From NCBI RefSeq assembly GCF_001424025.1, contig NZ_LMPZ01000002.1:666714-730713 (forward strand): DNA of 64,000 bases. The letters run 5' to 3'. A model generated the notes under the pieces. The model saw only the letters and a list, made by a program, of their open reading frames with translations. It had not been told where the DNA came from and did not search any database. Below, piece by piece: positions 1 to 64,000 of this stretch (the stretch's first letter is position 1; each line of letters begins with the position of its first letter). Source of the stretch: Brevundimonas sp. Leaf363 (GTDB taxonomy: Bacteria > Pseudomonadota > Alphaproteobacteria > Caulobacterales > Caulobacteraceae). Both the position numbers and the translations under genes were made by a program.

Positions 1-786
1 CGCGGCCTTCAGCACGCGCACATTGTCGTGGTCCGACAGCACCTCGACATCCGCCACGCCCGGCAGGCGGGCGACGGCGGCGGCCAGGATGGCGCCCTCC
101 AGCTCCAGCCAGCGGGGCGCGGTCGCGCGGGCCTGATCGACCGTGCCCTCGAACGCCTTCTGGCCGCGCGCCAGCAGCACGACCTTGTCGCACAGACGCT
201 CGGCGTGCTGCATGACGTGGGTGGAGAACAGGACCGTGGCGCCGTCGGCGGCGAGGCCCCGGATCATCGCCTCCAGCCCCTGCTGGTTCACCGGATCAAG
301 GCCCGAGAAGGGTTCGTCGAGGATCACGAACTCCGGCTTGTGCACCACAGAGGCGATCAACTGGACCTTCTGGGCCATGCCCTTGGACAGGTCCTTCATC
401 TTCTTTTTCTGCGAGGGGCCCAGGCCCTGTTCTTCCAGCATCAGCTTGGCGCGGCGGCGGCCCTCGGCGGACGGCAGGCCCTTCAGCGAGCCGAAGAAGG
501 CGATGGCGTCCACCGGCGTCATCTTGCGGTAGAGGCCGCGCTCCTCGGGCAGGAAACCGATGCGGTTGCGCACCTTGCGGCCGTCGTCGGCGCCCAGGAT
601 GGTCACGCGGCCGCTCGTGGCCGGCTGCAGGCCCAGGATCATGCGGATGGTGGAGGTCTTGCCCGCCCCGTTCGGCCCCAGGAAGCCGCAAATGGAGCCC
701 TTCTCCACCTCGAAGCTGAGATCACGAACCGCCTGGAACTCGCCGTAACGCTTGCTCAGGCCATCCAGCGTCAACGCTGCCGGCAT
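1..786 (-). CDS. ABC transporter ATP-binding protein (partial, C-terminus off the left edge)
   Basis: ATPase subunit that powers an ABC exporter of the NatA/CcmA-like class. The reading frame begins at an ATG preceded by a strong GGGGGAGG ribosome site and runs 262 codons to the window edge without a stop. Visible motifs are Walker A GPNGAGKT (residues 37-44), a signature sequence LSKGMAQK, Walker B with the D-loop (LDEPFSGLDP, about residue 150) and the switch histidine in STHVMQHAE. A C-terminal extension after about residue 210 resembles the DUF4162 tail of exporter ATPases. The permease partner is probably just outside, downstream on the same strand. The substrate cannot be told from the sequence. 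Confidence 0.9.
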   Translation of the reverse strand, partial: MPAALTLDGLSKRYGEFQAVRDLSFEVEKGSICGFLGPNGAGKTSTIRMILGLQPATSGRVTILGADDGRKVRNRIGFLPEERGLYRKMTPVDAIAFFGSLKGLPSAEGRRRAKLMLEEQGLGPSQKKKMKDLSKGMAQKVQLIASVVHKPEFVILDEPFSGLDPVNQQGLEAMIRGLAADGATVLFSTHVMQHAERLCDKVVLLARGQKAFEGTVDQARATAPRWLELEGAILAAAVARLPGVADVEVLSDHDNVRVLKAA

Positions 787-864
787 GTCGCCTCCCCCTA
801 TTCTTGGAGCCAGCCTAGCAAGGGGCCGGTCTGCGCCGCCAGTCGAAACGGCGCCGGTGAGGCG

Positions 865-1464
865 TCAGGCCGCGCGAACCGAGAAGGTGCGCCCCAGCAC
901 GCGCGTCGGATTGATCTGCACGCCCTTGCGCCGCACTTCGAAATGCAGGTGCGGGCCCGTGGAATAGCCGGTGGAGCCGACCAGGCCGATGCGCTGGTCC
1001 GCCACGATCTCCATGCCGGAGCCGACGTCCACGCGGCTCAGATGGCCGTAAAGGGTCGTCATGCCGTTGGGGTGACGAACCTCGATGAAGTTGCCGTATC
1101 CGCCCGCGTCATAGCCGGCGCGCAGCACCACGCCCTCGGCGGCGGCGAAGACGCCGGTGCCGGTCGGGGCGGCGATGTCCACACCCTTGTGCATCCGCAC
1201 GCGGCCTTCGCCGGCCAGTTCGCGCGCACCGAAGTTGGAGTTGATCGCGTGCTGGCGCACCGGCGCATCGAAGACGATCTGGCGCAGCACCGGCCCGGCA
1301 GGCGCAGCCACGGCCTGGATCGGCGCGTCGACGGGCGCGACGCTGGCCTCCGCCGGCAGCGTCACGGGTGAGGCGGCCATGGCCAGCAGGGCGGCGGTCA
1401 CCAGCGCGACGCTCTGGCCGGTGTGGATCAGGATCGAACGAGGGGTCGGCGCAACGCGTCGCAT
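865..1464 (-). CDS. M23 family peptidoglycan endopeptidase, exported
   Basis: Predicted periplasmic zinc metallopeptidase that cuts peptide cross-links in peptidoglycan. The 199-residue product has a hydrophobic N-terminal segment (about residues 18-32), consistent with a signal peptide or anchor, then one LytM/M23 domain. The metal site looks intact: H92-x3-D96 in HKGVDIAAP, H141 in YGHLS, and the H172-x-H174 pair in PHLHFEV. All expected ligands are present, so it is likely an active enzyme rather than an EnvC-like activator. It has no coiled coil, which is short for the family. It lies upstream of the ABC ATPase on the same strand with a 78-bp gap, so the two may be co-transcribed. Confidence 0.88.
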   Translation of the reverse strand: MRRVAPTPRSILIHTGQSVALVTAALLAMAASPVTLPAEASVAPVDAPIQAVAAPAGPVLRQIVFDAPVRQHAINSNFGARELAGEGRVRMHKGVDIAAPTGTGVFAAAEGVVLRAGYDAGGYGNFIEVRHPNGMTTLYGHLSRVDVGSGMEIVADQRIGLVGSTGYSTGPHLHFEVRRKGVQINPTRVLGRTFSVRAA

Positions 1465-1680
1465 TCGGCGGCGTCTCCGTCTTGAGCGCTAAGGGGATGG
1501 AAGCGCGACAGACCGGGGCCGCCAGCGCGATGACCGGCGTTCTAAGGATCGGTGGGGCGACTTTGGGGCAGGTGCGGGTGGCGGAAGGTCGCACCAGGGG
1601 AACCCTGGCGCGAAGGACGGCGAGGCGGACGATGGGCGAGGCGCGGTTGCAGGGGCGTCCGCGCCTCGACCCGGCCGCCC

Positions 1681-1950
1681 TCAGCCGAAGGGATCGATGT
1701 CAGCCACAATGCCGCCGATCAGCGTGTCCTGCGCCAGCAGATGGTTCACGCCCAGCGCGTCGCCGGCGAACAGCTCGTCGACCACGCCGCCCGACCCCAC
1801 CAGGGCCTCGCCGACCTGGTCCAGGTTCAGGCTGGTCGCACCGCCCAGCGCGCCGCCATCACCCAGCACATCTCTGTAGATGGTGTGCGGATCGGCGTAG
1901 GCGTTGCCCAGGCCCGTCTGGGCGAACAGCAGATTGTTCAGCAGTCCCAT
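1681..1950 (-). CDS. Hypothetical small protein, 89 aa
   Basis: I do not recognise a family. The 89-residue reading frame starts at an ATG with a clear AGGAGC ribosome site 6-7 bases upstream, which argues that it is real. The product is rich in Gly, Leu, Asp and Ala (many GG and LG pairs), has almost no positive charge and no clear signal peptide or membrane helix. It has its own promoter space: 123 bp separate it from the end of the upstream regulator gene on the same strand, and 216 bp separate its end from the next gene. The acidic, repetitive composition suggests a secreted or structural peptide, but that is only an impression. Confidence 0.55.
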   Translation of the reverse strand: MGLLNNLLFAQTGLGNAYADPHTIYRDVLGDGGALGGATSLNLDQVGEALVGSGGVVDELFAGDALGVNHLLAQDTLIGGIVADIDPFG

Positions 1951-2073
1951 TTTCAGCTCCTGTATTAACTGCCTGAGGTCGTATCTCCTCGAGCAATCAA
2001 CCGAAAAAACACGCCAAGGTTGCTGGTTAATCTAAGTTAAGGACGATTCTGCTGGTGGCGCTCAACTTCGCCG

Positions 2074-3486
2074 TTAGTTTCCGGCGAAGGGGAAGGGGCT
2101 GATCGACTTGGCCCAGTCATCGACCGACAGCGGCCGGTCGAACGGCGCGGCGGCGCGCTCGGCGCACGGATGGCGGTGGCACAGCGCGCAGGCCGGACCG
2201 ATCGGCGTCACCTCTGGATCGTTCAGATCCAGCCCCCGCGCATAGACCAGCTTGCGCGCGTGCTTCAGCTCGCAGCCCAGGCCGATGGCCAGGTCGTCCG
2301 GCTCGCCGTAGCCGTCGCGGCCCTGACGCTCGATCGTTCGGGCCAGGGTGAACCAGCGCCCGCCGTCCGGCGTCTCGATGATCTGCGTCAGCACACGGCC
2401 GGGCGTGCGGAACGCACTGTGCAGCCGCCACCGCCCGCAGGCGCCGCCGAACCGGGCGAAGGGGAAGCGGGCGGAGGCGAAGCGCTTGGACACATTGCCC
2501 GCCTGATCCACCCGCATCAGGAAGAAGGGCACGCCCCGCGCGGTCGGGCGTGAGAGCGTGGTCAGGCGGTGCGCGGCCTGTTCGAAGCTGACGCCGAAGC
2601 GAGCCTGGAGCCGCGACAGGTCATAGCCGGACGCCTCGGCCGCAGCCTGGAACGCGCCGTACGGCATCAGGATGGCCGCCGCCAAGGTGTTGCACAGCGC
2701 CACCTTCAGCAACCGGCCGGTCGCTCCATCCGGTGGCGCGGCCGCGTCGCGCAGGGCGTTCAGCTCGGCCTCGTGCTCGGCCATGGCCAACTGATAGGCG
2801 ACGGCGAACGCGCGCGACGCAGGTCCCAGCGTGTCCGACAGCAGCAGCCGGCGACGGTGCGGATCGAACCGCCGCGTCCATTCCACCATGACTTCGGCGG
2901 GCAGCGTGCGCACGCTCAAACCGTGTCGCTCCGACAACCGGGCGCGAGCGCGGGTCTCGAACGGTTCGCCGGGCGTGGCGGCCGCCAGCGCCTCGGCCAG
3001 GGTTTCACCCAGTGCGTCGAGTTCGGGGAAGTGGTTGGCGCGGGCCTGGATGTAGTCGCGCACCCAGTCGGCCGGGCTGTCGTCCGGCGCCGCGCCCGCC
3101 TCGACATTGGCCCGCGCCCGCCGTTCGGCGAAGGCGCGGTACAGTTTCAGCACCGCATCAGCCACCGCCGGTTGGTCCTCGGCCAGCTGCATCACCTCGT
3201 GGCGCGGCGGGGCAACGCCCGCGAACAGCGGATCGGCGAACACCTCGGCTAGCGCCGCCTCCGACGCCACGCCGCCCGCCTGGCCGAACGCGCGCAGGTC
3301 TACGTCGTAGGTCTCGGCCAGGCGCAGCAGCAGTTGCGCCGACACCGGCCGCTGGTTGCGCTCGATGTGATTCAGATAGCTGGGCGAGACCGTCAGGTCG
3401 GCGGCCATCGCCGTCTGGCTCAGCCCCAGCTCGCGCCGGAGCCGCTTCAGCCGCCCGCCCAGAAACAGTTTGCGATCCGCATCCAT
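2074..3486 (-). CDS. ScfR/RamB-type short-chain fatty acyl regulator
   Basis: Transcription factor of the XRE-HTH plus IrrE-like (M78-like) plus DUF2083 architecture, whose known members sense short-chain acyl-CoA or acetate status and control glyoxylate- and propionate-cycle genes. Of its 470 residues, about 8-65 form the helix-turn-helix (LGLSQTAMAADLTVSPSYLNHIE). The middle is the helical sensor region. The C-terminus holds a Cys/His-rich segment (CALCHRHPCAERA) typical of the group. It is divergent from the isocitrate lyase gene, with only 141 bp between start codons, and that gap contains two near-identical 13-bp sites in opposite orientation (see operators). Control of aceA and autoregulation are therefore strongly suggested. 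Confidence 0.88.
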   Translation of the reverse strand: MDADRKLFLGGRLKRLRRELGLSQTAMAADLTVSPSYLNHIERNQRPVSAQLLLRLAETYDVDLRAFGQAGGVASEAALAEVFADPLFAGVAPPRHEVMQLAEDQPAVADAVLKLYRAFAERRARANVEAGAAPDDSPADWVRDYIQARANHFPELDALGETLAEALAAATPGEPFETRARARLSERHGLSVRTLPAEVMVEWTRRFDPHRRRLLLSDTLGPASRAFAVAYQLAMAEHEAELNALRDAAAPPDGATGRLLKVALCNTLAAAILMPYGAFQAAAEASGYDLSRLQARFGVSFEQAAHRLTTLSRPTARGVPFFLMRVDQAGNVSKRFASARFPFARFGGACGRWRLHSAFRTPGRVLTQIIETPDGGRWFTLARTIERQGRDGYGEPDDLAIGLGCELKHARKLVYARGLDLNDPEVTPIGPACALCHRHPCAERAAAPFDRPLSVDDWAKSISPFPFAGN

Positions 3487-3497
3487 GGGCAGACAGT

Positions 3498-3535
3498 GTC
3501 ACATCATGACGCTTAAGCAAGTGTCACGATGTGAC
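3498..3535. promoter_or_regulatory. Paired operator between scfR-like gene and aceA
   Basis: Two 13-bp sites, GTCACATCATGAC (3498-3510) and GTCACGATGTGAC (3523-3535), start 25 bp apart. The second matches the reverse complement of the first at 12 of 13 positions, and the spacer contains the palindrome GCTTAAGC. The site lies about 12 bp upstream of the regulator start and about 90 bp upstream of aceA. This is the layout expected for a divergent operator. That the ScfR-type protein binds here is inferred from position. Confidence 0.65.
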
Positions 3536-3627
3536 TGTTTTGCTCGATCCTCACCAGCTTGTCCGTATCAATTGTGACGGGCCCGTGTTTCCTGTCCGGA
3601 TCGAAGATCCTTTCAGGACCCACCGCC

Positions 3628-4908
3628 ATGACGACCTTCGCCGATCTGGTCCCCGCCCCCACCGGCCGCTTTGACGGCATTGAGCGCCCTTACACGCCGG
3701 ACGACGTCCTGCGCCTGCGCGGCTCGGTCCCGATCACGCATACGCTGGCCGAGCGCGGCGCCAACCGCCTGTGGGCGCTGCTGCACGGCGAGCCGTTCGT
3801 GAACGCCCTGGGCGCCGTCACCGGCAACCAGGCGATGCAGATGGTCCGGGCGGGACTGAAGGCCATCTATCTGTCGGGCTGGCAGGTGGCGGCGGACGCC
3901 AATACGGCCGGGGCCATGTACCCGGACCAGTCGCTGTACCCGGCCAACGCCGCGCCCGAGCTGTGCCGCCGCATCAACCGCACCCTGCAGCGCGCCGACC
4001 AGATCGAGCACGCCGAGGGCGGCGCCAAGCGTGACTGGTTCGTCCCCATCGTCGCCGACGCCGAGGCCGGGTTCGGCGGGCCTCTGAACAGCTTCGAGAT
4101 CATGAAGGCCTTCATCGAAGCGGGCGCTGCGGGCGTCCACTTCGAGGACCAGCTGGCCAGTGAGAAAAAGTGCGGCCACTTGGGCGGCAAGGTTCTGATC
4201 CCGACCCAGGCGCACGAACGCAACCTGATCGCCGCGCGCCTGGCCGCCGACGTCATGGGCGCGCCGACGCTGACGGTGGCCCGGACGGACGCCGAATCGG
4301 CCCAGCTGATCACCAGCGACATCGACGAACGGGACCAGCCCTTCATCGAGCGCGAGAACCGCACGCCCGAGGGCTTCTTCCGCCTGAAGGCCGGCACGGG
4401 GCTGGATCACTGCATCGCGCGGGGCCTGTCCTACGCCAGCATCGCCGACGTCCTGTGGTGGGAGACCAGCCACCCGGATCTGGACGATGCGCGCCGCTTC
4501 GCCGAGGCGATCCAGAAGGAGCACCCCGGCAAGCTGATGGCCTACAACTGCTCGCCCTCCTTCAACTGGAAGGCCAAGCTGGACGACGCGACCATCGCCA
4601 AGTTCCAGCGCGAGCTGGGCGCCATGGGCTACAAGTTCCAGTTCGTGACCCTGGCCGGCTTCCACAGCCTGAACAACGCGATGTTCGAGCTGGCGGACGG
4701 TTACCGCGACGGGGGCATGGCGGCTTACTCCGAGCTTCAGCAGCGCGAGTTCGCCAATGAGGCCGCCGGCTACACCGCCACGCGCCACCAGCGCGAGGTT
4801 GGCACCGGCTACTTCGACCAGGTCGCCACCGTCATCTCGAACGGCCAGTCCTCGACCACCGCCATGGGCGCCTCGACCGAGACCGCCCAGTTCATCGCCG
4901 CCGAATAG
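3628..4908 (+). CDS. aceA: Isocitrate lyase
   Basis: Cleaves isocitrate to succinate and glyoxylate, the first step of the glyoxylate shunt used on acetate and fatty acids. The product is 426 residues, normal for the family. The catalytic signature KKCGH is at residues 180-184, and the Mg-binding [10 protein letters not shown] stretch is at about 142-151. The ATG at 3628 is chosen because family alignments start near MTTFADLV and an AGGA lies upstream. An in-frame ATG at 3559 would add 23 residues that do not look like isocitrate lyase. It is divergent from the ScfR-type regulator and followed after 11 bp by a 69-aa gene that is probably co-transcribed. Confidence 0.97.
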
Positions 4909-4919
4909 GGAGACTGACC

Positions 4920-5129
4920 ATGCAACCGATCACATCCACCGACGCCATCATCGACTTCTGCCTGTCGCCCTTGAACTTCGACCGGCAGACGGAGGCCGAA
5001 CGCGAAGTCCGCCGCCGCATGACCCACGTTATCCGCACCTTCCAGATGAAGGCGGCCCAGCCCGTCGCCATCGACTTCTCCAACATGCCCAGCCAGGTCA
5101 TCAACGAAGCCGCCCACGGGTATGAATGA
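4920..5129 (+). CDS. Small conserved-looking protein downstream of aceA, 69 aa
   Basis: The 69-residue frame begins 11 bp after the aceA stop, with a GGGAGA ribosome site 7 bases before its ATG, so it is very likely the second gene of the aceA operon. The product (MQPITSTDAIIDFCLSP...) has no signal peptide or membrane segment and looks like a compact alpha-helical protein with a charged middle (TEAEREVRRRM). I cannot name a family. Its position suggests a role linked to the glyoxylate shunt or growth on acetate. It ends just before the first copy of the palindromic intergenic repeat. Confidence 0.6.
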   Translation: MQPITSTDAIIDFCLSPLNFDRQTEAEREVRRRMTHVIRTFQMKAAQPVAIDFSNMPSQVINEAAHGYE

Positions 5130-5134
5130 ACTTT

Positions 5135-5302
5135 CCCTCTCCCGGACGGAGAGGGCTTGAGCACCTGAGAGCCGGAGGCGATCAGTTTTGTGCGAAAGGG
5201 TGAGGGGTGGGCGGCTAACAGGACAGGGCTGTCCCCTCACCCTTTCGGCTTAGCCAATCGCTCCGCTCTTGGAGCCTCAAGCCCTCTCCCTCTGGGAGAG
5301 GG
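5135..5302. repeat. Palindromic intergenic repeat, copy 1
   Basis: An imperfect inverted repeat of about 168 bp. The outer arms are CCCTCTCCC...GGAGAGGGCTTGAG and its complement; the inner arms end in GAAAGGGTGAGGGG / CCCCTCACCCTTTC. They surround a loop containing CAGGACAGGGCTGTC. The same structure recurs at 6546-6737 and 36947-37114. It contains no open frame that looks coding. It sits between the end of the aceA operon and the rpsU terminator. Confidence 0.8.
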
Positions 5303-5370
5303 TTTTGCGTCGTGGGTGAGAGCAGGGATCCGACCGAGCCGCCTGGCCCCCGCCGCCGCAGCCCAAAGCA

Positions 5371-5400
5371 AAAGGGCCGCCCCTTTCGGAGCGGCCCTTT
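5371..5400. terminator. Hairpin terminator, probably for rpsU (bidirectional)
   Basis: A perfect 10-bp stem AAAGGGCCGC / GCGGCCCTTT encloses a 10-base loop. On the minus strand it follows the rpsU stop by 27 bp and ends in TTT; it is nearly symmetrical and could also stop plus-strand transcription coming from the aceA side. Confidence 0.75.
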
Positions 5401-5427
5401 CAAATTCTTCAGTCGTACGACCCGGTG

Positions 5428-5691
5428 TTACCGGTTGCCGCCGCCCCCACCGCCCGGAACCCGGGGCTTCGGAGCCGGCAGCAGGCCTTCGCGCTGGGCG
5501 CGCTTGCGGGCCAGCTTGCGGGCGCGGCGCACGGCCTCGGCCTTCTGGCGGGCGCGCTTCTCCGAGGGCTTCTCGTAGTGCACGTGGCGCTTCATTTCAC
5601 GGAAGCTGCCTTCGCGTTGCATCTTCTTCTTGAGGGCTTTGAGCGCTTGATCGACGTTATTATCGCGAACGAAAATCTGTACCAGGTTCAA
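5428..5691 (-). CDS. rpsU: 30S ribosomal protein S21
   Basis: Small-subunit ribosomal protein near the 3' end of 16S rRNA, important for initiation. The 87-residue product matches bS21 through [53 protein letters not shown] and a long basic C-terminal helix. The tail after about residue 72 is Pro/Gly-rich ([16 protein letters not shown]), a lineage-specific extension. It is a single gene with its own hairpin terminator, divergent from the COQ9 gene. Confidence 0.96.
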
Positions 5692-5873
5692 CTCTCCTTT
5701 GGCCGCCCGCCGCGTCCCTCTCAGGGAAGACGGGCAGACAAAACGAATCCGCAGCCCACGAGAAGGCCCGCGAGCGAAGGCGCGCTATTATACGAACGAC
5801 CCCAGCCTGTCCATACGGCGGCGTGACGGAAAGCCTGCTCGCATGGGCGCCTTGACGGGACTATGTTGCGCCC

Positions 5874-6542
5874 ATGCCGACGACCCAGTCCATTCCCAAC
5901 GCTGAGCCCGACTGGGCCGACGATATGGAACAGCGCGTGCTGGATCGCGCGCTCGAGCGGGTTGCGGTCCTCGGCTGGAACCGCCGTCTGGTTCGCGCCG
6001 CCTGCGCCGCCGAAGGCCTGAGCCTCGGTGACGAGGAGCTGCTGCTGCCCAACGGCGCCCGCGACCTGATCGCCCTCTTGTGGCGGCGTCACGACGCCCG
6101 CGCCATGGCCACCCTGGCCGAAATCGATCCCGCGACCCTGAAAATCCGCGAGCGCATCGCCCGCGCCGTCGACGCTCGCCTGGAGGCGACCGACGCGGAC
6201 CGTGAGGCGACCCGGCGCCTGTCCGGCTTCCTGCACCTGCCGACCAACGCCGATCTGGGCGCGACCCTAACCTGGGCCACCGCCGACCAGCTGTGGCGCT
6301 GGGCTGGCGATACGGCCAGCGACTGGAACCACTACACCAAGCGGCTGATCCTCTCGGGCATCATCGGCCCGGCCATGACCCTGCGCCTGTTCGACGGCCC
6401 CGAGGCTGCCGACGCCTACGTCGCGGCCCGCATCGACAACGTCATGAGCTTCGAGAAGTGGAAGGCCGGCAAGGACTTCGACGCGCCGGCCCGCAAGGTG
6501 GGAGAGTTGCTCAGCCGGTTGCGGTACGGGGCTAAGACGTAG
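5874..6542 (+). CDS. COQ9 family protein
   Basis: Lipid-binding helper of the ubiquinone pathway that in eukaryotes presents intermediates to the COQ7 hydroxylase. The 222-residue product carries the C-terminal COQ9 signature (WRWAGDTASDWNHYTKRLILSGIIGPAMTLRLFD in part, about residues 140-175), which includes the hydrophobic lipid-binding helix. The N-terminus has a TetR-like helical fold with RVLDRALERVAVLGWNRRLVRAACAAEGLS. It starts at an ATG divergent from rpsU, with 182 bp between. Membrane-peripheral action at the inner membrane is expected from the family. Confidence 0.87.
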   Translation: MPTTQSIPNAEPDWADDMEQRVLDRALERVAVLGWNRRLVRAACAAEGLSLGDEELLLPNGARDLIALLWRRHDARAMATLAEIDPATLKIRERIARAVDARLEATDADREATRRLSGFLHLPTNADLGATLTWATADQLWRWAGDTASDWNHYTKRLILSGIIGPAMTLRLFDGPEAADAYVAARIDNVMSFEKWKAGKDFDAPARKVGELLSRLRYGAKT

Positions 6543-6545
6543 CGT

Positions 6546-6737
6546 CCCTCTCTCAAAGGGAGAGGGCTTGAGCGCCTGAGAGCTGGAGGCAATCAGTCTT
6601 TGCGCGACCCGAAGGGCGGCGCGAAGCGTCAAAGGGTGAGGGGATCGCCCTGTCCTGTCAGCCGCCCACCCCTCACCCTTTCGGCTTGCCAATCGCTACG
6701 CCCTTGGAGCCTCAAGCCCTCTCCCTCTGGGAGAGGG
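6546..6737. repeat. Palindromic intergenic repeat, copy 2
   Basis: Same imperfect palindrome as at 5135-5302, here about 192 bp because the left arm carries extra bases around GCGACCCGAAGGGCGGCGCG. The loop region is in the opposite orientation relative to copy 1 (ATCGCCCTGTCCTGTCAGCC). It fills the gap between the convergent COQ9 and thiolase genes. Confidence 0.8.
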
Positions 6738-6746
6738 TAGGGACAG

Positions 6747-7934
6747 TCAGGCCAGCTCCACCGCCACGGCCACCGCTTCTCCGCCGCCGATGCACAGGCT
6801 GGCCACGCCCTTGGTCCCGCCCCGCGCCTGCAACGCCGCGATCAGCGTTGTCAGCACCCGCGCGCCGGACGCGCCGATGGGATGCCCCAACGCCGTCGCG
6901 CCGCCGTTCACGTTCAGCCTGGCGTGATCGATGCCCAGCTCCTGCATGGCGATCATCGGCACCACGGCGAAGGCCTCGTTGACCTCCCACAGGTCCACGT
7001 CCTCGACCGCCCAGCCGGCCTTCTTCAGCGCCTTCTGCATCGCCGGCACGGGGGCGGTGGTGAACAGGCCCGGCTCGTGGGCGTGGGCGGCGTGGCTGAC
7101 GATGCGGGCGACGATGGGCAGGTTCATCGCCTTCGCGACGCTCTCGCGCGTCATGACGAGGGCGGCGGCGCCGTCGCTGATCGACGCGGAGGAGGCGGCG
7201 GTGATGGTGCCGTCCTTGGCGAAGGCGGGCTTCAGGCCCGGGATCTTCTCGGGCATGGCCTTGCCGGGCTGTTCGTCCTCGCTGACGGTCACGGCGCCCT
7301 TGCGGGTCTGCACCTCGACCGGCGTGATCTCGGCGGCGAAGGCGCCCGAGGCGATGGCCGCATTGGCCCGCGTCAGGCTTTCGATCGCATAGGCGTCCTG
7401 GGCCTCGCGCGTGAACTGATAGCTGCGGGCCGTGTCCTCGGCGAAGGATCCCATCGGCTTGCCGGCGTCATAGGCGTCCTCCAGCCCGTCCATCATCATG
7501 CTGTCGATGATGACGTCGTGGCCGATGCGGGCGCCGGCTCGGTGCTTGTTCATCAGGAAGGGCGCGCCGGTCATGCTCTCCATGCCGCCGGCCACGATGA
7601 CGTCGGCCGAACCTGCGGTCAGGGCGTCGGAGGCCATCATGACGGCCTGCAGGCCCGAGCCGCACATCTTGTTAAGGGTCGTCGCCTCGATTGAGCGAGG
7701 CAGGCCGGCGCCCAGGGCCGCCTGGCGCGCCGGGGCCTGGCCCAGGCCGGCGGGCAGGACGCAGCCCATGTAGATCTGGTCGATCTTGTCGGGATCGACG
7801 CCGGACCGCTCGACCGCCGCCTTGACCGCCGTAGCGCCAAGCTCCGTCGCCTTCACGCCCGAGAATGCGCCCTGGAAGCCGCCCATGGGCGTGCGGGCGA
7901 AGGCGACGATGACGACGGGATCGGATACGGACAT
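6747..7934 (-). CDS. Acetyl-CoA C-acetyltransferase (thiolase II)
   Basis: Condenses two acetyl-CoA to acetoacetyl-CoA, or the reverse, in poly-hydroxybutyrate synthesis or fatty-acid/ketone breakdown. The 395-residue product shows the full catalytic set: nucleophile C91 in NKMCGSGLQAV, H351 in LGHPIGASGA and C381 in CIGGGEAVAV, at the spacing of biosynthetic thiolases. No phaB or phaC lies next to it, so the gene symbol phaA or atoB cannot be settled. It is preceded by AGGA and separated from the pirin gene on the same strand by 87 bp. Confidence 0.94.
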   Translation of the reverse strand: MSVSDPVVIVAFARTPMGGFQGAFSGVKATELGATAVKAAVERSGVDPDKIDQIYMGCVLPAGLGQAPARQAALGAGLPRSIEATTLNKMCGSGLQAVMMASDALTAGSADVIVAGGMESMTGAPFLMNKHRAGARIGHDVIIDSMMMDGLEDAYDAGKPMGSFAEDTARSYQFTREAQDAYAIESLTRANAAIASGAFAAEITPVEVQTRKGAVTVSEDEQPGKAMPEKIPGLKPAFAKDGTITAASSASISDGAAALVMTRESVAKAMNLPIVARIVSHAAHAHEPGLFTTAPVPAMQKALKKAGWAVEDVDLWEVNEAFAVVPMIAMQELGIDHARLNVNGGATALGHPIGASGARVLTTLIAALQARGGTKGVASLCIGGGEAVAVAVELA

Positions 7935-8021
7935 GGGAGAGCGTTTCCTCTGAAAACGGTCTCTCCAAGATCGGCTCCGGCGGCGGGGAAGGCAAGGCCC
8001 CCCGCCGCCGTTTCGACCGGC

Positions 8022-8717
8022 CTACAGGCTGTCGACCATCACCAGTTCGGCATCGGCCTTGGCCGTCACGGTGACGGTGGCCTCGTCGCGTATGGCCGCG
8101 CCGTCGCGGGCGTTCAGCGCGACGCCGTTGACTTCGACCTCGCCCACGGCGGGCACCAGATAGGCCAGCCGGTGTTCACCCAGCGGATAGGTCAGGCTCT
8201 CGCCCGCCTTCAGCGTGGCGCCCAGCACCCGCGCATCGGCGTTGATCGTCAGCGCCTCATCCGCCGCGTCGCCCGACGCCAGCACCTGGAACTTGCCGGT
8301 CCGGTCCGACTTCGGGAACGGCCGCGCGCCCCAGGACGGCTGGGCCCCGCGCTTGTCGGTCTCGATCCAGATTTGGAACAGGGTCGTGGTCTCGTCCTCG
8401 AGATTGTACTCGGCGTGCCGAACCCCCGTGCCCGCGCTCATCACCTGGACGTCGCCGGCCCCGGTGCGGCCCTTGTTGCCCATCGAATCCTGGTGGGTGA
8501 TGGCCCCGGTGCGGACGTAGGTGATGATCTCCATGTCCGCGTGGGGATGGGGCGGAAAGCCCGACTTGGCGGCGATCTCGTCGTCATTCCAGACCCGCAG
8601 CCGGCCCCAGCTCATGCGGCTGGGCTCATAGTAGTTGGCGAAAGAGAAGTGGTGTTTGGCCTTCAGCCAGCCGTGGTCGGCCCCGCCCAGGCTGTCGAAG
8701 CGTCGAACGTCGATCAT
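8022..8717 (-). CDS. Pirin family protein
   Basis: Bicupin iron protein; bacterial pirins act as quercetinases or regulators of central metabolism, so the exact role is open. The 231-residue product has the N-terminal cupin metal motif FPPHPHADMEI and HAEYN, with a second C-terminal cupin. I choose the ATG at 8717 because GGGAGAC lies 6 bases upstream; an upstream TTG at 8735 would put that ribosome site inside the gene. It precedes the thiolase on the same strand. Confidence 0.88.
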   Translation of the reverse strand: MIDVRRFDSLGGADHGWLKAKHHFSFANYYEPSRMSWGRLRVWNDDEIAAKSGFPPHPHADMEIITYVRTGAITHQDSMGNKGRTGAGDVQVMSAGTGVRHAEYNLEDETTTLFQIWIETDKRGAQPSWGARPFPKSDRTGKFQVLASGDAADEALTINADARVLGATLKAGESLTYPLGEHRLAYLVPAVGEVEVNGVALNARDGAAIRDEATVTVTAKADAELVMVDSL

Positions 8718-8798
8718 GACGAAAGTCTCCCTCAATCGGTGGCGCGCATCGCGCCGTTCGAGAGCTATATAGGTAACCGTGTCAGTTACGAAAAGGGG

Positions 8799-9170
8799 TC
8801 AGCGGCAGGCCGGCCGCGTCGTGTCGAGGGTGTAGGTATAGCCCCAACGCAGTCCCAACTTCTGCAGGCGTACGGGATCGCCGATGTCGCAGCCATAATG
8901 AAGGGGCACGGGGACCACGACGGACGACCCGTCGACGTCGACCTTCGCAGCCGCGATGACGCTCTTGCCCTGTTGAGTGACGGTCAGGCCGGCGACGCGC
9001 CCTGTGACGGGCTGGGCGGGGTAGTGCGGATCTAGCGTGATCCAGAGAAGAGCTAGAACGAAAACCGTACCAGACAGCGCGATCGGCAGGCCGAGCGATT
9101 CACGCGACGCGCTCAGCCACAGTCGTGTCGTCGCCTTAAGTCCAAGCCGACGGTGCACCGGCTCGCGCAT
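8799..9170 (-). CDS. Hypothetical single-pass membrane protein, 123 aa
   Basis: Not a family I recognise. The start overlaps the aroC stop by ATGA, so it is almost certainly translated with aroC. The product has a short cytoplasmic N-terminus, one membrane helix (LPIALSGTVFVLALLWITL, about residues 26-44) and a soluble beta-rich C-terminal domain with two cysteines (YGCDIGDPV and RPACR). The cysteines could form a disulfide if the domain faces the periplasm. Longer start codons upstream lie inside aroC and are rejected. Confidence 0.65.
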   Translation of the reverse strand: MREPVHRRLGLKATTRLWLSASRESLGLPIALSGTVFVLALLWITLDPHYPAQPVTGRVAGLTVTQQGKSVIAAAKVDVDGSSVVVPVPLHYGCDIGDPVRLQKLGLRWGYTYTLDTTRPACR

Positions 9171-10255
9171 CAACCGACCTGGGCCCGATGCCCCAGCATG
9201 GCGTCGGCCAGGACGCAGGCGGCCATGGCCTCGACCACCGGCACGGCGCGCAGAGCGACGCACGGGTCGTGGCGGCCCTTGGTGCGCAGGTCCACTTCCT
9301 GGCCGTCGCGGTTGACGGTCTGGCGCAGGGTCAGGATGGAGGAGGTGGGCTTGAAGGCGATGCGGGCCGTAATCGGCTGGCCGGTCGAGATGCCGCCCAG
9401 GACGCCGCCCGCGTGGTTCGACAGGAAGACGGGCTGGCCGTTCAGGTCCAGCCGCATCTCGTCGGCGTTGGCTTCGCCCGTCAGTTCTGCGGCGTCGAAG
9501 CCCGCGCCGATCTCCACCCCCTTGGCGGCGTTGATCGACATCATGGCGGCGGCCAGATCCGCGTCCAGCTTGCCGTAGAGGGGCGCGCCCCAGCCGACGG
9601 GCACGCCCGTGACCTCCAGCGCCACCACGGCGCCGATCGACGACCCGGCCTTGCGCACCCCGTCCATATAGGCCTCCCACGCAGGCACGACCTCGGCGGA
9701 GGCGGCGAACAGGGGGTTGTCGTTGACGGCGTCGAAATCGACGGCCTCGGGCGCGATCCGGTGCGGGCCGATCTGGACGATCCCCGCGCGGATGCGCACG
9801 CCGTCGCCCAGCACCTTCCTCGCCACGGCGCCGGCGGCCACGCGCATGGCGGTCTCGCGGGCCGAGGACCGACCGCCGCCGCGGTGATCGCGCACGCCAT
9901 ATTTGGCCTGATAGGCGTAGTCGGCGTGGCCGGGCCGGTAGGCGCGGGCGATTTCGCCATAGTCCTTGGAGCGCGCGTCCTCGTTCTGGATCTCGATGGC
10001 GATGGGCGTGCCGGTCGTGACCGGGCCGTCTCCGTCATCGAAGACGCCGGACAGGATGCGGGCGGTGTCGCTCTCGTTGCGCTGGGTGACGAAGCGGCTA
10101 CCGCCGGGCTTGCGCCGGTCCAGCCAGGGCTGGATGTCGGCCTCGGTCAGCGGGATCAGCGACGGACAGCCGTCGACCACGCAACCGATCGCCGGCCCGT
10201 GGCTCTCGCCCCAGGTGGTCACGCGAAACAGACGGCCGAAGGTGTTCAGGGACAT
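9170..10255 (-). CDS. aroC: Chorismate synthase
   Basis: Last shikimate-pathway enzyme: converts 5-enolpyruvylshikimate 3-phosphate to chorismate with reduced FMN. The 361-residue product has the signatures [16 protein letters not shown] near the N-terminus, [19 protein letters not shown] at about residues 125-143, and the C-terminal [18 protein letters not shown]. Length and motifs are normal. It follows the DnaJ-C-like gene by 9 bp and overlaps the small membrane-protein gene downstream, so the three form one operon. Confidence 0.97.
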
Positions 10256-10264
10256 GGCTTGGCC

Positions 10265-10996
10265 TTAGGCCGCCATGCGCTCCGGCGTCCAGACCCGTGT
10301 GAAGCGGGCCAGCAGGTCTTCGGCCGCCGAGGGGACGTCCTCGGCTTCGACCAGGGTGACGAACAGGTGGCCCTGAGGCCGCGATCCACGCGCGGGCAGG
10401 CCCAGGTTCTTGAGGCGCAGGCGGATGGGATCGGTCAGGCCGCGCGCGACCCAGACCGACTGGATCCCGGCGTGGGTATCGATGTCTATGCGGCCGCCGT
10501 CCCGCAGGACGCGAGGTGAGGCGGGGCAGGTCATGTAGAGGTCGTCGCCCATGCAGATCAGGCCGTCGGACGCTCGGATCAGCACCGGCAGATAGATGTC
10601 CGAACCGTCCGCGCCGCCCCGTTTCAGGCGGATATGCTCGCCGGTGCGCAGGCCCGCCGGAACGGTGAGGCGCAGGGAGCGGTGGTCCAGCCGAACATCG
10701 ACCATGCCGCCGTTCACGGCGCGCATCGGGTCGATGACGACCACAGGCTTGGGCGCGGGCCGTCGGGGCGGCGCCGCCAGGGCGGGGCGGGGAGCGCCTT
10801 GGGCCTGGATCAAGCGGAAGGCGGCGATGACACGGCGGAAACGTGCGGCGTCGCCGCCGGGCGCATCCGGCCGCGCCGCCTTGGCTGCACGGCGGAAAGC
10901 GGCGCCTAGCGCTTCTGCGTCCGCCGGGCCGGTCAGCCCCAACAGCGCATAGGCCTCGACGAGGGAGGCGATTTCCGAGCGCGAGCGCACCTGCAT
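10265..10996 (-). CDS. DnaJ-like protein with CTDI/II-type C-terminal domain
   Basis: Probable co-chaperone or divergent J-protein. The N-terminal part (SLVEAYALLGLTGPADAEALGAAFRRAAKAARPDAPGGDAARFRRVIAAFRLIQ) has the helix layout of a J-domain, but the HPD tripeptide is replaced by RPD, so Hsp70 stimulation is doubtful. The C-terminal part resembles the DnaJ peptide-binding domains (VTVPAGLRTGEHIRLK-like and GLPARGSRPQGHLFVTLV). I use the ATG at 10996, giving 243 residues; a TTG at 11011 would add five residues, and neither has a good ribosome site. It lies upstream of aroC and divergent from pdxH. Confidence 0.72.
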   Translation of the reverse strand: MQVRSRSEIASLVEAYALLGLTGPADAEALGAAFRRAAKAARPDAPGGDAARFRRVIAAFRLIQAQGAPRPALAAPPRRPAPKPVVVIDPMRAVNGGMVDVRLDHRSLRLTVPAGLRTGEHIRLKRGGADGSDIYLPVLIRASDGLICMGDDLYMTCPASPRVLRDGGRIDIDTHAGIQSVWVARGLTDPIRLRLKNLGLPARGSRPQGHLFVTLVEAEDVPSAAEDLLARFTRVWTPERMAA

Positions 10997-11072
10997 GGGC
11001 GACAAAGACAATGAAGATGGTCAATCGCCGGTTAATCGACGCCGATGGCCCGCAGGGCCTATAGGGTGAGGC

Positions 11073-11735
11073 ATGAGCCAGTCGCCCATTCCGCCCAGCC
11101 CGTCCGCCCAGGACTACGCCGCCCAACTGGCCGCCAACGCCGATGAGACGGAGTTCGAGCGGGACGACCCGATCGCCCTGTTCACCGACTGGCTGGCCGA
11201 GGCCCGCAGGACCGAGCCGAACGATTCCAACGCCATGGCCCTGGCCACCGTCGATGCGGATGGGATGCCGGACTGCCGCATGGTGCTGCTGAAGGGCGTC
11301 GATGGGCGCGGCTTCACCTTCTACTCGAACCGCGAGAGCGCCAAGGGTCAGGAGCTGGCGGGCCAGCCGCGCGCCTCACTGCTGTTCCACTGGAAGAGCC
11401 TGCGTCGGCAGGTGCGGATCCGGGGCGGGGTCGAGCCGGTTTCGGCGGAGGAAGCCGACGCCTATTTCGCCAGCCGCGCGAGAGAGAGCCGCATCGGCGC
11501 ATGGGCCTCGGACCAGTCACGGCCCATCGACAGCCGTGCCGCGCTGGAGACCCAGGTGGCCGAGGCCGAGGCCCGGTTCGAGGGACAGGAGCCGCCGCGC
11601 CCCGAACGCTGGATCGGCTGGCGCGTGATCCCCGAGAGCATCGAGTTCTGGCGCGACCGGGCCTTTCGGCTGCACGACCGGATGCTGTTCACGCGGGACG
11701 GCGACGCCTGGGGTCGAACCCGCCTGCAGCCCTAG
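11073..11735 (+). CDS. pdxH: Pyridoxamine 5'-phosphate oxidase
   Basis: FMN enzyme that oxidises pyridoxine or pyridoxamine 5'-phosphate to pyridoxal 5'-phosphate. The 220-residue product has the family blocks [43 protein letters not shown] and the C-terminal signature [24 protein letters not shown]. The N-terminal 25 residues are an unstructured extension, common in this enzyme. It is divergent from the DnaJ-like gene and its last 4 bp overlap the end of the convergent TetR gene. Confidence 0.96.
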
Positions 11736-12376
11736 GCGCCGTAGCGGGCAAGGAAGGTCTCGACCGCATCCTCGGCGATCTGCTCGATCGGACGACGGGC
11801 GCGCACTTCGTCGCCGGTCACCAGCGGTACGAAGAAGACCGGGTGCTCGATCATGCCCAGCAACTGACCGGCCGCCCAGGACGGCTTCTCCAGCTTCAGC
11901 TCGCCGCGATCGACCATGCGCGCCAAGGCGTCCATCAGCACCATGCCGAAGTCGGTCCGACCCTTCTCGAAGAAGCGCATCGCCACCTCGTGGAAGCGGG
12001 GCCGCTCGGCCATGACCAGGCGGAAGATGGCGCGGACCAGGGGGTCACGCATGAAGCCGGCATAGCTTTGAGCAAACACCAGCAGTTGCTCCCGCGGCGT
12101 GCCGGACGCCGCGCGCACCTTGGCCATCTGGCGGCCGAAATCCTCGGCGGCGTCGTAGATCACCGCGCTGAACAGCTCGGCCTTGCCCGGGAAGAAGGCG
12201 TACAGCGTGGCGGTCGAGACCCCGGCTTCCCGCGACACGCTCTCCATGCGCGTCAAGGCGTAACCGTGGGTCATGAAATGTCGTCGCGCGGTGGCGAGGA
12301 TCAGGGAATGCCGGTGGTCCGGCTCATTGGTTTCGCTGGAAGAATCGTCAGGCATCGCTGGGAGAATATTGTTCAC
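11732..12376 (-). CDS. TetR/AcrR family transcriptional regulator
   Basis: One-component repressor with an N-terminal HTH ([26 protein letters not shown], about residues 48-73) and a C-terminal TetR_C-like ligand domain ending at residue 214. The frame opens at GTG (12376); an ATG at 12355 gives 207 residues and is about equally likely, since neither has a clear ribosome site. No efflux pump or divergent target is adjacent. The gene follows udk on the same strand by 36 bp, so autoregulation or remote targets are more likely than a neighbour. Confidence 0.85.
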
Positions 12377-12412
12377 CCAAAACCGTGTCGCTTTTGCGAG
12401 CGAACCGCAAGC

Positions 12413-13057
12413 TCAGCCGGTGAACAAGGCGGCGATTTTTGGGTGCGCTAACAAAGGGGCCGCCAGGCGGACGACGGTCTGGGGATCGACCAGGCGTACG
12501 GCGGGGGAGGTGTCGGCCACGATGAAGTCCGCTGCGACCTTGGACGGCTCGGTGAAACGCTCATGTCCCGGACGGACGGTCTTCAGATACTGGTCGATCA
12601 CCGACTGGGCGCTGCGACCCCGCTCCACCTGGTCTCGCAGCAGCCGGCGAATGAAGCGGATGTCGGCCGGAGTGTCCACGAAGACGCGGATATCGAACAA
12701 GGCCGCCAGCGCGGGCGTGCACAGCAGGTGCGCCCCCTCGACCACCACCGCCTCGGCCGGCTCGACAGGCTCGCCGTCGGTCTCGCGTCCATGGGTGATG
12801 AAGGAATAGCGCGGCGCGGTGATCGATCGGCCGGCCCGCAGCATCGTCAGATGTTCGACCAGCAGGTCGTGATCACGCGCCGCCACGTCGTCGAAGTCGA
12901 AGGTGGCCGCGTCGAAACCGGGCAGGGCGGCGGCGTCCAGATAGTAGGCGTCCTCGCGCAGCAGCACGGCCTTGTCGCCCAGGGCGGCGACGACGGTTTC
13001 GGCCAGGGTGCTCTTTCCAGAGCCCGAGCCGCCGGTGATGGCGATCAGGAAGGTCAC
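12413..13057 (-). CDS. udk: Uridine kinase family protein
   Basis: Phosphorylates uridine or cytidine with ATP/GTP in pyrimidine salvage. The 214-residue product has the P-loop GGSGSGKS at residues 9-16, the substrate-binding DAYY at about 36-39, FDFDDVAARD and the Walker-B-like VVVEGAHLL. It starts at GTG with AAGGAAG directly upstream. Some members of this family act on other small substrates, so specificity is inferred. It is divergent from the acyl-CoA ligase gene across a 152-bp promoter region. Confidence 0.86.
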   Translation of the reverse strand: MTFLIAITGGSGSGKSTLAETVVAALGDKAVLLREDAYYLDAAALPGFDAATFDFDDVAARDHDLLVEHLTMLRAGRSITAPRYSFITHGRETDGEPVEPAEAVVVEGAHLLCTPALAALFDIRVFVDTPADIRFIRRLLRDQVERGRSAQSVIDQYLKTVRPGHERFTEPSKVAADFIVADTSPAVRLVDPQTVVRLAAPLLAHPKIAALFTG

Positions 13058-13209
13058 GCGCTTCCTTGGCGTTCAATGGTCCATGATGGCAAGCGCTGGC
13101 GGACAAAGGGCCGCATCAAGGCTTCCCAAGCGTCACGTTGCTTAACAGCGATCACCCGGATAGCGTCGCCGCAAGCATCGCGAAAAGTCGATGCAATCGA
13201 GGGAATGCA

Positions 13210-14856
<1,647 letters not shown>

Positions 14857-14861
14857 ACCGC

Positions 14862-15584
14862 ATGGCGACGGGACGTGGAGGCGCGAGCGGCCGGCTAACG
14901 ACGCTGATGGCGCTGGTCGCTGTCGTGGCCCCGCTGCTGGTCCTCGTCGCGGCCTTCGGGGCCAAGTTCGGCGTCCTGACCCACGATCTGGCTTGGCGGG
15001 TGCTGACCTGGCAGGTGGCTTGGGCGATGGCGTTCGTCGGCGCGGCGGCCGCTCTGGCCGCCGTCGTGACGGCCGCGCGTGACTGGAAGCGGCGGGGCCT
15101 GACTGCGTTTGCGGCCGTGGTAATCGCCGCGGCGACGCTGGGCGGCTTCCTCTATCAGCAGCAACTGCTGGCCGCGTCGGCGCCCTTCGACGTTTCCAGC
15201 GACGTGTCGAACGCACCCGCCTTCTCGGCGGCCGTGAGCCGGCAGCGCCAGGCCGACGGGGCGACCGAAATCTACGTCCACGGCGGCCCCCAGGATTGCC
15301 GAGGCTTGCGGACCGTGCGGACTCAGGTCGCACCGGGCGTCGCCGCCTGGGCGCTGCAGGAGGCGGGGTTCACGCCGCTGGGCGCCGCCGCCTTCAGGGC
15401 CAACGGACGACGCGAGAGCTTCTGGTACGGTTTCGTCCACGACGCCGAGATCCGCATCCGGCCGGGGCAGACGGATGTACACGTCGCGGCTCGCTACGCG
15501 CCGGCGGACGGCGGCGAGGCGTGTCGGCGGGCCATCCGCTTGGTCGAAGCGCTCGACCAGTCGCCGCGTCAGGCCGGACGGTAG
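14862..15584 (+). CDS. DUF1499 family membrane protein
   Basis: Unknown function. The 240-residue product has three predicted membrane helices in its first half (about residues 15-38, 45-70 and 78-98) followed by a soluble DUF1499 domain that begins near DVSNAPAFSAAVSRQRQ and contains DCRGLRTVRTQ and the RRESFWYGFVHDAEIRIRPG block. The start is the ATG five bases after the ligase stop. Its 3' end overlaps the convergent MBL hydrolase by 16 bp. Coupling with the acyl-CoA ligase suggests a membrane or lipid role, by inference only. Confidence 0.78.
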   Translation: MATGRGGASGRLTTLMALVAVVAPLLVLVAAFGAKFGVLTHDLAWRVLTWQVAWAMAFVGAAAALAAVVTAARDWKRRGLTAFAAVVIAAATLGGFLYQQQLLAASAPFDVSSDVSNAPAFSAAVSRQRQADGATEIYVHGGPQDCRGLRTVRTQVAPGVAAWALQEAGFTPLGAAAFRANGRRESFWYGFVHDAEIRIRPGQTDVHVAARYAPADGGEACRRAIRLVEALDQSPRQAGR

Positions 15585-16471
15585 GCTGCGTCCAGCGTCG
15601 GCGCCGGATCGGCCACCGCGCGGCCTTCGCGGACCAGCTTGATCAGATGCGCCAGCATCGACAGGGACGCCGCCGGCCACAGCCGCTCGTCCACGCCAGC
15701 GTAGAGCGCCGGGACCATGGCGCGGATCGTCGTGTCCCCCGCCGTCAGCCGCGCCAGAATCTGACGCTCCCGCTCCAGCCGGTGCTCGCGATAGGCCGAC
15801 AGAAACGGCGCCGGGTCTTCGATGGGCGCGCCGTGCGTCGGATAGAGCCGGCCGAAATCTCTGGCCGAAACGCGCTCCAGACTGCCCAGATAGGCCGCCA
15901 TGTCGCCGTCCGGCGGCGCCACGACGCTGGTCGACCAGCCCATGACATGGTCGCCGCTGAACAGGGCGTTCTCCTCGATCAGCGCAAAGGCCAGATGATC
16001 GGAGGCGTGGCCGGGCGTGGCGACGGTCTCCAGCGTCCAGCCGTCGCCCATGATCCGCTCTCCGTCCGCCAGCATACGATCCGGCCGAAACGCGCCGTCG
16101 CCGGCCTCGAGGTTCTCCGGGTCTGACGCATGGGTCGACGACGCGCCGCCCGCCGCCAGGACGGACGCGCCGGTCATGTCGCTGAGCGGCGCGGCGAGGG
16201 GGTAATGGTCGCGGTGCGCGTGGGTCACCAGGATGTGGCTTACCGTCCGGCCCTTCAGCGCGCCCAGCAGCGCCCGCAGATGCCCCTCATCCAGCGGGCC
16301 GGGATCGATCACCGCCACGCCGGCGCCCGCCTCGGCCCGACCCACGATGTAGACGCCCGTGCCGGTGAAGGTGAACGGGCCGGGGTTGGGCGCGACGATC
16401 CGCTCGACCAGGGGCGACAGCCGGTCAGGCCGGCCATAGGCGAAATCGAACTCTCGGACGAACGGGATCAC
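15569..16471 (-). CDS. MBL-fold metallohydrolase, LACTB2-like
   Basis: Two-metal hydrolase of the metallo-beta-lactamase fold. The 300-residue product has H84-x-H86-x-D88-H89 in VTHAHRDHYP, a later His in TPGHASDHL and the GDHVMGW aspartate, so the metal site is complete. The C-terminal 80 residues form the winged-helix-like extension (ERERQILARLTAGDTTIRAMVPALYAGVDERLWPAA) seen in LACTB2-like hydrolases and endoribonucleases. The substrate may be a thioester, a lactone or RNA; the sequence does not decide. Confidence 0.88.
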   Translation of the reverse strand: MIPFVREFDFAYGRPDRLSPLVERIVAPNPGPFTFTGTGVYIVGRAEAGAGVAVIDPGPLDEGHLRALLGALKGRTVSHILVTHAHRDHYPLAAPLSDMTGASVLAAGGASSTHASDPENLEAGDGAFRPDRMLADGERIMGDGWTLETVATPGHASDHLAFALIEENALFSGDHVMGWSTSVVAPPDGDMAAYLGSLERVSARDFGRLYPTHGAPIEDPAPFLSAYREHRLERERQILARLTAGDTTIRAMVPALYAGVDERLWPAASLSMLAHLIKLVREGRAVADPAPTLDAAYRPA

Positions 16472-16547
16472 GCGGGCCTCGCAGCTTTGGGCGCGGTGGC
16501 GCGGCCCTTGCGCTTAACGGATCGTAAACGGTCCTCAGGAGCGCGTC

Positions 16548-16694
16548 TTGGCCCTATCCGCCGCAGTTTTTGTCTCAAATCGGCTCGCGCCGATCGCCGC
16601 GGCGTTGATCTGTCTCATGGCGGCGCAGCTGATGGTCGCCTCGTGCACCCCGGAGCCGGCGCCCTACGCCGTCCGCGCGGCCATCCAGCGCTAG
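16548..16694 (+). CDS. Possible 48-aa small membrane or secreted protein (TTG start)
   Basis: A 48-codon frame opens at TTG (16548) with AGGAG six bases upstream and closes at TAG, overlapping the last 4 bp of the convergent gene. The product has a hydrophobic stretch LAPIAAALICLMAAQLMVASC followed by TPEPAPYAVRAAIQR, so it looks like a short signal or anchor segment with a lipobox-like VASC. I cannot name it. The start codon is unusual and the frame is short, so this is a moderate-confidence call. Confidence 0.4.
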   Translation: MALSAAVFVSNRLAPIAAALICLMAAQLMVASCTPEPAPYAVRAAIQR

Positions 16695-17098
16695 AGCGGC
16701 AGCCGCGACAGGTCGTAGCCTGCGCCCGCCGCCGTCGCGATCACCTCGTCCGGCCGCGCGCCATCGGCGACCGACGCCATGGCCCAGGCCGCGCTGGACC
16801 GCATGCCGGCCGCGCAGAACATCAGCACCTTGCCCTCGCCGGTCTCGGTCAGAACCTGGCGCGTGCCCTCGACCGCCTCGGGGCCGGGCAGGCCTCGGCA
16901 GGGCAGGGCGACGAACCGCGCCCCGGCCGCCTCGGCCGCCGCCGACAGCGCGGCGTGCGTCGGCTGATCCGCCGCCTCGCCGTCCGGGCGATGGCTGACG
17001 AAGGCGACGAAGCCGGCGTCCACCAGAGCCGCGATCTCGGACGGGTCGATCTGGGGCGACACGGCGACGCGGTCGGTCAGGAAGCGCGGCGTGGTCAT
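16691..17098 (-). CDS. TIGR01244 family sulfur transferase / Blh-type phosphatase
   Basis: Small DUF442 (beta-lactamase-hydrolase-like) domain protein of 135 residues. The active-site loop is C95-A-A-G-M-R100-S, the cysteine-phosphatase/sulfurtransferase type of pocket. The N-terminus has the typical TDRVAVSPQIDPSEIAALVDAGFVAFVSHRPDGE. In relatives this domain is linked to sulfide oxidation or biofilm regulation, but the role here is not evident. Its ATG overlaps the stop of the upstream periplasmic-protein gene (ATGA), so they form a two-gene operon. Confidence 0.85.
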   Translation of the reverse strand: MTTPRFLTDRVAVSPQIDPSEIAALVDAGFVAFVSHRPDGEAADQPTHAALSAAAEAAGARFVALPCRGLPGPEAVEGTRQVLTETGEGKVLMFCAAGMRSSAAWAMASVADGARPDEVIATAAGAGYDLSRLPL

Positions 17099-17604
17099 GG
17101 GTTTTCGCGCCGCACCCGCAGCGGCGCGGCCCCGCCGATGGTCATCAGGTAGCTTCCCAGGGTGGCGCGGCGGATGTGCACGGGCGTGCCGGCGGCCGTG
17201 CGGAAATAGGGCGTGGCGTTGTCCAGTTGTTTCCAGGTCGAACCGTCCTGCAGCACGACGGTCCACTTTCCGCCCGCCTGACGCGCTCGCGCCAGCGTTC
17301 CATCCAGCGATTCCAGCTCGACGGGACGGTCGTCCCCGTTGAAGGGGTTCAGGACGTTCAGGTCGAAGCCGAACGAGCGGCGCTGGGTCTCCGCGACCTC
17401 GCTGCGGCTCAGGACCACCACCTCGCCCTGGGCGCGCGCCGTTTCGAAGGCGGTGACGGCGGCGTCGTAGCAGGCCAGGCGCGCGGCGTCGTCGGCTGTT
17501 GCGCGGCACCGCACAAGATCGGCCGTTGCGCCGTCCTGGGCGAAGGCCGGCGCGGCCAGCAGCATTGCGGCGCCGAACGCTGCGATTCGAATGGTCTTGG
17601 CCAT
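17095..17604 (-). CDS. Hypothetical periplasmic protein, 169 aa
   Basis: The product has a clear Sec signal peptide (MAKTIRIAAFGAAMLLAAPAFA with cleavage before QDG). The mature part begins with a Cys pair in LVRCRATADDAARLACYDAAV, a pattern also seen at the start of type VI secretion-associated and other small periplasmic proteins. A beta-rich domain follows (KWTVVLQDGSTWKQLDNATPYFRTAAGTPVHIRRATLGSYLMTI). No family function is known to me. It is translationally coupled to the DUF442 gene downstream and divergent from the TonB receptor gene. Confidence 0.7.
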   Translation of the reverse strand: MAKTIRIAAFGAAMLLAAPAFAQDGATADLVRCRATADDAARLACYDAAVTAFETARAQGEVVVLSRSEVAETQRRSFGFDLNVLNPFNGDDRPVELESLDGTLARARQAGGKWTVVLQDGSTWKQLDNATPYFRTAAGTPVHIRRATLGSYLMTIGGAAPLRVRRENP

Positions 17605-17910
17605 GATTTATCCCCGATCTGTCCGACCCGCGTGACAGAGGCGCGACGGTCCGTCACGCCCCATACGGGCGAAATCCTACCCTGTGCAGGCCTTTACGGC
17701 GTTTCAACCCCGTAGCTGTCGACCGCGAGTGTGGCGCGATTGCGACAGACTGGCGACGACTGTGTTCAAATCGGGCCGAGCGGCTGGACTTCAAGGCCGG
17801 GTTCCTATGGTTTGCACTGCAACCCAGAACGTTTTGTTCGGGGTGATCGGCTTCGGGTGGGGATACGTCGGATTTTCGACGGCGCCGCGCCAGTCACGGG
17901 AGAACGAGCC
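17605..17910. other. 306-bp divergent intergenic region
   Basis: Lies between the periplasmic-protein gene and the TonB-dependent receptor and should hold both promoters and the receptor leader. I see no convincing hairpin, riboswitch or small gene. It contains a GAAC-N5-GTTC element near 17828-17840, whose spacing does not fit the LexA box. Confidence 0.5.
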
Positions 17911-20907
17911 TTGAGAAACCCTCAGTACCGCCGGCGCTTGCTGGCCACCACCATGATCAGCGGCGCCCTTATGGCCGTCGCCGCCGCGCCGGCCTTCGCC
18001 CAGGATTCGGGCGAAGCTGAAGTCGAAGACGTCGTCGTCACCGGCTCGCGTATCGTCCGTCAGGACTTCGAAGCCATCAGCCCGGTCACGACCGTTTCCT
18101 CGGAAACCATCGAACTGACCCAGACGCTGACGGTCGACAGCCTGCTCAACACCCTGCCGTCGGTCGTCGCCGGCAACACGCGCAACTCGAACAACTCGGG
18201 CGGCGAAAGCTTCGCCACCGTCGACCTGCGGGGCCTCGGCCCGAGCCGCACCCTGGTGCTGGTTAACGGCGAACGCGTCCCCGCCTCCTCGACCACGGGC
18301 GTGGTCGACATCAACACCATCCCGGCCTCGCTGATCGACCGCGTTGAAGTCGTGACCGGCGGCGCCTCGGCCGTTTACGGTTCGGACGCCCTGGCCGGCG
18401 TCATCAACTTCGTTCTGAAGGACGACTTCGAAGGCGCCGAAATCTCGTCGACCTACGGCGCTGCTTTCGACGGCTTCTCGCCGGAGTTCGAAATCAACGG
18501 CCTGTTCGGCGGTTCGTTCGCCAACGGCCGCGGCAACCTGACCGTCTACAGCAGCTACTATAACCGCGAAGGCACCTTCCAGTCGGAACTGCCCTACTCG
18601 CGCACTTCGGGCGCCGTCCTGGTGGCCTCCGACGGTTCGTACGTCGTGGCCGACTCGGCCGCTCAGTGGCTGGACTACGTCAACAACAAGGGCGCCCTAG
18701 GCACCCTGGTTTCGGGCGGTTCGGGCACCCCGGCCTGGGGCACCGTCTACAACAGCGGCGCCAACCCGTTCCAGAACCTGTCCGCCACGGTCGGCGCGAC
18801 GGGCAACGACAACTTCATGGCCGGCGGCTATGACACCACCTGCGACGGCATCGCCAACACGACGCCGTACAACTCGGGCAACCTGTCGTTCAACGAAGCC
18901 GGTGAGCTGACGCCGCGCGCCGTCGCCGGCGCCTGCGCCGTGCCGGATCGCTCGGCTGGCTCGAGCCGCTACAACTTCGCGCCGGACAACTACCTGATCA
19001 TCCCGGCCGAGCGTTTCACGATCACCACGATCGGCACCTACGACATCACCGACGATATCAAGCTGCGCACGCAGGTCAGCTACACCAACAGCTGGCAGCA
19101 GGTTCAGCTGGCCCCGACCCCGGCCACCGGCCTGGTCGTGACCCTGACCCCGGCGATGCAGTCGCTGATCTCCAACCGTCACCCCGACCTGTGGGCCGCT
19201 CTGCAGTCGCGTCCCAATCCGCTGGCCTCTTTCACGATGGACCGCCGGATGAACGAAGTCGGCACCCGCGTGGGTGAGTCGGAGAACAACGCTCTTGCCA
19301 TCCTGAACACCCTGACCGGTTCGCTCTGGGGCGACTGGGACTGGAGCCTGACGGGTTCGTACGGCGTCAACAACTACACCGACTCCGGCCAGCACTCGAC
19401 CAACAAGACCGCCCTGGCCCAAGGCCTGGCGGGCTGCCAGAACCCGGACGGCTCTCCGCTGGCCGGCCAACTGCCGGGCTGCGTGCCGCTCGATATCTTC
19501 GGCGCCGGCACCCTGAACTCGACGATGGTCAACTTCCTGGACGTCCCGACGTTCTCGACGACCGAAGTGGAAGAAAAGCGCATCGCCGGCTTCGTGCGCG
19601 GTTCGGTCTTCGAGCTGCCTGCCGGTCCGATCTCGACCGTCTTCGGCTTCGAATGGCGTGAATCGTCGGCCGACTACCGCGTCGACAACGAACAGCGCAC
19701 GGGCAACATCTTCGGCTTCAACGCCGTTCAGAACCAAAAGGGTTCGATCGACGTCAAGGAACTGTACACGGAAATCGCGATCCCGCTGCTGGCGGATCTG
19801 CCCTTCGTAAACTACCTGGGCCTGGAAGGCGGCTACCGTTATTCGGACTACTCCACCATCGGTGGCGTCGACACCTACAAGGTGGGTCTGGAATACGAGC
19901 CGACCGACTGGCTGAAGATCCGTACCGTCTACAACTCGGCCGTTCGTGCGCCTTCGGTGTTCGAACTGTTCCAGAACGGCGACCAGGGCTTCGAAAATTA
20001 CATCGATCCCTGCGACGACGCTCAGAACCCGAGCGCTCAACTGCTGGCATTCTGCTCGTCGCAGGCCGGCGGCTATGACTTCACGGGCTTCACGCAGAAC
20101 AACGGTCAGACGGAAGCCTTCGCTTTCGGCAACCCGAACCTGCAGCCGGAAGACGCCGAAACCTTCACCGTCGGCGTGGTGTTCCAACCGAGCACCTTCC
20201 CGATGGGTCAGTTCCGCGCCTCGCTGGACTACTACGACATCGAGATCACCAACCTGATCGCCAGCTTCGGCTCGCAGTACTGGATCTCCCAGTGCTACGA
20301 CAGCCTGGGCGCCGACACGGCCGCTTGCGCCCGCGTCACGCGTAACACGCTCGACGGCCAAGTTGACTTCGTCAACACCAGCCGCGGCAACGTGGGCTAT
20401 CAGAAGACCAAGGGCTACGACCTGCAGATCGACTGGTCGATCCCGCTGGAAGACTACACCCCGCTGCCGGGTCGCCTGCGCATCAACGAACTGTTCACGT
20501 ACGTTGACTCGCTGGAAATCGACGGCGACGAGTACGCTGGCACCGGCTTCGCCGGTATCGGCGGCGTCGTCTTCGATGTGAAGTCGGTCCTGTCGGTCGC
20601 CTACGACATCAGCGACTGGACGTTCTTCACCCGCTGGACCTACATCGGTGAGACGGACGATATCGGCTTTGGCCCGAACTACTTCGATGGTTCGCCCGAG
20701 TACCTGCCGGAATCTTCGTACGTCGACCTGACGGCCCGTTGGGATGTCACCGACATGCTGCAAGTGACGGCCAACGTCGGCAACGTCTTCGACAAGCTGC
20801 CGCCGGTCACCGCCTCGGGCACGCTGTATGGCCAAGGCAACATCGACGGTCAGGTCTACCGCACCTTCGGCCGCACCTTCTCCGTCTCGGCGAAAGCGCG
20901 CTTTTAA
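17911..20907 (+). CDS. TonB-dependent receptor
   Basis: Outer-membrane active transporter energised by TonB-ExbBD. I choose the TTG at 17911 because GGGAGA lies 7 bases upstream and it gives a normal signal peptide (RNPQYRRRLLATTMISGALMAVAAAPAFAQ); the upstream frame to 17731 is not signal-like. The 998-residue product has a TonB box-like EVEDVVVTGSRI, a plug domain (VDLRGLGPSRTLVLVNGERV, IPASLIDRVEVVTGGASAVYGSDALAGVINFVL) and a long beta barrel ending in RTFGRTFSVSAKARF with a terminal aromatic residue. It belongs to the large Caulobacter/Xanthomonas class often used for oligosaccharides or peptides; the substrate is unknown. Confidence 0.94.
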   Translation: MRNPQYRRRLLATTMISGALMAVAAAPAFAQDSGEAEVEDVVVTGSRIVRQDFEAISPVTTVSSETIELTQTLTVDSLLNTLPSVVAGNTRNSNNSGGESFATVDLRGLGPSRTLVLVNGERVPASSTTGVVDINTIPASLIDRVEVVTGGASAVYGSDALAGVINFVLKDDFEGAEISSTYGAAFDGFSPEFEINGLFGGSFANGRGNLTVYSSYYNREGTFQSELPYSRTSGAVLVASDGSYVVADSAAQWLDYVNNKGALGTLVSGGSGTPAWGTVYNSGANPFQNLSATVGATGNDNFMAGGYDTTCDGIANTTPYNSGNLSFNEAGELTPRAVAGACAVPDRSAGSSRYNFAPDNYLIIPAERFTITTIGTYDITDDIKLRTQVSYTNSWQQVQLAPTPATGLVVTLTPAMQSLISNRHPDLWAALQSRPNPLASFTMDRRMNEVGTRVGESENNALAILNTLTGSLWGDWDWSLTGSYGVNNYTDSGQHSTNKTALAQGLAGCQNPDGSPLAGQLPGCVPLDIFGAGTLNSTMVNFLDVPTFSTTEVEEKRIAGFVRGSVFELPAGPISTVFGFEWRESSADYRVDNEQRTGNIFGFNAVQNQKGSIDVKELYTEIAIPLLADLPFVNYLGLEGGYRYSDYSTIGGVDTYKVGLEYEPTDWLKIRTVYNSAVRAPSVFELFQNGDQGFENYIDPCDDAQNPSAQLLAFCSSQAGGYDFTGFTQNNGQTEAFAFGNPNLQPEDAETFTVGVVFQPSTFPMGQFRASLDYYDIEITNLIASFGSQYWISQCYDSLGADTAACARVTRNTLDGQVDFVNTSRGNVGYQKTKGYDLQIDWSIPLEDYTPLPGRLRINELFTYVDSLEIDGDEYAGTGFAGIGGVVFDVKSVLSVAYDISDWTFFTRWTYIGETDDIGFGPNYFDGSPEYLPESSYVDLTARWDVTDMLQVTANVGNVFDKLPPVTASGTLYGQGNIDGQVYRTFGRTFSVSAKARF

Positions 20908-20935
20908 GGATCGGAAGATCTTACGAAACGACGGG

Positions 20936-20963
20936 GGGGCGGACCGAAAGGTCCGCCCCTTTT
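20936..20963 (+). terminator. Rho-independent terminator after TonB receptor
   Basis: A 10-bp GC-rich stem (GGGGCGGACC / GGTCCGCCCC) with a GAAA tetraloop is followed by TTTTCGTTT, 28 bp after the receptor stop codon. Confidence 0.88.
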
Positions 20964-21090
20964 CGTTTGCCCCCATGCCTGCCGGAGCGGCTTCCGTTCG
21001 GTCGCCGTTCAGGTTCGAGGCGCTACGCCCTGAAAATGTCATCCCGAACAGCCACGGTTGGCTATTCCCCAAACCGCGTCAGAGACCTTC

Positions 21091-21645
21091 ATGCTGCTTG
21101 AGCTCGCCATCGCCGCCGCCCTGTCCCTGCAATCCGCGCAGGATGAAGGCCCCATCGTCACCGGCGCGCGGGGCGAAGCGGCGGACTCCGTGCGGCTGCG
21201 CGAGGCGATCGCCTATTCCAACCCGCTGCCGGCTGGTGCGCCGACGCAGGATTACCCGCTGGTGGCCTGGTGCGAGGCGCTGGTGAACGGTCATGTCGCC
21301 CTAGGCGAGACGCTGACGGACCACAATGCGGAGGACGCCGAGCTGATCCGGTTGGCCAAGCTGGAGGCGCAGGACTTCCGTGGGGCTCTGGCCGCCGCGA
21401 CCCCGCGCCAGAGTGCGGCTGCAAAGGCCGCCGCCGACCGCGCAGCGGCAGAGGCCACGGCCAAGTGGACGCAACTGCTGGTCAATCCTGACGAGGTGGT
21501 GCGCAGCCAGGCCTTCGGTCTGTTCTTCGGCCTGCCCGGGCGCTGCGAACACGCCGCCCGCCGCATCCGCGCCAACATCACGACCCCGCCGGTGACCCCT
21601 GAAGAGGTGGGCCTGACGGTCGAGGCGGACCCGGCCGCCAACTAA
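21091..21645 (+). CDS. Hypothetical exported protein, 184 aa
   Basis: Start chosen at the ATG giving MLLELAIAAALSLQSAQD, a short signal-peptide-like leader; an upstream ATG at 21058 adds 11 residues without benefit. The mature part is helical with a long Ala-rich coiled-coil-like stretch (FRGALAAATPRQSAAAKAAADRAAAEATAKW) and a pair of cysteines (AWCEALV, GRCEHAARR). I do not recognise the family. It follows the TonB receptor terminator, so it has its own promoter. Its final codons contain a 20-bp sequence that recurs at 21983-22002. Confidence 0.6.
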   Translation: MLLELAIAAALSLQSAQDEGPIVTGARGEAADSVRLREAIAYSNPLPAGAPTQDYPLVAWCEALVNGHVALGETLTDHNAEDAELIRLAKLEAQDFRGALAAATPRQSAAAKAAADRAAAEATAKWTQLLVNPDEVVRSQAFGLFFGLPGRCEHAARRIRANITTPPVTPEEVGLTVEADPAAN

Positions 21646-22004
21646 GGCGGCTCGCTTCGACAGTCTTTTGCACCCTGAAAAACACGGTGCAAAAGGTGCA
21701 AAGAGTCCAATCCGCCCTCGGCCGTCGCCGGAGAGTCGACGTCTTCGTCAAGCGACAGACCCGAGACGACACGCGCGCCAGTCGCCACACGCGATCCAGG
21801 ATATGACAGCCACCAACCCAGGCGCGCGGGCCGGCACGCCGTCGCGCGCCAGCCGTTTTAAAACAGGCGCTTAGGGGCGTCGTCGACGACGCCACAGAAG
21901 GGTCTGCGCGCGGACGGCCGCCCCCGTCGACAAACGTCGTCCAGACTTCCAGCGCTTCGACGCCCAGATCACCGCGTCCCTGCCCCTGAAGAGGTGGGCC
22001 TGGG
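21646..22004. other. 359-bp convergent intergenic region with inverted and direct repeats
   Basis: No gene is supported here on either strand. It contains an inverted repeat TTTTGCACC (21666-21674) / GGTGCAAAA (21686-21694), immediately followed by a third GGTGCAAA copy. It also carries a second copy (21983-22002) of the 20-bp sequence CCCCTGAAGAGGTGGGCCTG found inside the preceding gene at 21596-21615. It separates the exported-protein gene from the end of metH and may be a rearrangement scar. Confidence 0.6.
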
Positions 22005-24670
<2,666 letters not shown>

Positions 24671-24671
<1 letters not shown>

Positions 24672-25753
24672 CAGGCCACCAACTCGAACGGTTCGAGGCC
24701 CGACAGGCGCAGGGCGACCGGCCGTTCCGAGATTGCGCGCGGTTTGAGCGGCGCGACCTCTTCGGCCACGTGCTTGATGTGGTCCGGCGTCGTGCCGCAG
24801 CAGCCGCCGACGATGTTGACCAGACCCGACGCGGCCCATTCTTCGATGAAGTGGGCGGTCTCGTGCGGCTGCTCGTCGTACTGGCCCATGGCGTTAGGCA
24901 GGCCGGCGTTGGGGTAGGCGGCGACCAGGGTGTCGGCCACGCGCGACAGTTCGGCGATGAACGGCCGCATCAGGTCGGCGCCGAGCGCGCAGTTGAAGCC
25001 GACGGCGAAGGGCTTGGCGTGGCGCACGCTGTTCCAGAAGGCCTCGGCCGTCTGGCCCGACAGGGTGCGGCCCGACCGGTCGGTGATGGTGCCCGAGATC
25101 CAGATGGGCAGGGCGGGCAGGCCCTCGTCCTCCAGGTCCTTGATCGCCTTGATGGCGGCCTTGCAGTTCAGCGTGTCGGTGATGGTTTCGATCAGATAGA
25201 GGTCGACGCCGCCTTCGTTCAGCGCCTGCACCTGATGGCGATAGGCCTCATAGACCTGGTCGAAGGTGACGCTGCGCGCGCCGGGGTCGTTCACGTCGGA
25301 CGACATGGACAGCATCTTGTTCAGCGGGCCGATGGAGCCGGCGGCGAAGCGCGGCTTGTGCGGTTCGCGCTCGGTCCAGCGGTCGGCGGCGGCGCGGGCC
25401 AGCTTGGCGCCCTCCAGATTGATGTCCCACACCGCCTGGGCGTCCAGGGCGTAGTCTTCCTGGGCGATCGTGGTGCCCGAGAAGGTGTTGGTCTCCGAGA
25501 TGTCGGCGCCGGCGGCGAAATACTGGTCGTGCAGGTCGCTGATGATGTCGGGGCGGGTGATGCAGAGGATGTCGTTGTTCCCCTTCATCTGATGCTTTTC
25601 GTCGTAGCCGTTGGCGGTGACGAAGCGGTCGGCGCGGAAGTCGGCCTCGTCCAGGCCGCGGCGCTGGATCATCACGCCCCAGGAGCCGTCGAGGACCAGG
25701 ATGCGCTGTTTGGCGGCGGCGTGCAGGGCGGCGATGCGGTCGGATCGGCTCAT
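24671..25753 (-). CDS. metH: Methionine synthase, homocysteine-binding subunit (MetH part 1)
   Basis: Zinc-dependent homocysteine S-methyltransferase domain that forms a functional MetH with the next gene. The 360-residue product shows [14 protein letters not shown], the zinc ligands C in [13 protein letters not shown] and the vicinal pair in [11 protein letters not shown], all as in the N-terminal module of full MetH. It starts at the ATG overlapping the metF stop (ATGA). Because both pieces are intact, in register with domain boundaries and overlap neatly, this looks like a stable gene split and not a frameshift. Confidence 0.94.
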
Positions 25754-26688
25754 TGCGCGGTCTCCCGAACGCCCAGCACGCGGCAGATGGCGTAGACCAG
25801 ATCGGCGCGGTTCAGGGTGTAGAAGTGGAAGTCGCTGAAGCCTTCTTCCTGCAGGCGCGCGCAGGTCTCGGCGGCGACCGAGGCGGCCAGCAGCTTGCGA
25901 GTCTCCGGGTCGTCGTCCAGCCCCTCGAAATGGGCGCGCAGCCAGTCGGGGATGGACGCCCCGCACGATCCGCACATCCGCGCCAGGCCGGTGAAGTTCG
26001 ACACCGGCATGATCCCGGGGATCAGGGGGATGGTCACCCCCGCCGCTCGCACCCGGTCGCGGAAGCGCAGGAAGGCGTCGATGTCGAAGAAGAACTGGCT
26101 GACCGCGCGGGTGGCGCCCGCATCAACCTTGGCCTTCAGCACATCGATGTCGTGGTCGATGGAGGGGCTTTCCGGGTGGCGCTCGGGATAGGCGCCGACC
26201 GTGACGTCGAAGCCTCCGACGCGGCCGATGGCGGCGGTCAGTTCGGTGGCGTTGGCGTAGCCGTCGGCGCGGGGCGCATAGACGCCGCCGATGCCGGCCC
26301 CGCCGGGTGGGTCGCCGCGCAGGGCCACGATGTGGTCCACGCCGATGGACTTGTAGCCTTCGATCACCTCATCGACCTCGTCGCGGCTGGCCTCGACACA
26401 GGTCAGGTGGGCGGCGGGTTTCAGCGTCGTCTCGGTGATGATCCGCTGGACAGTGCGGTGCGTCCGCTCGCGCGTCGAGCCGCCGGCGCCGTAGGTGACC
26501 GAGACGAAGGCGGGGCTCAGCGGCTCCAGTCGCCGGATCGCCTTCCACAGATTGGCCTCGGCCTCATCGGTCTTGGGCGGGAAGAACTCGAACGAGACGC
26601 GGACCGGGTTGTGGTTCGACCCGGCGCGCGCGACGGGGCCCAGCGGCGACAGCAGCAGGGCGCGGGCCTCTGCAAGATTGGCGGCCAT
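25750..26688 (-). CDS. metF: Methylenetetrahydrofolate reductase
   Basis: FAD enzyme reducing 5,10-methylene- to 5,10-methyl-tetrahydrofolate, the methyl donor for MetH. The 312-residue product has the conserved VSFEFFPPKTDEAEANLW start, FVSVTYGAGGSTRERT, HLTCV, LALRGD-like IVALRGDPP and the QFFFDIDAFLRFRDR block. It sits one base after the ArsR-methyltransferase gene and overlaps metH part 1, giving a clean methionine-synthesis operon. Confidence 0.96.
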   Translation of the reverse strand: MAANLAEARALLLSPLGPVARAGSNHNPVRVSFEFFPPKTDEAEANLWKAIRRLEPLSPAFVSVTYGAGGSTRERTHRTVQRIITETTLKPAAHLTCVEASRDEVDEVIEGYKSIGVDHIVALRGDPPGGAGIGGVYAPRADGYANATELTAAIGRVGGFDVTVGAYPERHPESPSIDHDIDVLKAKVDAGATRAVSQFFFDIDAFLRFRDRVRAAGVTIPLIPGIMPVSNFTGLARMCGSCGASIPDWLRAHFEGLDDDPETRKLLAASVAAETCARLQEEGFSDFHFYTLNRADLVYAICRVLGVRETAQ

Positions 26689-26689
26689 C

Positions 26690-27661
26690 TCAGGCGCTCC
26701 TCAGGGTGGATGCGGCGGCCTCGGCGGGCCGCTCGGACGTCCAGATGATGACGGTCAGCCCCTCGCTGTCGGGCGGCAGGGCGATGGCGGCGGACGGCTT
26801 GAGGCCGACTTCGGTCAGCCAGCGACGGATCTCGTCGTCGGCGAAACCCAGGCGGCGGTGCTGGTGCTCGTCCCGCAGATCCTCGTGGTCGTGCGGCGCG
26901 AAGTCGACGATCAGCAGCTTGCCGCCCGGCATGACCAGCCGCGCCGCCTCCGCGATGGCGGCGGCCGGATCGGCCAGGTAGTGCAGCACCTGATGGACCA
27001 GCACCAGGTCGGCGCTGCGCTCCGGCAGGCGGGTGGCGAAGATGTCGCCGTGGCGCAACTCGACCCGCTCCAGACCCGCGCGGCTGACATTGGCGCGGGC
27101 GATGTTCAGCATGTTCTGGCTGAGATCCAGGCCGATCGACACCCGGGCGCGGCGCGCCAGCAGGGTCAGCATCCGGCCGGAGCCGGTGCCCAGATCGACC
27201 AGCCGCTCGAACGGGCCGGGGCCGGCGGCGCGCTCGATGGCGGCCTCGACGGCGGTCTCGGAGACATAGCGCGAGCGAATGCGATCCCACTGGGGCGCGA
27301 CCTGTTCGAAATAGGCGGCCGCCTCGGTGTCGCGCTCGCGGCGCACGGTCTCCAGACCGATCAGGTCCGGGTCGTCTTCGGCGTCCTCGGCCAGGTCCAG
27401 CACGGTGTCGATCAGGCGGCGCGCGCGCGGATCGGACGACAGGCGGTAGAAAACCCGCGCGCCGTCGGGGAAGCGTTCGATAAGTCCGGCGTCGGCCAGA
27501 AGCTTCAAATGGCGGGACACGCGCGGCTGGCTCTGGTCCAGGATGCGCGACAGCTCCATCACCGACAGCTCCTCGACCGCCAGCAGGCCGAGCACACGCA
27601 GGCGCGTCGGCTCGCCGACGGCGCGCAGGGAATCGACAATGGGGTCTGCGGCGAGAACCAT
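26690..27661 (-). CDS. ArsR-family regulator fused to SAM-dependent methyltransferase
   Basis: Two-domain protein of 323 residues. About residues 8-90 form an ArsR winged helix (EPTRLRVLGLLAVEELSVMELSRILDQSQPRVSRHLKLLADAGLIERFPDGARVFYRL in part). Residues about 140-260 form a class I methyltransferase with LVDLGTGSGRMLTLLA and DLVLVHQVLHYL. As first gene of the metF-metH operon it probably represses the operon and may use its SAM-binding domain to sense SAM or S-adenosylhomocysteine, as known for SahR-like regulators; that is inference. The ATG at 27661 is used because a palindromic operator lies immediately upstream of it. Confidence 0.88.
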   Translation of the reverse strand: MVLAADPIVDSLRAVGEPTRLRVLGLLAVEELSVMELSRILDQSQPRVSRHLKLLADAGLIERFPDGARVFYRLSSDPRARRLIDTVLDLAEDAEDDPDLIGLETVRRERDTEAAAYFEQVAPQWDRIRSRYVSETAVEAAIERAAGPGPFERLVDLGTGSGRMLTLLARRARVSIGLDLSQNMLNIARANVSRAGLERVELRHGDIFATRLPERSADLVLVHQVLHYLADPAAAIAEAARLVMPGGKLLIVDFAPHDHEDLRDEHQHRRLGFADDEIRRWLTEVGLKPSAAIALPPDSEGLTVIIWTSERPAEAAASTLRSA

Positions 27662-27665
27662 GGGG

Positions 27666-27689
27666 TCATATAAAGATATCCTTATATGA
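27666..27689. promoter_or_regulatory. Palindromic operator of the methionine operon
   Basis: A 24-bp AT-rich palindrome (half site TCATATAA, core GATATC, half site TTATATGA), symmetric except for one mismatched pair. It ends 4 bp before the ArsR-methyltransferase start codon, so bound protein would block transcription. ArsR proteins typically bind such sites. No ribosome site fits between the palindrome and the ATG, so the transcript may be leaderless. Confidence 0.75.
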
Positions 27690-27770
27690 TTTAGCAAGCC
27701 TGAACCGCGCCCGCCTCGCGAAGGATTTTGGGCGAGGGCGCGTTCAACCTCGAAACGCTTGGAGGTTTGG

Positions 27771-28229
27771 ATGATCCGTCCCCTGTTGATCGCGAGCACG
27801 GCGTCGCTGGCCCTGCTCGCCGCGTGCCAGAAATCCGAGCCGGAGCCGGTGGACGCCGCACCGGCGACCGCCGCGTCGCCGCCGAGCGATGCGGCTGAAG
27901 CCGACCCCGCGCGGCCGCAGCCCGGCCCGCAGACGCTGGAGCAGATGCAGACCCGCGCCGAAGAGCGCTTCGCGCGCCTCGACGCCGATCAGGACGGCGT
28001 GGTCATCGCGGCCGAGCTGGAGGCTTCGGACGGTCGCGGCGGTCGCATGCTGGCCCGCGCGGACGCGGACGGCGACGGACGCATCACGCGTGCGGAGGCG
28101 CGCGCCGCGACGGCGGACCGCTTCCGCCGCATGGACGCCAACGCCGATGGCGTGGTCGGCGAGGACGAACGTCCCCAGTGGGGCGGCCGGCGCGGGCAGG
28201 GCGGCCCGGACGGCGCGCCCGCGGCCTAG
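27771..28229 (+). CDS. EF-hand lipoprotein
   Basis: Calcium-binding lipoprotein of 152 residues. The N-terminus is a lipoprotein signal (RPLLIASTASLALLAAC, lipobox LAAC). A Pro/Ala-rich linker leads to three EF-hand loops: DADQDGVVIAAE, DADGDGRITRAE and DANADGVVGEDE, all with the expected acidic ligands. The ATG has GGAGG five bases upstream. It is divergent from the methionine operon and its last 4 bp overlap the convergent dehydrogenase gene. It is probably periplasmic or outer-membrane anchored; partner unknown. Confidence 0.85.
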   Translation: MIRPLLIASTASLALLAACQKSEPEPVDAAPATAASPPSDAAEADPARPQPGPQTLEQMQTRAEERFARLDADQDGVVIAAELEASDGRGGRMLARADADGDGRITRAEARAATADRFRRMDANADGVVGEDERPQWGGRRGQGGPDGAPAA

Positions 28230-29152
28230 GCGACCGGCGTGACCAGCGGCCGTCCCGCGAAATGGGCGGCCAGGTTCTGTATCAGCAGGCCCAGCATGCC
28301 CTGGACGCCGGCGGTCGTGGCGCCGCCGGTGTGCGGGGTCAGGATGACGTTGGGCGTCTCGGCCCAGCGCGCCGGGTCCGTCGGCTCCTCCATGAAGACG
28401 TCCAGCGCCGCCGCGCCGAGCCGCCCGTCCCGCAGCGCGGCGATCAGGGCGTCCTCATCCACCAGCTGGCCGCGCGCGACGTTGACCAGCAGGCCGTGCG
28501 GACCCAGCGCCTCGATCACCGCGCGCGAGATCAGGCCCCGGTTGCTCTCGTCCGCGCGGCAGGCGACGACCAGGATGTCGCTGGCCTTCGCCAGGTCCAG
28601 CAGCGACGCCGCGCGCGGCCAGGCCGCCGCCTTGTCGCGCGGTCCCCACCATGCGGGCGTCATGCGCAGCGCGTCAGCACGCCGTGCGACGGCCTCGCCG
28701 ATGGCGCCCAGGCCGACGACGCCCACCTTCTGACCGGCCAGCGAGGGAGTGATGGTGCGGGTCTCGACGGTCCAGCCGCCGCTGCGCACCGCCGCGTCGC
28801 CGGTCACGATCTGGCGGCGCGAGGCCACGATCAGACCGATGGCGTGATCCGCGACGTCTTCGTGATTGACCCCCGGCGCATGGCTGACCGGCAGCCCCTT
28901 CGCCTTACACCAGTCCAGGTCGATGCCGTCATAGCCGGCCGTGAAGCAGGCGATCAGCTCCAGGTTCGGCAAGGCCTCCAGCACGGCTGTGTCCAGCGGG
29001 TACTCGCCCGCAACCACGACCGCCCGGACATCCTGCGCCGCCTCGACCGGCGGGCCCTCCCACAGGCGATAGACGTCGTAGGCGCTTTCGAGAAACGCGC
29101 TCAGCGGCGCGAGATGCCGCTGCATGATGAGGACGGCGGGGCGCTGGGTCAT
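28226..29152 (-). CDS. D-isomer 2-hydroxyacid dehydrogenase
   Basis: NAD(P)-dependent reductase for 2-keto acids such as glyoxylate or hydroxypyruvate. The 308-residue product has the dinucleotide motif GVVGLGAIGEAVA at about residues 143-155, the catalytic Arg in LLVNVARGQLVDEDAL, a Glu in DVFMEEPTDP and the catalytic His in LTPHTGG. The overall pattern resembles the GhrB/hydroxypyruvate reductase group. Substrate preference cannot be fixed from sequence. It is transcribed alone, converging on the EF-hand gene. Confidence 0.9.
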   Translation of the reverse strand: MTQRPAVLIMQRHLAPLSAFLESAYDVYRLWEGPPVEAAQDVRAVVVAGEYPLDTAVLEALPNLELIACFTAGYDGIDLDWCKAKGLPVSHAPGVNHEDVADHAIGLIVASRRQIVTGDAAVRSGGWTVETRTITPSLAGQKVGVVGLGAIGEAVARRADALRMTPAWWGPRDKAAAWPRAASLLDLAKASDILVVACRADESNRGLISRAVIEALGPHGLLVNVARGQLVDEDALIAALRDGRLGAAALDVFMEEPTDPARWAETPNVILTPHTGGATTAGVQGMLGLLIQNLAAHFAGRPLVTPVA

Positions 29153-29195
29153 GGCTATATGCTGACCCCGCGCCCCGCCGCCTGCAACCTTGGCC

Positions 29196-30680
29196 TTACG
29201 ACAGGAAGTGGTCGCCGTGGCTGAAGGTGATCGTGATGGTCGGATCTTCTTTCATCGGGTCGAAGTTGGCTTCGAGCAGAGTGTTGGCCTTCACGTTCTG
29301 GAGGATGACCACCGTGTCGAAGTCATCGCCGCCGCCGTCCATGTCGACTTCCACGACCGTATTGGCCCCGACCTGACGCACGCGGACGTAGCCGTCCTCA
29401 AAGGGATTGCTGGTGTCGCCCTCGGCGCGGTTCAGCAGTTCGTCGATGTCCAGGAAGTCGCCTCCCTTCCCGGTTTGGAAGTCCGTCACCACGACGGGCT
29501 TGGCGCTGCCCGGATCGAGCGAGAGGGATATGGTGTCCTGGCCCATACCGGTCCGGATGGTCAGGTCGCCGCCATTGGCCGAGATATAGAAGTCGTCATC
29601 GCCACTGCCGCCTTCCAGAACGCCTTTCGAGCCGTTGCGGACGTCGTAGTAGAAGCTGTCGTCATCCGCGCCGCCGTACGCCTTGATGATGGACGACGGC
29701 GACGCCGAGGATCGGTTGATATAGAAGGTGTCGTCGCCGCTATCGCCATAGAGCGTGTCGTCGCCCGCATCGGCGGCGGAGCCGAAGCCTTCCTTTTCCT
29801 TGAACTTTTCCATGCCGCCCGACCAGAGGGTGTCGTCACCCTCGCCGGCCCGGATGAGGTCGTCGCCCATGCCGCCGTCGATGCTGTCGTCGCCGAGCGC
29901 GCCGTAGATGACGTCGTCGCCCGCCGCGCCGCGAAGCCAGTCGCTGCCGCCCTTGCCGTTGATGATGTCATCACCGACGGTGCCTTCGATGCTGTCTTCC
30001 TTGACGCCGCCGTTGAGCGTCTGTCCCACCGGCTCGCTGCCGTTGGGCGCGTAGCCGCCGAAGTGCGATGCTTCGAAATTGGAGGCCCGGGTGTTCGCGA
30101 AGGTCGCCAGGTTGACGTAGCTGTTGCCGCCGCCGTTGGCGTCGATCTGGAGCACCGTCGACGAACCCGACTGGACCAGTCGAAGATGGCCCGAGCCGAA
30201 CGGGTTGGCGCCGTCCCAATTGGTCAGCGCGCGTTCCAGATAGGGCAGGATCTCGAGTGAATCCGCCTTGAAGTCGAAATCCTGGACGAGAATGGCGCCG
30301 ACGAAGCGGGTGTCCAGATTCGAGAAGGAGATGGTGTCCTCGCCCATCCCGGTGTTCAGGGTGACGCTGCCGCCATTGGCCTGGAGGACGAATTCGTCGT
30401 CGCCCTCACCACCGTCCAGCAAGCCGGTCGAGGCGTTGTAGACGTCCCATGTCAGGGTGTCGTCGTCCGCGCCGCCCAGCAGGATTATCTTGCCCTTGGA
30501 CACCGGATCGCCCGAGTAGCGCGACACGTAGAGTTCGTCGTCGCCGGCGTTCCCCCGCAGGATGTCGGCGCCGCCGCTAGTGTCATAGATGGAGTCGTCG
30601 CCCCCGCGACCCGAGATGTCGTCGTCGTCCGTCGTGCCGGACAGATAGTCGCCCTGATAGGTGCCGTTGATCACGCCCAT
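29196..30680 (-). CDS. RTX-type calcium-binding repeat protein, likely T1SS substrate
   Basis: Secreted, 494 residues, no Sec signal, ATG preceded by GGGGGAGA. It contains two blocks of RTX nonapeptides (GGDDSIYDTSGGADILRGNAGDDEL near the start; KGGSDWLRGAAGDDVIYGALGDDSIDGGMGDDLIRAGEGDD in the middle, both quoted in part), which bind calcium. Each block is followed by a similar domain: TFANTRASNFEA in the first copy and ILQNVKANTLLEA in the second, each after NPF..G..R..Q.G..T. The protein is therefore an internal duplication of about 240 residues. The acidic C-terminus ending in HFLS fits a type I secretion signal. No T1SS genes are in view. Confidence 0.85.
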   Translation of the reverse strand: MGVINGTYQGDYLSGTTDDDDISGRGGDDSIYDTSGGADILRGNAGDDELYVSRYSGDPVSKGKIILLGGADDDTLTWDVYNASTGLLDGGEGDDEFVLQANGGSVTLNTGMGEDTISFSNLDTRFVGAILVQDFDFKADSLEILPYLERALTNWDGANPFGSGHLRLVQSGSSTVLQIDANGGGNSYVNLATFANTRASNFEASHFGGYAPNGSEPVGQTLNGGVKEDSIEGTVGDDIINGKGGSDWLRGAAGDDVIYGALGDDSIDGGMGDDLIRAGEGDDTLWSGGMEKFKEKEGFGSAADAGDDTLYGDSGDDTFYINRSSASPSSIIKAYGGADDDSFYYDVRNGSKGVLEGGSGDDDFYISANGGDLTIRTGMGQDTISLSLDPGSAKPVVVTDFQTGKGGDFLDIDELLNRAEGDTSNPFEDGYVRVRQVGANTVVEVDMDGGGDDFDTVVILQNVKANTLLEANFDPMKEDPTITITFSHGDHFLS

Positions 30681-30779
30681 GAAAGTCTCCCCCGTTCAAA
30701 TGGCGGCGGAAACTTGCACGGGTTTAACGGTTTAGCAATGAACGGCGGTATGTGACGTTCGATCAGTTGCGCGCGGGGC

Positions 30780-30799
30780 GAGGCGGCCGAAGCCGCCTC
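30780..30799 (-). terminator. Hairpin after ettA
   Basis: An 8-bp stem (GAGGCGGC / GCCGCCTC) with a CGAA tetraloop lies directly beyond the ettA stop on the minus strand. There is no U-run, so termination efficiency is uncertain. Confidence 0.45.
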
Positions 30800-30801
30800 T
30801 A

Positions 30802-32469
<1,668 letters not shown>

Positions 32470-32631
32470 GAGGTGCGGTGCGCCCTGTCGTCTGAGGTGT
32501 CGGGGAGGTTGGCGCGGGATGTAGCGACTGGCCGGGCCCAGAGCAAATAAGGCGAGCAGGGGGCGGCCGGATGGACGGGCCCCGGCGGCGGGCGCATGGT
32601 CGCTCCAACAGGGGGCTTCGGGGGGCGGCGC

Positions 32632-34539
32632 ATGAGGGTCATCGGTCTGGTGATGGCGGCGGCGCTGTCCGCCTGGGCAGGCGCGGCCGGCGCCGAGACG
32701 CTGGCGGTTCGGGTCGGCGCGGTGACCTATTCGGTCGACCCGGCGACCCTGCGCATCGACGCCGATGACAACGGCGCGACCGTTCCCATTCTGCCGCCTG
32801 TGCATGACGTCCAGGCGGTTCGCGTCCGGGCGGCGGGCGACGGCTGGCGATGGACGGACGGGGACGGGCGAGATGTCGCCGTGTCGCCGGGCGACGGCGT
32901 CCTGAACCTGTCGATCACGGGTGCGGCGGGGACGAAGCTGTCGCTGCCCATGCCGGCCGCCCGCGACGGGACGTGGGTGGTCCCGGACGGCGAGGGCATG
33001 GCCTACCGCGTGCAGGACGCTTTCTGGCGCGCCCGGTACGCCGAGGAGCACTGCCTGGGCGGCACGACCCTGATGTCCCTGCCGGCCTGGACGCACCTGA
33101 GCGAGACGCGCGCGGTGACCTACGCCCTGTCGCAGGGGCTGAAGTCCGAACTGTGCCTTCACGACGACGCCGGGCTCCAGGCCGGGCTGAAGCATGACTT
33201 CGCCGAGGGCGCCGAGACGGTGGCGCTGTCGATCGCGGTGGGGCCGCCCGACCCTTTGGCGCCGGCGTTGCTCTATCGGCGGCTGATTCAGGGCAGCGGC
33301 GAGTTTCGGTCCTTCGCCGACAAGGCCATGCCCGACCTGCCGCGCCTGTTTGGTGCGCCGCACGCCTATGTCTGGGGCACGGCGCGCGACATCGGCTTCC
33401 TGGACGACCTGCAGGCGCTGGGGATCGAGCGGCTGGTCATCAGCTACGATCAGGACCCCCGGGTGGGCGAGCATTTAGTGCGGCCTGGCTACCTGGCCGA
33501 GGCTTATCGGCGCGGCTATCTGGCCGGGCCGTATGAGTCGTTCGACAACGGCCAGCCCGCCGATACGGCGGACACGCACATCGCTATCTGGCCCGCCGAC
33601 CTTTATCCGTCCGGCTGTGTGATCAAGGCCGACGGTGCGCCCGAGACCGGCTTCGGCGGTCGCGGCTGCTACATGTCGACCGAGGCGATCCGGCGCTATC
33701 CCGGGCCGTTCATTCCGGGCCAGCGCTTTGCGGCGCACAAGGCGGACGGGGCCAGCCAGGTGTTCCTGGACGTGGACGCCTTCGGCGGTTTCTTCGAGGA
33801 CCACAGCCCCGACCACCCCCTGACCATGGCGCAGGACCGGGACAACCGGCTGGCGCGCATGGGACTGGCCATCGACCAATACCAGCTTGTCCTGGGCGGC
33901 GAGAACGTCACGGCCTGGAGCAGCGGGGTGAACCACTATTCGCACGGCACCAGCCAGGCGAACGCCTCGGCCGTGTGGCCGGTGCTGCGCGATCGCGATC
34001 GGTTCGGCGGCTGGTGGCCGAACGACCGGCCGCCGATCTTCATGAAGACCTTCGAGCCGACGCCGGACGAGGCGCGGGCCCTGTTCGGCGCGGCGGACCG
34101 GCTGCCGCTGTTCGAGGCGGCCTTTCATGACTCGGTCGTGGCGCTGGATCGGTGGGAGTTCGGCCTGATGAAGGTGGCGGGTCAGGCCCGCGGCCGCTTC
34201 GCCCGGTCCCTGCTGTTCGGCACGCCGACCTTGTGGAACCTGACGCGCGAGGAGTTGGCGCGGGTCGGGCCGTGGCTGAAGGCGGCGCACGACGATTTCC
34301 GCATCGCCCACGGCTGGGACACGCCCGTGGCCCTGACCGGCTTCGCCTGGCTCAGCGACGACCGGCTGGTGCAGCGGACCACCTTTGCAGACGGCCGCGT
34401 CCTGACCGCCAACTTCGGCGCCCAGCCGTGGGAGGGATTGGGCCCGGACTGCGTGCAGGTTCAGCGCCCGGATCAGGCGGCGAGCGACCTGTGTCCACCG
34501 GCCGATCCGCCGCCGGCCGCCCGGACGAATCGAAACTAG
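32632..34539 (+). CDS. Exported putative glycoside hydrolase
   Basis: The 635-residue product has a signal peptide (RVIGLVMAAALSAWAGAAGA, cleavage before ETLAV). An N-terminal beta-rich domain of about 170 residues precedes a likely TIM-barrel region with HAYVWGTARDIGFLDDLQALGIERLVISYDQD, YESFDNGQPADTADTHIAIWP, VFLDVDAFGGFFED and a C-terminal FHDSVVALDRWEFGLMK. The barrel strands ending in acidic residues (YDQD, LDVDAFGG) and the layout recall GH101-like glycosidases, but I am not certain of the family. The ATG at 32632 is preceded by GGGGGGCGG; an ATG 36 bases upstream is possible. It is divergent from ettA. Confidence 0.6.
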   Translation: MRVIGLVMAAALSAWAGAAGAETLAVRVGAVTYSVDPATLRIDADDNGATVPILPPVHDVQAVRVRAAGDGWRWTDGDGRDVAVSPGDGVLNLSITGAAGTKLSLPMPAARDGTWVVPDGEGMAYRVQDAFWRARYAEEHCLGGTTLMSLPAWTHLSETRAVTYALSQGLKSELCLHDDAGLQAGLKHDFAEGAETVALSIAVGPPDPLAPALLYRRLIQGSGEFRSFADKAMPDLPRLFGAPHAYVWGTARDIGFLDDLQALGIERLVISYDQDPRVGEHLVRPGYLAEAYRRGYLAGPYESFDNGQPADTADTHIAIWPADLYPSGCVIKADGAPETGFGGRGCYMSTEAIRRYPGPFIPGQRFAAHKADGASQVFLDVDAFGGFFEDHSPDHPLTMAQDRDNRLARMGLAIDQYQLVLGGENVTAWSSGVNHYSHGTSQANASAVWPVLRDRDRFGGWWPNDRPPIFMKTFEPTPDEARALFGAADRLPLFEAAFHDSVVALDRWEFGLMKVAGQARGRFARSLLFGTPTLWNLTREELARVGPWLKAAHDDFRIAHGWDTPVALTGFAWLSDDRLVQRTTFADGRVLTANFGAQPWEGLGPDCVQVQRPDQAASDLCPPADPPPAARTNRN

Positions 34540-35720
34540 CGGGTCGCCTCGGCGGCGCGGCGCAGGCGGTCCTCATGCCCATCGGCGGGAAAGTCCGCCG
34601 CGATCCAGTCGGCCTCGAACGCCTTGAGGATCAGGCCGGTGCGCGGCCCGGCGGGCAGGCCCAGCCGCGCGACATCCGCGCCGCCGACCGGCAGGCCGGG
34701 GGCGGGCCATCGGGTGATCGGCTCAAGCTCGGCGCGCACGGCGTCGTCGGCCACCAGGAGGGCGAGGCGGTCTCGCAGCGCCTGCGCCCCCAACCGATAG
34801 ACGGTGGCGCGGGCGGCTTTCGCCGTGTCCGGGGCCGTCGCCGCGTCCCTCATGGCGATCAGCCGGTCGCGCTGGGCGTTCGACAGCCGCCAGCGCTTCG
34901 CCAGGTCGATCGGCGCCTCGTTGCTCGACAGGGCCGCGAGGCGGACGAGGGGATCGCCCGTGCGGCCCGCGACGGCCACGAAGCGGCCGATGTCCACGCC
35001 GTTCGGCAGAACGCGCGCCAGGACGCCGGCGTCCGCCATGGTGCGGATCGCCGTGACGGGATCGGCGGCCTCCAGCAGGCGCAGCATCTCCTTGGACACC
35101 CGCTCGGCGGACAGCAGGCCGAGCCCGTCGGCCAGCTCGGCGCAGGCGGCCAGGCCCTCGGCGTCCATCGGCCCGCGGCCGTACCAGGCATGGAAACGGA
35201 AGAAGCGCAGGATGCGCAAATAGTCCTCGCGGATGCGGGTGCGGGCGTCGCCTACGAAGACGATGCGGCCATGTCTGGCGTCCTCAATGCCCTCGCCGGT
35301 CGGGTCGAACACCTGGCCCGCGCGATCGGCGTAGAGGCTGTTCAGGCGGAAGTCGCGGCGCGCGGCGTCCTCGGCCCAGTCGGTCGTGAAGGCCACGACG
35401 GCGCGGCGGCCGTCGGTCGAGACGTCGCGGCGCAGGGTGGTGATCTCGAAGCCCTGCCCCATGGCGACGGCCGTGATGGTGCCGTGCGCCTCGCCCGTCG
35501 GCACGGCCTTCAGCCCCGCCGCGACCAGCGCCGCCTTGACCGCTGCGGGCTCCAGTTTTGTGGCGATGTCCACATCCACGACGGGCACATCCATCAAGGC
35601 GTTGCGCACGCAGCCGCCGACGAAGCGGGCGCAGTCGGGCCCGCCCGCCGCCTCCAGCGCGGTCATCACCGCCTGGGTGGCCGGTGCGGTCAGCCAGGGT
35701 TGTGACCGCAGGACCATCAC
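34536..35720 (-). CDS. cca: CCA tRNA nucleotidyltransferase
   Basis: Class II nucleotidyltransferase that adds or repairs the 3'-CCA of tRNAs (or poly(A) polymerase of the same family). The 394-residue product has FVGGCVRNALM, the catalytic carboxylates in VVDVDIATK, TLRRDVSTDGRRAVV, the RRDFRLNSLY motif and YLRILRFFRFHAWYG. The frame begins GTG-ATG: the GTG (35720) has GGAGG at good spacing while the ATG three bases later overlaps the NUDIX stop, so either is possible. It is the third gene of a DUF1285-NUDIX-cca operon. Confidence 0.92.
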   Translation of the reverse strand: MMVLRSQPWLTAPATQAVMTALEAAGGPDCARFVGGCVRNALMDVPVVDVDIATKLEPAAVKAALVAAGLKAVPTGEAHGTITAVAMGQGFEITTLRRDVSTDGRRAVVAFTTDWAEDAARRDFRLNSLYADRAGQVFDPTGEGIEDARHGRIVFVGDARTRIREDYLRILRFFRFHAWYGRGPMDAEGLAACAELADGLGLLSAERVSKEMLRLLEAADPVTAIRTMADAGVLARVLPNGVDIGRFVAVAGRTGDPLVRLAALSSNEAPIDLAKRWRLSNAQRDRLIAMRDAATAPDTAKAARATVYRLGAQALRDRLALLVADDAVRAELEPITRWPAPGLPVGGADVARLGLPAGPRTGLILKAFEADWIAADFPADGHEDRLRRAAEATR

Positions 35721-36355
35721 GCGGCGTCCTCCGCGTCCCCGTGACCCAGGCGACGGCTGAGGGACCTCAGCACGCCGGCCGTCACGCCCCAGATGCGGCG
35801 TTCCTCCCAGGTCATGGTCCAGAACCAGCGCCGCGGGCCGCCGGTGGTCGGCTCCAGGAAGTCGCGCCGGTGGTTGGCGACGTCCATCAGAAAGCTCCAG
35901 GGCGCCTCGAACACATCGGCCACCTCGTCCGGGCTGGCGACCAGGGGCGGGGGCGCCGCGACCCAGCCGACGGCGGGCGTGATGACGAAGCCCGTGCCGC
36001 TCTCGTAGGTATCGCCCAGGCCCAGAAGCTCGACGCTGGCCGGCGGCAGGCCGACTTCCTCCCAGGCTTCGCGAAGGGCCGCATCGGCCGCCCGTTCGCC
36101 GGGCTCCAGACGGCCGCCGGGCAGGGCGATCTGACCGGTGTGCCGGGCCAGCGTGTCTGCGCGCCGCGTCAGCACGACGGTCGGCCCCTCGGGTCGATCC
36201 ATCACGGCCACCAGCACCGCGGCGGGCGTCAGGGTTTCGGCGGTACGCGGCAGGTCGGGATTCAGATCGAAGTCCGACCAGGCGGGCCGGTCGCCGGGCG
36301 ACCAGGCGGCCTCCGGGATCAGCCGGTCGTGCAGCGCGCGCTTCAACGCGCTCAT
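35717..36355 (-). CDS. NUDIX hydrolase, CoA diphosphatase type
   Basis: Hydrolyses a nucleoside diphosphate linked to another moiety, probably coenzyme A. The 212-residue product has a perfect Nudix box GRLEPGERAADAALREAWEEVGL, preceded by the CoA-pyrophosphatase (UPF0035-like) element TRRADTLARHTGQIALPGG and followed by LGLGDTYESGTGFVITPAVGW. It overlaps the DUF1285 gene upstream by 4 bp and cca downstream, so expression is coupled. The link to tRNA maturation is positional only. Confidence 0.88.
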   Translation of the reverse strand: MSALKRALHDRLIPEAAWSPGDRPAWSDFDLNPDLPRTAETLTPAAVLVAVMDRPEGPTVVLTRRADTLARHTGQIALPGGRLEPGERAADAALREAWEEVGLPPASVELLGLGDTYESGTGFVITPAVGWVAAPPPLVASPDEVADVFEAPWSFLMDVANHRRDFLEPTTGGPRRWFWTMTWEERRIWGVTAGVLRSLSRRLGHGDAEDAA

Positions 36356-36897
36356 CCCGCGCGCCCCAGCGAAAAAGCGGCGCCGCCCGACCGCACGATC
36401 AACGCGCCGTCCGCATCCTCGGCGCGCTCGACCAGCTCATAGAAGACCGACCGGCTGATCCGGGCCCACAGATTCCGGCGAACGTGAAGGCGCGGGCGCG
36501 GCTCGTCGTCCGGTCCGGTCTCGACCTCGATGGGATGCTCGGGGCCGGCCGTGACGCGGTCGCCAACGTCGGTGACGAAGACCAGGTCGTCGCCCTCGAC
36601 ATCCACCGAAACGGCGCGGAAGGGCAGGTCCTCGACCGTCAGGCTCAGCTTCTCCACCGGCGTGACCAGATGATAGCCGTCGGGGTCGTGGCGCAGCACG
36701 GTCGAGAACAGCCGCACCAGCTCGGGCCGACCGATGGGCGAGCCTTCGTGCATCCAGACGCCGTCGCGGCGAATGACGATGTCGATGGCGCCGCAGTGAT
36801 CCGGGCTCCACAGATGCACCGGCGGCAGGCCTTCACCACCGACCGAGGCGAGCACGGCGGCGAGGGACGGAGGCGTCGATGGCGGCGCTGCGGTCAT
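36352..36897 (-). CDS. DUF1285 domain-containing protein
   Basis: Conserved protein of unknown function, 181 residues. It matches the DUF1285 pattern with IDIVIRRDGVWMHEGSPIGRPELVRLFSTVLR in the first half, YHLVTPVEKLSLTVEDLPF in the middle and NLWARISRSVFYELVERAE in the C-terminal part (quoted in part). No signal peptide or membrane segment. It is first in the operon with the NUDIX hydrolase and cca, a conserved order in Caulobacterales as far as I recall. Upstream lies the third palindromic repeat. Confidence 0.82.
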   Translation of the reverse strand: MTAAPPSTPPSLAAVLASVGGEGLPPVHLWSPDHCGAIDIVIRRDGVWMHEGSPIGRPELVRLFSTVLRHDPDGYHLVTPVEKLSLTVEDLPFRAVSVDVEGDDLVFVTDVGDRVTAGPEHPIEVETGPDDEPRPRLHVRRNLWARISRSVFYELVERAEDADGALIVRSGGAAFSLGRAG

Positions 36898-36946
36898 GGG
36901 AGTGGTCTAGGCTGGGGATCGATCCAGCGAAAGCACGCATCGGCTT

Positions 36947-37114
36947 CCCTCTCCCAGAGGGAGAGGGCTTGAGGCTCCAAGAGCGAAGCGATTGGCCAAG
37001 CCGAAAGGGTGAGGGGTGGGCGGCCAGCAGGACAGGGCAGTCCCCTCACCCTTTCGCGCAAGTCTGATCGCCTTTGGCTCCCAGGCGCTCAAGCCCTCTC
37101 CCTCTAGGAGAGGG
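36947..37114. repeat. Palindromic intergenic repeat, copy 3
   Basis: Same 168-bp imperfect palindrome as at 5135-5302. It begins CCCTCTCCCAGAGGGAGAGGGCTTG (in part), has the inner arms GAAAGGGTGAGGGG / CCCCTCACCCTTTCG and the loop CAGCAGGACAGGGCAGTC, and ends CTAGGAGAGGG. It lies between the DUF1285 gene and the end of the acetyltransferase gene. Confidence 0.8.
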
Positions 37115-37118
37115 ACGA

Positions 37119-37595
37119 TCAACGCACGGCGGCCAAGAGGCCCGCCGGCGCGTCCGCAGAAATCGCCCGCCACAGCACCCGCCGCTGATCCACCGGACCC
37201 GGCAGCACCACGCCGGGGGCCGCTTCAAACCCGAAGCGTTCGAAATAGGCCAGATCCCCGACCAGCAGCACGCCGGCCGCGCCTTCCGCTTCGGCGCGCG
37301 CGACGGCCGCCTCGACCAGGCGCGCGCCCAGTTGCGCCTTGCGCTGGTCGGCCCTCACCGTGATGGGGCCGAGGAACAGGGCCGGGGTCTCGCCCACGAC
37401 GATCCGCCACAGCCGGACCGAGCCGGTGACGCCGGCGTCGCCTCGCGTCACCAGTCCGAACGCCAGCGCCGCCCGCTCGCGCAGGCGCTCGGCCGTCTTG
37501 GCGAACCGGCCCGGTCCGAAGGCGGCGGCGACCAGCGCCTCGACAGCGGGGGCGTCGGCCGGGGTCTCGTCAGTGATGGCGGCGGGCGTGGTCAT
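37119..37595 (-). CDS. GNAT family N-acetyltransferase (YhbS-like)
   Basis: Acetyl-CoA-dependent acyltransferase of 158 residues; substrate unknown. The GNAT core is visible as FGLVTRGDAGVTGSVRLWRIVVG, then FLGPITVRADQRKAQLGARLVEAAV (the acetyl-CoA loop is R-K-A-Q-L-G) and VLLVGDLAYFERFGFEAAPGVVLPGP, characteristic of the YhbS subgroup. I choose the ATG at 37595; a TTG at 37634 would overlap the neighbouring hydratase stop. Downstream lies the third repeat element. Confidence 0.83.
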   Translation of the reverse strand: MTTPAAITDETPADAPAVEALVAAAFGPGRFAKTAERLRERAALAFGLVTRGDAGVTGSVRLWRIVVGETPALFLGPITVRADQRKAQLGARLVEAAVARAEAEGAAGVLLVGDLAYFERFGFEAAPGVVLPGPVDQRRVLWRAISADAPAGLLAAVR

Positions 37596-37630
37596 GGAGC
37601 GGCGGCCCGTAAAGGCCTGCGCCGCCCTGA

Positions 37631-38404
37631 TCAACCGACTTTGGAAAAGTCGGGCGCGCGTTTCTGGGTGAACGCCTGGAAGGCCTCCATCGCCTCGGGG
37701 CTGCGCATCTGCGATCCGAAGGCTTCGCCCTCGCGCTGCATCAGGGCCCAGAGGCGTTCGGCGTCACGCATCAGGGCCTTGGTCTTGCGCATCGAGTTCG
37801 GCGCACGGGCCGCGACCTTGGCCGCCAGGTCCGCAGCCACGGCATCGACTTCGGCGGCCGGCACGGCGCGGTTGGCCAAGCCCCAGGCCACGGCGGTCCT
37901 GCCGTCGATGGCTTCGCCCAGGGCGAACAGTTCGAACGCCCGCTGATGGCCGATGGTCAGGGGCAGCAGCAGGCTGGACGCCGCTTCGGGCGCCAGGGCC
38001 AGGTTGACGAAGGGTACGGACAACAGGGCGTCCTCGGCCACCACCACAAGGTCGCAGTGCAGCAGCAGCGTCGTGCCGATGCCGACCGCGCGCCCCTTCA
38101 CCGCCGCCACCGCCGGCTTGTCGAGATCCGCCAGCGCCTTGAGGAAGCGGAAAACCGGCATGTCGTCCGGCCCGGCGCCCTGCGAGCCCAGGGCGATGAA
38201 GTCCATGATGTCGTTGCCGGCCGAGAAACTGTCGCCCTCGGCGGCGAAGTTCAGCACCCGCACGGCGTCGTCGGTGCGGGCCCGCTCGGTCGCTTCGGCC
38301 AGAACCGAATACATGGCCTGGGTGATGGCGTTCTTCTTGTCGGGCCGGGCGAAGACGACGCGCAGCACGCCGCCCTCCAGATCCACGCGAACGGCGTCGG
38401 TCAT
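37631..38404 (-). CDS. Enoyl-CoA hydratase/isomerase family protein
   Basis: Crotonase-fold enzyme of 257 residues acting on an acyl-CoA, probably in fatty-acid or organic-acid breakdown. Oxyanion-hole motifs FSAGNDIMDF and KGRAVGIGTTLLLHCDLVVV are present. The catalytic region reads FVNLALAPEAASSLLLP, with one glutamate as in the isomerase/PECI-like branch and not the two of classical hydratases. The ATG at 38404 is preceded by GGAGGAG and overlaps the upstream MBL gene stop (ATGA), so the two are coupled. Confidence 0.88.
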   Translation of the reverse strand: MTDAVRVDLEGGVLRVVFARPDKKNAITQAMYSVLAEATERARTDDAVRVLNFAAEGDSFSAGNDIMDFIALGSQGAGPDDMPVFRFLKALADLDKPAVAAVKGRAVGIGTTLLLHCDLVVVAEDALLSVPFVNLALAPEAASSLLLPLTIGHQRAFELFALGEAIDGRTAVAWGLANRAVPAAEVDAVAADLAAKVAARAPNSMRKTKALMRDAERLWALMQREGEAFGSQMRSPEAMEAFQAFTQKRAPDFSKVG

Positions 38405-39483
38405 GTCGTTTCTCCTCCCGTGGTCGACCACCAGTCGACCTTGTCCTTGTCCGTGCGGCGAACCGCGCGCCCTTGCCGGGCCAGGTGGTTCAGATTGGCC
38501 ATGGCCTCGCCGGTGGCCATGCCCAGGACGCCGTCGTCGACGGGCCGGGCGAACAGCACGCGGAACGTGTCGACCGCCCGCATCGGTTCGGCCAGCCGCC
38601 GCGCCAGCCGGTTCAGAGATTTCTCATGGCCGACGATCAAGGCGTCCAGCCGCTTGTGCAGATCATGGAAGGGCTCGCCATGCGCCGGCAGGACCAGCAT
38701 CCGCGCGGGCAGCACGGCCTTCAGCTTGCGCAGCGACGACAGCCAGTCCTCCAGCGGATCGGCGTCCGGCTCCGTCGGCCAGACGGAGACGTTCGAGGAA
38801 ATGCGCGGCAGCACCTGATCCCCGGCCAGGAAGACGTCGTCCGCCTCGCGCCACAGACAGACGTGTTCGGGGCTGTGGCCGCTGCCGACGACGACGCGCC
38901 AGTCCTGGCCGCCGATCGGGATGCGGTCGCCGTCCGTCAGGCGGTGGTACGTCGGCGGAAAATCCTCGACCGCGCGGCCGAAGCGGCCGTAGCTCTCGCG
39001 CCAGCCCTCGATCTGCGCGTCGGTCCAGCCGCAGGCGCGGTAGTAGTCCGCGTGGGCGTCCGGCGCCGGCCGGCCGGTGTCGGCCAGCAGCATCCGGGCC
39101 GTCACATACTCCAGACGCGACATCGACAGCGGCGCATCGAACCGGCGACAGAGCCAGCCGACCAGGCCGATGTGGTCGGGATGCATATGGGTGGCGATGA
39201 CGCGCGTGACCGGCCGGCCGCCCAGCGGCCCGGCCAACGCCGTCTCCCAACCCGCGCGTGACGCCTTACTCGCCAGACCCGCATCAACGATGGCCCAGCC
39301 TTCGTCGTCCGCGATCGCATAGACGTTGATGTGATCCAGGGCGAAGGGCAGGGGCAGGCGCATCCACAAGACGCCGGGCGACACCTCGATGGCTTCGCCC
39401 GGCGCGGGCGTGACCGGCCGCGCCTTTGGCGGCGGGGCCAGCAGCGGGGTTTCGGCGTCGCTGTCGAGCAGGTTCGTTTCCAT
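38401..39483 (-). CDS. MBL-fold metallohydrolase
   Basis: Metallo-beta-lactamase-fold hydrolase of 360 residues. The metal motif HMHPDH in IATHMHPDHIGLVGWL is intact, with GSGHSPEHVCLW supplying the next ligand, the aspartate in FLAGDQVLPRIS and a later His in LPAHGEPFHDL. A C-terminal helical extension (LIVGHEKSLNRLARRLAEP) follows. Coupling to the enoyl-CoA hydratase gene suggests a thioesterase or acyl-CoA role, by inference. The start is the METNLLDSD ATG; longer open frame upstream is a composition artefact. Confidence 0.88.
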   Translation of the reverse strand: METNLLDSDAETPLLAPPPKARPVTPAPGEAIEVSPGVLWMRLPLPFALDHINVYAIADDEGWAIVDAGLASKASRAGWETALAGPLGGRPVTRVIATHMHPDHIGLVGWLCRRFDAPLSMSRLEYVTARMLLADTGRPAPDAHADYYRACGWTDAQIEGWRESYGRFGRAVEDFPPTYHRLTDGDRIPIGGQDWRVVVGSGHSPEHVCLWREADDVFLAGDQVLPRISSNVSVWPTEPDADPLEDWLSSLRKLKAVLPARMLVLPAHGEPFHDLHKRLDALIVGHEKSLNRLARRLAEPMRAVDTFRVLFARPVDDGVLGMATGEAMANLNHLARQGRAVRRTDKDKVDWWSTTGGETT

Positions 39484-39621
39484 TCGCAACGCGCAAACTA
39501 GGGCGCGGACCGGCCGTCGTCTACGGCGCAGCTGCGCCATCTCTCGAACACCGGTCGGCCTTGACGCAGCCCGAAGCGCCGGAGCAATTGCCTCAACTTC
39601 AGTAAGCAGGAGCCCTGCCCC

Positions 39622-40563
39622 GTGATCAGATTGAAACTGGCCGCCGTCGCCCTGGCGATGTCGAGCCTCATCGTCGGACCGACGGTCGCCCTGGCCCAGT
39701 CCGGCCCGATGTTGACCCGCCCGACGACCTCCTCGCAGTACCAGGACGACACCGCCCAGGAACGTGATCAGCGCAACAGCAACCGCCGCAACCGCAACCA
39801 GCCCGCCGCGCCCGATCCCGCGAAAGTGAAGGCTGACGCCCAGGCGGCTCTGACGGCCGCCGGCAGCGACTGCCAGGCCACCGACGCCACGCTGAAGGGT
39901 CAGGTCGCCGACGGCGCCTCGATGTATGAAGCCGTCTGCGCCACCGGCCCGGGCTTCATCGTCGTGACCAGCACCCCGGCGCAGCTGTTCGACTGTGCGC
40001 TGCTGGCCAGCCAGGCCGAGCTGAACCCCGGTCAGCAACTGCAGGTCTGCGACATGCCGGCCAACCAGAACGCCGACCAGGTGTTCGCCGGTTATGCCCG
40101 CGCCGCCGGCATTCCCTGCACCGTCGACGAAGGCGTGGCCATCGGCCGGGCCTCGAACGGCGCCACCGTCTATGAAATCGGCTGCGCCGGCACGGACGGA
40201 TACTGGATCGAACAAAACGGCGCCGCCTGGACCAAGACGCCGTGCCTGCGCGTCGTCTCGGACGGCAAGGCGTGCCGCTTCACCACCGCCCAAGAGCAGA
40301 ACGCCACGGTTCAGGCGCTGCTGGTCAACACGCCCGCCTCGGAGTGCGTCGTCGAGCAGTTCCGTCTGATGGGCGGCAACGCCAACGGCGAGTTCTATGA
40401 GACCAAGTGCCAGGCCGGCACGGGTCGCGGTTACATCATCCGCGTCAAGGACGGCGTGACCGACGCCAACTATCGCTGCGCCATCGCCCGCCCGATCGGC
40501 GGCGGTTGCACCCTGACGCCGGAATCGGAATGGACCGACCCGGACGAGGACGCCGGTCAGTAA
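39622..40563 (+). CDS. Exported protein with three Cys-containing repeats
   Basis: Unrecognised 313-residue secreted protein. GTG start with AGGAG upstream; signal peptide RLKLAAVALAMSSLIVGPTVALAQ. A low-complexity linker (QERDQRNSNRRNRNQ) leads to three homologous modules of about 80 residues, each with a pair or more of cysteines: DCQATDATLKGQVADGASMYEAVC..., PCTVDEGVAIGRASNGATVYEIGC... and ECVVEQFRLMGGNANGEFYETKC.... Each ends with a glycine-rich turn and another Cys. It is probably a disulfide-stabilised periplasmic or surface protein. A strong terminator follows. Confidence 0.72.
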   Translation: MIRLKLAAVALAMSSLIVGPTVALAQSGPMLTRPTTSSQYQDDTAQERDQRNSNRRNRNQPAAPDPAKVKADAQAALTAAGSDCQATDATLKGQVADGASMYEAVCATGPGFIVVTSTPAQLFDCALLASQAELNPGQQLQVCDMPANQNADQVFAGYARAAGIPCTVDEGVAIGRASNGATVYEIGCAGTDGYWIEQNGAAWTKTPCLRVVSDGKACRFTTAQEQNATVQALLVNTPASECVVEQFRLMGGNANGEFYETKCQAGTGRGYIIRVKDGVTDANYRCAIARPIGGGCTLTPESEWTDPDEDAGQ

Positions 40564-40598
40564 GCCGACGCGTCGGCTGAGGCATCTTCTACAGATCG

Positions 40599-40633
40599 AA
40601 CGGCCCGGGGGCGTCGCCTCCGGGCCGTTTTTT
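40599..40633 (+). terminator. Rho-independent terminator
   Basis: A 10-bp stem AACGGCCCGG / CCGGGCCGTT is followed by TTTTTC, between the triple-repeat protein gene and xthA. Confidence 0.88.
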
Positions 40634-40649
40634 CATTAGCGTCCGGCCC

Positions 40650-41435
40650 ATGCGTATCGCCACCTGGAATGTGAACTCCGTCAACGCCCGCTTGCCGACC
40701 GTGACGGCCTGGCTGGAAGCCGCCCAGCCGGACGTCGTCTGCATGCAGGAGATCAAGTGCGTGGACGAGAAGTTCCCGCGCGAGGCGCTGGAATCGCTGG
40801 GTTATAACGTCGAGGTGCACGGCCAGAAGTCGTACAACGGCGTGGCCCTGCTCTCGAAGCATCCGATGTCCGACGTGCGGCGCGGACTGCCGGGCGACGA
40901 AACGGACGAACAGGCGCGCTTCATCGAGGCGGTTATCGAGGCGCCCGTGCCGATTCGCGTCTGCGGCCTCTACCTGCCCAACGGCAATCCGATGGGGACC
41001 GAGAAGTTCGCCTACAAGCTGGCCTGGTTCGAGCGGTTGAAGCGGCATGCGGCGGAGCTGCTGGCCTACGAGGAGCCGCTGATCCTGTGCGGCGACTACA
41101 ACGTGATCCCGGAGCCGGAGGACGCCAGGAACCCGGCCGCCTGGACCGGCGACGCCCTGTTCCAGCCCGAGAGCCGCGCCGCCTTCCGCGCCATGAAGTG
41201 GCTGGGCCTGTCCGATGCGCACGAGGTCGCGGGCGAGCCGGCCGGAACCTACACCTTCTGGGACTATCAGGCCGGCGCCTGGCAGCGCGACCACGGCATC
41301 CGCATCGACTTCCACCTGATGTCGTCCCAGGCGACGGACCGCTTTCGAGGCATCGAGACGCATCGCGACGCGCGCGACATGGACAAGCCGTCGGATCACG
41401 TGCCGGTCGTCGTCGACATCGACCTGGAGGCCTGA
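40650..41435 (+). CDS. xthA: Exodeoxyribonuclease III
   Basis: AP endonuclease and 3'-5' exonuclease of base-excision repair. The 261-residue product has the EEP-fold motifs WNVNSVNARL, the metal-binding Glu in MQEIKC (about residue 34), LCGDYNVIPEPEDARNP, RIDFHLMSS and the catalytic His in SDHVPVVVDI. Length and start are as in the ExoIII family. The adjacent downstream gene begins within 6 bp of its stop. Confidence 0.95.
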   Translation: MRIATWNVNSVNARLPTVTAWLEAAQPDVVCMQEIKCVDEKFPREALESLGYNVEVHGQKSYNGVALLSKHPMSDVRRGLPGDETDEQARFIEAVIEAPVPIRVCGLYLPNGNPMGTEKFAYKLAWFERLKRHAAELLAYEEPLILCGDYNVIPEPEDARNPAAWTGDALFQPESRAAFRAMKWLGLSDAHEVAGEPAGTYTFWDYQAGAWQRDHGIRIDFHLMSSQATDRFRGIETHRDARDMDKPSDHVPVVVDIDLEA

Positions 41436-41440
41436 CGCCG

Positions 41441-41956
41441 ATGATGGAGGCGTTCCGCGCCGTGCTGCTGATCGCCCTGGCCGCGGCGGCCCTGACGACG
41501 CTGGTCATCGGCCTGGGCTGGTGGGGCGAGCCGGAGCGCCGCCTGCGCCGCACCATGCTGAAGACCCTGGGCGCGCCGCCCGAGACCGAGGCTCTGTCGG
41601 CCGCGGAGGGCAAGGCGGCGGGTCTGGATTTCGAGGAGGGTCAGATCGCGGTCCTGTGGAGTCGCGGCGCCCACGGGCTAGTCTACGCCTTCGAGGAGAT
41701 CGAGGGCGGCGAGATCATCGTCGACGGCTGCGTGGTCGCCCGCGTGCAGCGGGGGGAGCCGCGCAAGGCGCTGGACATCATGGCGCCCGAGGCCGAGCAG
41801 GTGGTGCTGCGCCTCATGTTCGACGATGCGCGCAATCCTGAGTTCGAGCTCAGCCTGTGGTCGGCCGCCTCGACCACCTCGGCAGGATCTCCGGCGGAGG
41901 CCCTGAGGCTGGGCCGGCGCTGGCTGTCGCACCTCGAGGCGCTATTCAAAGCCTAG
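41441..41956 (+). CDS. Hypothetical membrane-anchored protein, 171 aa
   Basis: Unknown family. One N-terminal membrane helix (AVLLIALAAAALTTLVIGLGWW, about residues 7-28) is followed by a soluble acidic domain with VLWSRGAHGLVYAFEEIEGGEIIVDGCVVARVQRGEPRKALD and VVLRLMFDDARNPEFELSLW. The start is the ATG 5 bases after the xthA stop, with GGAGG about 10 bases upstream, so it is coupled to xthA. Nothing in the sequence links it to DNA repair beyond position. Confidence 0.68.
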   Translation: MMEAFRAVLLIALAAAALTTLVIGLGWWGEPERRLRRTMLKTLGAPPETEALSAAEGKAAGLDFEEGQIAVLWSRGAHGLVYAFEEIEGGEIIVDGCVVARVQRGEPRKALDIMAPEAEQVVLRLMFDDARNPEFELSLWSAASTTSAGSPAEALRLGRRWLSHLEALFKA

Positions 41957-42049
41957 GCCGCCCGATCAAAAGGGGTCTTCGGCCTTTCAGCCTCGGGCTG
42001 CGGGCGCTAGAAGCGCGCCTTCGTTTCTTCGCCCAACCCGGAGGCCCCC

Positions 42050-42958
42050 GTGGCCCGCCTGTTCGACGCCATCATCATCGCCGATTGGACGGCCGCCGAG
42101 ACCAGGAAGCTGGGCGACCAGTCGGTCTGGATCGGCGTGGCCAAACGCGACGTGCGCTTCCGCCTCTATACCGAGACCCACAATGTCGCGACGCGCGCCG
42201 AGGGCGAGGCGCTGATCGCCTCCCTGCTGGCCGACCATGGCAAGCGCGGCGACCGCGTGCTGCTGGGCTTCGACTTCAACTTCGGCTACCCAGCCGGCAC
42301 GGCCGCGCGGTTGAAGCTGGACGGGACGCCGTGGTCCGCGATGTGGAAATTCATCGCCGCCAACATCGTCGACAAGGCCGACAACACGAACAACCGCTAT
42401 CAGGTCGCGGCCAAGATTAACCGGCTGATGACCGACCAGGCCTGGCCCATGTGGGGCGCGCCGGCCAAGCAGGCGCAGCGCTGGCTGACGACGACCAAGC
42501 CGCCCGCCGGGTCCGCCGCCGACATCCCCGAGTTCCGCGCCACCGAGGACGCAGCGCGCAAGGGCCGGCTGCAACCCAAGAGCGTCTGGCAGATGCACGG
42601 CGCCGGCGCCGTCGGCGGCCAGACCCTGGTCGGCGTCCCGATGGTGCGCCGCCTGCTGGAACGCCTGGGCGAAAGCGCCGCCGTCTGGCCGTTCGGCACA
42701 GGCTGGCGCGTGCTGGACGCCGCCGATGTCGAACCGCTGTCGACCCTGATCGTCGAGGTCTGGCCGTCGCTGTTCGGCGCCGTGCCCAACGCCGGCGAGT
42801 TCAAGGACCAGGCGCAGGTGCGCGTCACCGCAGAGGCCCTGGCCCAGATGGACGAGGCCGGCGACCTGGCCAAGGCCTTCGGTCCGCCCAAGTCCGCCTC
42901 GCCCGAGCTGATCGCACAGGTCGAGGGCGAAGAGGGCTGGATCCTCGGGGTATCCTGA
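42050..42958 (+). CDS. Hypothetical protein with RNase H-like N-terminus, 302 aa
   Basis: I do not recognise the family with certainty. The N-terminal pattern FDAIIIADWTA and VLLGFDFNFGYPAG, with aspartates at strand ends, recalls the RNase H-like (DUF429-type) fold. The middle has PMWGAPAKQAQRWLTTTKP and a well-conserved-looking WQMHGAGAVGGQTLVGVPMVRRLLERLG; the C-terminus has LIVEVWPSLF. No signal peptide. Its stop overlaps the start of the oxygenase gene (TGATG), so the two proteins are made together and may work as a pair. Confidence 0.65.
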   Translation: MARLFDAIIIADWTAAETRKLGDQSVWIGVAKRDVRFRLYTETHNVATRAEGEALIASLLADHGKRGDRVLLGFDFNFGYPAGTAARLKLDGTPWSAMWKFIAANIVDKADNTNNRYQVAAKINRLMTDQAWPMWGAPAKQAQRWLTTTKPPAGSAADIPEFRATEDAARKGRLQPKSVWQMHGAGAVGGQTLVGVPMVRRLLERLGESAAVWPFGTGWRVLDAADVEPLSTLIVEVWPSLFGAVPNAGEFKDQAQVRVTAEALAQMDEAGDLAKAFGPPKSASPELIAQVEGEEGWILGVS

Positions 42959-43566
42959 TGCTGCGGCCGCTGTTCGTCACCCAGGTCTATGAGGCGTCGC
43001 TGGCGGACGGACGGGGCTTCGCCGCGTTCAACCAAGCGCTGGCCGACGCCTGCCGGATGCTGGCGGTCGAGGACGGCGCCGGGCGCGCCTGGTGCAAGGC
43101 GAACAGCTACCGGGGCTACACCTCCTATGGCTCCCTGACCGACCTGCCGCACCGGCTGCCCGAGTTCGCGGAGCTGAAGAAGCATCTGGATCGCCACGCG
43201 GCGGCCTATGCGTCGGCCCTGAAGTTCCAGATGGCGCGCAAGCCGCGGCTGGACACCCTGTGGGTCAACATCCTGAAGCCGGGCGGCGGCCACACCGGCC
43301 ATATCCATCCGCACGCCGTCCTGTCGGGCACCGTCTATGTCGACGTGCCGGACGGCGCCTCCGCCCTGAAGCTGGAAGATCCGCGCCTGCCCATGATGAT
43401 GGCGCGTCCCTCCGTCGCGGCCGAGGCCGGCGAGGCGGAGAAGCCGTTCGTCTACCTGGCGCCGCGCGCCGGCACGGTTCTGATGTGGGAAAGCTGGCTG
43501 CGTCATGAGGTGCCGACCAACGGCGCCAAGAGCGACCGCATCTCGATCAGCTTCAACTACGCCTGA
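42958..43566 (+). CDS. Putative 2-oxoglutarate/Fe(II)-dependent oxygenase (TIGR02466-like)
   Basis: The 202-residue product fits the double-stranded beta-helix family: WVNILKPGGGHTGHIHPHAVLSGTVYVDVP carries the metal-binding His region (quoted in part), LKLEDPRL follows, and LAPRAGTVLMWESWLRHEVPTNGAKSDRISISFNY supplies the distal His and the 2-oxoglutarate-binding Arg. The usual HxD/E metal pair appears as H-x-H here, as I recall for the TIGR02466 group. The substrate is unknown. Translationally coupled to the preceding gene. Confidence 0.78.
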   Translation: MLRPLFVTQVYEASLADGRGFAAFNQALADACRMLAVEDGAGRAWCKANSYRGYTSYGSLTDLPHRLPEFAELKKHLDRHAAAYASALKFQMARKPRLDTLWVNILKPGGGHTGHIHPHAVLSGTVYVDVPDGASALKLEDPRLPMMMARPSVAAEAGEAEKPFVYLAPRAGTVLMWESWLRHEVPTNGAKSDRISISFNYA

Positions 43567-43570
43567 GGCT

Positions 43571-44521
43571 TCAGGCCGGACGGGCGCGCCGGATTTCGAC
43601 GATGACCGGCCGGTGGTCCGATCCGGTGGGCGCGCCCAGCGAGCGCCGGACGAAGGCCAGATCGGGCGACCGATAGATCTGGTCGATATTGATGCGCGCC
43701 GCGCCGGGCAGGGCGGCGGGCCAGCTGCCGGGCCAGCCGGGGGCGGCGATCAGGCCGTTGTCCCGGCGGATCTGCCGCCCGATACGGGCCGAGGAGACGC
43801 TGTTGAAATCACCCGCCACGATCATTGGCCGGGGCAGGGTGGAGGCCCGCTCGGTCAGGGCGATCGTCTGGGTGATCTGACCCCACTGGTACTGATAGGG
43901 CCACGGCCGGGTCAGATGCACGGCGATCAGGCTGACGGGACCGATGGGCGTTTCCGCGACGGCCGAGACAGGCGGGTCCTCCCAGCGAACGCCGTAAGTC
44001 TTGCCGGTCAGCGGCCAGCGTGAGGCGATCAGGCTGCGGTTCGGGCCCAGCAGACCGTCGACGCGCGGTCCGACCGCCCGGTGCGGATAGGCGCGCAGCA
44101 GACTCTCGATCTGCGCGTCCGGCGCGGCGCCGAGTTCCGTTATCATGATAATGTCCGCATTCGCCTTGGTGATCGAACGGTCGATCGCTTCGACGTCGGC
44201 GTTGGCGGCATAGAGGTTGGCCCAATAGAGCCGCACGCTCGGGCCGGCCTGTGCGCTGCCGCCGGACGGGACTTGAGCCCAGAAGGCAAGGATCAGGACC
44301 AGCAAGGTCAGGCCCGCCGCGCCGGCCGCGATCCACAGGCGCAGCGCCAGCGATCCCGCGACGATCACGGCGGCGACCAGCAGCGCCGGGGCGGTGAACT
44401 GCGCCAGGATATCGACCCACCGATGACCGATCCCGCTGAGCGCCGCCAGGCCGATCGCCATCGGCGCGCCGAGCCCCAAGAGAGCCAGGCCGGACATCAC
44501 AAGGCGAGCGGGCGTCATCAT
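43571..44521 (-). CDS. Endonuclease/exonuclease/phosphatase family membrane protein
   Basis: The 316-residue product has three N-terminal membrane helices (about residues 5-27, 36-58 and 62-82), then an EEP-fold domain facing the periplasm: VRLYWANLYAANADVEAI, the metal-binding Glu in MITELGAAPD, LIAVHLTRPW, VAGDFNSVSS and the catalytic His in GSDHRPVIVEI. It resembles exported members often annotated as nucleases or phospholipid phosphatases; the substrate is open. Convergent with the oxygenase gene and divergent from the DUF4112 gene. Confidence 0.85.
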   Translation of the reverse strand: MMTPARLVMSGLALLGLGAPMAIGLAALSGIGHRWVDILAQFTAPALLVAAVIVAGSLALRLWIAAGAAGLTLLVLILAFWAQVPSGGSAQAGPSVRLYWANLYAANADVEAIDRSITKANADIIMITELGAAPDAQIESLLRAYPHRAVGPRVDGLLGPNRSLIASRWPLTGKTYGVRWEDPPVSAVAETPIGPVSLIAVHLTRPWPYQYQWGQITQTIALTERASTLPRPMIVAGDFNSVSSARIGRQIRRDNGLIAAPGWPGSWPAALPGAARINIDQIYRSPDLAFVRRSLGAPTGSDHRPVIVEIRRARPA

Positions 44522-44582
44522 TGCCTTTTACGGTGAACGCGGGTCGTTATGGGGCGTTACGGGTCCGCTCTGGGAGAATGGC

Positions 44583-45041
44583 ATGGCCAAGCGGTCGATC
44601 GCAGATATCGAGAAGATCTGGTCGAATGTCGAGGGCGTCAAAAAGCTCTCGGACCGTGCGATCGGCATCGGCCCGTTCGGCGTAGGGCTGGACGGCCTGC
44701 TGACGTGGATCCCCATCGCGGGCCTGGTGTATTCGGTCGGCGCGGGAGGCTGGCTGATGGTGCAGGCGTCGCGCGCCAAGGCCTCGCCCATGACGATGGC
44801 GCGCATGCTGGCCTACGTCGGGGTCGACGCCGCGACCAGCGAGGTGCCGGTTATCGGCGACGCCGTCGACTTCCTGTTCCCTGGTCACTTGATGGCGGCC
44901 AAGGCGTTGCAGAAGGACATCGAGAGCACCCATTGGGTCGAGGCCAACGAGCGCGAGGCCAAGGCGGCCGGCGCCCATGACGGCCACGTCTCGGCCATGC
45001 GCGCGGCCGGGCGCAAGCGCCTCGTCTATCTGCATGACTGA
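44583..45041 (+). CDS. DUF4112 domain-containing protein
   Basis: Small membrane protein of 152 residues, function unknown. It carries the DUF4112 pattern: RAIGIGPFGVGLDGLLTWIPIAGLVYSVGAGGWLMVQASRAKAS and VGVDAATSEVPVIGDAVDFLF (quoted in part), with one or two membrane-embedded glycine-rich segments at about residues 36-62 and 80-98. The start is the ATG with GGGAGA about 6 bases upstream. The ECF sigma gene follows after 41 bp. Confidence 0.83.
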   Translation: MAKRSIADIEKIWSNVEGVKKLSDRAIGIGPFGVGLDGLLTWIPIAGLVYSVGAGGWLMVQASRAKASPMTMARMLAYVGVDAATSEVPVIGDAVDFLFPGHLMAAKALQKDIESTHWVEANEREAKAAGAHDGHVSAMRAAGRKRLVYLHD

Positions 45042-45082
45042 CGCGGCTTGACCCGAGCCCCCTCCTGTCTCCAGTTGAGCGC

Positions 45083-45640
45083 ATGAGCTTCACGCTGACT
45101 CGCGAACAATTGGCCGACGCCCTGGTCCAGACCGGCGCCGGCGACCGCGCTGCGTTCCGCCGCGTCTACGATGCGACGTCAGCGAAACTTATGGGCGTGT
45201 GCCTGCGTATCTTGCACGACCGCGCTTTAGCCGAGGACGTTTTGCAAGACGCCTATGTCAGCATCTGGAACCGGGCCTCGACCTTCGATCCCGGCCGCGC
45301 CAGCCCCATCACGTGGCTGGCGACGATCGCGCGCAACCGCTCGATCGATCGGCTGCGCAGCGGCGCGCGCATGCGTTCGGACCGCCCTCTGGACGCCGCC
45401 GCCGAAGTCGCCGACGGGGGCGAGCTGGCCTCCATCACGCTGGAGAAGACCGACGATGCGCGCCGCCTGAACGGCTGTCTGGACGCGCTGGAGGACAAGA
45501 CGGCGCGGGTCATCCGCACCGCCTTCTTCGAGGGCCTGACTTACGAGGCCCTGGCCGAGCGCGAGGGCGCGCCGCTGGGAACGATGAAGAGCTGGATCCG
45601 GCGCGGTCTGCTGCGCCTTCGGACGTGCCTCGAACAATGA
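45083..45640 (+). CDS. ECF-type RNA polymerase sigma factor
   Basis: Sigma-70 family group IV factor of 185 residues. Region 2 is DRAAFRRVYDATSAKLMGVCLRILHDRALAEDVLQDAYVSIWNRASTFDPGRASPITWLATIARNRSIDRLR (about residues 20-95, in part) and region 4 is ALEDKTARVIRTAFFEGLTYEALAEREGAPLGTMKSWIRRGLLRLRTCLE. It pairs with the next gene, a membrane anti-sigma factor, with an ATGA overlap. The pairing with an RskA-like protein points to an envelope- or oxidative-stress signal. Confidence 0.93.
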   Translation: MSFTLTREQLADALVQTGAGDRAAFRRVYDATSAKLMGVCLRILHDRALAEDVLQDAYVSIWNRASTFDPGRASPITWLATIARNRSIDRLRSGARMRSDRPLDAAAEVADGGELASITLEKTDDARRLNGCLDALEDKTARVIRTAFFEGLTYEALAEREGAPLGTMKSWIRRGLLRLRTCLEQ

Positions 45641-46338
45641 CCGATCCCGTGAACGACGACGAAGCCCTGGCCGCCGAGCAGGCGCTGCGCCTGCTGTCGC
45701 CTCGGGACGAGGCGGCGGCCCAAGCGCGCATGGCTAGTGATCCCGATTTCGCCAAGTCGGTCGATGCGTGGCGCGAACGTATGGGCGCCCTCTATGACGA
45801 AGTGACCGCTGTCGAGCCGTCGCCCGCCGTGTGGCCTCGTGTCCAGGGCCGCATAGAGCCGGCCAACGACAACCGCCTTGTCTTCTGGCGCCGCTGGGCC
45901 GTGGGCTCGACCGGACTGCTGGCGGCGGCCTGCGCCGGTCTGGTGCTGCTGCTGGTGCGTGAGGATGCGCCGGTGTCGGCGCCCGCCCCCGCGCCCACAG
46001 CCGTCACGCGCGTGGCCATGCTGCAGGTCGACGGCGGCGTGCCGGTCCTCAGCCTGGCCTACGACAGCGCGACGGGGAATCTGATGCTGTCCCCGACCGG
46101 CCGGATGCCGGCCAGTCCGATGGTCCCGCACCTGTGGCTCGTCATGCCCGACGGCAAGGTCCAGCTGATCGGCGCCATCACGGCCGAGAACGCGTCGCGG
46201 CATAATCTCGGCGCGATGATGGGCATGGCCGGGCACGCCCAGGCCGTCGCCATCTCTATGGAACAGCCCGGCCACACGCCCGCGGGCGACAAGCCCGACG
46301 GTCCCGTCGTGGCGTCCGGCGAGTTGCAGCCGCTCTGA
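45637..46338 (+). CDS. Anti-sigma factor, RskA-like
   Basis: Holds the ECF sigma factor at the membrane until a signal arrives. The 233-residue product has a cytoplasmic N-terminus without the zinc HxxxCxxC motif (ALRLLSPRDEAAAQARMASDPDFAKSVDAWRERMGAL), one membrane helix at about residues 87-107 (WAVGSTGLLAAACAGLVLLLV) and a periplasmic RskA/SigK-inhibitor domain (LWLVMPDGKVQLIGAI ... AVAISMEQPGHTPAGDKPDGPVVASGEL). The start ATG overlaps the sigma-factor stop. A stable hairpin lies about 70 bp downstream. Confidence 0.9.
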   Translation: MTDPVNDDEALAAEQALRLLSPRDEAAAQARMASDPDFAKSVDAWRERMGALYDEVTAVEPSPAVWPRVQGRIEPANDNRLVFWRRWAVGSTGLLAAACAGLVLLLVREDAPVSAPAPAPTAVTRVAMLQVDGGVPVLSLAYDSATGNLMLSPTGRMPASPMVPHLWLVMPDGKVQLIGAITAENASRHNLGAMMGMAGHAQAVAISMEQPGHTPAGDKPDGPVVASGELQPL

Positions 46339-46405
46339 CGCATCCGCCGCTCTGGCGGCCGCGTAGCTGAAGCCGATGCGACGGACCCTCATGCCCGGCG
46401 CGTCC

Positions 46406-46443
46406 GCGGGGAGGCCACCCAGCCCTTCCAACGGCCTCCCCGC
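46406..46443 (+). terminator. Hairpin after the anti-sigma gene
   Basis: A perfect 11-bp inverted repeat GCGGGGAGGCC / GGCCTCCCCGC encloses a 16-base loop. There is no downstream T-run, so it may act as a transcript-end or stability element. It separates the sigma operon from the phage-derived module. Confidence 0.5.
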
Positions 46444-46589
46444 ACTCGCCTTGCGCGCGCACGATCTGCGCTGGTGTCTGAGGCTGAGCCGTTAACCCTC
46501 TGAAATCGCCACTCTAGCCGCTGCGATCGGGCCGCTTCGCTGCCTGGGGTCGGACCATCGCGACACTGGTCTCCAACATGGAGATCGAC

Positions 46590-48044
46590 ATGAGCGACGA
46601 CGCCAGCGCCCGCCTGGGCCTGACCTATCTGGCCCCCGGCCAGCTTCAGAAGCACGTCACCCTGAACGAGACGCTGACGCGGCTCGACGCCCTGGTTCAG
46701 ACCTGCGTCGTCAGCCGCTCGGTGCAGGCCCAGCCAGCCTCCCCGCCCGACGGCGCCCTCTATATCCTGCCGCAGGACGCGGCGGGCTCGGCCTGGTCGG
46801 ATCGGCAGGTCGGCGCGCTGATGCGGTTCGAGGCGGGCGCCTGGACGGTCGTGCCGACGGCGGACGGGCTGATCGTCCTCGTCGCCGACGAGGGCGTGGT
46901 GCTGGTTCGCAGCGCGGGCGACTGGGGGCCGCTGGGCGCCCGGCTGGGCGAGACGCAATCGCTGGCTCGCCTCGGCGTCGGCACCGAGGCGGACGCGGCC
47001 AACCCCTTCGCGGCCAAGCTCAACAAGGCCCTCTGGACGGCGCTGACCACGGGCGAGGGCGGCGACGGCGATCTGCGCCTGACGCTCAACAAGGCGTCGC
47101 AAGCCGACGTTCTGTCCCTGCTGTTCCAGTCCGACTACAGCGGCCGGGCCGAGCTGGGCTTGGTGGGCTCGGACGATCTGACCCTGAAGGTCAGCCCGGA
47201 CGGCGGCGCCTGGATCGAGGCGCTCAGCGTCGATCGCTCGACCGGCCGCGTCACGGCGCCGATGGGCGCGGGCAGGGTCCAGACGTCACTGATCACGACG
47301 GGCGGCCCCTTCACCGTTCCGGCATGGGCGCGCTGGATCCGCGCCGTCTGCGTGGGCGGCGGCGGGGGAGGCGGCGCCGGCGCGGCGGGCGCCACAGGCA
47401 CGGCGCGGCTGGGCGGGGCGGGCGGTGGAGCGGGCGGCCTCAGCACCGCGCTATGGAACGCCTCCGATATCGGCTCCGTACTGACCCTGAGCATTGGCGC
47501 GGGCGGGGCGGCGGGCGCCTCGGGCGGCGCCACCTCCATCAGCGATGCGACCGGGCCGCTGCTCGGCGCCGGCGGCGGCGCGGGCGGTCCGGCGGCGAGC
47601 GCGAGCGGCGCGACCGGCGGCGCCGGCTCGATCACCGGTCGCGGCGGCGGCGGCTCCAGCACATCGGCCACGGGCGGCGCCGGCTCAAGCGGCGGCGTGC
47701 AAGGGCCGGGCGCGGGCGGTGCGGGCGGCGGCGTCGACACAACCAATACCCAGAGGACCGGCGGCGCCGGCGGTTCGGCCGCCGCCCTGACGGCAATCGT
47801 CAGCGGCGGCGCGGGCGGCTCGGGCACGGCCGGCGGTATGGGCTCCGCACCCGGTCGCACAGCCCTCAGCTTGGGCGGCGGCGGCGGAGGAGGGGGCGGC
47901 GGCAACGCCTCGGGCGCGGGCCGCAGCGGCGGCGCGGGCGGCCTTCCAGGCGCGGGCGGCGGCGGGGGCGGCGCGGGGACGACCAGCGCCGGGGCCGGAG
48001 GCGTGGGCGGCGCGGGCTGCGTCATCCTGATCGTGGGGGGCTGA
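46590..48044 (+). CDS. DUF2793 tail-fibre-like protein with glycine-rich C-terminus
   Basis: Phage- or GTA-type structural protein of 484 residues. The first 110 residues match the DUF2793 pattern: LGLTYLAPGQLQKHVTLNETLTRLDALVQ, PPDGALYILPQDAAGSAWSDRQVGALMRFEAGAWTVVP (in part). A linker and short beta region lead to a glycine/alanine-rich tail from about residue 255 (many GGAGG and GGGGG runs) ending in GCVILIVGG, typical of phage tail-fibre tips. The ATG at 46590 has GGAGA five bases upstream; an ATG at 46578 is also possible. The following small genes form a lysis set in the same direction. Confidence 0.8.
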   Translation: MSDDASARLGLTYLAPGQLQKHVTLNETLTRLDALVQTCVVSRSVQAQPASPPDGALYILPQDAAGSAWSDRQVGALMRFEAGAWTVVPTADGLIVLVADEGVVLVRSAGDWGPLGARLGETQSLARLGVGTEADAANPFAAKLNKALWTALTTGEGGDGDLRLTLNKASQADVLSLLFQSDYSGRAELGLVGSDDLTLKVSPDGGAWIEALSVDRSTGRVTAPMGAGRVQTSLITTGGPFTVPAWARWIRAVCVGGGGGGGAGAAGATGTARLGGAGGGAGGLSTALWNASDIGSVLTLSIGAGGAAGASGGATSISDATGPLLGAGGGAGGPAASASGATGGAGSITGRGGGGSSTSATGGAGSSGGVQGPGAGGAGGGVDTTNTQRTGGAGGSAAALTAIVSGGAGGSGTAGGMGSAPGRTALSLGGGGGGGGGGNASGAGRSGGAGGLPGAGGGGGGAGTTSAGAGGVGGAGCVILIVGG

Positions 48045-48047
48045 GCG

Positions 48048-48194
48048 ATGCGCACCCGCGATGAAATCGATCTGCTGGATCCCGACGTCTTCGACAACCC
48101 CGACCATCTCGACCGCGAAGAAGGGGAGGCGGCGCTGGGCCTCGACTGGCGTCGCAGTGACGCCCGCCTCGGTCTGGAGGACGCCGATGACTGA
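48048..48194 (+). CDS. Small acidic protein in the lysis module, 48 aa
   Basis: A 48-codon frame starts 3 bases after the tail-fibre gene stop and overlaps the next start by 8 bp. The product is strongly acidic (MRTRDEIDLLDPDVFDNPDHLDREEGEAALGLDW...), with no membrane segment. I know no family. Its tight packing between two phage-type genes supports its being real. Confidence 0.5.
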   Translation: MRTRDEIDLLDPDVFDNPDHLDREEGEAALGLDWRRSDARLGLEDADD

Positions 48195-48447
48195 TCCCAT
48201 CCCTACGCTGGCGGAGGGACGCTGGCTCTGGCGTCGCCTCTACGTCTTTGCGGGCAGCGCCGCGGCGTGGACCCTGCTGGCGCTCAGCCTGCGCCGCATG
48301 GATGCGGTCCAGGCGGCGGCGACGGCGCGGGGCCTGATGGCCCTGCTGGCGCTGACGCTGGTGCTCTATCTGGTGGCGCCCACGGCCCAGCAACTGATCG
48401 CCCTGCTGGCCAATCTGCGCCTGCGGCTGGCGGGAGGCGGGCGATGA
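48187..48447 (+). CDS. Holin-like small membrane protein, 86 aa
   Basis: The product has two predicted membrane helices (about residues 18-37 and 48-74) with a short charged loop and a basic C-terminus (RLRLAGGGR). This size and topology fit a class II or III holin, which would release the endolysin or trigger the spanins. The assignment rests on topology and on the next gene being an endolysin, with which it overlaps by ATGA. The ATG at 48187 is used; earlier in-frame starts lie in the neighbouring gene. Confidence 0.6.
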   Translation: MTDPIPTLAEGRWLWRRLYVFAGSAAAWTLLALSLRRMDAVQAAATARGLMALLALTLVLYLVAPTAQQLIALLANLRLRLAGGGR

Positions 48448-48827
48448 GTTTCCGCCTGTCCGCCCGCTCTCGCGCCCGGATGACGGGCGTCCATCCCGAC
48501 CTGATCCGCGTCGTCGAGGCCGCGATCGCCGCCTCGCCGGTGGATTTCATGGTGACCGAAGGTCTGCGCTCGACCGCGCGACAGGCCGCTCTGGTCAAGG
48601 CCGGGGCCAGCCGGACGCTGAAGTCGCGCCACCTGACCGGCCACGCCGTCGATGTCGCGGCCCTGGTCGACGGCGCGATCCGCTGGGACTGGCCGCTGTA
48701 TGGACGCATCGCCCAGGCCTTCAAGGCCGAGGCGGCGCGCCTGGGCGTGCCCATCGTCTGGGGCGGCGACTGGACCTCCCTGCGCGACGGCCCGCATTTC
48801 GAACTCGATCGCAGGGCCTATCCATGA
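48444..48827 (+). CDS. M15-family endolysin (L-Ala-D-Glu / D-Ala peptidase type)
   Basis: Peptidoglycan-cutting zinc peptidase of 127 residues, the normal size for M15C phage endolysins. Zinc ligands are visible as H63 and D70 in SRHLTGHAVDVAA and H118 in DGPHFEL, with the conserved GLRSTARQAALVKAGAS before and WGGDW after. No signal peptide, so it needs a holin; a holin-like gene overlaps its start. It is followed by the spanin pair with another ATGA overlap. Confidence 0.87.
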   Translation: MSFRLSARSRARMTGVHPDLIRVVEAAIAASPVDFMVTEGLRSTARQAALVKAGASRTLKSRHLTGHAVDVAALVDGAIRWDWPLYGRIAQAFKAEAARLGVPIVWGGDWTSLRDGPHFELDRRAYP

Positions 48828-49249
48828 GCCCGCGCGAGCTGTTGCGGCTGCTCGCGCCGGCGGGCTGGCTGCTGGTCGTGGCCGTCGCCCTGGCGGCGGG
48901 GGTCGTGATCCTTGGATCCCTCGGCTGGCGCTGGGACCCGTTCGAACGGTCGGCCCGGCGCGCGGACAGGGCCGAAGCCCGCGCCGAGGCCGCCGAGAGC
49001 CAAGCCGTCGCGCGCGCACTGGAGGTCGAGGGCGAGGTCGCCCTGCGCCGGTCGTCCGCCACGCGCGCCGCCGCCGCCTCGGCCGCCCATGCGGCCACCG
49101 CCGTCACCCTGAATGAAGCAAGGATCGCCGATGACGCCTCTACGCCGCTGGACCCTGTGCGGGCTGACCGCCTGCGCCGCCATGATGACGAGCTGTGCCG
49201 CCTCGCCCCCGATCTCGAGGGCTGCGCCGCCGCGCCTGACGCTGGATGA
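48824..49249 (+). CDS. Rz-like inner-membrane spanin
   Basis: 141-residue protein with an N-terminal membrane helix (LLAPAGWLLVVAVALAAGVVILGSL, about residues 9-33) and a long Ala/Glu/Arg-rich coiled coil (RSARRADRAEARAEAAESQAVARALEVEGEVALRR in part). The C-terminal LDPVRADRLRRHDDELCRLAPDLEG resembles the end of phage Rz-type spanins (LxxxxxDRLR pattern). It overlaps the endolysin by ATGA, and the Rz1-like gene begins inside it in another frame. This order is the classic phage endolysin-Rz/Rz1 arrangement. Confidence 0.75.
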   Translation: MSPRELLRLLAPAGWLLVVAVALAAGVVILGSLGWRWDPFERSARRADRAEARAEAAESQAVARALEVEGEVALRRSSATRAAAASAAHAATAVTLNEARIADDASTPLDPVRADRLRRHDDELCRLAPDLEGCAAAPDAG

Positions 49250-49436
49250 GGCCGCGACACGGCCCTGCCGTCTGCCGCGCCTGGCCGAGCCGGCGACCAC
49301 GGGCGCACTGGAAGCCGCCTATGTCGAACGCGGCGCGGCCATCCTGGCCTGCGACCAGTCCCGCGCCGCCGCCGTCGAGGCGCTGAAGGCCGAGCGGGCG
49401 CTGATCGACCGCTGGCTGGCCGGCGCGGCGCCCTGA
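49131..49436 (+). CDS. Rz1-like outer-membrane spanin lipoprotein, nested start in Rz
   Basis: 101-residue product starting at an ATG inside the Rz-like gene in a different frame, with AGGA seven bases upstream; the overlap is 119 bp. It has a basic then hydrophobic leader with a lipobox (GLTAC, Cys15, or TSC at Cys22) followed by a proline-rich stretch SPPISRAAPPR, then a short helical tail. These are the defining traits of Rz1 spanins. The longer ATG at 49113 lacks a ribosome site. It is somewhat longer than classical Rz1. Confidence 0.68.
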   Translation: MTPLRRWTLCGLTACAAMMTSCAASPPISRAAPPRLTLDEAATRPCRLPRLAEPATTGALEAAYVERGAAILACDQSRAAAVEALKAERALIDRWLAGAAP

Positions 49437-49447
49437 TCCAGCGACCG

Positions 49448-49518
49448 CCCGGCGCATTCTGCCGACCGCTCGGCAAGAATGGCCGGGCGCCGCCGCCCAC
49501 CCGGCAACATCTGCCGAG
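49448..49518 (+). promoter_or_regulatory. Three FlbD (ftr)-like sites upstream of the first flagellin
   Basis: Three partly palindromic elements share the pattern CGGCA-N5-6-GCCG: CCCGGCGCATTCTGCCG (49448-49464), CTCGGCAAGAATGGCCGGG (49469-49487) and CCCGGCAACATCTGCCGAG (49500-49518). Their cores lie 21 and 31 bp apart, i.e. two and three helical turns, so all face the same side of the DNA. They resemble the ftr enhancer bound by FlbD in Caulobacter and lie about 75-140 bp upstream of the sigma-54 promoter. Binding is inferred. Confidence 0.6.
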
Positions 49519-49526
49519 CCAGTCGC

Positions 49527-49534
49527 ATGGTTAA
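49527..49534 (-). promoter_or_regulatory. CtrA 8-mer-like site (TTAACCAT)
   Basis: Minus-strand TTAACCAT matches the short CtrA-associated motif described in Caulobacter. It sits between the FlbD-like sites and the sigma-54 promoter of the first flagellin. A second copy occurs before the second flagellin. Confidence 0.4.
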
Positions 49535-49590
49535 GCGGAAGTACCGTAGCAAAAACAACGGTCGGCCATTGCGGCACGCAATCCCATCAA

Positions 49591-49606
49591 AGGCGCGCCT
49601 CTTGCT
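49591..49606 (+). promoter_or_regulatory. Sigma-54 promoter of the first flagellin
   Basis: AGGCGCGCCTCTTGCT matches the -24/-12 consensus TGGCACG-N4-TTGC with the invariant GG-N10-GC spacing. It lies about 72 bp before the flagellin start codon and downstream of FlbD-like enhancer sites, as expected for late flagellar genes. Confidence 0.75.
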
Positions 49607-49677
49607 CCAGACGGTTCGAGCAAAATGCTCCCGGCAGCCAAAATGGCGTCGGACACCTTGAAACAAGGACTATCGTC

Positions 49678-50508
49678 ATGGCGCTGAACAGCGTTAACAC
49701 GAACGTGGGCGCAATGGTCGCCCTGCAGAACCTGCAAGTCACCAACAGTGAACTGCAAACGGTTCAATCCCGCATCAACACCGGCAAGAAGGTCGCTTCG
49801 GCCAAGGACAATGGCGCCGTTTGGGCCATTGCTCAGGGCCAGCGCTCGGAAATCGGCGCGCTGAACGCGGTCACCGACAGCCTGCAACGCGGCCAATCGG
49901 CCACCGACGTGGCTGTCGCCGCCGGTGAATCCGTTTCGGACCTCCTGCTGCAACTGAAGGAAAAGGCCCTGGCGGCCACCGACGAGACCCTGTCGTCGTC
50001 GGCCCGTGACGCCCTGAACGAAGACTTCAAGTCCATCCGCGATCAGATCGGCACCGTGATCGAAAACGCGGAGTTCAACGGCGTCAACCTGCTGGACGGC
50101 TCGATCACCGGCGGCTTCAAGGCCCTGGCCAACGTCTCGGGCGACACCATCGACGTCGGCGCCGAAGACATGAGCCTGTCGGGTTCGGTCGTGTCCCTGG
50201 GCGCGTCTCAGGAAATCGACACCAAGTCGAAGGCGACTTCGGCTCTGTCGGACATCGACGACTCGATCGACCAAGTCTCGGCTTCGCTGGCCCGTCTGGG
50301 CACCGGCTCCAAGTCGCTGGCCACCCACATGACCTTCGTGGGCAAGCTGCAAGACACCCTGGAAGCCGGCGTCGGCAACCTGGTGGATGCCGATCTGGCC
50401 AAGGAAAGCGCGCGGCTCCAGGCTCTGCAGACGAAGCAGCAGCTGGGTGTTCAGGCGCTGTCCATCGCCAACTCGTCGACCTCGATGCTGTTGGGACTGT
50501 TCCGCTAA
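49678..50508 (+). CDS. Flagellin (FljK-like)
   Basis: Structural subunit of the flagellar filament, exported by the flagellar type III system. The 276-residue product has the D0/D1 N-terminal domain (ALNSVNTNVGAMVALQNLQVTNSELQTVQSRINTGKKVASAKDNGAVWAIAQ in part), a short central region (about residues 130-180) and the C-terminal D1/D0 domain (AKESARLQALQTKQQLGVQALSIANSSTSMLLGLFR in part). The short length and missing D2/D3 domains are as in Caulobacter flagellins. Leader of about 60 bases from a sigma-54 promoter; a ribosome site AAGGA precedes the ATG. Confidence 0.95.
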   Translation: MALNSVNTNVGAMVALQNLQVTNSELQTVQSRINTGKKVASAKDNGAVWAIAQGQRSEIGALNAVTDSLQRGQSATDVAVAAGESVSDLLLQLKEKALAATDETLSSSARDALNEDFKSIRDQIGTVIENAEFNGVNLLDGSITGGFKALANVSGDTIDVGAEDMSLSGSVVSLGASQEIDTKSKATSALSDIDDSIDQVSASLARLGTGSKSLATHMTFVGKLQDTLEAGVGNLVDADLAKESARLQALQTKQQLGVQALSIANSSTSMLLGLFR

Positions 50509-50519
50509 TCGACCGAAAG

Positions 50520-50541
50520 GGGCGGGACTTCGGTCCCGCCC
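50520..50541 (+). terminator. Hairpin after the first flagellin
   Basis: A 9-bp GC-rich stem GGGCGGGAC / GTCCCGCCC closed by a stable TTCG tetraloop lies 11 bp after the stop codon. The U-run is poor (CTGATCCGGTTTT), so it may stabilise the abundant flagellin mRNA as well as terminate it. Confidence 0.65.
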
Positions 50542-50589
50542 TGATCCGGTTTTCACCGGGAGGCGCCGGCGTGACGCCGGCGAGGAGAT

Positions 50590-50868
50590 ATGGATGCCGC
50601 AACGAAACTGACCCCCGCAGCCCCGATCGCCGAGATCGCCGGCGCGCCGCCCTCGGGCGGCGATTACCGTGAGGGAAGCGGTGCTTCCGACCAGGCGCCG
50701 GTCTACCGGCTGGTCATCGAGGAAGGGCCGACCAAGGGGTCTTTCATCTACAAGACGCTGGATCGTGTCACGGGCGAAGTCATTCGCCAGCTGCCACGGG
50801 AACGGCTGATCGAGATGATCGACAGCGACGCCTACGCCACTGGATCGGTGATCGACACCAACGCGTAG
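50590..50868 (+). CDS. FlaG family protein
   Basis: Small flagellar protein of 92 residues; FlaG members influence filament length or assembly. After a Pro/Ala-rich N-terminus, the C-terminal half carries the FlaG domain: VYRLVIEEGPTKGSFIYKTLDRVTGEVIRQLPRERLIEMIDS (in part), with the V-I-R-Q-L-P motif. It lies between the two flagellin genes. The AGGAG ribosome site is only about 2-3 bases before the ATG, shorter than usual, so expression may be low. I do not use the symbol flaG because that name is used for another gene in Caulobacter. Confidence 0.85.
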   Translation: MDAATKLTPAAPIAEIAGAPPSGGDYREGSGASDQAPVYRLVIEEGPTKGSFIYKTLDRVTGEVIRQLPRERLIEMIDSDAYATGSVIDTNA

Positions 50869-50928
50869 CGAGAGCTGAAAATCCGGGGGCGTTTCGCCCA
50901 TCCGCACCGTGCAGGGACCGCCCCGCGC

Positions 50929-50961
50929 GGTTAACGCGCGTGGTGAATCCGCGTTAACCAT
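50929..50961 (+). promoter_or_regulatory. Inverted repeat with CtrA-like 8-mer before the second flagellin
   Basis: A perfect 10-bp inverted repeat GGTTAACGCG (50929-50938) / CGCGTTAACC (50950-50959) is separated by 11 bp. Its right arm runs on as TTAACCAT (50954-50961), the short CtrA-associated motif. No sigma-54 promoter is visible between FlaG and this flagellin, so this element may mark a differently controlled promoter. Confidence 0.5.
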
Positions 50962-51016
50962 GTGAATACGACTCAGCCTTAACGTCTTCGGTGAAACTCC
51001 CGGGGGCTTGAAGCCG

Positions 51017-51847
51017 ATGACCAACAGCGTTCACACCAATACGTCCGCCGCCATCGCGCTGCAGAACCTGACGACGACGAACGAGCGGCTGAACGTCACG
51101 CAAGGCCGGATCTCCACCGGCCTGAAGGTTCAGGGTGCCAAGGACAACGCCGCCATCTGGGCCATCGCCCAGGGCCAGCGGGCCGATCTGGGGGCGCTGG
51201 GCGCCGTCAAGCAGAGCCTGGACCGGGCCACCTCGATCGCGGACGTGGCCCTGTCGGCCGGTGAATCGGTTTCGGACCTTCTGAACGAGCTGAAGGAAAA
51301 GGTCGTCGCGGCGAAGGACGAGTCGCTCTCCAGCCAGTCGCGCGCCCTGCTGGATGCGGACTTCAAGGCTCTGGTCCGCGCCATCGGTTCGGCCATCGAG
51401 AACGCCACCTTCGACGGCGGCAACATCCTGAACGGTTCGCTGAGCTCGGGCATCCAGTTCCTGGCCAATGCCGACGCCTCGTCGTCCATCACCCTGGCGG
51501 CCAAGGATCTCAGCTTGGGCGGCTCGGTCATCGCCACCTCGCTGTCGGACTCACTGCTGACCATCTCGGGCGCGGCCGCCGCGCTGGATAATCTGGACGA
51601 CTCGATCACCAAGCTGAACTCGGCGCTCGGCGAAATCGGCGCGCAGGCCAAGCAGATCTCGGCGCACAACACCTTCGTCTCGAAACTATCGGACACGCTG
51701 GAGTCGGGCATCGGCAATCTCGTCGATGCGGATCTGGCCAAGGAAAGTGCGCGTCTGCAGGCCTTGCAGGTCCAGCAGCAGCTCGGCGCTCAGGCGCTGT
51801 CGATCGCGAACCAGTCGCCGCAGATCATCCTGTCGCTGTTCCAATAA
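51017..51847 (+). CDS. Flagellin, second copy
   Basis: 276-residue flagellin related to the one at 49678 but clearly diverged (TNSVHTNTSAAIALQNLTTTNERLNVTQGRISTGLKVQGAKDNAAIWAIAQGQRADLG in part; C-terminus AKESARLQALQVQQQLGAQALSIANQSPQIILSLFQ in part). It has conserved D0/D1 halves and a short, Ser-rich central region. The ATG at 51017 is preferred; a TTG three codons upstream is possible. It may be a minor or positional flagellin, as in Caulobacter, where several flagellins occupy different filament zones. Its promoter region lacks the sigma-54 element of the first copy. Confidence 0.94.
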   Translation: MTNSVHTNTSAAIALQNLTTTNERLNVTQGRISTGLKVQGAKDNAAIWAIAQGQRADLGALGAVKQSLDRATSIADVALSAGESVSDLLNELKEKVVAAKDESLSSQSRALLDADFKALVRAIGSAIENATFDGGNILNGSLSSGIQFLANADASSSITLAAKDLSLGGSVIATSLSDSLLTISGAAAALDNLDDSITKLNSALGEIGAQAKQISAHNTFVSKLSDTLESGIGNLVDADLAKESARLQALQVQQQLGAQALSIANQSPQIILSLFQ

Positions 51848-51871
51848 GCCCCGTCAGGGGCCTGCGCCGCG

Positions 51872-51991
51872 TCAGACGAAGCGGCGGCCGGAATGTCCGA
51901 TCTGGATGGCGCCGCGGCGGCGGTGGGTCACCTTCGGTCCAAAGCCGTACAGGGCCAAGACAGTCCGAAGCATCTGGGCAAAAGCACGCAT
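51872..51991 (-). CDS. Small basic protein between flagellin and flaEY-like gene, 39 aa
   Basis: A 39-codon frame on the minus strand starts at an ATG with a strong GGGAGG ribosome site 7 bases upstream, better than most genes here. Product: MRAFAQMLRTVLALYGFGP followed by KVTHRRRGAIQIGHSGRRFV. It has a short amphipathic or hydrophobic helix and a very basic tail. I know no family. A CCCGTCACGGG palindrome lies just upstream of the ribosome site. Its position opposite to the flagellar genes is notable. Confidence 0.5.
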   Translation of the reverse strand: MRAFAQMLRTVLALYGFGPKVTHRRRGAIQIGHSGRRFV

Positions 51992-52053
51992 GGCGAATCC
52001 TCCCGTCACGGGACGTTAACACATTCGCCATGTTTGCGTTCCCGCGGCAGGCG

Positions 52054-52068
52054 TTAAGCCGCCGTTAC
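52054..52068 (+). promoter_or_regulatory. CtrA-like box upstream of the FlaEY-like gene
   Basis: TTAA-N7-TTAC matches the CtrA consensus TTAA-N7-TTAA at 7 of 8 fixed positions, with the exact 7-bp spacing. It ends 36 bp before the TTG start. CtrA control is inferred from the motif and from the flagellar context. Confidence 0.45.
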
Positions 52069-52104
52069 GGTTCGCGCGATAGGCTTGGGCGGTAGGAAAT
52101 CGCC

Positions 52105-54813
52105 TTGATCGACAACAGCTACCTTCTTGGCCTGTACTCGGGGACGTCGACGTCGACGGGCTCGTCGACCACGCTCGCCTCGCTGACCGCGGCCTCGCGG
52201 AAAAAGCAGCCGACGGCGCCCTGGTCCACCACCAGCAAATCCATGCCACAGGCCAGCGAGCTGGTCCGCGCGGCCTTGGGCGGGCGCAAGATCATCAGCG
52301 AGAGCGACCAGACGATCGACGTCTCGGGCGCATCCGCTGACTACAAGAAGCTGTTCGCCCTCTACCAGGGCCTGGAGACCCTGACGCAGCTGGCCAACCG
52401 CGCCTCGGTCAAGGGCGTGTCGGCCAGCGAGACGGCCCTGCTGGCCAAGCGGTTCACCGCCGGCCTGGCCGAGGTGGGCGACTACATGGCCTCGACGACG
52501 CTGGACGGCGTGCGCCTGGTTCAGGGCATCTCCTCGTCGGTGAGCAAGAGCACCTCCGGCGTCAAGCGCGACCAGCCCAACTACGTCACCGGCCCGATCC
52601 ACGAGGGCGCGCTGACCAGCGAGGTCGCGGCCTTCCAGGGCAGCGTCGCCTTCTCGATCTCCGCCAAGCGCAGCAATGGCGAAACCTTGTCGGTCGATGT
52701 CGACCTGAGCGCCATGGGCGGGACGCCGCGCACGCTCGACAACGTCATCAAGCACATCAACACCCAGCTGGAAGCCGCCGGCATCGAGACCCGCTTCGGC
52801 CGCGAGCAGGTCGAGGCCGAGGAAAAGACCCTTACCGTCAACGGCAAGACCGTCACCCTGCCGGCCGGCGCCGATCATTGGGCGCTGGTGGTCAAGGGAA
52901 CGTCGACCGAGGCCATCACCTTCTCGGCGGCCGACACCTCCGACGCCGTCTATGTGACCCAGAACGTGGGGACCGATGGCGCGGGGCAGCTGCTGAAGTT
53001 CCAGAGCGACGGGGGCGCGGCGCCCACCGCCGCTGCCGGCGTGGGCGAAAGCTTCTGGGTCGATGGGCGCGTCGCCCAGACCAGCCTGCCGAACGGCCTC
53101 TCCGCCATCCGCGCCAGCGCGGCGGCGCCCGACGGCTCCGTCTGGGTCGTGGCCGATCTGGACGAAGGCCTGTCGGGCCAGGACATCAAGGGCGCCAGCG
53201 ACGTCGCCCTGATGAAATACGATGCGGCCGGCAACCTGACCTACAGCCGGACCCTGGGCGCCGCGTCCCAGGCCAGCGGCTTCGCGATCGCGGTCAAGGC
53301 CGACGGCTCGGTCGCCGTGGCCGGATCGGTCACCGGCGCGCTGGACAAGGGCGCGACCGGCACGGTCGCCACCGTCTCGGACAGCTTCGTCAGCGTCTAT
53401 GACGCCCAGGGCATCGAACAGTGGACCCAGCGGCGCGGCGCCCGCGCCGAGGACGAAGCCACCGCCGTCAGCTTCGGCGACGACGGCCGGGTCTATGTCG
53501 CCGGCCGGGCCAAGTCTGCCATGCCGGGCGCCGCCGCCGTGGGCGGCTGGGACGGCTATCTGGAGGCCTATACCGCCAGCGTGCCCTATCCGACCGCCGC
53601 CACGACGGTGAAGGTCAACTCCACCACCCAGTTCGGCACCACTGGCGACGACACCGTTCAGGCCATGACCATCGACGGCTCGAACCTCTACACCGCCGGT
53701 GTCGAGAACGGCCGCTTCGTCGTGCGCCAGTTCGCGCTGGACGCCGCCGGCAAGGCGACCCTGCAATCGACCCGCGACCTCGGCTACGGTTCGGGCGAGA
53801 TCGCGGGCGTGTCGGTCTCAGGGGGCAAGGTCATCGTGTCCGGGACGACGCGCAACACCGCCCTGGACGCCGGGACGATCACCAACGCGCACGCGGGCGG
53901 GACCGACGCCTTCGTGGCCAGCCTGTCGACCGATCTCCAGGCCGCGGCGACGGACCGCCTGACCTACTTCGGCGGGGCAGGGGACGACACCGCCGCCGAT
54001 GTGAAGGTGGCGAACGGCAAGGTCTGGATCACCGGCGTCTCGGATCGCGCCCTGGGCGCCGACGAGGAAGACCCCACGCGGGGCTATCTGGCGCGCATCG
54101 ACCCGACCTCGGGCGCCGTCGAATGGTCGCGCACCTGGGACGGCAAGGGCCAGCAGGCCGCGCCCGCCACCCTGGCCGTGGTGTCGGGCGGCGCCAGCGT
54201 GCTGGATCGTCTGGGCCTGCCGCAGGGCACGATCCAGCAAAAGGATTCCAAGCTGCTGACGTCGGCCACGGCCCTGCGGGTCGGCGACCGCTTCACCGTG
54301 TCCCCGGCCAACGGCGGCCGGGCCTCCACCATTACCATCGACGCCAAGGAAACCCTGGCGACCCTGGCGTCCAAGATCGAGCGCGCCTCGGGCCGCAAGC
54401 TGAAGGTCACCGTCTCGACCGACAGCACCGTCGATCCGCCGATCCAGCGCCTGTCGATGATGGCGCGCGACGGCAAGACCGGCGCCGTGCTGTCCGCCGG
54501 CGAGGCGGGACGCGACGCCCTGGCCGGGCTGGGCCTGACGCCGGGCTACGTCGGCTCGTCCGCGGGGACCGACACCATCAAGACCTTCGGCCTGAACCTG
54601 CCGAAGACGCTCAGCCTGTCCGGCGCCGATTCCATCAAGACGGCCGGCGAGGCGCTGCAGGCGGCCATGAAGTCCATCCGCGACGCCTACCGCGCCCTCA
54701 ACCCCACGACGGCCAGCAGTACGTCCGGCGGCAAGTCCGGCGGAACGGCGCCGGCCTACTATACGGCTCAGCTGGCCAATTATCAGGCCGCCCTCAGTCG
54801 CCTCACAGGTTAA
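52105..54813 (+). CDS. FlaEY-like flagellar regulatory/structural protein
   Basis: 902-residue protein placed directly after the flagellins, as FlaEY is in Caulobacter, where it affects flagellin regulation and filament assembly. TTG start with AGGA 7 bases upstream. The N-terminal 150 residues are Ser/Thr-rich then helical (YKKLFALYQGLETLTQLANRA, LLAKRFTAGLAEVGDYMAST). The middle region (about residues 330-700) contains beta-propeller/SBBP-like repeats, e.g. TYFGGAGDDTAADVKVANGKVWITG and MKYDAAGNLTYSRTLG. The C-terminus (IKTAGEALQAAMKSIRDAYRAL) is again helical. No Sec signal is seen, in line with export by the flagellar apparatus. Identity as FlaEY is from size, context and layout. Confidence 0.72.
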   Translation: MIDNSYLLGLYSGTSTSTGSSTTLASLTAASRKKQPTAPWSTTSKSMPQASELVRAALGGRKIISESDQTIDVSGASADYKKLFALYQGLETLTQLANRASVKGVSASETALLAKRFTAGLAEVGDYMASTTLDGVRLVQGISSSVSKSTSGVKRDQPNYVTGPIHEGALTSEVAAFQGSVAFSISAKRSNGETLSVDVDLSAMGGTPRTLDNVIKHINTQLEAAGIETRFGREQVEAEEKTLTVNGKTVTLPAGADHWALVVKGTSTEAITFSAADTSDAVYVTQNVGTDGAGQLLKFQSDGGAAPTAAAGVGESFWVDGRVAQTSLPNGLSAIRASAAAPDGSVWVVADLDEGLSGQDIKGASDVALMKYDAAGNLTYSRTLGAASQASGFAIAVKADGSVAVAGSVTGALDKGATGTVATVSDSFVSVYDAQGIEQWTQRRGARAEDEATAVSFGDDGRVYVAGRAKSAMPGAAAVGGWDGYLEAYTASVPYPTAATTVKVNSTTQFGTTGDDTVQAMTIDGSNLYTAGVENGRFVVRQFALDAAGKATLQSTRDLGYGSGEIAGVSVSGGKVIVSGTTRNTALDAGTITNAHAGGTDAFVASLSTDLQAAATDRLTYFGGAGDDTAADVKVANGKVWITGVSDRALGADEEDPTRGYLARIDPTSGAVEWSRTWDGKGQQAAPATLAVVSGGASVLDRLGLPQGTIQQKDSKLLTSATALRVGDRFTVSPANGGRASTITIDAKETLATLASKIERASGRKLKVTVSTDSTVDPPIQRLSMMARDGKTGAVLSAGEAGRDALAGLGLTPGYVGSSAGTDTIKTFGLNLPKTLSLSGADSIKTAGEALQAAMKSIRDAYRALNPTTASSTSGGKSGGTAPAYYTAQLANYQAALSRLTG

Positions 54814-54882
54814 GCCGCGCCGCCTGTTGACGTGGCGGCGGTCGCCGGGGTTATTGAACGCCCTTCGACGCGCGAGCCCCCA

Positions 54883-55566
54883 ATGGCGTTTCCGAACGAC
54901 AACCGCACCATCCTGATCGTCGGCATCGGCGCCGCCGTGCTGGTGGCCGTGATCGCGGGCCTGGTTTTTTCCGCCGGCGGCGACAAGACGCCCGAGGCGC
55001 CGCCCGCCTCGCGGGGCGGCCTGACCGTCGATCTGGCGGAAGCGCCCACCCTGGAGCCGACGCGCGAACTGCGCTGCTTCGTCGACGGCCAGTACGTCGG
55101 CATGGCCACCCTGGCTGACTGCGCGCGCCGCAACGGCGTGGCGACCGAGGCCCTGGACGTGGGTCTGGACGCGACCGGCGCCCTGGCCGCCGCGCCGACG
55201 GCCGCCTTCTCGCCGCCTCCGGAATTGCCGGCCATGGACATGACCCCGATCGAGCCGCAGCCGCTGCCGTCGCCCAGCCAGCCGGTCACCACGGTCAACA
55301 CGCCGCCGCCCGCCGCCACCGGTTCCGCGTGCCTGCGCCACACCGGTTCGGACTGGCGTCAGCTGTCGTCGGGCATGAGCCTGGCCGCCTGTGTGCAGGC
55401 GCTGTATTCCGGCACGTGCGTTCGCCCGGGCGAGGCCCAGTACGGCCGCTGGGGCGACACGACGCTGCGCCTGGTGCCGCGCCGCGTCGAACAGTCCAGC
55501 GAAAACAACCGGTTCCGCACCCTGGCCGAGCAGGACCGCAACTGCCAGTTCCCGAGCCTCCGCTGA
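54883..55566 (+). CDS. Hypothetical single-pass membrane protein, 227 aa
   Basis: Unknown family. One N-terminal membrane helix (ILIVGIGAAVLVAVIAGLVFSA, about residues 10-31), a Pro/Ala-rich linker (about 110-150) and two Cys-containing segments: ELRCFVDGQYVGMATLADCARRNG and SACLRHTGSDWRQLSSGMSLAACVQALYSGTCVRPGEAQYGRWGDTTLRLVPRRVE (in part). The latter looks like a compact disulfide-bonded periplasmic domain. It overlaps the lipoprotein gene downstream by TGATG, so the two are coupled. Confidence 0.68.
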   Translation: MAFPNDNRTILIVGIGAAVLVAVIAGLVFSAGGDKTPEAPPASRGGLTVDLAEAPTLEPTRELRCFVDGQYVGMATLADCARRNGVATEALDVGLDATGALAAAPTAAFSPPPELPAMDMTPIEPQPLPSPSQPVTTVNTPPPAATGSACLRHTGSDWRQLSSGMSLAACVQALYSGTCVRPGEAQYGRWGDTTLRLVPRRVEQSSENNRFRTLAEQDRNCQFPSLR

Positions 55567-55970
55567 TGCGCGCCACGACCCTCGCCCTGATCGCCGCCGC
55601 CTCCTTCGCCGGCCTCGCCGCCTGTCAGAACGGGCCAAAGGCCCCGCGGCAGCCGGGCGTCTGCTACTACCTTGTGCCGTCCGATCAGGAAGGCGGCGAG
55701 ATGAAGACCAATGTCGTCGCCCGCGACCAGCCGCAGATCGAATACTGCGCCGCCCGTCTGGAAGAGATGCGCGTGCGCTTCCTGCGCCTGGGCGGCTCGA
55801 ACCGCGATATCATCGGCGCCTATCAGGGCCAGTACATCTTCATCGACCGGGGCGGCGTTTATTTCGGCAAGACCCTGACCGGCAACCGGTTCTTCGCCCT
55901 GGCGCGGACCGGCGACGGCCGTCTGGCGGTGCCGGGCGCCATCCAGCGCGCCCCGGCCGCCCCCAACTAA
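55566..55970 (+). CDS. Hypothetical lipoprotein, 134 aa
   Basis: Short lipoprotein with signal ATTLALIAAASFAGLAAC (lipobox LAAC). The mature part has VCYYLVPSDQEGGEMKTNVVARDQPQIEYCAARLEEMRVRFLRLGGSNRDIIGAYQGQYIFIDRGGVYFG (in part), a mixed alpha/beta domain with two cysteines. I cannot name the family. It is coupled to the upstream membrane-protein gene, suggesting both work at the envelope. Confidence 0.7.
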   Translation: MRATTLALIAAASFAGLAACQNGPKAPRQPGVCYYLVPSDQEGGEMKTNVVARDQPQIEYCAARLEEMRVRFLRLGGSNRDIIGAYQGQYIFIDRGGVYFGKTLTGNRFFALARTGDGRLAVPGAIQRAPAAPN

Positions 55971-55975
55971 GACCA

Positions 55976-55990
55976 GAACAAATCTGGAAC
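55976..55990. promoter_or_regulatory. LexA (SOS) box upstream of ssb
   Basis: GAACAAATCTGGAAC is GAAC-N7-GAAC, the reverse complement of the alphaproteobacterial LexA direct-repeat motif GTTC-N7-GTTC. It lies 53 bp before the ssb start codon, so ssb is probably induced by DNA damage. Confidence 0.72.
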
Positions 55991-56043
55991 ATCCCGACGC
56001 AGTCCGTTAGGCTGCGGTTTTCGACGAGCGAAGGAACGAGCCC

Positions 56044-56520
56044 ATGGCTGGCAGCGTCAACAAGGTCATTCTGATCGGCAATCTGGGCAAGGATCCCGAG
56101 ATCCGCACGCTGAACTCGGGCGACCGCGTCGCCAACCTGCGCATCGCCACCTCCGAGACCTGGCGCGACAAGTCCTCGGGCGAGCGCAAGGAGAAGACCG
56201 AGTGGCACCAGGTGGTCATCTTCAACGAGAACATCGTCAAGGTGGCCGAGAACTACCTGAAGAAGGGTTCGACCGTTTACATTGAGGGCTCGCTGCAGAC
56301 CCGCAAGTACGAGCAGAACGGCGTCGAGAAATATTCCACCGAGATCGTGCTGCAGCGTTTCAACGGCCAGCTGACCATGCTGGGCGGTCGTGACGGCGGC
56401 GGCGGCGGCGGCTCGCGTTCGGACGACGACGGCTACTCGTCGGGCTTCCAGACCGGCGGCGCCAACAAGCCCTCGGGCCCGCGTGAAAACTACGACCTGA
56501 ACGACGATATTCCGTTCTAG
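56044..56520 (+). CDS. ssb: Single-stranded DNA-binding protein
   Basis: Coats single-stranded DNA during replication, repair and recombination. The 158-residue product has the OB-fold domain ([20 protein letters not shown] ... [55 protein letters not shown], in part), a glycine-rich linker and the acidic tip DLNDDIPF that recruits partner proteins. Length is normal. A LexA-type box lies in its promoter and a strong hairpin about 115 bp downstream. Confidence 0.97.
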
Positions 56521-56635
56521 GCCGGCTGACGGCCAAGCGAGCGCCACGCGTTCTGTACGGTCGCGTGCCTTGGATTGTTGTTTGACTACGCGCGCTTAGT
56601 CGCGGTTGTACGCCTCGCATACCGGTGACATAAGG

Positions 56636-56667
56636 ACGGCGGCGGCCCCTAGGGACCGCCGCCGTTT
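56636..56667 (+). terminator. Hairpin terminator downstream of ssb
   Basis: A 10-bp stem ACGGCGGCGG / CCGCCGCCGT with an inner CCC/GGG stem is followed by TTTCCTTG. It lies about 115 bp after ssb and just before the next small gene. Confidence 0.7.
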
Positions 56668-56687
56668 CCTTGTGCGAAAGCGCCGTC

Positions 56688-56879
56688 ATGGCCGACACCG
56701 ACACCGCGATGGAGAAGGCCGCCCGCGCGGTCCACGAAACCTACAAGGGCAAGGGCACCTGGTCGGCCGCCACCCCCGCCGAGCGCAGCAAGGCGCGCCA
56801 TGCGGTCCGGCTGGCGCAGAGTGCGCTGGGCGCTGACGGTGGTCGATCTTCTGCGGGGGCGGCGAAAAAGTATTGGTGA
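56688..56879 (+). CDS. Small hypothetical protein, 63 aa
   Basis: 63-residue product, Ala- and Lys-rich and mostly helical (DTAMEKAARAVHETYKGKGTWSAATPAERSKARHAVRLAQSALG, in part), ending in GGRSSAGAAKKYW. No membrane segment. No clear ribosome site is visible. Helical, charged composition is like small DNA- or RNA-associated proteins, but no family is recognised. It is the last GC-rich gene before the AT-rich patch. Confidence 0.45.
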   Translation: MADTDTAMEKAARAVHETYKGKGTWSAATPAERSKARHAVRLAQSALGADGGRSSAGAAKKYW

Positions 56880-56996
56880 TGCAGGAGGGCTAGACTGTTT
56901 TCTCTATAGAATGCCGCAACATAGAACGGGATGGTTTTCTAGTTTCTATAAGTCTTAAAATATGCAGATCCGTCCTGTCCGAGTGAGCGTGTAGAT
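56880..56996. other. AT-rich leader before the Hint gene
   Basis: The sequence becomes visibly AT-rich at about 56890 (TTTTCTCTATAGAATG, TTCTATAAGTCTTAAAATATG) and stays so to about 57300, in strong contrast with its neighbours. No gene, hairpin or mobile-element terminus is visible. It may mark transferred DNA or the promoter of the Hint gene. Confidence 0.5.
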
Positions 56997-58160
56997 ATGG
57001 GCTATTTTATCAAGGCGTTCGTCAATATGCCGAACTCTGCCCTTATAGTTTCAACCGAAGCTGGTTACAGCGTATCAGATTAATATTATGGACCGGGAGA
57101 CAATCCAACCCAAATCGGAGATGTCTCTCCTGACTGTTTCCTTGTTTGTGCTTCGCAAAATGATTATACTTTTACCTTTTATGGCACGACGACTAACGCA
57201 GGCGGTGTCGTTGGCTAATCTGGACAATACGTCTACATATATTCTCAGTACAGTCACACTATTGGTGACACAGTCAACTTCACTGCGGGCGGCGTCTACG
57301 ACATCGCCTGCTATCTGACCGGCACGGCCATCCGCACGGCCTCCGGCGACGTCGCCGTCGAGGCGCTGAGCATCGGCGACCGAGTGATCACCGCCTCGGG
57401 CCAGTCCTGCCCCATCAAGTGGATCGGCCGGCGCAGTTGCGCGGGCCGCTTCGCCAGCGGCAACGCCGACGTCCTGCCGGTCTGCTTCAAGGCCGGATCG
57501 ATCAGCGATGACGTCCCCGCGCGCGACCTCCATGTCTCGCCCAAGCACGCCATGTATCTGGACGGCGTGCTGATCGCCGCCGAGCGGCTGGTCAACGGCG
57601 TGACCATCACCCAGGCGACCGAGGTGGACGAGGTCACTTACTGGCACATCGAGCTGGACAGCCACGACGTGCTGATCGCCGAGGGCGCCGCGTCCGAGAG
57701 CTTCGTCGACGACAACTCGCGCGCCATGTTCCACAACGCCGCCGAGTTCGCCGAGCTGTACCCCGACAGCGACCAGAAGCCCGCGATCTACTGCGCTCCC
57801 CGTGTCCAGGACGGCCACGACCTGCAGGCCGTCTGGACCCGCCTGGCCCAGCGCGCCGGCATCGAGGTCGTGGCGGCCGACGATTTGGGCGTGCTGACCG
57901 GTGAGGTCTCCATCCAGGACGGCCTCATCACCGGCTGGGCCCGCAACGGGACGCATCCCAAGGCGCCGGTCTGTCTCGATCTGGTCGCCGACGGCCTGCT
58001 GGTCGGGCGGGCGCTGGCGCGGGGCGCGGCCGCACATGGACAGACCTTCAGCGTGCCGGTTCCGCAGGCCGCGGCCGGGGCGTCCTGCCTCACGCTGCGG
58101 CGCTCGGCCGACGGCGCCGTGCTGGGCGAGGCGTTTCTGATCGACGTCGTCGCCGCCTGA
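56997..58160 (+). pseudogene. Hint-domain protein gene with two in-frame TAA codons
   Basis: One continuous reading frame of 388 codons from the ATG at 56997 to the TGA at 58158, broken by TAA at codon 29 (57081) and codon 74 (57216). Both sides of each stop read as plausible protein: ...GYSVSD / YYGPGDNPTQIGDVS... and ...TNAGGVVG / SGQYVYIYSQY.... The Hint (hedgehog/intein-type) autoprocessing domain begins at Cys105 (ACYLTGTAIRT) and continues with VAVEALSIGDRVITASG and the His motif HVSPKHAMYL; a C-terminal module with GWARNGTHPKAPVCLDLV follows. The first 100 codons are AT-rich, unlike every neighbour. The GTG-started remnant (57384-58160) lacks the Hint cysteine. Most likely a decayed gene; readthrough is the alternative. 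Confidence 0.65.
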
Positions 58161-58204
58161 ACGACAGAGCCGGCTTGTCGATCATCCTCTAGCTTGGCGG
58201 TTGC

Positions 58205-59902
58205 GTGGCGTTTCGTGGGGGCATCAACAGCCTGACCCTTCAGGGGGTGACGGGCTGGGCGTGGGATGACGAACGGCCGGGCGTTCCGGTCACGCTGCTC
58301 GTCTCGGTGGACGGGGCGCTGGTCGGGCGGGTCCTGGCCAACCGGCTCCGGCAGGACCTGGTCAAGCTGGAGTTCGGCGACGGACGCCACGCGTTCGACC
58401 TGCCGTTCGCGCCGCCCCTGTCGCCGGATCGGGAGTATGTCGTCGAGGTTCTGCGCGAGAGCGACGGGCTGCCCCTGAAGAACGCGCCGATGACGTTGCG
58501 CCCCACGGCCGACTTCGACGAGGCCAAGCGGCGCCTGCTGACCGACGTGCTGGGCGCGCCCACCGACGAGGACGCGGTGCGCGACCGCCTGGTCTTTCTG
58601 GAGCGCGAGGCGGCCCGTCTGCGCCGGCTCTACGCCAACATCCGCGACGACGTCTGGGCGTCGGAGGCCGAGCGCCGGCTCAGCCGCGCGGATCCGGAGG
58701 CGATGGCCGGCGTGGCGGCGCCCCAACCGTCCGCCGACGCCCGCCGCCGCGCCCTGGTTATCGACAAGCGTCCTCCCCAGCCCGAACGCGACGGCGGCTC
58801 CAACGCCCTGCTGTCCCACATCGGCTCGCTGAAGCGGCTGGGGTACGACGTCACCTTCGCGCCTCTGACGCTGTCCGGCGACATGACGCATCTGGAGGCC
58901 GGCGGCGTCCGCACCTGTTCGGCGCCGATGTATCCGACCGTCGAGGACGTGCTGCTGGCCCATCGCAACCGGTTCGACGTCGTCTATCTGCATCGTCTGG
59001 ACGCCGCGTCGCGCTACACGGCGCTGGTCCGCCATCACCAGCCGCGGGCCCGCATCGTCTTCAGCGTCGCCGACCTGGCCTTCCTGCGCATGAAGCGGCA
59101 GGCCGAGATCGAGCAACTGCCGGAACTGGAGGCGAGGGCGGGGCGCATGCGGATCAGCGAGCTGTCCGCCTGCTGGGCCGCCGACAGCGTCATCACGCAC
59201 TCGCCGGCCGAGGCCGAGGTGCTGCGCACGAACATGCGGCCCGGCAAGGTTCACGTCGTCCCGCCGGCGGTCGCCGCCGCCCCGACGCATAAGCCGTTCG
59301 CCGAGCGCTCGGGCGTCGCCTTCATCGGCTCCTATGGGCATCAGCCGAATGTCGATGCGGCCCATCTGATCGCGCGGTCGCTGGCGCCGGCCTTGCGCGC
59401 CGAGGCGCCCGAAATCCGCATCTTCCTGGTCGGCAGCGACATGCCCGACAGCGTCGCCCGGCTGGAGCAGGACAATCTGAGCCCGATCGGCCACGTGCCC
59501 GAACTGTCCGGGGTGTTCGAGCGGGTGCGTCTGACCCTCGCACCCTTGGCCTACGGCGCGGGGATCAAGATCAAGGTGCTCGACAGCCTGTCCGAAGGCG
59601 TGCCGTGCGTCTGCACGCCGATGGCGGCCGAAGGCCTGGATCTGCCCCCGATCCTGCGGCGGCACACCGTGGGCGAGATCGACGACCTGCCCCGGCTGAT
59701 CCGCGCCCTGCACGACGATGAAGCGCTCAACCCGAGGTCCAGCAGATGGTCCAGGCGCAGAAGTCGGCGTTCCGCCGAGACGTGGTCGACCTGTTGCCGC
59801 GCGCCGGCGTGCGGGACGACGTGGCACAGCCGATCTTCATCCTGGGCTTCCCGCGGTCCGGGACGACGCTGCTGGAGCAGACCCTGTCCGGCAGTCCATT
59901 GA
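58205..59902 (+). CDS. Glycosyltransferase (GT4-like) with N-terminal GWAW module, C-terminus disrupted
   Basis: Sugar transferase for a surface polysaccharide or glycoprotein. Start codon at 58205. Residues 1-95 form a beta-type module (LQGVTGWAWDDERPGVPVTLLVSVDGALVGRVLANRLRQDL in part) shared with its neighbours. Residues about 180-510 are a GT-B fold: NALLSHIGSLKRLGYDV, a middle acceptor domain, then VAFIGSYGHQPNVDAAHLI and LAPLAYGAGIKIKVLDSLSEGVPCVCTPMAAEGL, the donor-binding region. After HDDEALN (about residue 508) the frame turns into Arg/Ser-rich nonsense that is the out-of-frame image of the next gene. The true end has been lost by a frameshift or recombination near 59730. Confidence 0.78.
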   Translation: MAFRGGINSLTLQGVTGWAWDDERPGVPVTLLVSVDGALVGRVLANRLRQDLVKLEFGDGRHAFDLPFAPPLSPDREYVVEVLRESDGLPLKNAPMTLRPTADFDEAKRRLLTDVLGAPTDEDAVRDRLVFLEREAARLRRLYANIRDDVWASEAERRLSRADPEAMAGVAAPQPSADARRRALVIDKRPPQPERDGGSNALLSHIGSLKRLGYDVTFAPLTLSGDMTHLEAGGVRTCSAPMYPTVEDVLLAHRNRFDVVYLHRLDAASRYTALVRHHQPRARIVFSVADLAFLRMKRQAEIEQLPELEARAGRMRISELSACWAADSVITHSPAEAEVLRTNMRPGKVHVVPPAVAAAPTHKPFAERSGVAFIGSYGHQPNVDAAHLIARSLAPALRAEAPEIRIFLVGSDMPDSVARLEQDNLSPIGHVPELSGVFERVRLTLAPLAYGAGIKIKVLDSLSEGVPCVCTPMAAEGLDLPPILRRHTVGEIDDLPRLIRALHDDEALNPRSSRWSRRRSRRSAETWSTCCRAPACGTTWHSRSSSWASRGPGRRCWSRPCPAVH

Positions 59903-60594
59903 TCTCGGCCGGGGACGAACTGCCCCTGATCCATGTCCTGGCCGCCGTGATGCCCCAGCTGTTCGATAGCCCGACGCCCTACCCATCGGCCCTGTCGGAG
60001 CTATGGATGGGCGATCATCTGGAGGGACTGGATGAACTGCGCGACGTCTATCTGAAACGCGCCAAACAGCTGGGCGTCATGACGCCGGGCGCGCGCTGGT
60101 TCACCGACAAGATGCCGCTCAACGAGATGCATATGGGGTTGATCGGCCTGGTGTTTCCTCAGGCGCCCCTGCTGCACGTCATCCGGCATCCGCTCGACAT
60201 CATGGTCTCGGCCATGTCGAACATCTTCACGCACGGCGGCTTTTGCGGATCGTCTCTGGAGACGGCGGCGAAACACCTGGCGACCTCGGCGGACATGGTC
60301 CAGCACTATCGCGACCAGATGACGCTTCACTATCGGACGGTCCGATACGAAGACATGGTCGATGATCAGGAGACGACGATACGCGGGGTGTTCCAGTTCA
60401 TCGGCGCGCCGTACCAGCCCGAGGTCCTGTCTTTCCAAGACAATGCGCGATACGCGCGCACCGCCAGCTACCAACAGGTCACGGAGCGGCTGTATGATCG
60501 ATCCCGCTACCGTTATCGAAACTACCTCGATCATCTGCAGCCCGCGATCCCCATTCTGGAACCGTTGATGGAAAAGCTCGGTTACTCGATCTGA
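59746..60594 (+). CDS. Sulfotransferase family protein, N-terminus possibly truncated
   Basis: Transfers a sulfate group from PAPS to an acceptor, probably a glycan or lipid. The 282-residue product has the 5'-PAPS loop FILGFPRSGTTLLEQTL and the 3'-phosphate loop VIRHPLDIMVSAMSNIF, plus WFTDKMPLNEMHMGLI and VRYEDMVDDQETTIRGVFQFIGAPY. The open frame extends upstream only to 59722, so it lacks the TPR region often found N-terminal to this domain. It overlaps the glycosyltransferase gene by 157 bp. GAGG at 59734 could serve as ribosome site. It may once have been fused to that gene or be the remnant of a longer protein. Confidence 0.8.
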   Translation: MVQAQKSAFRRDVVDLLPRAGVRDDVAQPIFILGFPRSGTTLLEQTLSGSPLISAGDELPLIHVLAAVMPQLFDSPTPYPSALSELWMGDHLEGLDELRDVYLKRAKQLGVMTPGARWFTDKMPLNEMHMGLIGLVFPQAPLLHVIRHPLDIMVSAMSNIFTHGGFCGSSLETAAKHLATSADMVQHYRDQMTLHYRTVRYEDMVDDQETTIRGVFQFIGAPYQPEVLSFQDNARYARTASYQQVTERLYDRSRYRYRNYLDHLQPAIPILEPLMEKLGYSI

Positions 60595-60657
60595 CGGACG
60601 TTTAACCGCGTTGCAGCCTTGCTACCGCAGCGTCGCCGCGCGAAGAATGTACTCCAC

Positions 60658-63618
60658 ATGGAGAAATCTCGCGTCGCCATGCCTGTCGCCCGCAAGCGTA
60701 AAAGCCCGCTGAGCATCGAGAACCTCCGGTTCCGGCAGGGCAGCCTTCGCGGCAAGCTGGTCAGCAGCGACGGCCCGATTCCCCGCTCGGTGACGATCCG
60801 CTTCGACGGGCACGATGTGGGATCGGTGCGTGTGCGGGGCCGCGAACCGCTGGAAGGCCCCTTCACCTGGTTCGTTCCGGCGCGGCACTACGACGGCGGG
60901 GCGCACACCTTCGAGGTTGCGGTCGCGACCGACGACGAGGTGCCGGTCGTGCTCGACAGCCTGGAACGTCAGATGGACGTTGGCGCCGCTCCGCTGCTGC
61001 ACGCCGCCGCCGGCGTGAATGACAGGGGCCAGATCGAGGGCTTCGCCTGGAACTCGGTACAACCCAACGAACCTCTGGCGATCGAGCTTTGGGAGCGCGG
61101 TGCGCTGGTCCGGACGATTCGCGCCGATCAGTCCGTGCCGGCGATCCCGGCCGATACGGCGCCCGACGCCTGCGGCTTTGCCTTCGCGCCGCAGGATCTG
61201 GGCAGCTGGATCAACGGCCGTGCGAGGCTGATCGCGCCCAAGTTCGGCGAGGCGATCCCGGTCGACTTCTCCACGGTGCTGGCCGAGGTTGCGGTCGAGC
61301 AGGTGTTCGTCGATGAGGAACTGGCCGTCACCGTGACGCGACCGGCGCTGCTGGCGCCCTGCGACGTCACGGTCAGCATCGACGGCCTGGCCCGCCCGTC
61401 GCGTCTTCGCGAGCGGGCCGACAGCATTCAGTTGTTCGTCGCGCGCCCGCTGGCGGAGGACGCCGACGATCACCGGCTGCAGGTCGCCTTCGTCTTCGAG
61501 GGCGAGACCCTGGCCAGCGCGGAGCAGACCTTCCGCTGGAGCCCGCCCGGCGGCCTTCTGGCCAATCCCGACTTCCGCGACTGGCAAGGCGACCGCCTGG
61601 CCGTCTGGGCGCTGGAAGACGGGTATTCGGCCATGCCCTCGACACCCGGCGACGGTGTCTCCGCGCCCTTCGCGCCGGCCCTGGTCAGCCTGGGGGCGCT
61701 GGGTGCGGCGGGCGGCCCGCTGCGGCTGGCGCAGCCCGTCGATCTGTCCGACGCGGACGTTGTCGATCTGGAGTTCGTCGCGCGCTTCGAGGGCGCGGCC
61801 GAGGTTCAGGTCTTCGACGACGAAGGCGTGCTGGCCGGCGTCATCATAGACGGCGAGGGGGTGTGGGCCCGCCACCGGCGTACGCTGACGCTGGATCGTC
61901 CGGCCGGGCCCGGCGCGCATGTCGCCTTGCTGGCCGCCGATGCGGATGCGGTCGAGCTGGCCTATCTCGACGTCGGCCCGCCGGGGTTCCAGCGGGTTCA
62001 GTCCGACGGTCAGGACACGCTGAAGCAGGGCCTCGCCAACGGCGATTTCCAGCGCTGGTCGCGCGGCCTGACCTTCCAGTCCACGGGAGCCAGCATCGAG
62101 ACAGCCGACGGCTGGCTGCTGTCGGCGCCCAAGGGCCTGAAGGGCGTTCGCGCCGCCCTGGTTCAGATCGAGAGCGACGACGGCGCGATCGATTACGGCT
62201 TTGGCCTGAGGGCGGACGCGCCAACCGGTCTGGTCACCCTGTCGACCCAGGTGCATCCGGCGGCCGTTCGCCGAGGCGGTGACTGGACGCTGGAACTGAC
62301 AGTGCAGCGGCACCCGGGCAGCGGCAGGGGCGTGGCCCGTCTCGGTCGCATCCTGCTGAGCGATAGTCCGCTCGGCGGTCCAAAGGCCGCCGTCCTGGGC
62401 CGTGACGTCCTGCTGTCGCCCGACGCCCGCCGCGTTCGGTTGTCGGTTGACGCCGCCGCCTGGGGCGCCGCCGGCGTGGATGGCCGGCGCGCCATGGACG
62501 AACAGCCGGCGGTCTTCCTGGTCATAGAGTTCCAGGATCGGGCGCTGGACGCCGTCCTGACCCGAGCCGTCCTGACGCAGAACGCCGCGCCCGAGCCTCA
62601 GCGCGACGCATTCGCCGGGTTCGAGGACTTCAACCTGATGTCCCAGATCGGCCGCACCGTGGGACTGGAGGGATGGGCGCGCGAGACCGTGCCGGTCGAG
62701 GGGCCTTCGACGCTGACAGAGGCGCCGCCGGCCGCGCCGCCGGCCACCTGGTCGAACTGGGCCTATCCGGCGGTCGATATCGTGGTGCCCGTCTACAACG
62801 CCGAGATCCACACCCTGGGCTGCCTCAGGGCCCTGGTCGAGGTGACGGACATCCCCTACCGCCTGATCGTGGTCGACGACGGCTCGGCGCCCTCGACGCG
62901 CCGGGCCTTGGACGACTTCGCCGTCGAACGGCCGTGGATCGAGGTGATCCACAACGCGACCAACCTTGGCTACACGCGCGCCGCGAACGTGGGCCTGAAG
63001 GCCGGACGCGCGCCCTGGGTCGTGCTGCTGAACAGCGACACGGTGGTGACGCCGGGATGGCTGGAGGGCCTTCTGGACATCGGGTTGTCGGACAGCGCCA
63101 TCGGCATGGTCGGACCGTTGTCCAACGCCGCCACCTGGCAGTCAGTCCCTGCGGTGCGCGACGCGCACGGCCAATGGGCGATCAACCGCATTCCGGGCGA
63201 CCTGACGCTGGAGGCCTGGTCCGACGCCATCCGTCGCTCGTCCCAGCGCGCCCATCCGTCCGTGCCCCTGCTGAACGGGTTCTGCACCCTGATGCGCCGC
63301 GCCGCGCTTCAGGCCGTCAACTTCCTGGACGAGGAGACCTTCCCCGTCGGCTACGGCGAAGAGGTCGATCTGTGCATCCGCATCGGCAAGGCGGGATACC
63401 GGATGCACGTGGCCGACGACGTCTTCGTCTTCCATCACAAGTCCTCCAGCTTCGGGAAGGAACGCCGCGCGGTCCTGTCCAAGCAAGGCGGCGCCGCCGT
63501 GCGCAAGAAGCACCGTGACGTGAACCTGGCGGGTCTGGAGGAACAACTGGCGACGCTGGTCCCGCTGCTGCAGCTGCGCCAGGACCTGAAGACCAAGGTG
63601 CTGGAGGCCGCCCAGTGA
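60658..63618 (+). CDS. Large GT2-family glycosyltransferase with N-terminal beta modules
   Basis: 986-residue protein. About residues 1-640 are beta-rich modules, including a repeat related to the GWAW module of the neighbours (RGQIEGFAWNSVQPNEPLAIELWERGALVR) and two carbohydrate-binding-like regions starting at LLANPDFRDWQGDRLAVWAL and GLANGDFQRWSRGLTF. The C-terminal 280 residues are a GT2 (GT-A) domain: VDIVVPVYNAEIHTLGCLRAL, LIVVDDGSAP, VLLNSDTVVTPGW (the DxD-type site reads NSD) and GYGEEVDLCIRIGKAGY. The start is uncertain: ATG 60658 is used, with 60679 and a TTG at 60619 as alternatives. Its stop overlaps the next gene by GTGA. Confidence 0.83.
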   Translation: MEKSRVAMPVARKRKSPLSIENLRFRQGSLRGKLVSSDGPIPRSVTIRFDGHDVGSVRVRGREPLEGPFTWFVPARHYDGGAHTFEVAVATDDEVPVVLDSLERQMDVGAAPLLHAAAGVNDRGQIEGFAWNSVQPNEPLAIELWERGALVRTIRADQSVPAIPADTAPDACGFAFAPQDLGSWINGRARLIAPKFGEAIPVDFSTVLAEVAVEQVFVDEELAVTVTRPALLAPCDVTVSIDGLARPSRLRERADSIQLFVARPLAEDADDHRLQVAFVFEGETLASAEQTFRWSPPGGLLANPDFRDWQGDRLAVWALEDGYSAMPSTPGDGVSAPFAPALVSLGALGAAGGPLRLAQPVDLSDADVVDLEFVARFEGAAEVQVFDDEGVLAGVIIDGEGVWARHRRTLTLDRPAGPGAHVALLAADADAVELAYLDVGPPGFQRVQSDGQDTLKQGLANGDFQRWSRGLTFQSTGASIETADGWLLSAPKGLKGVRAALVQIESDDGAIDYGFGLRADAPTGLVTLSTQVHPAAVRRGGDWTLELTVQRHPGSGRGVARLGRILLSDSPLGGPKAAVLGRDVLLSPDARRVRLSVDAAAWGAAGVDGRRAMDEQPAVFLVIEFQDRALDAVLTRAVLTQNAAPEPQRDAFAGFEDFNLMSQIGRTVGLEGWARETVPVEGPSTLTEAPPAAPPATWSNWAYPAVDIVVPVYNAEIHTLGCLRALVEVTDIPYRLIVVDDGSAPSTRRALDDFAVERPWIEVIHNATNLGYTRAANVGLKAGRAPWVVLLNSDTVVTPGWLEGLLDIGLSDSAIGMVGPLSNAATWQSVPAVRDAHGQWAINRIPGDLTLEAWSDAIRRSSQRAHPSVPLLNGFCTLMRRAALQAVNFLDEETFPVGYGEEVDLCIRIGKAGYRMHVADDVFVFHHKSSSFGKERRAVLSKQGGAAVRKKHRDVNLAGLEEQLATLVPLLQLRQDLKTKVLEAAQ

Positions 63619-64000
63619 TCGCGGCGCTTTTTGTGCTGCCGACGCGCGGTGGAAACGGTGGCGCCAACTCGGTGATCCAGGAGGCTACGGCCCTGGCCCG
63701 CATGGGCTGCCACATCGGCATCACCGTTCAGAAGAAGCAGCTGGCGGACTTCCGCAGCAGCTATCCGGAGCTGGCCAGCGCCGGCATCCGCCTGCACAGC
63801 TTCGGCGACACGGCGGACCTGGCCAAGGATCTGGCCGCCTACGACATCGTCATCGCCACCATCTATACGTCCGTCGCCCTGATCGCCGAAGCCGTCGCCT
63901 CGGTGAAGTCGCCGATCAAGGTCGCCTATTATGTCCAGGACTACGAGCCGCTGTTCCATGAGGCGGACACGGACGCTTGGCGCGCGGCGCGCGACAGCTA
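63615..64000 (+). CDS. Glycosyltransferase, GT4-like N-terminus (partial, runs off the right edge)
   Basis: Starts at GTG overlapping the stop of the GT2 gene (GTGA) and continues 128 codons to the window end. The visible part, MIAALFVLPTRGGNGGANSV, then YDIVIATIYTSVALIAEAV and VAYYVQDYEPLFHEAD, is the N-terminal Rossmann domain of a GT4-like transferase; the YYVQDYEP segment is characteristic of rhamnosyl- or related transferases. It continues the surface-glycan cluster that starts at 58205. Confidence 0.78.
   Translation, partial: MIAALFVLPTRGGNGGANSVIQEATALARMGCHIGITVQKKQLADFRSSYPELASAGIRLHSFGDTADLAKDLAAYDIVIATIYTSVALIAEAVASVKSPIKVAYYVQDYEPLFHEADTDAWRAARDS

Follow-up and report, generated by a model that had tools for sequence, protein, structure and literature searches.

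A putative fibre-lysis operon of a gene transfer agent in Brevundimonas sp. Leaf363

Gene content and layout of the locus

Six genes on the plus strand were confirmed at positions 46590-49436 of the 64,000-nt stretch of Brevundimonas sp. Leaf363 DNA that was analysed as a whole (hereafter, the window; Table 1). The original prediction, which was made from the sequence alone, had listed a DUF2793/glycine-rich tail-fibre-like protein, a 48-aa protein, a holin-like protein, an M15 endolysin, and Rz- and Rz1-like proteins, all encoded on one strand with overlaps, and ORF calls and family matches bore out both the content and the layout. The fibre stop (48044) and the next ATG (48048) are separated by 3 nt, the 48-aa and holin genes overlap by 8 nt, and the holin/endolysin and endolysin/Rz pairs by 4 nt each, while Rz1, for which an alternative ATG exists at 49113, starts inside Rz. 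The fibre start at 46590 was favoured over that at 46578 because it is directly preceded by GGAG and most of the aligned relatives begin there, and the holin and endolysin starts (48187 and 48444) are internal starts that were picked by conservation. A search of the plus strand across the abutting and overlapping fibre and lysis genes revealed no terminator-like site. A chance grouping of the six genes was excluded because synteny was found across relatives.

Table 1. Features of the fibre-lysis locus (window coordinates)
Feature	Position	Strand	Basis
Upstream/promoter region	46400..46589	+	Alignment of 36 orthologous upstream regions
-35-like GCTGCCTGGGGT	within 46400..46589	+	17 nt, then -10-like element
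DUF2793 + glycine-rich GTA-type tail-fibre protein	46590..48044	+	Pfam DUF2793, tail PHROGs, GTA_TIM co-occurrence
Acidic 48-aa microprotein	48048..48194	+	Overlaps holin start; motif LLDxxxWDxPxxLT in relatives
Holin-like 86-aa protein	48187..48447	+	Assigned from position and size
M15 L-alanyl-D-glutamate-type endopeptidase (endolysin)	48444..48827	+	Pfam, PHROG, ligands H63/D70/H118, PDB relatives
Rz-like inner-membrane spanin	48824..49249	+	phrog_214; single N-terminal TM segment
Rz1-like outer-membrane lipoprotein spanin	49131..49436	+	phrog_456; start inside Rz

Regarding the flanks, an ECF sigma operon and flagellins had been noted, and both are present; DUF4112 and an RskA-type anti-sigma protein accompany the ECF sigma factor on the left, and the flagellins lie on the right. 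The claim that nothing else in the 64 kb is phage-like holds within the scope of the searches: no tRNA gene and no Phage_integrase match were found in the window (three matches are located elsewhere in the genome), and none of the seven flanking proteins inspected was phage-like.

The fibre protein matched Pfam DUF2793 (E 1.9e-21), with tail PHROGs among its matches. DUF2793 is named as a GTA tail-fibre family in PMC10883770, and it was also found in 50 phage records. The endolysin matched Peptidase_M15_4 (5.3e-12) and the endolysin family phrog_465 (8.4e-59). Its residues H63, D70, and H118, which we take to be the M15 Zn ligands, were invariant across 13 of 13 aligned endolysins. Among its relatives in the PDB, which also include L-Ala-D-Glu peptidases, the best match was ChiX (4.1e-42), presumably a member of a type 10 secretion (T10SS) cassette of the ChiWXYZ type. 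Rz matched phrog_214 (5.7e-05) and carries a TM-like segment at residues 5-37, while Rz1 matched phrog_456 (6e-06), and its relatives share a conserved Cys after a hydrophobic start and a Pro-rich stretch; these features and the lipoprotein signal were judged by eye.

Pfam and PHROG searches with the holin and the 48-aa protein yielded no convincing family (no match at all for the latter). Two helices had been predicted for the holin, one of which was recovered as a hydrophobic segment above the threshold (43-75), while an earlier, weaker segment fell below it. Pattern filters picked out the 48-aa protein at 27 of the 38 loci with a holin gene (20, then 7 more), and its motif was derived from an alignment of 13 sequences. 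Median omega values (NG86), which are only rough at such divergence, were 0.24 for the endolysin, 0.41 for the fibre N-terminus, 0.48 for the holin, and 0.56 for both Rz and Rz1; among the module genes, purifying selection is clear for the endolysin only, the reading frames of which are intact in relatives.

GTA cluster of the same genome and promoter architecture

The genome also carries GTA structural genes, the absence of which would have spoken against a GTA origin for the locus. Contig 4 encodes a portal, prohead protease, capsid, adaptor, tail tube, tape-measure fragment, DUF2460, gp13, NlpC, and GTA_TIM, and this head-tail cluster is of the RcGTA type. A large terminase (Terminase_6N/6C) is encoded upstream of the cluster, and approximately 24 kb past the terminase on the same contig are gafY (PF08299, 1.6e-07) and, adjoining it, gafZ (DUF6456, PF20057; G000:C4:315178-315576).

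The region upstream of the fibre gene was compared across 36 of the 38 loci, the remaining two, from a small-genome clade, having given no match. The window copy of the -35-like block is weak and is not the best match in the window to a PWM constructed from 13 GTA promoters (those with a terminase found, from 21 loci, i.e., 20 plus that of the genome itself), and no IHF-like box was found at the usual offset in the window. Across the set, this PWM scored at least 7 in 16 of the 36 fibre upstream regions versus 5.8% of 5000 random windows, the orthologous promoters not being independent of one another. The best IHF-like match lay upstream of the block at a distance of exactly 34 nt in 8/13 GTA and 17/36 fibre promoters when up to three mismatches were allowed, and in 5/13 and 11/36, respectively, with up to two. 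For the next upstream box, copies from one genome resembled each other more closely than copies from different genomes did (9.6 against 7.6 of 14, p 5e-5); this run used 12 of the 13 genomes, one lacking an anchor, and took the first anchor where two existed. A second run on 12 genomes with the last anchor gave 9.9 v 7.7 (p 2e-4), and among its six off-register controls, one reached p 0.016 and two 0.058 and 0.070. In the IHF and upstream-box tests, the fibre anchor presumes the 17-nt spacing, and in a few loci it differs from the block located independently of this spacing. The likeness between the fibre-lysis and GTA-cluster promoters suggests that they may be co-regulated.

CtrA control of the RcGTA kind was rejected as a candidate: a full site (up to one mismatch) was found in 0/36 fibre upstream regions, and a TTAA half-site in 6/36. 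Inspection by eye showed a GGACGCTGGTCC-like element in the GTA promoters that was not seen in those of the fibre, a restriction that is expected if GafZ acts only at the former. The GTA block was not seen in gafY promoters, and a search for a single GafY k-mer yielded no clear consensus.

Distribution in Brevundimonas and Caulobacteraceae

In an even draw of 299 Caulobacteraceae genomes, GTA_TIM and DUF2793 occurred together in 141, TIM alone in 3, the fibre alone in 20, and neither in 135; the C. vibrioides control genome was positive for DUF2793. Among the 73 Brevundimonas genomes of this survey, gafZ was present in all (73/73) and the endolysin (at least 60% identity) in 65. The endolysin was also found in two MAGs named B. 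subvibrioides. A recount from hand-typed coordinates placed the DUF2793 fibre less than 4 kb from the endolysin in 51 of these 65, linkage being absent or unseen in 14. The small-genome clade has its fibre and lysis genes apart, and in one genome (G258) 84 kb lie between them; in eight further genomes they lie on different contigs, so linkage is unproven there. The locus and its gene order, the conservation of which in other Caulobacteraceae had been proposed as a check, are kept in most of the Brevundimonas examined.

The endolysin was kept in 23/27 genomes with a damaged head-tail cluster versus 42/46 in which the cluster is complete (Fisher p 0.46), damage having been tabulated by hand and possibly including contig-break artefacts; therefore, the module does not track the GTA within the genus. 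Decay of the module was looked for in the GTA-damaged genomes and was not seen. In 12 genomes, holin and endolysin distances both followed those of the GTA terminase (Mantel r 0.62 and 0.60, respectively), and fibre distances did not (11 genomes, r 0.16, p 0.24). Outside the genus, tblastn with the lysis proteins of the window found no match in eight fibre loci of other genera, and no lysis gene was recognised by eye among the ORFs of these loci, one of which (L096) is cut off by the end of its contig shortly after the fibre gene.

Proposed function and comparison with known systems

We consider the locus to be a late operon of the GTA that serves both attachment to recipients and canonical lysis, with a probability of approximately 0.7, which takes into account the 14 genomes mentioned above that do not show linkage. 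The original view of a detached fibre/lysis locus of a GTA, a domesticated virus particle that carries bacterial DNA from cell to cell, gains support from the GTA cluster and gafYZ of the same genome, the layout, and the promoter likeness, all of which are sequence-based. The occurrence throughout the genus, the joint presence of GTA_TIM and DUF2793 across the family, the holin and endolysin distances, and the lack of a LypB match also favour it. Against it stand the retention of the endolysin irrespective of head-tail damage, the fibre distances, the weak block and IHF-like box of the window, the genomes with fibre and lysis genes apart, the low p values of some off-register controls, the limited evidence of selection on genes other than the endolysin, and the occurrence of DUF2793 in phage records. 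Once made, GafY, if it acts here, would switch on the head-tail cluster and the fibre-lysis operon together with IHF. The DUF2793 fibre would join the particle and bind the recipient, the holin would open the inner membrane, the M15 endopeptidase would cleave the stem peptides in peptidoglycan, and the inner and outer membranes would be fused by Rz/Rz1, such that particles may be released through classical phage-type lysis.

It is rather unlikely that the genes represent a T10SS-like or programmed-lysis cassette, with which a subpopulation would release non-GTA cargo, perhaps the fibre itself, the GTA link being historical. The holin-like protein, M15 endopeptidase, and i- and o-spanins resemble the composition of T10SS cassettes, ChiX is the nearest solved relative, and the module, fibre, and gafZ persist despite damaged head-tail clusters; however, the promoter architecture is shared with the GTA cluster, the first gene encodes a GTA-type fibre, and a chitinase or other secreted cargo is not apparent in the operon. 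It also appears unlikely that the operon and the Gaf activators form a partly independent module that persists after the particle is lost and, where the head-tail genes of Brevundimonas have decayed, drives GafY-triggered holin-endolysin-spanin lysis or T10SS-like release, so that fibre and capsid-free DNA become a public good; such a module would be intermediate between GTAs and systems for secretion or altruistic lysis.

A prophage remnant or a capture without a present role is improbable. A prophage of Brevundimonas terrae (locus L049), P2-like as read from its genes, has a homologous holin-endolysin-Rz-Rz1 order with an endolysin of 70% identity, and relatives of the endolysin are common in phages (1308/50,697 records). 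That cassette sits among head, adaptor, baseplate, and tail genes, and neither a DUF2793 fibre nor the 48-aa protein was detected in its 6-kb locus. An isolated remnant in Leaf363 is, however, disfavoured by the synteny in Brevundimonas, the intact and constrained endolysin frames, the GTA-like promoter, and the lack of an integrase match or tRNA gene in the window. Least probable is a GTA-derived fibre joined by accident in one transcript to lysis genes that serve another particle (a tailocin or prophage), which would accord with the separation of the two in some lineages and the different behaviour of their distances, but not with a sole upstream promoter-like region that resembles the GTA promoter.

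As a late GTA operon, the locus would be a concrete and readily deletable candidate for GTA exit in most Brevundimonas and would bear on how GTAs leave cells outside Rhodobacterales; recipient binding and donor death would then be tied together in one operon. In Rhodobacter capsulatus, RcGTA is likewise reported to have a DUF2793-type fibre (rcc00171), endolysin/holin genes (rcc00555/rcc00556) that lie outside the head-tail cluster, and a Gaf activator (PMC9638019, PMC3423380, PMC10883770). Its fibre and lysis genes are described at separate loci with putative CtrA half-sites, whereas those of Brevundimonas mostly form one operon that, in contrast to RcGTA, has an M15 peptidase and Rz/Rz1 and lacks a CtrA-like full site in 36/36 upstream regions.

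CcGTA of Caulobacter crescentus is described as having the fibre homologue CCNA_02456, control by GafYZ/IHF, and lysis by LypABC (PMC9632790, PMC11150451, PMC13236601), and shares with Brevundimonas the GTA cluster, a split gafY-gafZ, and an IHF element at the GTA promoter, IHF-like in Brevundimonas (PMC9632790, PMC11150451). As reported in PMC13236601, canonical holin-endolysin genes were not found in C. crescentus, LypABC is required, and complete lypABC occurs in 4/11 Caulobacter species predicted to encode GTAs. LypB, an NLR-like ATPase, was found in 0/73 Brevundimonas, with two candidates scored per genome, and matched in 8/299 family genomes (four at 62-100% identity, two at 37-38%, and two marginal). 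Particle release in Brevundimonas may thus differ from that in its relative Caulobacter, which suggests that lysis modules were replaced within one bacterial family.

Composition of the fibre-lysis locus

The six genes named in the original prediction, encoding a tail fibre, a 48-aa protein, a holin-like protein, an M15 endolysin, Rz, and Rz1, were all present in the window. Neighbouring genes overlapped or abutted, and a + strand terminator-like site was not found between 46300 and 49750. We regard the locus as a putative late operon of the Brevundimonas gene transfer agent (GTA), in which a DUF2793 fibre for recipient binding would be combined with canonical lysis genes. The Gly_rich_2 (Pfam) match at the fibre C-terminus (0.00065) was below the cut-off of that family. 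Pfam and PHROG searches returned no convincing family for the holin-like and 48-aa proteins; the proposal of a two-helix holin was borne out for one clear hydrophobic segment, whereas the other was sub-threshold. Rz carried one TM-like segment.

The 48-aa protein and its relatives form a conserved acidic microprotein of approximately 50 aa, without a family match, which has the motif LLDxxxWDxPxxLT and overlaps the holin start at many loci; it could adjust holin timing or connect the fibre with lysis. At two loci from other genomes (L047 in G285 and L053 in G058), the holin and endolysin were kept and Rz/Rz1 were undetected by tblastn. The genome also encodes a second M15 endolysin, approximately 48 kb from an integrase match, and this region is perhaps a prophage.

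Features of the locus and of other regions of the genome (C, contig; L098, the GTA cluster on contig 4)
Feature	Location	Observation
Fibre		DUF2793 (Pfam, 1.9e-21); glycine-rich C-terminus
48-aa protein	48048-48194	
Endolysin		M15 (Pfam); phrog_465 endolysin (8.4e-59)
Rz, Rz1		Weak matches to spanin PHROGs
Second M15 endolysin (L054)	C2:916264-916677	More distant
Integrase match	C2:964196	
329-aa ORF	L098 2314-3303	Between terminase and portal; no Pfam match
Second terminase-like ORF	C3:31514-32911	684-aa open frame; aligns as three pieces with inserts

GTA cluster and promoters

The locus had been attributed to a GTA or another domesticated particle, and an RcGTA-type structural cluster was indeed found in the same genome, with a GTA_TIM/Rcc01698_C protein, NlpC, gp13, DUF2460, a tape-measure fragment, a tail tube, an adaptor, capsid, prohead protease, portal, and large terminase. 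Split terminase-like matches resembling the ORF on contig 3 also occur in other Brevundimonas. The genome carries the activator genes gafY (DnaA-C type) and then gafZ (DUF6456), the latter being present in 73/73 Brevundimonas (one copy is a fragment at a contig end).

An alignment of the GTA-cluster upstream regions of 13 genomes revealed the block CGCGCCTGAGGA together with two further elements, one GGACGCTGGTCC-like and the other -10-like. Many of the 36 genomes compared repeat the block approximately 54-60 nt 5' of the fibre start, and it scores at least 7 in 16/36 fibre upstreams versus 5.8% of 5000 random windows. For an IHF-like box, the distance of the best match upstream of the block was exactly 34 nt in 8/13 GTA and 17/36 fibre promoters with up to three mismatches, and in 5/13 and 11/36, respectively, with up to two. 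The copies of both elements in the window itself were weak. In the sequence preceding these elements, the GTA promoter and the fibre promoter of the same genome were more alike than those of different genomes (p 5e-5; repeat comparison, p 2e-4), the pattern that co-evolution of a common activator site would produce. The p values of six off-register controls were 0.016, 0.058, 0.070, 0.22, 0.40, and 0.99; that of the IHF region was 0.060. In C. crescentus, the IHF site has the GafY site on one side and the core GTA promoter on the other (PMC11150451). The gafY promoters of Brevundimonas (L150, L154, L169, L176, and others) contain a conserved TAGGA-N6-TCCT-like palindrome, which is similar, but not identical, to the published C. 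crescentus RogA repeat GGAA-N4-TTCC.

Distribution among Caulobacteraceae

Among 299 Caulobacteraceae genomes, GTA_TIM was detected in 144 and DUF2793 in 161, with both in 141, TIM only in 3, the fibre only in 20, and neither in 135. Endolysin matches were obtained in 81/299; those with at least 60% identity were confined to 65/73 Brevundimonas and one genome of another genus (G007). In at least 51 of these 65, the fibre was within 4 kb of the endolysin; it was on a different contig in eight and 84 kb away in G258, and five (G249, G267, G216, G135, and G297) had no fibre place among the matches listed. No DUF2793 match was found in G249 or G267, the fibre adjoins the endolysin in G216 (locus L033), and G135 and G297 fell beyond the matches listed. 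Thirty fetched endolysin loci, including that of the window, contained the fibre in 25 and flagellin in 29. Named records with the endolysin (best 80 of 165) included B. diminuta, vesicularis, subvibrioides (MAGs), bacteroides, and lenta. Eight fibre loci of other genera showed no match to the lysis proteins of the window, one stopping just 3' of the fibre, and in a small-genome clade (G083, G174, and G210) divergent lysis genes adjoin DUF4112, with the fibre absent from that place.

Coupling to the GTA and comparisons with known systems

Several results argue against the reading as a late GTA operon. The head-tail cluster, judged by the terminase, capsid, and TIM domain, was damaged in 27/73 Brevundimonas, and the endolysin was kept in 23/27 of these, compared with 42 of the 46 full-cluster genomes (Fisher p 0.46), suggesting either that the losses are recent or that the module is used otherwise. 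At least one match among TIM, capsid, and portal persisted in 26/27 damaged-cluster genomes, and G143 had no match to TIM, capsid, portal, or DUF2460. Four full-cluster genomes (G092, G201, G279, and G288) lacked an endolysin match of at least 60%. In our own tabulation, the GTA large terminase was missing beside the portal, with other GTA genes kept, in 19/73 Brevundimonas (e.g., at loci L107, L108, and L117), two of them partial; head-tail clusters thus seem to decay in many lineages. Terminase distances were followed by holin and endolysin distances (12 genomes), but not by those of the fibre (11 genomes), and median omega was 0.24 for the endolysin versus 0.41-0.56 for other genes of the locus.

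The presence of DUF2793 proteins in phages (50 records) also weighs against the GTA reading. The nearest solved structures to the endolysin were ChiX and other L-Ala-D-Glu peptidases. Since a B. terrae prophage carries a homologous cassette between its head and tail genes, phages of this kind are a possible source of the lysis genes, or a possible partner in their exchange.

Regarding the lysis of GTA hosts, PMC9632790 and PMC13236601 report that no holin-endolysin genes were found in C. crescentus, which is lysed by LypABC. G130 and G077 each contain an operon that agrees with the published LypABC in its domains and in its length of 6.9 kb. LypB of G130, as a query, matched 8/299 genomes, four at 62-100% identity, two (G047 and G104) at 37-38%, and two marginally, and none of the 73 Brevundimonas. 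Together with the endolysin counts, this means that most GTA-bearing genomes of other genera show neither this LypB nor any near relative of the window's endolysin; a replacement of lysis systems within the family is suggested. Among the titles and abstract openings searched on GTAs in Brevundimonas/Caulobacterales, on GTA activators, on DUF2793, and on lysis genes including spanins and LypABC, none described the locus. On this evidence, a putative GTA operon that unites a fibre with lysis genes, spanins included, would be a new form of an already known type of system.
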